Assembly (NCBI GenBank): GCA_945918795.1
Contig: CAMEIT010000019.1
Location: forward strand, 1-36,044
DNA length: 36,044 nucleotides
Direction: 5' to 3'
DNA from: an uncultured Clostridia bacterium
GTDB lineage: Bacteria > Bacillota > Clostridia > HGM11327
Shown: piece by piece, positions 1 to 36,044 of the stretch
How the letters are laid out: every line of letters starts with the position of its first letter
Position numbering within the stretch: the stretch's first letter is position 1
Made by a program: the position numbers and the translations under genes
The notes under the pieces: generated by a model
What the model was told of the DNA's origin: nothing
Seen by the model: the letters and a program-made list of their open reading frames with translations, nothing else
Database searches by the model: none

Positions 1-49
1 ACGAGATTCCGAAACGTGACTGGAGTTCAGACGTGTGCTCTTCCGATCT
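1..49. other. Illumina P7 adapter and i7 index (artefact)
   Basis: Bases 1-7 match the end of the P7 flow-cell oligo (ACGAGAT). Bases 8-15 (TCCGAAAC) occupy the 8-base index slot. Bases 16-49 match the TruSeq read-2 adapter, beginning GTGACTGGAGTTC and ending CTCTTCCGATCT. The match to a known library construct is complete and in the right order, so this is untrimmed adapter joined to genomic DNA at 49/50. Any peptide translated across it is not biological. Confidence 0.97.
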
Positions 50-350
50 CCATATTCGAGAGTGCTTCTTTTCTGTTTTCAATATCTTCTCGAATACGTT
101 GAATTTGCATTGCACAATCTTGCTTTGTTTGTTGAATTTCATCTGCACATTTTTGTCGTACAGACGTGATTTCCGATTTGTTTTTTTCAATCAGATTTCG
201 TTTCTCATTTTCACATTCAGTTCGGATTTCATCTATATCCGACATCGCTTTATCTTTTATGCCTGATATTTCATTTTTTGTTTTTACATAAAAGTATGCA
301 AGTATTATTACTGCGATAACAAGTGCAATAATGATAAATGTGCTTTCCAT
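50..350 (-). CDS. Membrane-anchored coiled-coil protein, 3' part missing
   Basis: Only the first 100 codons are genomic; the remaining codons come from the adapter. The start at 350 is preceded by a good GGAGG site. Residues 5-22 form one hydrophobic membrane segment (IIIALVIAVIILAYFYV). From about residue 24 the sequence is highly charged with a heptad-like spacing of hydrophobic residues, so a long cytoplasmic coiled coil is likely. This layout occurs in RmuC-like, RNase Y-like and DUF4041-type proteins, but the diagnostic C-terminal domain lies outside the window, so no function is assigned. It lies downstream of rlmD on the same strand, separated by 138 bases. Confidence 0.7.
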
Positions 351-488
351 TTAATAATCCTCCAAATTAAGTGTATAGCAGACAGATAGCATTTTTATGC
401 GATTTGCTTTCTGTTTTTGTCTTTTATAAAGAAACAACATTGTATGATGAGCTGATTAACTGAATCAAATTGATTATAAAATGTCAAA

Positions 489-1844
489 TTAATTCAGCTT
501 TGGGGAAAGCAGCACCACACTCTCCACGTGCCTTGTCCTCGGGAACATATCCACCGCCGTGCATTTGACAGGCTCATAACCGCTCTGAATGAATTGCTTG
601 AGGTCTCTTGCCATTGTCGCGGGGTCGCACGAAATATAAACCACACGAGTCGGATTCATTTCCGTAATTGTCGCAATCAGCTTTTCGGTAAGCCCCTTTC
701 GCGGCGGGTCAACGAATATAACAGTATCGGCACTGTCACCTGCGAATATGTTTTTGTCAAATTCGGAAGCGTCCCCGACTGCAAAGGTTGCATTTTCTAT
801 TCCGTTGAGCTGTGCATTCAACATTGCATCCTTGATTGCATCCGGCACAAGCTCCATTCCGAATACGGATTTTGCTTTGTCAGCCATAAACAGACCTATT
901 GTGCCCGTGCCGCAATACAGATCAACAACATTTTCGTTGCCCGTGAGCTCGGCGTATTCTTTTGCACGCGAATACAGCTTGTAGGCCTGAGCTGTGTTTA
1001 CCTGGAAGAATGACTGAACTGAAATTTTGAATTTCAGTCTGCCTATATTGTCGTATATAAAGTCTCTGCCGTATATTGTTTTATATTTGTCGCCGAGTAT
1101 TTTGTTTCCTGCGGTTTTGTTTATGCACTGCACAATTCCCGTTATATTTTTGCACGCGGAAAGCATATATTCGGTAAGTCTGTTCGCATGGGGGAGAGCG
1201 TCTGTATTTGTCACGATACAAATAAGAAATTCGTTTTCAGAGGAGCTTGAACGTATATAGAGATGTCTCACAGTACCGTTGAGATTTATCTCGTCATACG
1301 GCAAAATGTTGTATTCGTCCATCCATTTTTTCAGAGCCTTGATTATGTCGGCACATTCGGGACGCTGAATGTGGCATAAATCGATGGGAATAATGTCGTG
1401 GCTTCTTTCGCGGTAAAATCCGAGTTGAGTTTTTCCTCCACAGGCTCTTACGGGAAATTGCGCTTTGTTTCTGTAAAAATCGATGCTGTCGGCCTTGATT
1501 ATCTCTTCCGGGGAAAGATTTATGCCCGTTATATGATGAAGCGCATCTTCAACGCGCTGTTTCTTAAAAGCAAGCTCTTCTTCATATGAAATATGCCTGA
1601 AGTCACAGCCGCCGCACTTGGGGAATGCCGGACAGTTTGATGCAATTCTGTTTGCGGAGGGAGTAATGAGTCGTTCTTTTCTGCCGAATGCGTACGATTT
1701 CATAACTTTTGTTATGCGCACCTCAAGCACGTCTGAAACAGCTGTTTCAGGCACGAAAACGACAGTGCCGTCTATTCGGCATACTCCGAGCCCCTCGCTT
1801 GTATATGATGTGATTTGAGTTGTAAATATATCGTTTTTTTTCAT
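489..1844 (-). CDS. rlmD: 23S rRNA (uracil-C5)-methyltransferase, RlmD/TrmA family
   Basis: This protein should transfer a methyl group from S-adenosylmethionine to C5 of a uridine in 23S rRNA (U1939-type). Residues 1-60 form the TRAM RNA-binding domain. Cysteines 71, 77 and 80 (CPAFPKCGGC) plus Cys157 match the [4Fe-4S] ligand set. The SAM site is VVDLYCGTGTIGLF, followed by the DPPRKGL motif. The catalytic cysteine is Cys406 in YISCDPATMARDL, and the general-base glutamate lies in FPRTRHVESVV. At 451 residues it is full length. In many Firmicutes one enzyme of this family modifies both U747 and U1939, so the exact site is uncertain. It lies 63 bases downstream of the MATE gene on the same strand and may be read from the MATE promoter. 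Confidence 0.93.
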   Translation of the reverse strand: MKKNDIFTTQITSYTSEGLGVCRIDGTVVFVPETAVSDVLEVRITKVMKSYAFGRKERLITPSANRIASNCPAFPKCGGCDFRHISYEEELAFKKQRVEDALHHITGINLSPEEIIKADSIDFYRNKAQFPVRACGGKTQLGFYRERSHDIIPIDLCHIQRPECADIIKALKKWMDEYNILPYDEINLNGTVRHLYIRSSSSENEFLICIVTNTDALPHANRLTEYMLSACKNITGIVQCINKTAGNKILGDKYKTIYGRDFIYDNIGRLKFKISVQSFFQVNTAQAYKLYSRAKEYAELTGNENVVDLYCGTGTIGLFMADKAKSVFGMELVPDAIKDAMLNAQLNGIENATFAVGDASEFDKNIFAGDSADTVIFVDPPRKGLTEKLIATITEMNPTRVVYISCDPATMARDLKQFIQSGYEPVKCTAVDMFPRTRHVESVVLLSPKLN

Positions 1845-1907
1845 AATTTATTATTGCCGTAACGGCGTTAAAGAATATCCTTTCATATATTATTGCCGGA
1901 TAAAGAA

Positions 1908-3317
1908 TCAGGCTGTGGCTGTATTTTCCGATTCGGTCTGAGCTCTTGTCAGCTTTTTGATCCAATTAAATTTGTTTACTTTTATTGCCGCGGCTCCGCA
2001 TTTGAAAATCTGGTCTGCGTTCAGACAGAATACTACCGCAACAGGCGGCCAATTAAATACAAAAGCCGCAAGGAATGATACCGGAAGCACGATTCCCCAT
2101 ATACTTATCAAGTCGTTTATGAGCACAAAGCGCGAATCACCGCCTCCGCGCACTATTCCCACGAGCACAGGCATCTGGTATGACGTGCCTATGCAGGTTA
2201 TGCAAAGTACGTGTATAAAGCTTTCAGCATAATCTCTTGTCGCTTGAGAAATGTCATAGAGTCCGAGAATAGGCGTTTTAAGCAAAAACAGAGTTATGCT
2301 TGTGAGCAATCCTATTCCGATGAATATGAATTGCAGAGTTTTGGCGTATTCCTTGACCTTTGGAATATTATTTTGTCCTATCGTTTTGCCTATTATAATG
2401 GATGCGGCAGAGGCTGCACCTATTGCGGCAACTTTAAGCATCATATAAAGTGTTGACGAAATTGAGTTCGCGGCGATTACGCTTCCCGCGGCTTCTCCGA
2501 GCGCTTCGGCGCCTATATCCATATGACCGAGTATTACCGTCTGGAGCGCAGTGGAAAGTCCGAAAAGCGCCGCAACCGTTACGAAAGCAACGCTTGTTTT
2601 GAGGTAGTCGATGACAAGCTTTTTGTCTACGGCAAAGAAGTCTCGGAATTTCATTTTAAGCTTTTTGTCGCACAAAAGCACATATGTAACAACAATTATA
2701 AGCTCGATTATTCTCGCAGTGAGAGTTCCTATTGCGGCACCCGTGACACCCAATTCGGGGAAGCCGAAATTGCCGTTTATAAGCGTGTAATTTATGGAGC
2801 CGTTTACAATGAGGCTCACTATGGATGAGTAAAACGCGATTTTTACGGTCTCAACGCTTCTTAATGAGGAAAGAAGTATTGAACTTATGGGGAATATGAT
2901 GTATGTAAAGCGAATTATATTTATATATTCCGTACCCTTTTCAATGTAATCGGCATTGTCGGTAAAAATACTTACCAAAGTGTCGGGGAAGAGGCTTGCC
3001 GCCGTAAAAAGCAATATACCGAATCCGCACCCCAAAATAAGTCCGCCGTTTGCAATCTTTTTAATGGGTTCGGTGCGCTGTTGCCCCCAATACTGACTGC
3101 CCATTACGACAAGAGCATCGCCCGCGCCCATGAGAATCTGTTGAAACACAAATTGTATCTGATTTACAGCCGTAACGCCCGAAAGCGCAATTTCCGAGTA
3201 ACTGCCTATCATTATGTTGTCTAACAGATTGACGCTGAGAACGATCATATTCTGAAGAGCAAGCATTGAAAGCAATGTAAAAAAACTTTTGTAAAAAGAT
3301 TTGTCTTTTGTAAACAT
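1908..3317 (-). CDS. MATE family multidrug/metabolite exporter
   Basis: This is a Na+- or H+-driven antiporter of the MATE family, about 469 residues with roughly twelve hydrophobic segments. The duplicated six-helix layout and motifs such as MLALQNMIVLSVNLLDNIMI near the N-terminus and the Q-rich loop QFVFQQILMGAGDALVVMGS are typical. I chose the ATG at 3317 rather than an upstream in-frame start at 3401, because a strong GGAGG precedes it at the usual distance and the upstream 28 residues overlap the promoter. The substrate cannot be read from the sequence. Family members export cationic drugs or dyes, or cell-wall intermediates. Its promoter has tandem TTTCAAYAAAATA boxes upstream. Confidence 0.9.
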   Translation of the reverse strand: MFTKDKSFYKSFFTLLSMLALQNMIVLSVNLLDNIMIGSYSEIALSGVTAVNQIQFVFQQILMGAGDALVVMGSQYWGQQRTEPIKKIANGGLILGCGFGILLFTAASLFPDTLVSIFTDNADYIEKGTEYINIIRFTYIIFPISSILLSSLRSVETVKIAFYSSIVSLIVNGSINYTLINGNFGFPELGVTGAAIGTLTARIIELIIVVTYVLLCDKKLKMKFRDFFAVDKKLVIDYLKTSVAFVTVAALFGLSTALQTVILGHMDIGAEALGEAAGSVIAANSISSTLYMMLKVAAIGAASAASIIIGKTIGQNNIPKVKEYAKTLQFIFIGIGLLTSITLFLLKTPILGLYDISQATRDYAESFIHVLCITCIGTSYQMPVLVGIVRGGGDSRFVLINDLISIWGIVLPVSFLAAFVFNWPPVAVVFCLNADQIFKCGAAAIKVNKFNWIKKLTRAQTESENTATA

Positions 3318-3381
3318 AATAAAAATATCCTCCGCTGTCGAAATATACACGACAGAACACAAATTCAGCACATTTCGTATA

Positions 3382-3463
3382 ATTATAACATAAATATACA
3401 TGAAAAATCAATAACCGAGATTGATGTTTCAATAAAATACGTGATTTATATTTCAACAAAATA
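3382..3463 (-). promoter_or_regulatory. Promoter of the MATE gene with tandem upstream boxes
   Basis: Read on the minus strand, TTGATT (3406-3411) and TATAAT (3382-3387) are separated by 18 bases, with a TG one base upstream of the -10 (extended -10). Just upstream lie two direct copies of TTTCAAYAAAATA (plus strand, 3427-3439 and 3451-3463), 24 bases apart. The block GATTTATRTTTCAAYRAAA (3443-3461) recurs at 12011-12029, upstream of another minus-strand promoter. A transcription start near 3375 would give a short leader to the ATG at 3317. Confidence 0.6.
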
Positions 3464-3559
3464 TTCTTATAATCACAGACAAAGTGTGTCGACAAAAGCT
3501 GTCCTTGCGTATATTGACTGTAAAGAAAACACAAAATGGCGCTATATGTGAAAATTATG

Positions 3560-3588
3560 TTGACAAAATTTTATTTGTGATGTATTAT
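3560..3588 (+). promoter_or_regulatory. Sigma-A promoter of the glnA-like gene
   Basis: TTGACA (3560-3565), a 17-base spacer and TATTAT (3583-3588) make a near-consensus vegetative promoter. Transcription would begin around 3595, giving a leader of about 58 bases that contains two small hairpins described separately. The rest of the gap between the divergent MATE and glnA genes (3464-3559) shows no feature I can name. Confidence 0.8.
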
Positions 3589-3605
3589 AAACGAGATGGT
3601 ATAAT

Positions 3606-3643
3606 GGAGCAATAAGCTCTGTTAATATAAGTATATTAAGGAG
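3606..3643 (+). promoter_or_regulatory. Two short hairpins in the glnA leader, the second touching the RBS
   Basis: Hairpin 1 is GGAGC/GCTCT (3606-3610 with 3616-3620) around the loop AATAA. Hairpin 2 is the palindrome TTAATATA-AG-TATATTAA (3622-3639). Its right arm runs into the ribosome binding site AAGGAG (3638-3643). Because the next-but-one gene is an ANTAR protein, which binds paired hairpins in leader RNAs, this pair was compared with the ANTAR hexaloop target. The loops do not carry the expected A1/G4 pattern, so the link is only suggestive. Hairpin 2 could also act by masking the RBS. Confidence 0.35.
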
Positions 3644-3652
3644 TATTTTCCC

Positions 3653-4804
3653 ATGTTATATACAAAGAAAGATATTTTACAGTATATCGAGGAAGAGGAC
3701 GTAAAATTTATAAGACTCGCTTTCTGCGATGCGTTCGGCAATCAGAAGAATATCGCAATAATCTCATCCGAGCTGGAAAAGGCATTTGATCGCGGCGTTC
3801 CGTTTGATGCGTCTGCTGTGGCAGGCTTTTCGGCAAAATCGGATCTGTATTTGTTCCCCGATCCGTCAACTCTTTCCGTTTTGCCCTGGAGACCCTCTCA
3901 TGGCAAGGTTGTGCGTTTTTATTGCAACATTTTTTATCCCGACGGTACTCCGTATGAAAACGACGGCAGAGCATTACTGAAAAAAGCTGTTGCCGATGCC
4001 AAAAAAGAAGGCTTTTTGTGCGATTTCGGCTCTGAATTTGAATTTTATCTGTTCAAGTCGGATGAGGACGGTATGCCGACAAATATTCCTTACGACAGAG
4101 CAGGATATCTCGATATTGCCCCACTTGATAAAGGCGAGAACGTAAGGCGTGAAATATGTTTTACGCTTGAAGATATGGGTATTACTCCGGAAAGCTCGCA
4201 TCATGAGGCGGGACCGGGACAAAACGAGGTCGATTTCAGATACAGCGACGCACTCAGCGCCGCAGACAATGCTGTCACATTCAAGAGTGTTGTGAGAACA
4301 GTAGCCGCACGTAACGGACTCCATGCTGATTTTTCACCAAAACCGCTTGCAGATGAAAGCGGAAACGGTATGCATATTAATTTGCTTTTGCGTTCTGCGG
4401 CAGGCAAATTTATAGGCGCAGAAGCTTTTATGGCTGGAATCATGGAGCACATAAAAGAAATGACGGCATTTTTGAATCCTTTGGAAGAGTCGTATAAGCG
4501 TCTCGGCGAAAAATGCGCTCCTAAATATATAACATGGTCGCATGAAAATAGATCTCAGCTCATACGAGTGCCTTATGTGAAGGGAAATTATGATAGGATA
4601 GAGCTTCGTTCACCGGATCCGTGTGCAAATCCGTATATTGCCTACGCTCTTTTGCTCAGAGCGGGACTTGACGGAATTAAAAAGGGGATTAAACCGTCTC
4701 AGGCAGTTGATGCCGATACGGATGATATTTCGCGCGGAACAGGCAGTATCGACAGCTTGCCTATGTCCATTGAAGAGGCAAGAGTGTTTGCACTCAACAG
4801 CTAG
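3653..4804 (+). CDS. glnA: Type I glutamine synthetase-like, C-terminus cut by an in-frame TAG
   Basis: Glutamine synthetase makes glutamine from glutamate, ammonia and ATP. Residues 10-95 are the beta-grasp domain and 105 onward the catalytic domain. Metal and substrate residues are present: GSEFEF (Glu128, Glu130), SSHHEAGPGQNE (Glu185, Glu192), GNGMHIN (His241), ENRSQLIR (Arg300, Arg305) and IELRSPDPCANPY (Glu317, Arg319). The reading frame stops at residue 383, whereas this family normally has about 440. The TAG at 4802-4804 falls where homologues have Glu. The next 19 codons, to a TGA at 4862-4864, continue the family alignment (FIKKYIPECILNAY...), so an amber mutation or read-through is likely. 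The catalytic core is intact; the missing tail is the part that in Bacillus contacts the regulators GlnR and TnrA. Confidence 0.88.
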   Translation: MLYTKKDILQYIEEEDVKFIRLAFCDAFGNQKNIAIISSELEKAFDRGVPFDASAVAGFSAKSDLYLFPDPSTLSVLPWRPSHGKVVRFYCNIFYPDGTPYENDGRALLKKAVADAKKEGFLCDFGSEFEFYLFKSDEDGMPTNIPYDRAGYLDIAPLDKGENVRREICFTLEDMGITPESSHHEAGPGQNEVDFRYSDALSAADNAVTFKSVVRTVAARNGLHADFSPKPLADESGNGMHINLLLRSAAGKFIGAEAFMAGIMEHIKEMTAFLNPLEESYKRLGEKCAPKYITWSHENRSQLIRVPYVKGNYDRIELRSPDPCANPYIAYALLLRAGLDGIKKGIKPSQAVDADTDDISRGTGSIDSLPMSIEEARVFALNS

Positions 4805-4888
4805 TTTATAAAGAAATATATTCCGGAATGTATTTTGAATGCTTATAATATAGCAGAGTGCTGATTTGTTATTTGACGGAGTTTATAT

Positions 4889-5476
4889 ATGATAGCCGAA
4901 AAAGAACCTAAACGAATTCTGATCGCTTCGGGCTCGGATAAAGGCTGTGAATATTTGAGCCAATTTTTCCCGGAGCCGGATTTTATGCCGGCGGTACTTA
5001 CCAATAACGCTTCGGAGGCAAAGCGCAGGCTTGCTGATGAGGATTTTGATATAGTGCTTGTGAACACGCCGCTTCGAGATGAATTCGGTACGGAGTTTGC
5101 AGTTGAGATTGTTGATATGAGATATACGGGGGTAATTTTACTCGTTAAAAATGAACTGTACGATCAGGTGGCATATAAGCTTGAAGAATGCGGTGTACTT
5201 ATTGTGCCTAAGCCTACGACAAAGTCAGCCGTAATGCAGGCGGTTCATCTTTTGTCAGCGACGCGCGGTCTGCTTAGAAAAGCTGAAAAAAAGAGCCAGA
5301 ATATGCAAAAGAAAATGGACGAAATTCAGCTCATAAACAGGGCAAAGCTCCTGCTTATCGAAAAATTGGGGAAAAGCGAAGCAGAATCACATCGTTTTAT
5401 TGAAAAACAGGCAATGGATTTAAGAAAAACCAAGAAAGAAATTGCCGAAAGCATTATCAGAACATATGATAACTGA
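4889..5476 (+). CDS. ANTAR-domain antiterminator with degenerate receiver domain
   Basis: ANTAR proteins bind paired hairpins in nascent RNA and prevent termination, and in Clostridia they often sit beside nitrogen genes. Residues 8-125 have the receiver (CheY-like) fold pattern, but the phosphoacceptor aspartate is replaced: the strand reads FDIVLVNTPL, with Asn59 at the Asp site. The conserved lysine is kept (Lys108 in IVPKP). A helical linker (126-140) leads to the ANTAR domain (about 138-193), which has the three-helix pattern RAKLLLIEKLGKSEAESHRF with conserved alanines (152, 175). The gene starts 84 bases after the glnA stop, with GGAG before the ATG. Control by phosphorylation is unlikely; a ligand or a protein such as glutamine synthetase may regulate it instead (inference). 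Confidence 0.88.
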   Translation: MIAEKEPKRILIASGSDKGCEYLSQFFPEPDFMPAVLTNNASEAKRRLADEDFDIVLVNTPLRDEFGTEFAVEIVDMRYTGVILLVKNELYDQVAYKLEECGVLIVPKPTTKSAVMQAVHLLSATRGLLRKAEKKSQNMQKKMDEIQLINRAKLLLIEKLGKSEAESHRFIEKQAMDLRKTKKEIAESIIRTYDN

Positions 5477-5509
5477 AATAATCATGTAACGGAGTTTAAA
5501 AAACAGCAT

Positions 5510-7084
5510 ATGACGAACGATAAATCATCATTGATAGATGTCCTGCGAAAGAATAAAAATACAATTATTTTTTTATTCCTGATTTCTGTCGGCATATTCA
5601 TAAGGTTTATTAATTTTGCAAAAGTCCCGTCCGGATTCAATCAGGACGAGGCTTTTGCCGCATATGAAGCATTTTCGCTTATGAATTACGGCGTTGATTC
5701 GTTTGGATATCACAATCCTGTATATTTTATCTCGTGGGGAAGCGGAATGAATGTTCTGGCGAGCTATCTTGCCATACCTTTTTTCCGTATATTCGGTTGT
5801 TCTGAGTTTGCGTTCAGACTTCCTCAGCTTATACTGTCCGTTATTTCACTTGCGGTGTTTTATTTGGTACTTAAGGAATTATTCTCTTCAAGAACGGCGC
5901 TTGTCGGTTTGTTCCTGCTTGTTATTTCACCGTGGCATATTATGATGGCAAGGTGGGGGCTGGAATCAAATTTAGCGCCTCATTTTCTTTTATTCGGATT
6001 TTATTTCTTTATAAAGGGTATAAAATCAAATAACCGTTTTTGGCTCCTTTCAGCACTGATGTACGGCGTTTCATTGTATTCGTACGCAATAATGTGGGCT
6101 GTGGTGCCATTGACGCTCGTATTTTACATAGTTTATATTATTGTTTCTAAGAAGAAGATTTCACTTAAATACGCTTTTCTGTCAGCTGCGGTATTGTTTT
6201 TGCTGGCGTTGCCTTTGATATTGTTTGTACTTGTAAATAAAGATATTATTTCTGAAATAAAAACCTCGTTTATTTCCGTTCCGAGAATACCGTTCCTTCG
6301 CGATGGCGAATTTTCACTCAAAAATATGCTTTCCGCCGAAACGTACAAGAGTGTATTCAGCGTTGCCGTGCTGCATACTGACGGGCTTATTTGGAACTCG
6401 ACTGATTACGGACTGTTTTATGTATGGAGCATTCCGTTCCAATTTGTCGGATTGATAAGGCTTGTAATTTCCGCTTGCAAAAAGCTGAAGTCGAAGATGT
6501 TTTCTTATGAGGTGTTTATTTTACTCAGCATTCTTGCCGGCGTTATCGTATCTCTCATGATAAGCGATATAAATGTAAACAAAGCAAATTCGATTCATTA
6601 TTTCAACCTGATGCTTATTACGGCAGGCGTTGATGCTCTTTTCAATATAAAAATTAAGTGGGTACGTATGGCAAAAATTCTTGTTGTGGGAGCATATGCG
6701 GTAAGCTTTATTATGTTTTCTTCTTATTATTTGAGGGAATACGGCAATATGGTGTTCGGTTCGGGAATATCCGAGGCTGTGGAATATACTAAGCAGCAGG
6801 GCTATGAAACAGTATATGTTTACTCATACGTAATACCATATCCGCACATATTATTTGCGGACAAAACACCGAGAGAGGTATATGAAAATGCAGAACGGAT
6901 TCAAGATGAAGTGCATCTTGATGTAACGGCGTTTTCAAATTACGTATTTGTTACGAATGTGCCTATGCTGGGATTTAATGACGCTTTCATAATAGATGCG
7001 GGAAATATATTTGTATTTGATGCTGATTTTTACAATATTGAGTTATTTGACCATTATGCGGTCGTAACAAGAAAACCCATATAA
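5510..7084 (+). CDS. GT-C fold membrane glycosyltransferase (GT39/ArnT-like)
   Basis: This is a 524-residue polytopic protein with about ten to twelve membrane segments and a C-terminal extracellular part (from about residue 420). The first outer loop after helix 1 has the GT39/GT83 signature with an acidic pair (PSGFNQDEAFAAYEAF; Asp-Glu), followed by the usual PxxYFIxWGSG-like loop. Such enzymes move a sugar from a polyprenyl-phosphate donor to a glycan, lipid or protein on the outer face of the membrane. The acceptor cannot be read. The GGAG site lies 15 bases before the ATG, a long spacing. It follows the ANTAR gene by 33 bases, with no terminator between, so co-transcription with glnA/ANTAR is possible though functionally unexplained. 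Confidence 0.85.
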   Translation: MTNDKSSLIDVLRKNKNTIIFLFLISVGIFIRFINFAKVPSGFNQDEAFAAYEAFSLMNYGVDSFGYHNPVYFISWGSGMNVLASYLAIPFFRIFGCSEFAFRLPQLILSVISLAVFYLVLKELFSSRTALVGLFLLVISPWHIMMARWGLESNLAPHFLLFGFYFFIKGIKSNNRFWLLSALMYGVSLYSYAIMWAVVPLTLVFYIVYIIVSKKKISLKYAFLSAAVLFLLALPLILFVLVNKDIISEIKTSFISVPRIPFLRDGEFSLKNMLSAETYKSVFSVAVLHTDGLIWNSTDYGLFYVWSIPFQFVGLIRLVISACKKLKSKMFSYEVFILLSILAGVIVSLMISDINVNKANSIHYFNLMLITAGVDALFNIKIKWVRMAKILVVGAYAVSFIMFSSYYLREYGNMVFGSGISEAVEYTKQQGYETVYVYSYVIPYPHILFADKTPREVYENAERIQDEVHLDVTAFSNYVFVTNVPMLGFNDAFIIDAGNIFVFDADFYNIELFDHYAVVTRKPI

Positions 7085-7117
7085 TGACAGCTCGTCGATT
7101 TTACGGCTAAAAAATGG

Positions 7118-7182
7118 CAAAAAAATAAAAGGCTCAGATTACAGAAAAAACATCTTGAAAAACGTTTTCTGCAATCTGAGCC
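7118..7182 (-). terminator. Rho-independent terminator of the ferredoxin gene
   Basis: An 18-bp stem (7131-7148 with 7165-7182, one mismatch) encloses a 16-base loop. On the minus strand it is followed by a T-rich run (complement of 7118-7130). The plus strand lacks a comparable T-run, so it mainly ends minus-strand transcripts from the ferredoxin gene. A second small hairpin (CTCCCTT/AAGGGAG, 7182-7200) sits against it. Confidence 0.85.
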
Positions 7183-7225
7183 TCCCTTTGTTCAAGGGAG
7201 ACGGTTACGAAACACGATTTGAAAA

Positions 7226-7513
<288 letters not shown>

Positions 7514-7531
7514 TTACAAAAAAACATCAAT

Positions 7532-8950
7532 TTATTTTTCCTCACGCGGTTTATTACCTTCGTTCGGTGTCGACTTTTTTTCTGCATCGGACTTCCCGGG
7601 AGCACCTTTTTTGAAATTGCCGTGTCTTCTGTTGTTATTGCCGCGATGCTGTGAATTATTCTTGTTTTCCGGCTTGTTATTCTTTACATCCGTCTTATTT
7701 TGATTTTCGGAGCCGCCCTCGGGCTTCTCGGAAGATGCGTTTTTTTCGGCATGGGCGTTGTGCTTATTGGCATCATGCTTTTTGTGCTGTCTTTGAGCGT
7801 TGCCATGCTGATGTGTATTTTTGTTTGTATTATTGGGCGAGCTGTTATGATTATTACTATTTGCCTGCTCGTTTGGAGACGAATTATTTTCGGCAGGTGT
7901 TTTTTTGTGCTTTTTTGGATATTTTTTTGGTGCTCTTTGCTGCGTGTCGGCTTTAGGCGCGCTATTGTCGGTATTGTCAGGTGCGGTATTGTCAGGTGCG
8001 GTTTCGCTGTTGCTTATAACGGCTTTTGGCGCAAACTCAACCGATTCCGTATTGACGGATACTTCTTCAAGAGCAATCAAGGCGTCATCTTCATTGGGGA
8101 GAGCTTCGTTTTCAGTTGAGTCGGATGCTTTTTTCGTCTCGGGATTTATCCTTGTTATTTCATTGAGGTGGAATACAGCCGTATCCGTGCTTCCGTCGGG
8201 ATTTGTGTACTTTACACGTACCGATTCCTTGAGGGGATACGTTGAAACTACTTGCGCGCTTCCTTTGGGCGACATTACGATTTCATCGGCAGCGGGAAGC
8301 TTTTCGTTCATTTCATCATAGAAATTCTTTTCAAAATTGAGACAGCATATAAGTCTGCCGCAAAGCCCCGATATTTTTGTCGGGTTAAGCGACAGATTCT
8401 GTTCCTTTGCCATTTTGATTGAAACCGAAGCGAAATCTCCCAAAAAACGCTTGCAGCATATTTCATTTCCGCACGCGCCGAGTCCACCAAGCATTTTTGT
8501 TTCATCGCGCACGGCTATCTGTCTGAGCTCTATGCGTGTTCTGAACATTGTCGCAAGGTCCTTTACAAGCTCTCTGAAATCCACTCTTCCGTCCGACGTG
8601 AAATAGAATATTAACTTCGTGCCGTCAAATGTATATTCGGCGTCTACGAGCTTCATGTCAAGACCGTGAGCTTCTATTTTTTCACGGCACTTTTCAAAAG
8701 CGTCTTTTTGCTTCTCGATATTTTCGGCAACGGTCTTTTCGTCCTGCTCGGTGGCAATCCTTATGACGTTCTGAAGCGGTTGAACAATTTCCTCCTCCGG
8801 TACATCACGTATACCTATGACTGTTTGACCGAATTCTATGCCGCGGGCGGTTTCGACAATTACGTTGTCGTTTTTTTTGATTTCGAAGCCGTTAGGATTA
8901 AAATAATATATTTTCTTTGTTGATTTAAATCTTACACCGATTACTTTCAA
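7532..8950 (-). CDS. ricT: RicT/YaaT (PSP1) family protein with long disordered tail
   Basis: The first ~270 residues are a PSP1/RicT domain. In Bacillus, RicT (YaaT) joins RicA and RicF in a [4Fe-4S]-containing complex that promotes RNA maturation by RNase Y and affects sporulation and competence. The cysteine set is intact: Cys160, Cys165 and Cys166 in LGGLGACGNEICCKRF, and Cys197, Cys202 and Cys203 in SGLCGRLICCLNFE. From about 275 to 472 the protein is low complexity: first acidic (275-300), then rich in Asn, Lys, His and Pro, as in NTHQHGNAQRQHKKHD. The family core ends near residue 270, so this 200-residue basic tail is unusual and may bind RNA (inference). It lies downstream of holB in the conserved tmk-holB-ricT order. 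Confidence 0.93.
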   Translation of the reverse strand: MKVIGVRFKSTKKIYYFNPNGFEIKKNDNVIVETARGIEFGQTVIGIRDVPEEEIVQPLQNVIRIATEQDEKTVAENIEKQKDAFEKCREKIEAHGLDMKLVDAEYTFDGTKLIFYFTSDGRVDFRELVKDLATMFRTRIELRQIAVRDETKMLGGLGACGNEICCKRFLGDFASVSIKMAKEQNLSLNPTKISGLCGRLICCLNFEKNFYDEMNEKLPAADEIVMSPKGSAQVVSTYPLKESVRVKYTNPDGSTDTAVFHLNEITRINPETKKASDSTENEALPNEDDALIALEEVSVNTESVEFAPKAVISNSETAPDNTAPDNTDNSAPKADTQQRAPKKYPKKHKKTPAENNSSPNEQANSNNHNSSPNNTNKNTHQHGNAQRQHKKHDANKHNAHAEKNASSEKPEGGSENQNKTDVKNNKPENKNNSQHRGNNNRRHGNFKKGAPGKSDAEKKSTPNEGNKPREEK

Positions 8951-9004
8951 TGTATTATTCCTGTAAAGCTGAGGCTTTTCCTTTCGTAGTGTTTATAATT
9001 TTGT

Positions 9005-9985
9005 TTACCATTTCATGAGCAGATTTTTGACTGAGAGCTGATATGATACGTTGCCCGAGAGCATTTTTACAGTCTGCATTGACTCCGATAGGAAATTCAC
9101 AATCTGCTTTAACGTCGCCTTTTCGGCGATGCCTTCAAGAACAGCGGTTTTATCCGCGTTGAATACCATTTTATCGTCGCGGCAGACCATGTAGACGGAA
9201 GCATCGCGCATTATTTCGTTTATCGAATTTACGAATGACAATGCTGTTTCTCTGCTGTCTATTTTTTCTGCGGCGGAGAATATTGTTTCTATATCGTTAT
9301 TTAATAAGGCGGTCACTGCCGAAAATATGCCATTGCGTTCTTCTTCGTCTGAATTGAGGAGCGAAATGAGCTTTCCGGGCAATCCCTGAGACCTGTGTAT
9401 AAGTATATCCGTTTGCGCGGCGGATAATTCCGGCGCAGAAGATAATGCAATATTTCGCAGTGCCGATTCCGAATATAGCGACATACAAAGCGTTCTGCAT
9501 CTTGACATTACTGTCTGGAGCATTGCGTAGCGATTTGCCGTGAGTAGAAAGAAAACAACGTATTCGGGAGGCTCCTCAAGAATTTTCAAAAGCGCATTCT
9601 GTGCCTGAGGAGTCATTTTTTCGGCGTTTTCAATGATGTATATTTTCTTTGTCCCTATATATGGCGCTGTATATATTCCGTCGGACATTTCTCTTATATC
9701 GTCAACCTTTATCGATGCTTTGTTGCCGAGAGATACAACGGTCATATTGGGATGCTCTCCGAATGAATCAAAATAGCGGCATGATGAGCATTCGCCGCAC
9801 GGCGTTGTTCCGTGCGGAGCCTCGCACATAATGAGCTGTGCAAAAGCGCGCGAAAGCGTACGTTTGCCCGCGCCTGTATTGCCTATAAGCATATATGCGT
9901 GCGATAAATTGCCGGATGAATAATCATTGAGCAAAAGCTGTGCGGTATGAGTCGCACTGAATACATCATTTGTTGAAATCGTCAT
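9005..9985 (-). CDS. holB: DNA polymerase III clamp-loader delta' subunit
   Basis: Delta' is the rigid stator of the clamp loader that places the sliding clamp on primed DNA. The AAA+ fold is evident: the P-loop GNTGAGKRT at residues 35-43, a zinc-binding set of Cys54, Cys63, Cys66 and Cys69 (CGECSSC), IIENAEKMTPQAQNALLKIL with LEEPP after it, and the SRC arginine-finger motif in MSRCRTL. The length (326) is normal. Its start overlaps the tmk stop by four bases (ATGA), so translation is coupled. ricT follows after 54 bases. Confidence 0.93.
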   Translation of the reverse strand: MTISTNDVFSATHTAQLLLNDYSSGNLSHAYMLIGNTGAGKRTLSRAFAQLIMCEAPHGTTPCGECSSCRYFDSFGEHPNMTVVSLGNKASIKVDDIREMSDGIYTAPYIGTKKIYIIENAEKMTPQAQNALLKILEEPPEYVVFFLLTANRYAMLQTVMSRCRTLCMSLYSESALRNIALSSAPELSAAQTDILIHRSQGLPGKLISLLNSDEEERNGIFSAVTALLNNDIETIFSAAEKIDSRETALSFVNSINEIMRDASVYMVCRDDKMVFNADKTAVLEGIAEKATLKQIVNFLSESMQTVKMLSGNVSYQLSVKNLLMKW

Positions 9986-10608
9986 AATTTTATATCATTC
10001 AATTCATGCAGTATATCCTCAAATATTTTGTCGGGTGACTGCATTGCGTTTATTGTGCGTATTCTGTCGGGGCAAAGACGGGCCTGTTCGAGAAATCCTT
10101 CTCTGACATTCTGCTTGAACGTATTGCCTTCCGCTTCAAGCCTGTCGCGAGCCTCTCCGCGCGATGTTATTCGGCTTTCGGAGGACGCCAAAGAAATATC
10201 GAGAAGAAATGTAATATCCCGCTTGGCATCTTTTACGACAATGCTGTTGAGCTTGTCAAGTACGGATATATCAATGCCTCGTCCCGCACGCTGATATGCG
10301 TATGAGGAATCGTAATATCTGTCGCATATCACATATTTTCCGCTCTCAAGGGCAGGCACAATACATTCGTTTATATGCTGTGCTCTGTCGGCATAGTAGA
10401 GCAGAAGCTCTGCGGTTGCCGATAAAGCTGTGTTTTCTTTGTCAAGAAGAATAGTGCGTATCTTGTTTCCTATATCAGTGCCGCCCGGCTCGCGCGTTAT
10501 GACGACCGATATACCCTTTTTTTCAAAGTAATCGCGGAGCATATTGATCTGAGTTGATTTACCTGCCCCGTCTATTCCTTCAAAAGTTATAAAAAGACCT
10601 TTTTTCAT
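9982..10608 (-). CDS. tmk: Thymidylate kinase
   Basis: Converts dTMP to dTDP with ATP. The sequence shows the P-loop FEGIDGAGKSTQ (residues 8-19), the DR motif with REPGGTDIG (about 38-46), and CDRYYDSSYAYQ for nucleotide binding. The length of 208 residues is typical. The lid region RGEARDRLE carries few basic residues in the P-loop, consistent with the usual arginine-in-lid (type II) pattern. It overlaps holB by four bases and begins three bases after the stop of the GNAT-like gene, so the four genes (GNAT-like, tmk, holB, ricT) form one minus-strand operon driven by the promoters at 11935-12088. Confidence 0.95.
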   Translation of the reverse strand: MKKGLFITFEGIDGAGKSTQINMLRDYFEKKGISVVITREPGGTDIGNKIRTILLDKENTALSATAELLLYYADRAQHINECIVPALESGKYVICDRYYDSSYAYQRAGRGIDISVLDKLNSIVVKDAKRDITFLLDISLASSESRITSRGEARDRLEAEGNTFKQNVREGFLEQARLCPDRIRTINAMQSPDKIFEDILHELNDIKL

Positions 10609-10611
10609 AGG

Positions 10612-11757
10612 TTAAACAGACTCCGTTTTGTTGAAATGCAGTATGTAGCTGCGGCGCACCTTGTTATTCTCAACATCGAAATGCTTAAAGCTGTGGCGCA
10701 CCTTTATGTTTGATTCGAGCTGCGGATTCAAGTTGAAGTATTCTACGCCTCTTTCTTTTGCAAAGCCGTATACCTCGCACAATAGCATGGCGTTTACACC
10801 CTTTTTCTGATAGTCGTCTCTCGTTGCGATAAGCAACAGGTCAATTACCTTTGGATGCTTTGACTTCATTGCCATAAGCATTTTAATTGCGCTGATAGGG
10901 TTGAGGCGTCCGTTATATTTTTTGAGAATATCGTTCATGTTCGGCATACCGATACCGAATGAAATAAGATTGTCATCCTTATCGACAATAAGACGTACAT
11001 AATCCTGAGTGAGAAGTCCCATATATTGCTTTATGAACGCTTGAATTTGCCTTTCCGTAAGAGGAACGACTGAATACAGGTGACCGTATGTATCGTTGAG
11101 AAGCTCAAATACGGCATGACCGTATTTTTTGACAAGCTTTTTCATTGATGTAGGCTGATATACTCTCAGCTCATATTTTTCCTCGACGCGCTTTGCAATC
11201 TCTCTCATCTGATCGGGGATTGTCACTACCTGCATTTTGTATTCGAACCAGTCAACGTCCTTTTCAAAGCCGTAACGCTCGAGATATTCGGGATAATACG
11301 AATAATTATATATTGTGGTAAGCGTCGATACTTCATCAAAGCCTTTTACAAGCATACCCTCGGGGTCCATATCGCAGAAGCCGAGCGGACCTATTATTCC
11401 GTCCATACCCTTTTCTTTTACCCATGCGATGACCGTATCAAGAAGAAGCTTTGCAACATCGTAATCTTCTATGAAGTCTATAAATCCGAATCTGCCGTAT
11501 TTGTTTTTCCAAATCTCAATATACTTGTAATTGATGATACCGCAAACTCTGCCGACTATCTTGTCGCCGTCCATTGCAAACCAGTATTTTGCCTCACAAT
11601 ATTCAAATGACGGATTCTTTTCCCAATTAAACGTGTTAATATCGTCGCTCATAAGTCCGGGAATGTAATAAGGATTGTCTTTATACAGCTTGTTCGGAAA
11701 ATCCGCAAATGCTTTGAGCTCTTTTGTATCTTTCAGTTCGTGTACAGTATATTTCAT
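10612..11757 (-). CDS. GNAT-superfamily N-acetyltransferase-like protein (381 aa)
   Basis: A long GNAT-like protein. The N-terminal half has the pattern YWFAMDGDKIVGRVCGIINYKY and the block IIGPLGFCDMDPEGMLVKGF; the C-terminal half contains the acyl-CoA-binding type segment VIDLLLIATRDDYQKKGVNAML and ends FNLNPQLESN..RHSFKHF. Proteins of this kind are common in gut Clostridia and Bacteroidetes as N-acetyltransferases of about 370-390 residues whose substrate is unknown. The ATG at 11757 has GGAG upstream. It is first in an operon with DNA-metabolism genes (tmk, holB), though the link may be only genomic habit. Confidence 0.75.
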   Translation of the reverse strand: MKYTVHELKDTKELKAFADFPNKLYKDNPYYIPGLMSDDINTFNWEKNPSFEYCEAKYWFAMDGDKIVGRVCGIINYKYIEIWKNKYGRFGFIDFIEDYDVAKLLLDTVIAWVKEKGMDGIIGPLGFCDMDPEGMLVKGFDEVSTLTTIYNYSYYPEYLERYGFEKDVDWFEYKMQVVTIPDQMREIAKRVEEKYELRVYQPTSMKKLVKKYGHAVFELLNDTYGHLYSVVPLTERQIQAFIKQYMGLLTQDYVRLIVDKDDNLISFGIGMPNMNDILKKYNGRLNPISAIKMLMAMKSKHPKVIDLLLIATRDDYQKKGVNAMLLCEVYGFAKERGVEYFNLNPQLESNIKVRHSFKHFDVENNKVRRSYILHFNKTESV

Positions 11758-11934
11758 ATAATGTTCTCCGATGTAACAAATATATTTTCCGACCGTTGCT
11801 CACGACGGTGAATTTTTGTTGGGTAATGCTTTGTTGATATTGCAACTTTGAAGTGTCGCCTTTAATAAAGCCGTTCTTTGAGAAGGCTTTGCCGGATAAG
11901 GGCAGACACATTCAGCCTGATGCACACTCATATT

Positions 11935-12088
11935 ATTATAACACAATACATGATTGAAAATCAATATCGGGTTTATTATAACATAAATCCACCTTGGAAA
12001 CAATAAAAGAGATTTATGTTTCAATGAAACCTTCCTTGAAAACTAACAATGTTGGTTTTATTATAACATAAATATGAATAATATTCAA
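11935..12088 (-). promoter_or_regulatory. Three stacked extended -10 promoters of the GNAT-tmk-holB-ricT operon
   Basis: Read on the minus strand: P1 is TTGATT-18-TATAAT (-10 at 11935-11940); P2 is TTGTTT-17-TATAAT (-10 at 11975-11980, -35 at 11998-12003); P3 is TTGAAT-17-TATAAT (-10 at 12060-12065, -35 at 12083-12088). All three carry TGT just upstream of the -10. Between them lie the perfect palindrome GTTTCAATGAAAC (12018-12030) and the inverted repeat AACTAACAATGTTGGTT (12041-12057), both plausible operators. P1 resembles the MATE promoter in sequence. The leader from P1 to the ATG at 11757 is about 170 bases with no feature I recognise. Confidence 0.6.
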
Positions 12089-12155
12089 CAAATTTATTAA
12101 TTAAGTGCAAAAAAACAGAAAAATAACAATAAAAACAGAACTTACATGAAAAAAG

Positions 12156-12199
12156 AACATTGAATTTGTACACTGCAAGTTACTTTCTCAATCAATGTT
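12156..12199 (+). repeat. Inverted repeat upstream of the rho promoter
   Basis: AACATTGA (12156-12163) and TCAATGTT (12192-12199) are perfect inverted copies 28 bases apart, ending 34 bases before the rho -35 box. The spacing is too wide for a single compact operator. It could form a long weak stem or bind a looping regulator. The evidence is only the symmetry. Confidence 0.3.
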
Positions 12200-12233
12200 A
12201 ACAAAAGAGACATTATTTTGCAAAAAATACCTG

Positions 12234-12262
12234 TTGACATTTTGTGAAAAAAGGTGTATCAT
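12234..12262 (+). promoter_or_regulatory. Sigma-A promoter of rho
   Basis: TTGACA (12234-12239), a 17-base spacer and TATCAT (12257-12262). The predicted start near 12269 leaves a leader of about 218 bases before the rho ATG at 12487. That leader is extremely AT-rich and contains no gene. Rho is known to control its own synthesis in several bacteria through termination in the leader, so this long untranslated stretch may serve that purpose (inference). Confidence 0.75.
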
Positions 12263-12486
12263 ATAAGAGTAATAGTTGTATTGTACTAAGTGTATATTAC
12301 TGTTTATCTATATAATAATTTTGATTGTCAGTAAAATTTTATTTATTTTTGCATACAATTTCACACAACGAATATATAATACATATATTATTATAGATAT
12401 ACCGTTCAACTTGTTCGTTTTATGCGCCCTGCATTTTAATACCCCTATTATTTCACATACTATTTCATAAGTTTACAGGAGTTTTT

Positions 12487-14247
12487 ATGAGCACAGATAC
12501 GCTTGATTTTTCAAATCTGGAAAAAAACAGTCTTCAGATGTTGCAGAAATTTGCCAAGGAGAGCCTGCACATTCGCAGTGTTACAACATACAGAAAGCCT
12601 CAGCTTATCGAATTGATACAGCAGAAGCTGCAAACAGAATCGCAGCAGCAGCAAAAAGAAGCAGCACAGGCAAACAGCAGGCAGGAGAGAGACGCTGAGC
12701 CTCAACGACGTCAAAGAGACATGGATGAAACACGTCAGCAGAGAGATATGGACGATACATGTCAACAAAGAGATGTAAACGATGTACGTTCATCAAGAGA
12801 ATATGATGACGTGCGCTCTGCAAGGGACTATGACGATGTGCGTTCACCGAGAGATTACGATGATATGCGCAACATATCGGATAATACCATGCCCGAGCAG
12901 AGAACGTATAATCAGCCTTACAATTCATATTCAAGCGAGCCTAAAGACAACGATTACCGTATGAGACAAAACCGCGACTGGCCTCAAACTCAGGGTACGT
13001 ACGGAAGATATAAGCCGCGCAATACGGACAGAGGCAATGCACCGTCTATGTATAATCCTCAGGAAAGAACAACTGTCAAAGCGGACGGTATTCTCGAAAT
13101 AATGCCCGACGGCTTTGGATTTTTGCGTGCTCAGAATTGCTATACAAGCGATAAGGACGTTTATGTGAGCGCAAACTTCATAAAAAGAGTAGGCTTGAGA
13201 TCAGGCGACCATATAACGGGATTGTCTCAGATCATACGCACAAACGAAAAATTCCCGTCACTTTTCCAGATCGATATAATTAACGGCAGAAGGCTCGACG
13301 AGTGCAGACGCAGACCTAATTTTGATTCTTTGACGCCTATATATCCCGATTCGAGAATAACTCTTGAAATATCGGACACGGAAAATGAACTCTCGACAAG
13401 AATAATCGACCTTATCTCCCCAATAGGAAAAGGTCAAAGAGGCCTCATTGTTTCTCCGCCGAAAGCAGGCAAAACGACTCTGCTCAAACAGATAGCAAAC
13501 GGCATAACAAAGAATCACCCCGATATAAAGCTCATAATTCTCCTTATAGACGAGCGTCCCGAGGAGGTTACGGATATTCAGCGTTCTACAAACGCCAATG
13601 TAATATTCTCCACATTTGACGAGCATCCCGAGCACCATGCAAAGGTTGCGGAAATGATACTCGAGCACAGCAAGAGACTTGTTGAATCGGGAGACGATGT
13701 TGTAATTCTCCTTGACAGCATTACAAGACTTGCGCGTTCGTATAACCTTATTGTTCCGGCATCGGGCAGAGCACTTTCGGGCGGACTTGACCCGACGGCT
13801 CTTTTCAAGCCCAAAAAGTTTTTCGGCGCCGCACGAAACATAGAAAACGGCGGCAGTCTCACAATTCTTGCCACTCCCCTAATAGAAACCGGCAGCCGCA
13901 TGCATGACGTTATTTTCGAAGAATTTAAGGGCACGGGCAATATGGAGATTCATCTGAACAGAAAACTCTCCGAAAGAAGAATTTTCCCGGCATTTGACCT
14001 CAATAAGTCGGGAACGCGCCATGATGACCTCCTTTTGTCAAAATCCGAGTTTGCCGCTATGCAGACAATGCGCAGAAATCTCGCCGAGGGTAAGACAGAC
14101 AAGGTTACTGAGCTTATAATAAACGGACTTGCAAAAACAAAGAACAATACTCAGTTTATATCGATACTCAATGACGCTTTGGCTGAAGCCGAAAAGGCAA
14201 GCTCTACGCTTGATGACGATGCGATATTGGGCAATTCATTTGCCTGA
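12487..14247 (+). CDS. rho: Transcription termination factor Rho with repetitive N-terminal insertion
   Basis: Rho is a hexameric RNA helicase that ends transcription. Residues 6-50 are the Rho N-terminal (SAP-like) helices, about 196-270 the cold-shock RNA-binding domain (ILEIMPDGFGFLRAQNCYTS), and 300 onward the ATPase with P-loop SPPKAGKTTLLK and Walker B VVILLDSITRLARSYN. Between them, residues 50-195 are a disordered insertion rich in Gln, Arg, Asp and Tyr. It contains six tandem 9-residue units (residues 76-129, bases 12712-12873), such as QRDMDETRQ and ARDYDDVRS. Insertions here are known in Clostridia, Actinobacteria and Bacteroidetes, where some affect RNA binding, prion-like switching or condensates. 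The gene has a GGAG site and is followed after six bases by the fusion gene. Confidence 0.96.
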   Translation: MSTDTLDFSNLEKNSLQMLQKFAKESLHIRSVTTYRKPQLIELIQQKLQTESQQQQKEAAQANSRQERDAEPQRRQRDMDETRQQRDMDDTCQQRDVNDVRSSREYDDVRSARDYDDVRSPRDYDDMRNISDNTMPEQRTYNQPYNSYSSEPKDNDYRMRQNRDWPQTQGTYGRYKPRNTDRGNAPSMYNPQERTTVKADGILEIMPDGFGFLRAQNCYTSDKDVYVSANFIKRVGLRSGDHITGLSQIIRTNEKFPSLFQIDIINGRRLDECRRRPNFDSLTPIYPDSRITLEISDTENELSTRIIDLISPIGKGQRGLIVSPPKAGKTTLLKQIANGITKNHPDIKLIILLIDERPEEVTDIQRSTNANVIFSTFDEHPEHHAKVAEMILEHSKRLVESGDDVVILLDSITRLARSYNLIVPASGRALSGGLDPTALFKPKKFFGAARNIENGGSLTILATPLIETGSRMHDVIFEEFKGTGNMEIHLNRKLSERRIFPAFDLNKSGTRHDDLLLSKSEFAAMQTMRRNLAEGKTDKVTELIINGLAKTKNNTQFISILNDALAEAEKASSTLDDDAILGNSFA

Positions 14248-14253
14248 AATGAT

Positions 14254-16113
14254 ATGATACTGATTATTTCAGCGCTGAAAGCGGAGGCTATGCCTTTAAT
14301 AGAAAGGCTTGCCCTCAAAAGAATCGATGCCGTTTTTCCGACGTATGCAAATGATGATTTTGTGCTCGTCATATGCGGAGTCGGCACGGAAAAATGTGCC
14401 GCCGCTACCGGCTGGGCCTTCGGGCACTTTGCGAACATTATCGGTGCGATAAATATCGGCTGTGCCGGATACGGCGATGATGCAATCGATTACGGCAAGC
14501 TTTTTGTCGCGAACATTGTTGAGCATGAAAGCAAATCGAGAGCATATGTGCCTGACATACTGTATAAGCATAGCTTATGCGAGTGCAGGCTTCTGACGTT
14601 TGATGAAGAAGTGCGCAATTACAACGCCAAAGCAGAGAATACGCTGTTTGATATGGAAGCTTATGGGTTCGTATCTGCCGCATTTTGCTTTCTAACGAAT
14701 GATAAATGTGCTTGCCTTAAATTTGCTTTGGACGATGTTCATAAAAATATTTTGGTTTCAAAGGAAGAATTGTGCAAACTGTCCGAGAGCGTGGCAGATG
14801 ATGTAATCGGGTTTGTATTCAATTTCAAAGCTTACTGTGAGGCTTCCTCAAAAACGGAGCAGGAAGATATTCTAACGAATGTTATAGACACTGTTTCGAA
14901 TCGCTATTCTCTTACGGAATCAAGACGGAACATATTAAAGAAAGAGCTTCACAATACTCACGTATATTATAATACGGTACCCGATCTGAACTTGTTGCCC
15001 GAGCTTCAAGGCACACAGAAAAAACATTCCGCGGCAGCTTTTGAAGAACTGCTCGGCAACATGAGGAATAATATAAATTGCATCGACTGCCCGAAACGGG
15101 AGCAGGAGACGGATTTTGGTCGCAGCTGCTTCAGACATATATATGTTGAGAGAGAAATTCTTGATACCGAGTATGTGCAGTCCGTAATATCGAAGTTCAA
15201 AAATGCAAACATTGTTCCCGTGCCGGATTATAAATCCGTTTTCAACAGAAAAAAACAGAATGCTTTGAATCAGCTTCAAAACAAGAATCTTATACTTGCA
15301 AAGGCTCACGGAGCATTGCTTTATAAAGGTTCCGATTACTGCAACGCATTCGGGTTTGAAAAATTTTATTATTGTTCGACTGTTATGGGTTGCATATACG
15401 GGTGCAGGTACTGTTATTTGCAGGGAATGTACAGCTCGTCAAACATTGTGGCGTTTGTCAATACAGAAGATTTTTTTGAAGAAATAAACAAGGTTGATGA
15501 CGGAACCGGTTTTTTTGTATGCTGTTCATATGACTCGGATATACTCGCGCTGGACAAGATTCTCAACACGGTGGAAAAGTGGCTTGATTTTGCCGAATCA
15601 AAGCCAAACATAACGTTTGAGATACGCACGAAATCGGTAGGCATTTCATCGCTTTTGAATAGAAAGCCCGTTGAAAATGTCATAATCGCTTATACGCTTT
15701 CACCCGAGAGCGTAAGAAGAAAATTCGAGCTGTATACGCCGTCGATATCGAAAAGACTTTCCGCCGCCGAGCGCTTATTACAGCATGGGTGGCGCGTGAG
15801 AGTTTGCATTGAGCCTGTTCTGGCGCCCGTTGTAAATGAAAAGGATTATTTTGCGCTCGCTGATGAAATCATAAAAAGTGCCGCAACAAACCGATTTGAG
15901 GACATTGTTGTAGGCGAATTCAGAATGAACGGAAAATATTTTCAGCAAATATCGTCACTTCACAAGGAGTGCCCTCTGTTTGCAAATCCTTATATATCAT
16001 ATCGTGGCACGGCGGCGTTTTATGACGGCTCAAAAGAGTGCGTTTTGCGCATTTCTGAGCATATAAAGCAAAAAACAGGATTGAAAGTGATATGTTTTCA
16101 GTCCGATTTGTAA
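14254..16113 (+). CDS. Fusion: MTA/SAH nucleosidase-like domain + SPL-like radical SAM domain
   Basis: Residues 1-190 resemble MTA/SAH nucleosidase (Pfs): start MILIISALKAEAMPLIE with Glu11 at the position of catalytic Glu12, GVGTEKCAAATGWA, the CAGYGDDAIDYGKLFVANIV loop, FDMEAYGFV (Met134, Glu135), and ALDDV (Asp160/161) at the catalytic-Asp position. Residues 190-300 are a linker with CIDCP. Residues 300-619 are spore photoproduct lyase-like radical SAM: CIYGCRYCYLQG holds the CxxxCxxC ligands Cys380, Cys384 and Cys387. The H-donor Cys141 of Bacillus SplB is not exactly matched; Cys423-Cys424 lie nearby. Radical SAM reactions yield 5'-deoxyadenosine, which Pfs cleaves, so the domains may work together (inference). 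The usual SplB has about 340 residues. No clear RBS; translation is probably coupled to rho. Confidence 0.85.
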   Translation: MILIISALKAEAMPLIERLALKRIDAVFPTYANDDFVLVICGVGTEKCAAATGWAFGHFANIIGAINIGCAGYGDDAIDYGKLFVANIVEHESKSRAYVPDILYKHSLCECRLLTFDEEVRNYNAKAENTLFDMEAYGFVSAAFCFLTNDKCACLKFALDDVHKNILVSKEELCKLSESVADDVIGFVFNFKAYCEASSKTEQEDILTNVIDTVSNRYSLTESRRNILKKELHNTHVYYNTVPDLNLLPELQGTQKKHSAAAFEELLGNMRNNINCIDCPKREQETDFGRSCFRHIYVEREILDTEYVQSVISKFKNANIVPVPDYKSVFNRKKQNALNQLQNKNLILAKAHGALLYKGSDYCNAFGFEKFYYCSTVMGCIYGCRYCYLQGMYSSSNIVAFVNTEDFFEEINKVDDGTGFFVCCSYDSDILALDKILNTVEKWLDFAESKPNITFEIRTKSVGISSLLNRKPVENVIIAYTLSPESVRRKFELYTPSISKRLSAAERLLQHGWRVRVCIEPVLAPVVNEKDYFALADEIIKSAATNRFEDIVVGEFRMNGKYFQQISSLHKECPLFANPYISYRGTAAFYDGSKECVLRISEHIKQKTGLKVICFQSDL

Positions 16114-16155
16114 AGTTTCATGTAACATCTTAATGATTTGTTTACATTTTGTTAC

Positions 16156-16184
16156 TTGACATTTGGAGACAATTATTATATTAT
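16156..16184 (+). promoter_or_regulatory. Sigma-A promoter of the G5/M23 peptidase gene
   Basis: TTGACA (16156-16161), 17 bases, TATTAT (16179-16184). It lies 43 bases past the stop of the fusion gene, so the peptidase has its own promoter and a leader of about 210 bases. Confidence 0.75.
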
Positions 16185-16215
16185 AATAAGGATGTTAATA
16201 TTTTTCGGTAATATT

Positions 16216-16289
16216 CCCACTGTTGGCAAATCAACAGTCGGGTATTTATAATTTTTCCCATATATGGCAATAATTGAATTATTGTTGCC
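16216..16289 (+). promoter_or_regulatory. Two stem-loops in the long leader of the M23 peptidase mRNA
   Basis: Stem 1 pairs CCCACTGTTG (16216-16225) with CAACAGTCGGG (16232-16242), one bulge, loop GCAAAT, followed by a U-rich stretch. Stem 2 pairs GGCAATAAT (16266-16274) with ATTGTTGCC (16281-16289), loop TGAATT, followed by TTTAT. Both lie between promoter and ATG, so they could be attenuators or part of an RNA switch. I looked for c-di-AMP (ydaO) and c-di-GMP riboswitch cores, which often precede cell-wall hydrolase genes, and did not find them. The remaining 110 bases to the ATG show no named element. Confidence 0.45.
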
Positions 16290-16401
16290 TTTATGAGTCA
16301 TTTTGTTGTAATCGCTTGAAATATACTGCTTTTCGGCGTAGTGTTGCATTGGTATTTGAAGTGAGCTGCGGCATAATTAATTTAAGGACCGGTAAATTGT
16401 T

Positions 16402-17928
16402 ATGAAAAAAGCGTTAAAATTTATATTCAGCTCGACTATATTTTTAATTGCAAGTGCAGTCTCTGTATTGATGATTGTATTCTTATTCCACCTCATTCCG
16501 GAACAAAATACATATGCGAATGTTGACCCGTCCGGGGTGACGGATGACGAAAACATAATTATCCAAGTTCCCGAGGAAAATGTTCCGTCGGCAACAAACG
16601 GAATCGAAACTCAGCCGGAAGCAAGCTTTGAACCTCTTATTGATGCGTACAAGATTATTATTGACGGCTCTGTTGCGGGAATTGTTACAGATGCCAATGC
16701 AGTCGAAAATATAATACACGATATGCAGGAAGAATATGAATTAAATGCAAATGTGAACAATACTATCTGCGAGCTGTCAAAGACAATTACCGTCGAAAAG
16801 ATGCAGACGTATTCACACAATATTACCGAAAACAGCCTTATTGAAAACGCCATTGCCGAATGTGTTTCTTTTAAGATGAATGCGTTTGAATTGAGTATCG
16901 ACGGATTTATCATAGGCTATTTTGAGACGGAGGAAGAATGCTCGGATATACTTAAATCGGCGCAGGATAAATTTTTGAAAACGAATTTTGCCGGCAAGAC
17001 TGTGCTCGGCATATCTTACGATAAAACATTTGATGTAGCATCCGTTCAAATATATAAAGAAGAGCTTGATACGGTAACTTATAACGATGCGGTGGATATT
17101 ATTTTAAGCGAGAGAGATGTTGAAAAGAAAGTGTCTGTTGCCTCTGAGGCAGAGCTTGCCAATGTTTTCAACAGTAAGGCCGTATCTGATTCATGTGACT
17201 ATAATGAGATTTTAACCGCGGTTAACGAGAGTGGATCCGCGTTTGTTTATTATAATGAGAGAATAGTGAATTTCAATGTAACTGTTCAGTCTGTAAAAAC
17301 TTCTCCGATTGCATATAATACCGAATACAGAGCAAATACGTCATTATCATATACGACCTCGAAGGTCGTCAGAAACGGTACGACAGGAACCAAAACATAT
17401 ACATATTCCGATGAATATGTAAACGGTGAATGCGTTTCTTCCAAGCTTACATCGGAAAAAATCACGACCCAGCCTGTAAGCGCTATAATCGAATACGGCA
17501 CACGACTTCCGCTTCGTACAACCGTTAAAGCACTCACGGGCAAGGGTATGTTCATATGGCCTTCCACAGGCTTTATTACAAGTCATTTTGCTTACGTTCA
17601 AGGCAAAGGCGGTCACACGGGAATAGATATTGCGAATGTATCGGGAACACCTATATATGCTTCCGCGGCGGGAACTGTTAAAACGGCGATAAGCGGAGAT
17701 TCCATATACGGAAATTATGTTACGATTACGCATTCTAACGGGTACGAGACGCAATATGCACATATGTTGAGGTATGTTGTCAAGCCGGGACAGTATGTCC
17801 GGCAGGGACAAATTATAGGCTATGTCGGTATGACGGGAATTGCAACGGGCAATCATCTCCATTTTTCTATCAGACTGAACGGAAAGCTTATTGACCCGAC
17901 AACCATGCTTTACGGATATGCTTCTTGA
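16402..17928 (+). CDS. Membrane-anchored G5 domain / M23 peptidoglycan endopeptidase
   Basis: A cell-wall hydrolase expected to cut peptide cross-links outside the membrane. Residues 8-31 form a membrane anchor. Residues 83-110 and 162-190 are two related repeats (YKIIIDGSVAGIVTDANA and FELSIDGFIIGYFETEEE) typical of clostridial M23 proteins. Residues about 295-367 form a G5 domain (EYRANTSLSYTTSKVVRNGT...). Residues 385-505 are the LytM/M23 domain with zinc ligands His405 and Asp409 (GGHTGIDIA) and His487 (NHLHFSI), plus His454 (YAHM); the active site is complete, unlike Bacillus SpoIIQ. In a spore former such a protein may act in engulfment or in vegetative wall turnover; nothing here decides it. 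Confidence 0.92.
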   Translation: MKKALKFIFSSTIFLIASAVSVLMIVFLFHLIPEQNTYANVDPSGVTDDENIIIQVPEENVPSATNGIETQPEASFEPLIDAYKIIIDGSVAGIVTDANAVENIIHDMQEEYELNANVNNTICELSKTITVEKMQTYSHNITENSLIENAIAECVSFKMNAFELSIDGFIIGYFETEEECSDILKSAQDKFLKTNFAGKTVLGISYDKTFDVASVQIYKEELDTVTYNDAVDIILSERDVEKKVSVASEAELANVFNSKAVSDSCDYNEILTAVNESGSAFVYYNERIVNFNVTVQSVKTSPIAYNTEYRANTSLSYTTSKVVRNGTTGTKTYTYSDEYVNGECVSSKLTSEKITTQPVSAIIEYGTRLPLRTTVKALTGKGMFIWPSTGFITSHFAYVQGKGGHTGIDIANVSGTPIYASAAGTVKTAISGDSIYGNYVTITHSNGYETQYAHMLRYVVKPGQYVRQGQIIGYVGMTGIATGNHLHFSIRLNGKLIDPTTMLYGYAS

Positions 17929-18056
17929 TGTGATTTGTCAAGCTATATTTTATCAGTGCAGATCGATCCGATTTTGATGCTTGCGGATATTTTATCGGAT
18001 TATGCAGGAAAGGAAAGTGTTGCTCAGAATAAGCGATGCTTTTTGAGGTTATTGAA

Positions 18057-18548
18057 ATGAAACGAAAGAGATATACATCTTTATATTTATCGGAATCGCT
18101 TTTTTTGATTCTGTTTTTTGCGGCGATAATCACCGTACAGATAATATTTTATATACGTTATATTGACGGCACCGATAAGGTCAGACCGTCAACTCCGGGA
18201 GATCTTCTTCCATCCGCGATTTTGCTTATACTGATAGTTTTTGTTGTTCTGTATATGCTGTGCAGATTTGTTTGCTTTGATGACAAAGGCGTTTATTACA
18301 AGCACTTAAAAAAGTCGTATTTTATTCCGTGGGAAGATGTGCGTTACGTTAAGATCACATTGAATGCAAATGATAAAGTCGGCTTTGGCTCTTATATTGT
18401 AATTGCGACAGATCAGTACGCTCTGCAATATACCGATTTCAGGGCTTCGCGTGAGAACTTTATTGTTTTGCGTTACAGAATTTCTGCATTGGATTTTATA
18501 AAAAAGCATTATAACGGAGAAATCATAAGAGCGGGTTCTGTTCGATGA
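18057..18548 (+). CDS. Small two-helix membrane protein with PH-like domain
   Basis: Two hydrophobic helices (about residues 11-31 and 53-75) are followed by a soluble tail with the pattern VYYKHLKKSYFIPWEDVRYV, typical of bacterial PH-like domains appended to membrane hairpins. No specific function is known. I prefer the ATG at 18057 over an in-frame ATG at 18036, because GAGG at 18045-18048 lies eight bases before it. It follows the M23 gene by 128 bases and ends at a strong terminator, so the two may share a transcript. Confidence 0.7.
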   Translation: MKRKRYTSLYLSESLFLILFFAAIITVQIIFYIRYIDGTDKVRPSTPGDLLPSAILLILIVFVVLYMLCRFVCFDDKGVYYKHLKKSYFIPWEDVRYVKITLNANDKVGFGSYIVIATDQYALQYTDFRASRENFIVLRYRISALDFIKKHYNGEIIRAGSVR

Positions 18549-18567
18549 TTTCGTATTTTCAAAACAT

Positions 18568-18620
18568 TAAATCCTCATCTTATTGCCGAGAATACGGTTT
18601 TAAGGATGAGGATTTTATTT
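18568..18620 (+). terminator. Rho-independent terminator
   Basis: AATCCTCATC (18570-18579) pairs with GATGAGGATT (18605-18614), with several further pairs inside, followed by TTTATTTT. It ends the plus-strand M23/PH-like unit. The A-rich left flank lets it act weakly on the converging minus-strand operon as well. Confidence 0.85.
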
Positions 18621-18671
18621 TATGTTTAAGTTAAAGCAGAGTAAGAGTTACGTTGCAGAGAATAGGCTGCA

Positions 18672-19247
18672 TTAATTCAATGTGCGGTTGTTGGCTCTGC
18701 AAATTATTTTTTCGATTATATTCTTGTTACGGTTCTCAAGGTAATCATTTCTGAGGCTTTTGCAGAACATTTTCGAATCCGCATCCCCGGCAATTTCATT
18801 TAATTTGTCGAGTATGTATTCAATATTTTTAGGCATATTGAAGTTTACCGCCGTGAGCAGATCGAGAAGCAGCTCATCATATTTGCCGGCAGTACCCGAG
18901 GCTTTACCGGGAATATAGAGCCGCCAGAATTCGGTAACACGCTTGAGCGAATTTCTTACTTCTTTTGCGCTCTCGACTGTAATACAGTTATTTTTCGGCA
19001 ACTCACAGCACAGCATATGCAGAGTATATGCTCCGACGAGCTTGGAATCCTTTTTCAACTGCGCAATGAATCTGAAAACGTTTTCGGTGTTGTCGCCGAA
19101 AAGCACAGCCATAACATAGTTTATGTCTGAGTATTTGTCAAGAAAATAACGCAGATTCATAAGCAATTTTTTCGAATCGTTTGAAGCAAATTTAAATGCA
19201 ATGGATGTATCTACTCCGTATTCGTATGCAATATCGTCTAAAATCAT
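18672..19247 (-). CDS. Uncharacterised helical protein
   Basis: A 191-residue protein that I do not recognise. It looks soluble and mostly alpha-helical, with no signal peptide or membrane segment. It has four to five cysteines (two adjacent in HMLCCELPKNN) but no metal-binding pattern. Its ATG overlaps the stop of the AI-2E family permease gene (ATGA), with AAGGA just before it, so the two proteins are made from one message and may be functionally linked. Confidence 0.75.
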   Translation of the reverse strand: MILDDIAYEYGVDTSIAFKFASNDSKKLLMNLRYFLDKYSDINYVMAVLFGDNTENVFRFIAQLKKDSKLVGAYTLHMLCCELPKNNCITVESAKEVRNSLKRVTEFWRLYIPGKASGTAGKYDELLLDLLTAVNFNMPKNIEYILDKLNEIAGDADSKMFCKSLRNDYLENRNKNIIEKIICRANNRTLN

Positions 19248-20548
19248 TGTTCCTTGTCCGCTTTTGAATTCTTCTTCTTTTTTGCCTTGAATATTGATGC
19301 AAGCTTACCTTTTTCGGGCGCTCCCGATTTGAAATCATTATCCACAATATATGCTTCGGTGGATGTCGGAAGCTGTTTTGTTTCGAGCTTGCGTTCTACA
19401 AGAGTTTTAATTATATAATACAGAACCGAGAATATCGGTACGGACAAAATAAGTCCGAAAACTCCGAACAATCCTCCGCCTATAAGCAGTGCTACCGTTA
19501 CCCAGAACGGGGAAACGCCCGTTGTGTCGCTTATTATAAGCGGTGTGAGGAAATGCCCTTCAACCTGTTGCAGAGCAAGTGTGAAAATTGTGAATGTAAG
19601 AGCCATTATCGGGTCGTGCAGAAGTAAAATCAAAATACTCGGAACAGCACCTATGAACGGACCGAAAAACGGAATAAAATTGGTAATGCAGACAATAGTG
19701 CTTATAAGTATTGCATACGGCATCTTCATGATAAGCATAAAAAGGAATGTCGCCACAAAAACTATTATACATCCGATAATTGTTCCGTATATGTAGCCGT
19801 TGAATATATTTTTGGCATGGACACCTAATTGTACAACCGAATCTGCCTTTTGCTTTTTGAAGGTTGCATATATGATTTTTTTGATGTGGGCGAAAATATG
19901 TTTTTTCTCGCGCATGAGATATACGGCAACGCAAATACCTATTATCAGGTTGGCAATGAACGAAACTGCAAAAACGACTCCCGATGTAATGTATTGCAGA
20001 GCAGAGTTGACTGCTGTGGCAAGATTATTTGTAAACCAATTTTCTATGTTTTCCAGAATTGTATCAAAGCTTATTCCCAATGAATTAAGGAATGAATTTT
20101 CGTGATTCACGAGGTCATCGTATATTTCTTTGATTCTGTCGAGTCCGTCGGGCACATAGCCTATAAGAGCAATAATTGTATGGTACAGCTGAGGGAGTAT
20201 TGCATAAATAAGCAGCCATATAACGGCAATCAGGAAAAGAATGGACAAAATTATTGCGGCTGTGTTGGCGTGTTTTTTGTAATTCCCACGCTTGACCTTG
20301 AATACTTTTTCGGCAACATAAACGTAAAGTCTTTCAAAGAAAACCATTACGGGGTTAAGTATGTATGCAGTTGCAATACCGTAAAATATGGGGGTAAATA
20401 CTGCGGCGAGCTTGGATAATATTTTGCCTACGTCTTCATATCTGAAGAATACGAATACCAAAACTACCGCCAAGAGTATAAGTAACGCATATAACCATGA
20501 TTTTCTGAATTTTTTGGGCTGTTCTGTAAATTCGGTTTTTTCGGGCAT
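19244..20548 (-). CDS. AI-2E family transporter (PerM/YtvI-like)
   Basis: A polytopic protein of the AI-2 exporter superfamily, with about eight membrane segments and the long amphipathic region between the third and fourth (LPQLYHTIIALIGYVPDGLD). The conserved late block TNFIPFFGPFIGAVPSILIL and the GHFLTPLIISDTTGVSPFWV stretch are diagnostic. Family members include autoinducer-2 exporters, Na+/H+ antiporters and the sporulation protein YtvI, so the cargo is not assigned. I chose the ATG at 20548, where GGAG lies seven bases upstream; the in-frame ATG at 20560 has no good RBS. The last 40 residues are basic and cytoplasmic. Confidence 0.88.
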   Translation of the reverse strand: MPEKTEFTEQPKKFRKSWLYALLILLAVVLVFVFFRYEDVGKILSKLAAVFTPIFYGIATAYILNPVMVFFERLYVYVAEKVFKVKRGNYKKHANTAAIILSILFLIAVIWLLIYAILPQLYHTIIALIGYVPDGLDRIKEIYDDLVNHENSFLNSLGISFDTILENIENWFTNNLATAVNSALQYITSGVVFAVSFIANLIIGICVAVYLMREKKHIFAHIKKIIYATFKKQKADSVVQLGVHAKNIFNGYIYGTIIGCIIVFVATFLFMLIMKMPYAILISTIVCITNFIPFFGPFIGAVPSILILLLHDPIMALTFTIFTLALQQVEGHFLTPLIISDTTGVSPFWVTVALLIGGGLFGVFGLILSVPIFSVLYYIIKTLVERKLETKQLPTSTEAYIVDNDFKSGAPEKGKLASIFKAKKKKNSKADKEQ

Positions 20549-20577
20549 AATTATCTCCATGTCGCATCAAAGAATAA

Positions 20578-20595
20578 GTGATATAATTATATCAC
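20578..20595. promoter_or_regulatory. 18-bp perfect palindrome upstream of the AI-2E permease
   Basis: GTGATATAATTATATCAC is its own reverse complement and contains TATAAT on both strands. It lies 30 bases before the permease ATG and about 100 bases before the divergent aminotransferase promoter's -35. It could be a -10 box overlapped by an operator for a dimeric repressor; on the minus strand I find no convincing -35 at the right distance, so an activator may be needed. Confidence 0.45.
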
Positions 20596-20676
20596 ATTTT
20601 AATACAAATTAATACATGATTTTATGAATTTACTATGAATTAAAAGGCGGTTGTTTTTTAAATGTAAAATTTGTGG

Positions 20677-20705
20677 TTGCATTATTTATATTATTATGAT
20701 AAAAT
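20677..20705 (+). promoter_or_regulatory. Promoter of the aminotransferase gene
   Basis: TTGCAT (20677-20682), 17 bases, TAAAAT (20700-20705) with TG one base upstream of the -10. The ATG at 20742 follows after a strong GGGGGA site, giving a short leader. Confidence 0.6.
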
Positions 20706-20741
20706 AAATAAGTATAAACAATAGGGGGATCCAAAAGAATA

Positions 20742-21902
20742 ATGGACATATCTGATATAGCAAAGCAAATAAATCCATCGCCCACGAGACGGCTGTTTGA
20801 TATGGCGGCGGCATATACCGATACAATAGATTTTACTTTAGGTGACCCGGATGTTATGCCACCTTTGCAGATAAGAAATGCCGCGTGCGATGCCATTATG
20901 GAAGGTAAGACGAGATATTCGGCAAATGCAGGCTTGATTGAGCTGAGACGTGTGATAGCAAAAAGCATTAAGAAGCGCAACGGTATATCCTATAATCCGG
21001 ACGGCGAAATTGCCGTCACAATAGGAGCTATGGAAGCACTGTATGTCTCGCTTTTGTGCCTTCTCAACAAAGATGACGAGGTTATAATTCTTGAACCGTA
21101 TTGGATAAATTACAGGCAAATGGTAAGTATGTGCGGTGGGAAAGCGGTTATTGTAAATGAGTTTGAGGATAAGGAAAGATTTTTGATTTCCGCAGATGCA
21201 ATAGAAGCGGCTGTTACTCCGAGAACGAAAGCAATAATTATAAATACGCCGAATAATCCGTCGGGAATTGTTTATTCCGAAAGCTTTATGGCAAGAATTG
21301 CCGATATTGCAAAAAAATATGATATAACCGTAATTACCGATGAGGTGTACCGCGAGCTTACTTATGACGGCTTGAAATATACGAGTATTCTTGATTTTGA
21401 GGGGATGAGGGAACGCACCGTTCTTGTATACAGCTTTTCAAAAGAGTTCGCAATGACGGGCTGGAGAATAGGATATGTGGCAGGTCCCGAAAAACTCATT
21501 TCCGCGGTCACTCGTTTGCAGGAAAACATCGTTGCGTGCGCACCGCTTGCATCGCAATACGGTGTAATATCCGCACTTGCGGATGACGAGTTTGATTCAA
21601 GAGAAATAATAGAAGAGTTCACAAAAAGACGCGATATTGTAATAAAAGAAGTATCCGATATTCCGAAGCTTAAAATGCTGCCGCCGGAGGGTACGTTTTA
21701 TGCGTTTATAAATATATCCGGGACAGGCATGGATGCTGAAACATTTGCATATAAGCTTCTTGAGACAAAGCACGTTGCCGTCGTTCCGGGAGGCGCTTAC
21801 GGCGAGTGCTCGAAAAATTACATAAGAATTGCGTTTACGCTCGATGAGGAGAAAATAAGAGAAGGTTTTTCGCGCATAAGAGAATTTACGGCATCTGTCT
21901 GA
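20742..21902 (+). CDS. PLP-dependent class I/II aminotransferase
   Basis: A fold-type I aminotransferase of the AspC/PatA type (386 residues). PLP-binding residues are visible: NTPNNPSG (about 168-175), ITDEVYRELTYDG with Asp200 and Tyr203, and the Schiff-base lysine Lys234 in SFSKEFAMTGWRIGY. The C-terminal arginine that binds the substrate carboxylate lies in KNYIRIAFT. Likely substrates are aspartate, aromatic amino acids or alanine; the sequence alone does not choose. It has its own promoter and is followed after 40 bases by the polysaccharide genes, with which it might be co-transcribed. Confidence 0.93.
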   Translation: MDISDIAKQINPSPTRRLFDMAAAYTDTIDFTLGDPDVMPPLQIRNAACDAIMEGKTRYSANAGLIELRRVIAKSIKKRNGISYNPDGEIAVTIGAMEALYVSLLCLLNKDDEVIILEPYWINYRQMVSMCGGKAVIVNEFEDKERFLISADAIEAAVTPRTKAIIINTPNNPSGIVYSESFMARIADIAKKYDITVITDEVYRELTYDGLKYTSILDFEGMRERTVLVYSFSKEFAMTGWRIGYVAGPEKLISAVTRLQENIVACAPLASQYGVISALADDEFDSREIIEEFTKRRDIVIKEVSDIPKLKMLPPEGTFYAFINISGTGMDAETFAYKLLETKHVAVVPGGAYGECSKNYIRIAFTLDEEKIREGFSRIREFTASV

Positions 21903-21942
21903 TAAGATTTTTGAATAATGATATAAAATTATTGGAGCATTA

Positions 21943-23199
21943 ATGTATAAGGTTAGTTTTAATGATATTAAAGAAAAGCTGAAGAATTTAGGCATTATAA
22001 ACCTGCTTATTATATGTGAATTTGTGCTGTGCATTTCGATTTGTATTGCATCTGTACTTAAAATTCCGATGATACAGTCGGTATTGCACTTATTGATTTA
22101 TGCTGTTTTGTTTGCTATGTTTGCCATTCAGCTTATAGGAATGATTCGAAAAAAAGAACGCATAGATTCTTTGTTTGTACTGCTTGCCGCAACGGCTGTT
22201 CTTGCAATGGTGATTATTACCGTTCAATATTTCACAAAGCATGGCACTTCTTCATTCAGTCCTTCTTATTATACAAAATTCGTATTCTTTATATCTACAT
22301 TATTATTGTTTTATGTAGTTTACAAGGCTGATGTAAATATTAAAACAGTAAACATATTGTTATACATGACAATGGCGGCTTCTCTTCTTATGGTAATATT
22401 TTATATTGCACTTGGGCAGGAAGCGTATATTTTTAACGATATAGTTACACGTTACCTGACGCTTAATATGGGTAATCCGAATAAAACAGCTATAATGCTT
22501 CTGCTGCTTTTCTTTTATATGTTCTTCGGAGTTGCTATTCTGAAAAACAAATGGCTTAAGCTGTTATGCGGAGTTTTGGCTGTGGCTTTGTTTTATATGA
22601 TATATAAAACCTATTCCAGAAATATACTTATAGTTGTAATGGGATTCCTTGTTTTAATACCGTGGTTTGTTTATACAAAAACGAACAGAGTCAACAACGC
22701 ATTTTGGGCGCTTGTATTCCTTTTACCTATTTTGTTTGTAATAATTTATATGTTGATGATAGAAAACTCAACATTTGTTAAATTATTCGGCTTTATGATC
22801 TCGGACGGAAAGGATATTTCAAGCAGACAGCGCGTATGGAAAGAGGCACTTGATTATATAAATAAGAATCCGATTATAGGGTCTTATTATGAGGTATGGT
22901 GCGAGAGTGGCGGCGAATACAATATGCACAATACTCTTCTCGGCATACTTGCCGCTTACGGCGGTGCGGTGTTTGTTGTATTCTGCGTTTACATGTATGA
23001 AGTATTCAGAAAATTCAACGCTTTGTGCAAAGGAAAAATACAGAGGATTGCTCTTTGGACGTTTGGCATGGCATTGCTGACCGGCTTGGGAGAATCGTTT
23101 TTGTTTTCAGGTTCGTCAGGATTGTTTGTTTTATGCGGAGGACTTTTAACGATCGTTAAGGCGTGCCCGGAAGTAAAATTATGGAATGAATATGATTAA
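21943..23199 (+). CDS. O-antigen ligase / Wzy polymerase-like membrane protein
   Basis: About eleven to twelve membrane helices and the O-antigen ligase/polymerase signature in the large loop: SSRQRVWKEALDYINKNPII followed by YNMHNTLLGILAAYGG, with the conserved His. Such proteins join lipid-linked oligosaccharide units outside the membrane. Its end overlaps the flippase gene by 14 bases. In Gram-positives the product would be a capsular or wall polysaccharide. No nucleotide-sugar transferases lie beside it, so the sugars must be assembled from elsewhere. Confidence 0.85.
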   Translation: MYKVSFNDIKEKLKNLGIINLLIICEFVLCISICIASVLKIPMIQSVLHLLIYAVLFAMFAIQLIGMIRKKERIDSLFVLLAATAVLAMVIITVQYFTKHGTSSFSPSYYTKFVFFISTLLLFYVVYKADVNIKTVNILLYMTMAASLLMVIFYIALGQEAYIFNDIVTRYLTLNMGNPNKTAIMLLLLFFYMFFGVAILKNKWLKLLCGVLAVALFYMIYKTYSRNILIVVMGFLVLIPWFVYTKTNRVNNAFWALVFLLPILFVIIYMLMIENSTFVKLFGFMISDGKDISSRQRVWKEALDYINKNPIIGSYYEVWCESGGEYNMHNTLLGILAAYGGAVFVVFCVYMYEVFRKFNALCKGKIQRIALWTFGMALLTGLGESFLFSGSSGLFVLCGGLLTIVKACPEVKLWNEYD

Positions 23200-24541
23200 G
23201 AAGAATAAATTTTTTGACAATGTCGCATGGATAGTAGGTGGTCAGATACTTCATGCGGTGCTTGCTTTTTTGATAAGTATAATTGCGGCAAGAGCGTTTG
23301 ACAAAGAAGGATATGGCTTAATCAATACCGTTATTTCGTATGTGTCATTGGCTACCGCATTTGCGGCTCTCGGATACAACGGAATTATTACAAAAAAGTT
23401 TGCCGACGATCCCGAAAATTGCAATAAATATATTTGGAGCGGAATGATTTTCAGGTGCATTACTTCTGTTGCTGCCATAATTGTTCTGCAAGTATTGGTA
23501 TTTATTACAAATCGCGGCGATACTCAAAGACATATACTCACTTTCATAAACTCACTGACGCTGCTTTTTAACGCATTTGACCTTATTGTATATTGGTTCA
23601 GATATGAAATGCTTGCAAAGGTCATTGCAATAATAAGGATAATTGCACTCCTTTGTTCTGCTGTCATCAAATTGGTGGGAATATTCGTATTCAAGAGCCT
23701 GTATGTGTACATGGCGGGTATTGCGAGTGAGACTTTATTCTTTGCGATTTTCTCGTTATATCTTTATTTTAAGTTTGCCTCAAAGCATAAGCCGTGTTTT
23801 TCACTCAATATTGCGCTTGATATGCTTAAGCACAGCTATCCTTTTATTATTTCCGCGCTCATGGTTTCAATTTACGGGCAGACTGACAAGATTATGCTTG
23901 AGAGTATGCTTGAAAACGGTGATGCGGCAGTAGGCCTTTACTCGGCATCTGTTACGATAGCAGGCTTAATATCAATTCTACCCACATCTATGATAGAGGG
24001 CTTCAGACCGGAAATAATGAAGTATAAAGCATCTGATTCTGAATTGTATATGCGCAGATTCAGGCAGATATACTCTTTGATTATGTGGACGTGCCTGCTT
24101 TACGGATTGTTTGTAACGCTGTTTGCAAAGCAGATAATACTGATTATATATTCGGAAAGCTATCTCGGTGCAGTTGATTCATTGTCAATAATCGTGTGGT
24201 ATACTTCTTTTTCATACATCGGGTCTGTCAACAACATTTTTCTTGTGTGTGAGGGAAAAGAAAAGTATGCACAATGGCTCACTCTTGCAGGCGCGGTATG
24301 CAACGTTGCATTGAATTATCTGCTTATTCCGTCATACGGGATTGCAGGTGCCGCATTTGCATCGCTGTCAACACAGATATTGGCAAACTTTATTATTCCT
24401 TGCATTCTTAAGCCAATGCGCCCGGCAATGAAATTCATGCTTGAAGGCGTAGTGTTTAAGGATACGCTCACAAAGGAAGAAATCATGTCGTGCAAAAAGA
24501 GAATAGTCTCTCTGAAAAATAAAGTTTTCCGTAAAAAATGA
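23186..24541 (+). CDS. Polysaccharide flippase, Wzx/MurJ superfamily
   Basis: A MOP-superfamily membrane protein with about twelve to fourteen helices (451 residues). The N-terminus FFDNVAWIVGGQILHAVLAFLIS and the RAFDKEGYGLINTVISYVSL block, plus GQTDKIMLESMLENGDAAVGLYS in the middle, are typical of Wzx-type flippases that move undecaprenyl-linked oligosaccharides across the membrane. It overlaps the Wzy-like gene by 14 bases, so the two are translated together. Two start codons (23186, 23192) are close; I keep the first. Confidence 0.88.
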   Translation: MNMIKKNKFFDNVAWIVGGQILHAVLAFLISIIAARAFDKEGYGLINTVISYVSLATAFAALGYNGIITKKFADDPENCNKYIWSGMIFRCITSVAAIIVLQVLVFITNRGDTQRHILTFINSLTLLFNAFDLIVYWFRYEMLAKVIAIIRIIALLCSAVIKLVGIFVFKSLYVYMAGIASETLFFAIFSLYLYFKFASKHKPCFSLNIALDMLKHSYPFIISALMVSIYGQTDKIMLESMLENGDAAVGLYSASVTIAGLISILPTSMIEGFRPEIMKYKASDSELYMRRFRQIYSLIMWTCLLYGLFVTLFAKQIILIIYSESYLGAVDSLSIIVWYTSFSYIGSVNNIFLVCEGKEKYAQWLTLAGAVCNVALNYLLIPSYGIAGAAFASLSTQILANFIIPCILKPMRPAMKFMLEGVVFKDTLTKEEIMSCKKRIVSLKNKVFRKK

Positions 24542-24617
24542 AATTAAAGGCGTGTTTGCACGGGAAAAAGCACATTTAACGATTGATAGAATTGAAAAAA
24601 TTACGCAATAAGAGACG

Positions 24618-25241
24618 GTGATTGTTACGAAAATAGGAATATTCGGAGGAACGTTCAATCCGATACACAGAATGCACATTAAAATCGCACTGAAAGCTGT
24701 TGAGCAGGCAGGGCTTGACAAGGTTATTTTTGTAACAGCCGCATTGCCTCCGCACAAAAACAGTACAGGCATCGTATCGGGAGAACAGCGTCATGAAATG
24801 GTGAAGCTTGCAATAAAGGATTATCCGCAATTTGAGGCAAGCTCCATTGAAATAGACAGAAAAGGCAAATCATATACGTATTATACTCTTATGGAGTTCA
24901 AGCGCCAATACCACGATGACGAATTGTTTTTTATTGTAGGCGGAGATTCGCTTGCATATCTGCACAAATGGTATAGAGCAGAGGAATTTATGAAGCTGTG
25001 CACATTTATCGTATATCCGCGAGATGGTGATTCGGGCGAAAAGCTTGAGCGCGAATGTGATTGGCTGAGAGATAATTACGGTACAAAATGTATTATACTC
25101 AATGCGGCAGAGGACAATATTTCATCTACCGAGATACGTAATGTGGTAAATTCAGGCGGTTCGGCGGACGATTTTGTTCCCGATGCTGTGGCTGAGTATA
25201 TCAAACAGAATAAAATATATATTTCACAGGAGGAAGCATGA
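24618..25241 (+). CDS. nadD: Nicotinate-nucleotide adenylyltransferase
   Basis: Adenylates nicotinate mononucleotide in NAD synthesis. The N-terminus KIGIFGGTFNPIHRMHI is the nucleotidyltransferase HxGH site, but the glycine is methionine here (HRMH). FVTAALPPHKN and the ISSTEIR-type motif (SSTEIRNVV) near the C-terminus are present. The length (207) is normal. The start is GTG at 24618 with only a weak upstream purine stretch. The gene overlaps the dCMP deaminase start by four bases. In many Firmicutes nadD sits with yqeK and rsfS; neither is found here. Confidence 0.92.
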   Translation: MIVTKIGIFGGTFNPIHRMHIKIALKAVEQAGLDKVIFVTAALPPHKNSTGIVSGEQRHEMVKLAIKDYPQFEASSIEIDRKGKSYTYYTLMEFKRQYHDDELFFIVGGDSLAYLHKWYRAEEFMKLCTFIVYPRDGDSGEKLERECDWLRDNYGTKCIILNAAEDNISSTEIRNVVNSGGSADDFVPDAVAEYIKQNKIYISQEEA

Positions 25242-25696
25242 TGGATAAGTGGGACAAGCGTTTTATGGAAATGGCGTTTCATGTTGCTGAATGGTCAAGC
25301 TGTTTTCAGCCCAACAGAAAAGTAGGCGCTATAATTGTCAAGAACAAAAGAATAATTACTACCGGATATAACGGTGCCCCGGAAGGCTACATGAGCTGTA
25401 AGGAAAGAGGCGAATGTTTGCGCCGTAAAATGAATATCGCTTCCGGCACGCAACAGGAGTATTGCTACGCTATCCACGCAGAGCAGAACGCAATAGTTCA
25501 GGCGGCAAAGCTCGGTAATTCCGTTGACGGCGCGACTATTTATGTAACACATCAGCCTTGCGTTATTTGTACAAAACTGATAATCAACAGCGGAATAAAA
25601 CGTATAGTGTATAAAAATCCTTATCCCGATGAGCTTGCAATGAGTATTCTTAAGGATACTGATATAATCGTCGAACAGTATACCGATGAACTGTAA
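25238..25696 (+). CDS. dCMP deaminase (ComEB family)
   Basis: Deaminates dCMP to dUMP, feeding dTMP synthesis. The zinc site is complete: IHAEQNAI (His, catalytic Glu) and PCVIC (two Cys). The N-terminal DKWDKRFMEMAFHVAEWSSC and the region SCKERGECLRRK, which adds a second Cys-rich part, match the ComEB/DCTD group. Two ATGs are possible (25238 and 25241); AGGAGG at 25228-25233 sits better for the second, and both give essentially the same protein. The start overlaps the nadD stop, and the end overlaps the YoaP-like gene, so the three form an operon. Confidence 0.93.
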   Translation: MMDKWDKRFMEMAFHVAEWSSCFQPNRKVGAIIVKNKRIITTGYNGAPEGYMSCKERGECLRRKMNIASGTQQEYCYAIHAEQNAIVQAAKLGNSVDGATIYVTHQPCVICTKLIINSGIKRIVYKNPYPDELAMSILKDTDIIVEQYTDEL

Positions 25697-26447
25697 AATG
25701 GAACCTGAATTTTTTAATTTGACTCCCGAAAATATCGCCGAAGAGCATTTGTGCTGTATTATCCGCACTAAAAAGCCGCATCCCGGTGTTGAAGAAAAGC
25801 GTAAATGGCTTTCCGAACGCCTTAATGAAGGTCACGTGTTCAGAAAACTGAATACAAAAGGGTGCTGTTTTATTGAGTATGCGCCTTTGGAGACGGCATG
25901 GGTGCCGATAGTCGGCAATAACTTTTACTACATATATTGCCTGTGGGTATCAAGCGACCTTAAAGGTAATGGGTACGGAAAGGCTCTCATGGAGTATTGC
26001 ATTGAAGATGCAAAGGAAAAGGGTAAGTCCGGAATTTGTATGCTCGGAGCCGATAAACAGAAAAATTGGCTCTCAAATCAGTCTTTTGCGGAGAAATTCG
26101 GATTTCAAACCGTTGATACGACAAATAAAGGGTATAAGCTGCTTGCTCTTTCGTTTGACGGAGCACCTGTCAGCTTTGCCGAAAATGCAAAAACAGAGAA
26201 AATCGATACTGATGACCTGACAATTTATTATGATATGCAGTGCCCGTTTGTCTGTCAGAAGATTGAGGATATTAAACGCTATTGCACGGATGCAAATGTA
26301 CCTTTGAATACCGTATGCGTCGATACTCTCCAAAAGGCAAAAAATTTGCCCTGCCCATTTAATAATTGGGCGTTGTTCTATAAGGGAGTATTTCAAACCG
26401 TTAATCTGCTCGATGTACCTTCTGTTCAAAAACTTCTGAAAAGATAG
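25686..26447 (+). CDS. GNAT acetyltransferase with C-terminal YoaP-like domain
   Basis: Residues 1-155 form a GNAT acetyltransferase with the acetyl-CoA loop LWVSSDLKGNGYGKALMEY and the terminal SFAEKFGFQTV pattern. Residues about 170-253 match the YoaP-like domain, including YYDMQCPFVC with a CPFVC motif reminiscent of a thioredoxin-like CxxC, and the FNNWALFYKGVFQTVNLL ending. The two-domain layout is known from Bacillus YoaP; its acetyl acceptor is unknown. It overlaps the dCMP deaminase gene by eleven bases. It ends with TAG directly at the edge of the repeat-rich block. Confidence 0.85.
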   Translation: MNCKMEPEFFNLTPENIAEEHLCCIIRTKKPHPGVEEKRKWLSERLNEGHVFRKLNTKGCCFIEYAPLETAWVPIVGNNFYYIYCLWVSSDLKGNGYGKALMEYCIEDAKEKGKSGICMLGADKQKNWLSNQSFAEKFGFQTVDTTNKGYKLLALSFDGAPVSFAENAKTEKIDTDDLTIYYDMQCPFVCQKIEDIKRYCTDANVPLNTVCVDTLQKAKNLPCPFNNWALFYKGVFQTVNLLDVPSVQKLLKR

Positions 26448-26486
26448 TGTGGAGATTTCGGGGCTGCCGCCCCGTACCCCGCGCGG

Positions 26487-26567
26487 ATTTTTTCTCGGGG
26501 CTTTGCCCCGAACCCTACAAGCCTTTGAAAAGGCTTGACCGAAACTTTAAAATACTTTGTAGTTGTC
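26487..26567 (+). repeat. Left arm of a ~79-bp inverted repeat
   Basis: This arm and 27075-27155 are reverse complements over about 79 bases with only a handful of mismatches. The arm is itself built of two hairpins: CGGGGC-TTT-GCCCCG and the palindrome AAGCCTTT-GA-AAAGGCTT, then GAAACTTTAAAATACTTTGT. A degenerate third relative of the last part (AAAGCATTTTAAAGTTTTCG) is at about 26737-26757. Confidence 0.85.
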
Positions 26568-27074
26568 CGCAAGCGATGCCTATGGTAGTCATCGCTCGCG
26601 GACATTTAATTTTCTTTTCTTTTTTAGTGTAATGTGCAGTATGTTTGCATTTTGCCGTAAAAAAACTAAAAGAGAAACAAAAATTAAATCCTCATCTCCG
26701 AAGCCGTACTCTTGGCGAGGAGATGAGGAAGCGCAAAGCATTTTAAAGTTTTCGGGTATGGACGCTTTTTCAAAAGCGTCCAAGAGGGCTAACTCAATCA
26801 GTCTCACTCACCGAGGAATGAGGACCGCGTCAGCGGTGGAAGGAATCTTGCACGCCGGTAAATCAATACTGACTTTTTTATCGCACTCTCCTTCAGTCGC
26901 CTACGGCGCCAGCTCCCTCCCAGAGGGAGCCTTTTTTCCCCGATATTTGCAAGTAAAACGAATTTCCTACCACAAATTAATCATTGTGAATATTCAATCA
27001 TACGGCACGCTTTACTTAAAGAGAAACGCAAAGCAAATGGCAATCTGACTCGACGACCACCGGCGAGGCTGATT

Positions 27075-27155
27075 GCCAACCACAAAGTGTTTTAAAGTTT
27101 CGCTCAAGCCTTTTCAAAGGCTTGTAGGGTTCGGGGCAAAGCCCCGAGAAATAAC
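27075..27155 (-). repeat. Right arm of the ~79-bp inverted repeat
   Basis: Reverse complement of 26487-26567. Its distal end comes within 14 bases of the rtcB stop codon at 27169, so its CGGGGC stem may also serve as the 3' end of the rtcB transcript. The two arms enclose about 510 bases of other palindromes without a transposase gene. Confidence 0.85.
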
Positions 27156-27168
27156 CTCAAGAAAAAAC

Positions 27169-28374
27169 TCAACCTGCCTTAAAGTTATACACAGGCTTCA
27201 TAACATCGAGGATATCGACGGAATCACCGACAACATCAACAATGGAGTCAAGAGATTTATATGCCATAGGTGCCTCATCCAAAGTTGCCTCATTAACGGA
27301 TGTAGTATAAATACCCTGCATAGCGGCCTTATAAGCGTCGAGATCAAGTGTTTCTTTTGCCTCGGCACGCGACATGAGCCGTCCGGCGCCATGCGGTGCG
27401 GAGAAGTTCCATTCGGGGTTACCGCGTCCTATTGCAATAACAGAGCCATCGCGCATATTTATCGGAATAAGCACTCTTTCTCCATCATGTGCGGCGATTG
27501 CGCCTTTACGCAGGATCATTTCTTTTGTATCGATATAATTGTGTACGGTATGAAAAGCATCTGTTGCACTCATGCCTGTACGATTGAGAATGATCTCAGC
27601 CATTTTCTCACGGCTTTGGCGTGCGAACTGCTGGCAAATTTCAACGTCATGGAGATAGTCATCAAGGTACGTGCCGTAAAGCCAGCATATATCTTCGGGG
27701 GTATCGAGAACTTGTGTTTCAAAGTTATATTTAAGTTCCGCAAGTGCGGACTGAATTTCGGTTCTGCGGCCTTCGGCTTTATATGTTCTGATAATATCAT
27801 CTTTCTTTTTAAAATATTCCTCTTTGCCCATATGCAGGTCGATTGCGAGCTGTTGATATATTTCGGCAACCTGCTTGCCGAGGTTACGACTTCCCGAGTG
27901 TATGATAAGATAGTAAGTACCGTTTGATGCTTTGTCGATCTCGATAAAATGGTTGCCGCCGCTGAGAGTCCCGAGAGAACGCTCAAGACGTCTGGAATCG
28001 TGCAGAGAACGGAAGCATCTGAGTGCGGTCAGGTCAAAACGCTCGATTCTACCTTCCCAGACATTCATTCCCGACGGAATGAAGTGGCAAGCCTCATCGA
28101 TACGCTCGAAATTCATATCGGTTTCGGCAAGCTTTACGGTATACATTCCGCAACCTATATCAACGCCTACAACATTGGGGCAAACTTTGTCTTTTACCGT
28201 CATTGTTGTTCCTATCGTACAGCCCTTGCCGGCGTGTACATCGGGCATGATACGTATCTTTGAATTTTCGGTAAGAGCATAGTCGCACATTCTCCGTATT
28301 TGCTCGATAGCCGTTTCCTCAACAACAGTCGCATAACAAATTGCGGTATTGATTTTCCCTTTTATTTCAAACAT
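27169..28374 (-). CDS. rtcB: RtcB family RNA ligase
   Basis: RtcB joins RNA ends carrying a 2',3'-cyclic phosphate or 3'-phosphate to 5'-OH ends using GTP and Mn2+. Motifs are present in order: DVHAGKGCTIGTT, VVGVDIGCGM (metal Cys), SGGNHFIE (His), IIHSGSRNLGK, TVHNYID, and SAPHGAGRLMSR with the histidine that receives GMP. The length (401) fits. I chose ATG 28374 (MFEIKGKINTAIC) over GTG 28383, because GGAAGG lies eight bases before it. The gene stands downstream of two WYL regulators on the same strand but behind a terminator and its own likely promoter. It should repair RNA (tRNA, rRNA) cut by stress ribonucleases. Confidence 0.95.
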   Translation of the reverse strand: MFEIKGKINTAICYATVVEETAIEQIRRMCDYALTENSKIRIMPDVHAGKGCTIGTTMTVKDKVCPNVVGVDIGCGMYTVKLAETDMNFERIDEACHFIPSGMNVWEGRIERFDLTALRCFRSLHDSRRLERSLGTLSGGNHFIEIDKASNGTYYLIIHSGSRNLGKQVAEIYQQLAIDLHMGKEEYFKKKDDIIRTYKAEGRRTEIQSALAELKYNFETQVLDTPEDICWLYGTYLDDYLHDVEICQQFARQSREKMAEIILNRTGMSATDAFHTVHNYIDTKEMILRKGAIAAHDGERVLIPINMRDGSVIAIGRGNPEWNFSAPHGAGRLMSRAEAKETLDLDAYKAAMQGIYTTSVNEATLDEAPMAYKSLDSIVDVVGDSVDILDVMKPVYNFKAG

Positions 28375-28433
28375 ATCTTTCACCTTCCTGTGTTTTGATT
28401 TATAAAAGCAATATTTCGTATCCTTGTGATGTT

Positions 28434-28462
28434 ATTATACGGCTTATTGAATGGAAAATCAC
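28434..28462 (-). promoter_or_regulatory. Candidate promoter of rtcB
   Basis: On the minus strand, GTGATT (28457-28462) and TATAAT (28434-28439) are 17 bases apart. The -10 is perfect and the -35 weak, which suits an activated promoter. A transcript from here would have a leader of about 55 bases before the ATG at 28374. Confidence 0.5.
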
Positions 28463-28463
28463 G

Positions 28464-28503
28464 GAAAAAAAGCTGCGAACTCATAAAAGTCCGCAGTTTT
28501 TTT
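28464..28503. terminator. Bidirectional terminator between the WYL genes and rtcB
   Basis: CTGCGAACT (28473-28481) pairs with AGTCCGCAG (28488-28496), one mismatch, flanked by seven A's on the left and seven T's on the right, so both strands have a U-tract. On the minus strand the stop codon of the second WYL gene (28481-28483) lies at the loop edge. It should uncouple rtcB from the WYL transcript. Confidence 0.75.
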
Positions 28504-29389
28504 GGCTTTGGAGCCGTTCTTTAATCAGTTGCACAAAAGCTTCAGGCTCGGTAACCTTTATAAAAGGTCCGAAAGAAAGTATACGTATAAGAATCTCCGT
28601 CTCGTCGCTTTGGTAGTACTTGAGCGTTATTCTGTATTTGTTTTTGTCTATACGCTCTGCCTGTTTTTCCAGGTGCGCAAAATGCAGCATTGCTCTTTCA
28701 AGGGCATTTCTTTCGTTTTCAAGTTCAAATGAAACAGTGCATATTTCGTCCGACCTTGGAATGGGAGAGAGTTTTTTGTTGACGTTACAGTAGTCGCAAG
28801 ACTCGATTTTGGCAAGATTGAATTGCCCAAATCTGCACCCTGCGGCAATAAGACGGAATTTGTCGTCTTTCTCGGAATATTCCAATCGTTCGGAAATAAG
28901 GCTGAGACGATTCTGCCTGCCGTTGCGTGATGTGAATACGATAACGATAGGACGCTTTGTTTTGATTGCGTTCAGAATAAGCCTGAATTTTTTAATATAT
29001 ATTTCGCTTTCAAATGGGTCGCCGTTGCTGTATTTGTCATAAAGCTTATAATCATCGGGAGTAAAAAGCGGTTCAACATCGTCAAGCCCGGGAATCGACA
29101 TATCGAATAAGCGTATCCTCGGGTCTGACAGTATCGCTTTGAGCCATTGCTTTTGCAAATTTGTCAAGGGCATTGTAGGTGTATGCTTCAAGGGCGTTGT
29201 GAAATCCTTTTTGAGCAGCTGCCATTTCTCATTTTTAAGTGAAGAGATTATTGTCAAAGCGCTTTCCGAGAATGCGCTCTCGACGACTTTCTCTCTGACG
29301 GATTGTTCTGTGGCATTTTCTTTTACCGCCGCATCGAGAATGTGAGAAACGGCGTTGTAATAAGCGGAATAAAGCTCGCTGAATATCAT
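28481..29389 (-). CDS. WYL-domain regulator (second of pair)
   Basis: A 302-residue protein with a WYL (Sm-like, ligand-sensing) domain in the middle: IVIVFTSRNGRQNRLSLISE and KDDKFRLIAAGCRFGQFNLA (about residues 145-195), followed by the WYL C-terminal extension with the pattern KYRITLKYYQSDETEILIRI. The first ~130 residues are helical but lack an obvious winged helix, so it may act together with its partner. Its ATG overlaps the stop of the first WYL gene by four bases. WYL proteins usually bind DNA and respond to nucleic-acid or nucleotide ligands. Its role in rtcB control is inferred from position. Confidence 0.85.
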   Translation of the reverse strand: MIFSELYSAYYNAVSHILDAAVKENATEQSVREKVVESAFSESALTIISSLKNEKWQLLKKDFTTPLKHTPTMPLTNLQKQWLKAILSDPRIRLFDMSIPGLDDVEPLFTPDDYKLYDKYSNGDPFESEIYIKKFRLILNAIKTKRPIVIVFTSRNGRQNRLSLISERLEYSEKDDKFRLIAAGCRFGQFNLAKIESCDYCNVNKKLSPIPRSDEICTVSFELENERNALERAMLHFAHLEKQAERIDKNKYRITLKYYQSDETEILIRILSFGPFIKVTEPEAFVQLIKERLQSQKNCGLL

Positions 29390-30636
29390 TTTTCATCACC
29401 TCCGTCAAGCCCGTAAAGAGCGTACATATCTCTGATGTCATTTTTGAACTGCTCTTCGATCAATCGGTCGGAAAAATTAAGCTTGGTTATTCTGCAAATG
29501 AACGTTCTTATCCACGGTATAACCTCGCTTGTATCGAATACGTCCGCATAAAACCGATAATGCGTTTCGTCTGTTTTTTCAACGGTTCCGCATCTCTTTT
29601 CTCTTTCGAGGCGCTCAACGATATATTGTTCATCATCGCGGACAAAAACGGTAAATTCCACGTGCTCAAGCTTTCTTGTGTTAAAATTGCAATTAACGCC
29701 CCACATATGCTTTTCAAGCTGTGCGAATGTTTTTTGCAAATCATCGTATTTGTCGTAGACTTCGCCGATTACAATATCAGACAAATAATCGAGACGGTAT
29801 GAGTATATGTGCTTTGACTTAAGTGAGAATGCAATCAGATTTTGCCTGCCGTTTTGAACGCTGATATATATTTTCAGCGGTACAACTTCAATGTTTTGCG
29901 GGGCTCTGTTATGCTTCCCGATATTTACGGCAAAAATCTTGCGCTTTGAATGTATCGCACAAAAGAGCATTGCCAGAACATCACTGTCCATTGTACCTGT
30001 GATGTAGTGGTGCTTGAATGAAAAAGGCGAGTCATGATTTTCGACTTTGTCCAAAAGAAAAGAGCCTATCACACCGCACGGAGCCGCTTCGCTGAAATAA
30101 TCGAGCGCGTCAACAGCTGATGAGAGGTCTGTTGATTCGGCGCGGCTGTAATACACATTCTTGCCTTGCTTTTCGGAAATTATGATCCCTTCATTGCAGT
30201 ATTCTTTCAGCTTTTTGCGGAGGGTGGATTCGTCAAACATCATTGGCTTCTCAAAAGCGCTCAGGTAATTGTTGTCAATCTCAGTCATTAATTCGCCGGC
30301 AGTCTTTTTGATGCCCGGGGTATGTAAAATATCAAAAAGAATAAAATGCAGCGTTATATCGCCGTCTGTAAAGCTTTTCGCTTTCCATGACTTATAAAGC
30401 GGATTGTGCTTTTCGGCACGGCTGTCAATGGAAAGAAATACGTTTTTCCCGTCGGGCGTTCGGACAAAACGCATATAATTGCCGAGCCAGCTTTCAATAC
30501 GCCGCCGCTCGTCATCATAAGAGCGCGAACTCTTTTTGTCGTATTCGTCACGGCTCTTGAATCCGTACACGTAGAACTCACGCATATATGCACGAATTTT
30601 CTCATAATTTTTGATAAGCTCGCTGTATGATGACAT
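29386..30636 (-). CDS. WYL-domain transcriptional regulator with winged helix (first of pair)
   Basis: A 416-residue protein. Residues 1-90 are charged and helical; about 95-165 look like a winged-helix DNA-binding domain (FDILHTPGIKKTAGELMTE...STLRKKLKEYCNEGIIISE). Residues 225-300 carry the WYL fold with YISVQNGRQNLIAFS and YSYRLDYLSDIVIGEVYD, followed by a WCX-like C-terminal extension (EFTVFVRDDEQYIVERLERE). AAGGAGG precedes the ATG. Its promoter carries an inverted repeat over the -10, so self-repression is plausible. In the other known arrangement, RtcR with a CARF sensor activates rtcB; here WYL proteins take the neighbouring place. Confidence 0.88.
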   Translation of the reverse strand: MSSYSELIKNYEKIRAYMREFYVYGFKSRDEYDKKSSRSYDDERRRIESWLGNYMRFVRTPDGKNVFLSIDSRAEKHNPLYKSWKAKSFTDGDITLHFILFDILHTPGIKKTAGELMTEIDNNYLSAFEKPMMFDESTLRKKLKEYCNEGIIISEKQGKNVYYSRAESTDLSSAVDALDYFSEAAPCGVIGSFLLDKVENHDSPFSFKHHYITGTMDSDVLAMLFCAIHSKRKIFAVNIGKHNRAPQNIEVVPLKIYISVQNGRQNLIAFSLKSKHIYSYRLDYLSDIVIGEVYDKYDDLQKTFAQLEKHMWGVNCNFNTRKLEHVEFTVFVRDDEQYIVERLEREKRCGTVEKTDETHYRFYADVFDTSEVIPWIRTFICRITKLNFSDRLIEEQFKNDIRDMYALYGLDGGDEK

Positions 30637-30652
30637 ATTTAATCCTCCTTAT

Positions 30653-30687
30653 ATGATAAGCATATCATCGCATTGCTGTTTTGTCAA
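30653..30687 (-). promoter_or_regulatory. Promoter of the WYL operon with an overlapping inverted repeat
   Basis: On the minus strand TTGACA (30682-30687), 17 bases, TATGCT (30659-30664). The inverted repeat ATGATA-AGCA-TATCAT (30653-30668, plus strand) covers the -10, an arrangement expected for an autorepressor. In the rest of the 336-base gap to spoIVB, I see one hairpin, AGCACG-AATATTG-CGTGCT (30805-30823), flanked by A's and T's, and no clear sporulation sigma-factor promoter. Confidence 0.65.
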
Positions 30688-30972
30688 GCAAAATTCGATT
30701 TTTTAATAATAAAACACCGCAAAAGACAGCACAATAATATATCGACTCGAAATTGTATTGTTAATTTGTAATTTTTACAAAAAACAGACTTGAAAATTCA
30801 AAAAAGCACGAATATTGCGTGCTATTTATTATTACCGCGTACGATTCGGTGTTTAATAATTGTCATTTGAAAGGTCAATAATAGTGTTGTTGATGAATAT
30901 GGTTTTCATCAAAAATAACCGGATATATTTTCGGAGAAAGGATAGATTTGGAATATAAATCGCGGATATGAA

Positions 30973-32139
30973 TTGGTAAAGAATGGAATAAAAAAGAGTC
31001 TTTCTGTTTTTATGCTTTTAATGATGATGCTTTCTGTCAGCTTTTCACCTGCGGCTGAATTAATCTCTGCTCCTGCGGCAGGCACATTATCGGAGCAGGC
31101 GTGCAATGCTTCGGCTGAGTACAACGGAAACGTCAGTCTGAACGGAAGCTTGAAATGTACTGAAGCCGTTAAAATCAAGAACGCCGAAAACAATACAATA
31201 AAAAGCGTTCTTGTTGCAGGCTCAAGCGTCGGTATAGTTATGATGACAGACGGGCTGGTTGTAACAAAGGTTACCGAGGTAAAAAGCAACGGCACGAGAT
31301 TTTATCCTGCTGCAGACGAGGGAATAAGACCGGGAGATATTCTTGTCGAATTTAACGGAGTGAAAATAGAAAGCGCGGAGCATATCGCCGAGCTTACAAA
31401 ATCAAACGCATCAAATAAGGCACAGATCAAATATAAACGCGGAAACGAAATTTATACGGCAAATATAACGCCGATACTTGATTCGGACAGCTCGGAGTAT
31501 AAGCTTGGATTGCTTGTTAAAGACAGCACATCCGGAATAGGCACTCTGACTTTTGTGAACCCGACAAATAATGTTTACGCTTCACTCGGTCATGCAATAA
31601 CGGATGCAGGTACAGGTCTTGTTATGCCTGTACGCGAGGGAAAAATTATGAACGCCATAATAAATAAAGTGGTAAAAGGCAAGCAAGGCACGCCGGGAGA
31701 ATTGCAGGGAAGCTTCAGCTTGAGAAATTCGGTCGGAAGCGTTGCGTCAAACAACGAATTCGGGATTTACGGCAAGCTGGAGACCACGGATATTTTATCC
31801 TCAATGACTCTGATGCCTGTCGGGAACCGGGACAGTATACGTATCGGTGATGCAAAGATATTATGTACTGTTGATGATTCCGGACCGCAGTATTTTGATA
31901 TTAAGATAAGCAAAATAAACAGTCAGAATTCACGGGCAAGCAAAGGACTCGTAATAGAAGTAACCGACGAACGTCTGCTTCAAATTACGGGAGGAATAGT
32001 TCAGGGCATGAGCGGAAGCCCTATAATACAAAACGGTTGTATTGTCGGGGCGGTAACGCACGTAATGATAAACAATCCGAAAAAGGGCTACGGAGTTTTC
32101 ATTGATTGGATGCTTGAGGAAACAAATTCGGCAGCATGA
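30973..32139 (+). CDS. spoIVB: SpoIVB-type S55 serine peptidase
   Basis: In sporulating Bacillus, SpoIVB is secreted from the forespore and triggers processing of pro-sigma-K in the mother cell. Here residues 8-28 are a signal/membrane segment, about 85-165 a PDZ domain (YPAADEGIRPGDILVEFNGV), and 180-388 the S55 peptidase with the catalytic histidine in ASLGHAITD (His207) and the serine in GMSGSP (Ser347). The length (388) is slightly shorter than in Bacillus. The start is uncertain: TTG at 30973 lacks a good Shine-Dalgarno sequence, and no in-frame ATG gives the signal segment. Downstream there is no spo0A, the usual neighbour. Confidence 0.88.
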   Translation: MVKNGIKKSLSVFMLLMMMLSVSFSPAAELISAPAAGTLSEQACNASAEYNGNVSLNGSLKCTEAVKIKNAENNTIKSVLVAGSSVGIVMMTDGLVVTKVTEVKSNGTRFYPAADEGIRPGDILVEFNGVKIESAEHIAELTKSNASNKAQIKYKRGNEIYTANITPILDSDSSEYKLGLLVKDSTSGIGTLTFVNPTNNVYASLGHAITDAGTGLVMPVREGKIMNAIINKVVKGKQGTPGELQGSFSLRNSVGSVASNNEFGIYGKLETTDILSSMTLMPVGNRDSIRIGDAKILCTVDDSGPQYFDIKISKINSQNSRASKGLVIEVTDERLLQITGGIVQGMSGSPIIQNGCIVGAVTHVMINNPKKGYGVFIDWMLEETNSAA

Positions 32140-32192
32140 TTGGATAAATTGCAATATAAGACAGAAATTATGCGAACGTATTAAAGAATTAT

Positions 32193-32230
32193 ATGCCGGG
32201 AGGTCAGCATTCGTGCGGACTTCTCGGCAT
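32193..32230 (+). terminator. Stem-loop after spoIVB, possible 3' end
   Basis: A 13-bp stem (32193-32205 with 32218-32230, two G-U pairs) around a 12-base loop, 53 bases after the spoIVB stop. No T-run follows, so it is a stabilising hairpin or a weak terminator. Between it and the promoter at 32448 the sequence is very AT-rich and I see nothing else. Confidence 0.45.
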
Positions 32231-32447
32231 AAATCAATCAACAGGTAAAAAATTGCTCAAATTTGATTTGTTATATTGAGTTGTTTATTACATTGTTTTC
32301 AAAATATAACATTTGAAAATAACACTCAATTTACAAAATAACATCACATTTCACATATTGCGATTAACATACATAAAAACGCGATTTCAACGCAAAAATC
32401 ACGATGAATAAAAATCGGAAAAATTCAGAAATTTGTTGATAAAACGA

Positions 32448-32476
32448 TTGACAAACAATTCTTCATGTTATATAAT
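32448..32476 (+). promoter_or_regulatory. Perfect consensus sigma-A promoter
   Basis: TTGACA (32448-32453), exactly 17 bases, TATAAT (32471-32476). This is the only full-consensus promoter I found in the window. It leads after 20 bases to a very strong AAGGGGGGAAG ribosome site and the ATG at 32497. Confidence 0.85.
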
Positions 32477-32496
32477 AAAAGCGAAAGGGGGGAAGC

Positions 32497-33057
32497 ATGA
32501 TGAATAAAAAAATATCAAAGAAAAATTTGATTTTAATTTCCTCAATAAGTGTTTTGGCTGTTGTCATTTTGGTTGTAGGCTGTATTCATCTTTTTGATTC
32601 GGCAAGTTCTAATGAAAAGACAGAAGACGCGGATTCAAGCGTGGTGACGGATTACTCTGAATACGCAAGATTAGAGAAGCTCGGCAAGTTGATTGAATTT
32701 CATAAAATTGAGCCGACAGACAGTGAAGAAGACAGGATAATGAAAGAAAACATGAATTATAATGCGAACATCGGTGCGATTCAGCGTTCTTTCAGAGTAT
32801 ATTATTTTCTTTCTGTAAATTATGGAGACATATATTGGAGAACTTCTGTTATTACCGATGATGAGGTGGATATACAGTATATGGAGTTAATGATCAAGGC
32901 TTTGGAAGAAGGCATGGTGAATGAGAATTTCGTTACCTTTGAAAACGTTCGCGATTTAATAAATTATATTTATTGTAAGCAGGATTTGCTTGATGCGGAT
33001 ATGCTTCGCAGATTTGCCGTTGTCGGAGATTTTTATAAGGCTAAATACGGAGTATAA
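32497..33057 (+). CDS. Uncharacterised membrane-anchored or lipoprotein
   Basis: 186 residues. A basic start (MMNKKISKKN) is followed by a hydrophobic stretch (11-28) ending LVVGC, so Cys29 could be a lipid anchor, although VVGC is a weak lipobox; otherwise it is a single-pass anchor. The remainder is acidic, extracytoplasmic and mostly helical, with no motif that I recognise. It is driven by the consensus promoter and followed after 39 bases by another small anchored protein. Confidence 0.75.
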   Translation: MMNKKISKKNLILISSISVLAVVILVVGCIHLFDSASSNEKTEDADSSVVTDYSEYARLEKLGKLIEFHKIEPTDSEEDRIMKENMNYNANIGAIQRSFRVYYFLSVNYGDIYWRTSVITDDEVDIQYMELMIKALEEGMVNENFVTFENVRDLINYIYCKQDLLDADMLRRFAVVGDFYKAKYGV

Positions 33058-33096
33058 TTGATTGTGCTTCCTGATATTTGAATAGGGGAGTGTTAT

Positions 33097-33528
33097 ATGA
33101 ATAAAAAAGCAAAAATTATATTGAGTGTGGTTATATTGCTTGCGTTGGGAATAACTGCATCGACAGTAATATACAACGAAATTCAGTACAATAAGAGCGA
33201 GTACATATTATACACAACGGTAGACAATCATGATGTAACATTGTCAGTTCCAAAAGGAAGCAAGTTTATAGGCGAGCAGGGCTTGGGCGGTTTTAAATTT
33301 AAGACGCGTAATACTCAGGAAGAGGTAGAATCATTTTACAAGTCATATTTGGATTCTTTGCCGACAGTGATCTATAAGGATGGAAAAAGTACAGCGCATT
33401 ATGATGAATCACGTAACATTATAATACGTGACCTATCTTTCCAAACATCAAAAGGAGCTTTATTTTTTGTTGTTGAATGTGAATGTATGATTCCGGGAAA
33501 ACCTAATTCCGATTGGACGTTGAATTAA
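33097..33528 (+). CDS. Uncharacterised single-pass membrane protein
   Basis: 143 residues with an N-terminal membrane helix (about 6-26) and a small extracytoplasmic alpha/beta domain (YILYTTVDNHDVTLSVPKGS...). Two nearby cysteines (ECECM) are present. I do not recognise the family. It has a GGGGAG site, shares the transcript of the preceding gene and ends at a strong terminator 22 bases later. Confidence 0.75.
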   Translation: MNKKAKIILSVVILLALGITASTVIYNEIQYNKSEYILYTTVDNHDVTLSVPKGSKFIGEQGLGGFKFKTRNTQEEVESFYKSYLDSLPTVIYKDGKSTAHYDESRNIIIRDLSFQTSKGALFFVVECECMIPGKPNSDWTLN

Positions 33529-33549
33529 AATACATATACTTTACAATAA

Positions 33550-33587
33550 AAAACAATCGCACATCATTCGTGAGTGCGATTGTTTTT
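33550..33587 (+). terminator. Rho-independent terminator
   Basis: A perfect 13-bp stem, AAAACAATCGCAC (33550-33562) with GTGCGATTGTTTT (33574-33586), loop of 11, followed by T's. It ends the two-gene unit from 32497. Confidence 0.9.
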
Positions 33588-33610
33588 GTTATTAATTTTA
33601 AATTGCTTTG

Positions 33611-33649
33611 TTAATTCTGCTTGCCTATCTTTAATTCAATTACTGCCAT
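33611..33649 (-). pseudogene. 39-bp copy of the 3' end of the downstream lipoprotein gene
   Basis: Identical at 39 of 39 bases to 34234-34272, which encode the last twelve residues and stop of the lipoprotein (MAVIELKIGKQN). Reading further upstream on the minus strand the frame stays open for a few codons with a different residue before the shared Met-Ala, then similarity ends. It is most simply the remnant of a duplicated or paralogous gene whose body has been lost and replaced by the REP-like elements that follow. Confidence 0.75.
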
Positions 33650-33680
33650 ACCCATATTCGTCTGTATTTAATTCGTCATT

Positions 33681-33806
33681 GTAGGGCGGGGGCTTGCTCT
33701 CGCCGCCTCGCTTTCTAAAATCAAAATAACATGGATGTGGTTTGGCATAATTACATATTGATTAAACGATAAATATTCATATCGGTCTTCGAGCGATAAT
33801 AGCCGT
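33681..33806 (-). mobile_element. REP-like element copy 1 with Y1 transposase fragment
   Basis: Begins GTAGGGCGGGGGCTTGCTCT, the same end sequence as copy 2. On the minus strand it translates to a fragment with LEDRYEYLSFNQYVIMPNHI followed by HVILILE, the HUH (His-hydrophobic-His) core of IS200/RAYT-type Y1 transposases. There is no start, catalytic tyrosine or full domain, and the second palindrome is missing, so it is dead or non-autonomous. Confidence 0.75.
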
Positions 33807-33892
33807 TGCTCTGCAATATTTCTAAATAATATATTTTACGATTTCCTCATAATCCTCTCTGCCTCGGATTATATGCTCAAACAGTATCTGTT

Positions 33893-34048
33893 ATCGTAGG
33901 GCGGGGGCTTGCTCCCGCCGCCTCTCTAAAATCAAGACAACATGGATATGGTTTGGCATAATTACATATTGATAAACCGATAAATATGAATATCGGTCTT
34001 CGAACGATAATAGCTTGCTTCGGCGGGAGCAAGCCCCCGCCCTACGAT
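33893..34048 (-). mobile_element. REP-like element copy 2 with 28-bp terminal inverted repeats
   Basis: Perfect 28-bp inverted repeats (33893-33920 and 34021-34048), starting ATCGTAGGGCGGGGGC and rich in G and C, enclose 100 bases closely similar to copy 1. On the minus strand the inside encodes FEDRYSYLSVYQYVIMPNHI then HVVLILE, again only the HUH segment of a Y1 transposase. The layout is that of a non-autonomous element that has captured a scrap of a REP-associated tyrosine transposase. No complete transposase lies in the window. The rest of 33529-34233 holds no gene. Confidence 0.8.
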
Positions 34049-34150
34049 GCGAGATAACACACGCCTTCTGTTTTGCATACATATCGTTACAAAATATGCA
34101 CCTGTTGGACTGCTTTATCCGTTTTCATCATCCAAAACATTATAATACAA

Positions 34151-34186
34151 ATCGGCAGAGAAAATAATATCTCTGCCGATATTTTT
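34151..34186. terminator. Terminator hairpin downstream of the lipoprotein gene
   Basis: ATCGGCAGAGA (34151-34161) pairs perfectly with TCTCTGCCGAT (34170-34180). The plus strand is followed by ATTTTTG. On the minus strand, where it lies 50 bases past the lipoprotein stop, the trailing sequence is TTTGTATT, a weaker U-tract. It probably serves the lipoprotein gene. Confidence 0.7.
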
Positions 34187-34233
34187 GTGCTTGCAAATCT
34201 TCCGTTAAATACGGTAAAAATGATGTTGTTTTA

Positions 34234-35997
34234 TTAATTCTGCTTGCCTATCTTTAATTCAATTACTGCCATGCCGCCTGCTTCAAGGTTTATAGACATT
34301 GTTTTGTCGGACAGAGTTACATCATGCCCGTTGTAAATATCTTCGGCACTGACAACGGAATAATTGCCTGTGTATGTAATTTCAAGCTCGACAGATTTTG
34401 TTTCGTCTACAACCGTTGGCTGGTTGACACCCTTATAAACGCCGTCGTTGTTGAATACACAAAGATACAGCGCGCCGTCTTTTACCGTAACGGTGTAGCC
34501 GATGTCATTGGAAAATGTGAAAGGCATATATCTTGCATGAAGCTCGTCAAGAATAGTCTTGAGGCCGCCCAATTGCCAATCGCCCGACATCTGCATTTTC
34601 ATGTTGCCGTCCTTATCTTTGTACATATCAAAGCGTCCGCCATTGCCGTATATCATGAAAGCACCGTTCCCGTAAGCTACTTCTTTGTATGGTTGCTGTT
34701 CAAGGTCGGGGAACTCAATGCCGTTTTTCTCGAACTGTTCGAGATAAGCCGTGTTAAGTACAAGTGTTCCGCCGTTTTTAACGTAATCGGTGTACATTTT
34801 CAGCTCGTCGTCGGAAAGAATTATGTTTCCGGTGAATATGAGTACGGGATATGTTTCGAGCAGTTCATATGATGCGTCCTGAAGCAACAGATCAAACGAA
34901 TCACCGTATTTTGTGTTTGCCATAACGCTTGATTCATCTTTGCCCGTGCCTTCTAACGTTCCCGGCCAAATGTAGTCATTGAAAATGTTATATGTGAATA
35001 TGTCGGGTTCATCACATAAGAATGTTTCAAACACTTTGTCTGCGCCTGACATACCCATGCCGTGATATTTATCGAGAATAACAGCATAAGGCGTATATGT
35101 CGTTCCAATGTCGTAATACTTACTTGTGAATGCGTAAAGCTTCTGGCAAAGCTCACCGTAAGGCGTGATATTGCCCTGGCTGTCATATGCTATATATTGA
35201 CCGCCCTCTGCTATTGTCGCATCGGCGCCCGCCATGAATGACAAAAGGAAACTGCGTTCCATGAGATTGAGCGAATGACCGCCGTTAACGGAGCTGTTTT
35301 CGCCCCATACAAGATTGCTGTCTCTGTAATCAAGTATGTAACCGCCGTACCATTGCGAGAAGTCAACAAACCAAGTTGCGTCGTATTGTTTTGCGGCGCC
35401 TCTGTTCATTGCAAGCCTGAGCTGGTACGATGACATTCCTTCGCCAATTTCAGTGCCGATATTTTCATATCCTACCATGCCTGCATAGTGATGCCACGGA
35501 TAATGACCGTTCATCGACGTGTAAGGCAATGAACCGTTATCCTTTGATTTATAATGGTTATTCAGGAATGCAATGATTTTTTCTATGGCTTCTTCGCGTG
35601 TTTTGGGAGCATTTTCACCTGTGAATTTTGAATCCACAACCAAATCGCTTCCGCCTATCTGAATCTCGCCGTCAAGATGAATCATAGCATATGCCCATTC
35701 GCCGGCAGAGGATTTTTGATGCAGAAAATCTCCGCCGAAATTATTATAGTTTACACCTAAGGCATCTTCAATGATTTTGTTTGAATGGTATTCAACAATA
35801 AACTGAAATCTGTCGTCAAGCAAAGCTCTTCCGTTCCAAAGCTCGGCATTCTTGATAAGCTCGCTTGCGTAAAATGCTTTTTCCTCCGGAGTCGGGGTTG
35901 GAGTGGGAGTTGCGTCCTCCGGTGTGGGCGTCGCACTGCACCCGGCTGTGACAAGCATCAGTGCCGTGAGCGCCGCGGCAATTATTTTTTTAGTCAT
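34234..35997 (-). CDS. Secreted lipoprotein, glycoside hydrolase-like
   Basis: 587 residues. A type II signal peptide ends LMLVTAGC, with lipid-bearing Cys20, then a Thr-Pro linker (TPTPEDATPTPTPTPEE, 23-39). The mature part is rich in Trp, Tyr and Gly (WFVDFSQWYGGYILDYRDSN) and resembles a TIM-barrel glycosidase, with acid candidates in GTEIGEGMSSYQ. Residues about 365-440 look like the class I amidotransferase-like domain of beta-galactosidase-type enzymes (VLIFTGNIILSDDELKMYTD, then NGGTLVLN), and the last 90 residues form a beta domain. I do not recognise the exact family, so sugar binding or hydrolysis is inference. AAGGAGG precedes the ATG; TATACT near 36015 is a possible -10. Confidence 0.75.
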   Translation of the reverse strand: MTKKIIAAALTALMLVTAGCSATPTPEDATPTPTPTPEEKAFYASELIKNAELWNGRALLDDRFQFIVEYHSNKIIEDALGVNYNNFGGDFLHQKSSAGEWAYAMIHLDGEIQIGGSDLVVDSKFTGENAPKTREEAIEKIIAFLNNHYKSKDNGSLPYTSMNGHYPWHHYAGMVGYENIGTEIGEGMSSYQLRLAMNRGAAKQYDATWFVDFSQWYGGYILDYRDSNLVWGENSSVNGGHSLNLMERSFLLSFMAGADATIAEGGQYIAYDSQGNITPYGELCQKLYAFTSKYYDIGTTYTPYAVILDKYHGMGMSGADKVFETFLCDEPDIFTYNIFNDYIWPGTLEGTGKDESSVMANTKYGDSFDLLLQDASYELLETYPVLIFTGNIILSDDELKMYTDYVKNGGTLVLNTAYLEQFEKNGIEFPDLEQQPYKEVAYGNGAFMIYGNGGRFDMYKDKDGNMKMQMSGDWQLGGLKTILDELHARYMPFTFSNDIGYTVTVKDGALYLCVFNNDGVYKGVNQPTVVDETKSVELEITYTGNYSVVSAEDIYNGHDVTLSDKTMSINLEAGGMAVIELKIGKQN

Positions 35998-36044
35998 AAT
36001 ACCCTCCTTAAAAGTATAATCTATATATTATTTTACCATAAAAT

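Follow-up and report, generated by a model that had tools for sequence, protein, structure and literature searches.

Removal of the 5'-deoxyadenosine of radical SAM enzymes is usually attributed to one housekeeping nucleosidase that they share. This compound inhibits radical SAM enzymes and can be cleaved by nucleosidase (PMC6079011, PMC8102628). In rats, 5-deoxyribose is reduced to 5-deoxyribitol, and a 5-deoxyribose salvage cluster, comprising a kinase, the isomerase DrdI and the aldolase DrdA, resembles the role proposed for the locus described here in that its genes dispose of a radical SAM by-product (PMC6079011); that cluster, however, acts after the nucleosidase, on 5-deoxyribose, and includes neither a radical SAM gene nor a short-chain dehydrogenase (SDR). 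For the spore photoproduct lyase (SPL) of B. subtilis, it has been proposed that each cycle closes with the regeneration of SAM (PMC5368176), and a true SPL would therefore have little need of a nucleosidase acting on 5'-deoxyadenosine.

In the window (the whole 36,044-nucleotide stretch analyzed, from an uncultured Clostridia bacterium), one unbroken frame with an ATG start and no internal stop encodes a 619-residue protein, in which a nucleosidase-like domain precedes an SPL-like radical SAM domain (Table 1). The start codon lies 6 nt past the stop codon of rho. Full-length fusions with 44-49% identity are encoded by two congeners (sister species G001 and G002), directly 3' of rho in both as well. 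An AlphaFold2 model of the whole chain, computed from 91 aligned sequences of the window and the loci, reached a pLDDT of 93.2 and a pTM of 0.88, with residues 285-290 of the linker as the sole low-confidence stretch. The initial annotation had placed both activities in one 619-residue chain, and this description stands: the frame is single, both folds are matched, and Glu11, Met134-Glu135, Asp160 and the cysteines C380, C384 and C387 are all kept.

Table 1. Coordinates of the fusion gene, its parts and the gene preceding it in the window.
Feature	Position	Strand	Basis or remark
rho transcription termination factor	12487..14247	+	Followed by the fusion gene after 6 nt; both congeners share this order
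Whole fusion gene, nucleosidase-like and SPL-like radical SAM domains	14254..16113	+	Full-length homologs in G001 and G002
Nucleosidase (MTAN/PNP) domain, residues 1-199	14254..14850	+	Weak PF01048 match, MTAN fold match, secondary structure
Glu11, equivalent of MTAN Glu12	14284..14286	+	Invariant in nucleosidase alignment
V/Y-P-D-I-L loop, residues 98-103	14545..14562	+	Alignments; retained even in partners without the triad
Met134-Glu135, equivalent of MTAN Met173-Glu174	14653..14658	+	Alignment
Asp160, equivalent of MTAN Asp197 (general acid)	14731..14733	+	Alignments
Family-specific helical extension, residues 202-271	14857..15066	+	Models, alignment; kept in degenerate partners
Linker, residues 272-292, with non-conserved C276xxC279	15067..15129	+	Alignments, AlphaFold2 (confidence lowest at 285-290)
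SPL-like radical SAM domain, residues 293-619	15130..16110	+	PF20903, 55.6 bits; 4fhf fold match
Cys363, near-invariant (106/108)	15340..15342	+	Aligns with C74-type donor cysteine of clostridial SPL (PMC5368176)
CxxxCxxC [4Fe-4S] motif, C380, C384, C387; Tyr386 invariant	15391..15414	+	Alignment of 108 relatives
CCSYDSD, residues 423-429, region of SPL Cys141	15520..15540	+	Alignments

In other Clostridia, as well as in Fusobacteria, each half is encoded by a gene of its own, and the two genes lie next to or overlap each other. In a locus scan covering one genome per species and capped at the best 80 loci, the named ones came from Clostridium, Thermobrachium, Caloramator, Caldicoprobacter, many Lachnospiraceae, Fusobacteriaceae and one Thermodesulfobacteriaceae MAG. 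In 75 of the 77 loci with enough contig, the gene immediately upstream of the radical SAM gene is that of the nucleosidase. Of the 76 pairs measured, 73 are fused or overlapping, with 29 nt as the most frequent overlap (overlaps are counted to the most upstream possible start, and some true overlaps are shorter). Directly downstream of the radical SAM gene, 51 of 75 loci carry an SDR gene whose product has the S-Y-K triad. Clustering of the gene neighborhoods revealed no other recurrent partner that is nearly as frequent, with an ABC transporter present in 14 loci. The subgroup SDR was not found in the window's own genome, in which the search returned generic SDRs only (best score 124 bits).

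A search for further two-domain proteins, as the initial annotation had proposed, recovered not only the congeners but also G328 (625 aa), G136 (668 aa), L101 (687 aa) and Fusobacterium vincentii (623 aa, followed by an SDR gene). On the tree, five changes are needed to account for the fused state, of which well-supported branches alone force only two; fusion thus appears to have arisen about five times, in the genus of the window and in each of these four lineages. We regard the overlapping gene pair as a genuine partnership that is conserved and has apparently not been described before. Both domain families were already known, and the new part is their near-obligate pairing, their repeated fusion and the SDR as a third gene, for none of which did we find a paper in the open-access literature, a search that is not proof of absence.

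Several of the loci have peculiarities of their own. The fusion of Fusobacterium vincentii (L155, 4143-6014) belongs to a circular record of 2.1 Mb that was submitted as plasmid pSB055A and is probably a chromosome. In Fusobacterium mortiferum (L066, 5320-5976), a 218-aa ORF related to neither neighbor separates the nucleosidase and radical SAM genes, and in Caldicoprobacter (L005, 7-630), the gene beside the pair resembles, by eye, a PHP-type DNA-repair endonuclease (EndoQ/TIGR00375-like).

The N-terminal half shares with MTA/SAH nucleosidase (Pfs/MtnN; PF01048, TIGR01704) the fold and the equivalents of Glu12, Met173-Glu174 and Asp197. Its match to PNP_UDP_1 (PF01048) is weak (about 20.3-22.9 bits versus a cut-off of 25.1, residues 4-122); a stand-alone homolog (L006) scores 45.4 bits, above that cut-off, and does not pass TIGR01704. 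In Foldseek searches of the PDB with the model, MTA/SAH nucleosidases followed SPL, including 3dp9 (E 1.7e-11) and the short Chlamydia protein CT263 (TM 0.78 on target). Glu11, Met134-Glu135 and Asp160 are invariant across 10 aligned nucleosidases, and among the pooled loci, the exact E / ME / D set occurs in 89 of 100 full-length partners; Glu135 is present in all intact partners and the Met varies in a few. Unlike MTAN, the window nucleosidase has a core that is shorter by about 40 residues in the segment from the first Glu to Met-Glu (a trait of the short CT263 too), as well as extra C-terminal helices and a score below the TIGR01704 cut-off, and the gene or domain is tied to a radical SAM enzyme.

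The best NCBIfam match of this half is futalosine hydrolase MqnB (TIGR03664; 1e-6, residues 2-87), but it is partial and, at about 28 bits (28.3) versus a cut-off of 124.7, sub-threshold, on which grounds membership in that family was rejected; moreover, the radical SAM domain paired with it is of the SPL-like rather than the MqnE or MqnC type.

The C-terminal half is assigned to the SPL family by Pfam (PF20903, residues 296-551, 55.6 bits with a cut-off of 27), and its top match in the PDB is SPL 4fhf (TM 0.80 on target, 18% identity). Across 108 radical SAM relatives, C380, C384, C387 and Tyr386 are invariant, and the family has in common with SplB the radical SAM fold, the CxxxCxxC motif and the neighboring tyrosines. 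The low identity to the solved SPL sets it apart, as does the score against the SplB equivalog TIGR04070, 74.2 bits versus a cut-off of 400. The initial annotation had remarked that the H-donor Cys141 of SplB is not precisely conserved, and the comparisons agree: in an ungapped profile alignment, no Cys occupies the Cys141 position (B. subtilis numbering), where the Tyr of a near-invariant SYDxD is found instead. Position 423 is Cys in 96 of the 108 relatives and S, A, V, T or P in the other 12, and position 424 is mostly Val or Ile. The six clostridial SPLs in the comparison also lack a Cys at the Cys141 position.

Canonical MTAN/Pfs (TIGR01704) is encoded by 172 of the 391 genomes of the class and is rarer where the family occurs (16/54 versus 156/337, p = 0.026). 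Within the family genomes, Glu11, Glu135 or Asp160 has been lost in 5 of the 16 with Pfs and in none of the 38 without it, two of which are not fully readable (G017, owing to a frame break, and G190, which is masked); the corresponding p-value of 0.0014, like the pooled value given below, ignores kinship, the five genomes amounting to about three independent losses and the crude chance being nearer 0.03. Five more degenerate partners, from named genomes, are all accompanied by Pfs, but so are seven of nine intact controls, and this set alone is not discriminating. When all are pooled, the residues are lost in 10 Pfs-positive and 0 Pfs-negative genomes and kept in 22 and 40, respectively (p = 1.2e-4; about seven changes once the hand-picked named genomes are added). 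These counts are suggestive of triad loss tracking the presence of Pfs. Because the triad is lost in Pfs-positive genomes only, the partner and Pfs may share a substrate, which suggests that the partner nucleosidase cleaves 5'-deoxyadenosine, MTA or SAH, the substrates of Pfs. The window's own genome encodes a normal MTAN; the fused domain is therefore not its only nucleosidase but a dedicated copy.

Two nucleosidase loci deserve mention in this context. In Catonella morbi (L080, 5424-6026), the nucleosidase position is occupied by a 200-aa ORF without an HMM match, which resembles the helical C-terminal tail alone and is probably an extreme degenerate partner. In G017 (L010, 665-1332), the nucleosidase gene is split between one frame of 119 aa and another of 96 aa with all catalytic residues readable, and the break may reflect a frameshift, a sequencing error or decay.

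Given that 5'-deoxyadenosine inhibits radical SAM enzymes and that nucleosidase cleaves it, by-product clearing is the simplest account of this pairing, and we favor, with a probability of roughly 0.6, an SPL-derived radical SAM enzyme fused to a dedicated nucleosidase that clears 5'-deoxyadenosine. The [4Fe-4S] cluster of the C-terminal domain would reductively cleave SAM into methionine and the 5'-deoxyadenosyl radical, which would abstract a hydrogen from the substrate, so that SAM would be consumed and methionine and 5'-deoxyadenosine released. The N-terminal domain would then convert 5'-deoxyadenosine and water into adenine and 5-deoxyribose, as its fold, its residues and the Pfs pattern suggest, and removal of the inhibitor would keep the radical SAM enzyme turning over. 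More speculatively, the SDR of most relatives may reduce either the reaction product or the released 5-deoxyribose.

The initial annotation had likewise envisaged a self-clearing radical SAM enzyme, an idea that gains support from the conservation of the gene pair, from fusion on about five independent occasions, from the intact triad and from triad loss confined to Pfs-positive genomes. A fuller version, in which a SAM-consuming reaction outside spore repair is combined with on-site cleavage of 5'-deoxyadenosine and with reduction of toxic 5-deoxyribose to 5-deoxyribitol by the SDR, and in which fusion or overlap serves coupling or channeling, is conceivable, although we do not expect it to be correct. 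If by-product clearing is the true role, a near-obligate and repeatedly fused nucleosidase would mean that by-product removal can be built into the radical SAM enzyme, and would offer a model from nature for radical SAM catalysis with high turnover.

Alternatively, the nucleosidase, the radical SAM enzyme and the SDR could successively convert a nucleoside-derived metabolite within a biosynthetic or salvage pathway, one of whose own intermediates would be the substrate of the nucleosidase. Such a role would be in keeping with the three-gene operon and its frequent S-Y-K SDR, as well as with the nucleosidase scoring best, if weakly, against futalosine hydrolase, itself a pathway nucleosidase. 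However, repeated losses of the triad have left the radical SAM enzyme, and in some cases the SDR, in place, and an essential step would not be expected to vanish selectively where Pfs is present, which leaves the pathway role an improbable, if serious, contender.

Several partners lack the triad, some of them being reduced to 177-217 aa, yet the gene is still in place, and the partner therefore has a non-catalytic role as well. This could be its principal role: the nucleosidase would then serve the radical SAM enzyme as a subunit for docking or regulation, for instance by sensing adenine nucleosides, with catalysis secondary. The degenerate partners do retain the Tyr-Pro-Asp loop and the C-terminal helical extension, and one of them models well (pLDDT 92) and still matches MTAN/PNP folds. 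Nevertheless, Glu11, Glu135 and Asp160 are retained by about 90% of full-length partners and would be needless for pure docking, and we hold it quite unlikely that docking or regulation is the main function.

A further reading, which takes up the repair enzyme suggested by the initial annotation, is a self-clearing lyase for spore photoproduct (or thymine dimers). It draws on the SPL fold and PF20903 membership and on Cys363, which a profile-profile alignment pairs with a Cys that all six clostridial SPLs share and which may match Cys74, the donor in the SPL of C. acetobutylicum (PMC5368176); the window genome, in addition, contains two SASP genes and no SPL apart from the fusion. The distribution of the family, which is set sharply apart from other SPLs by its scores (E below 1e-89 versus about 1e-33) and is present in 54 of the 391 genomes of the class, tells a different story. 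SASP genes occur in 39 of the 54 genomes with the family and in 222 of the 337 without it, indicating no association between the two (p = 0.44). For canonical SPL, by contrast, the link to SASP genomes is strong (42/44, p = 2e-6). The family also occurs in Fusobacterium, which is not a spore former, and 10 of the 54 genomes carry it together with a canonical SPL. The C-terminal RSxKxGxxGxxKYVY segment, invariant in the aligned clostridial SPLs, has no counterpart in the family, and the SAM regeneration proposed for B. subtilis SPL (PMC5368176) would leave little 5'-deoxyadenosine to clear. On the SASP counts, we rejected a link of the family to sporulation, and together with the missing Cys141 position and C-terminal segment, the distribution makes a repair role very unlikely; the family is probably not a spore-DNA repair enzyme.

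Paired with a nucleosidase and often with an SDR, the proteins form an uncharacterized SPL-derived family that extends over about 14% of sampled Clostridia genomes and into fusobacteria. Many of its members are likely annotated as spore photoproduct lyase, a label that is probably wrong for them. A phage or defense origin was rejected as well, as the scan of viral contigs was empty and PADLOC gave no meaningful match. Homologs of the radical SAM half, 44-51% identical to that of L006, are present in two unannotated faecal records named 'Bacteriophage sp.' (MT835514.1, 28485-29480, and MT835770.1, 15431-16429), and may be either true phage cargo or mis-binned host DNA.

Although the halves are separate genes in most relatives, the possibility raised by the initial annotation that a frameshift or an assembly error joined two genes can be dismissed, because the same full-length fusion is present in two congeners and independent fusions are found in at least four other lineages. 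The CxxC that the same annotation pointed out in the linker (276-279) is indeed there in the window protein but is no feature of the family: in the alignment within the genus, it is missing from both congeners, on which basis a functional metal site was rejected, and the motif appears to be a species-specific detail.

The genes on either side of the fusion have features of their own. The product of rho contains a long charged insertion of near-repeats (RQQRDMDD and REYDDVRS units) at about residues 60-130, much of which is absent from Rho of the congeners. On the other side, at 16402-18548, an M23 peptidase with a G5 domain is followed by a 170-aa protein without a Pfam match, and the order of rho, the fusion gene and these two genes is the same in the congener G002 (L142).
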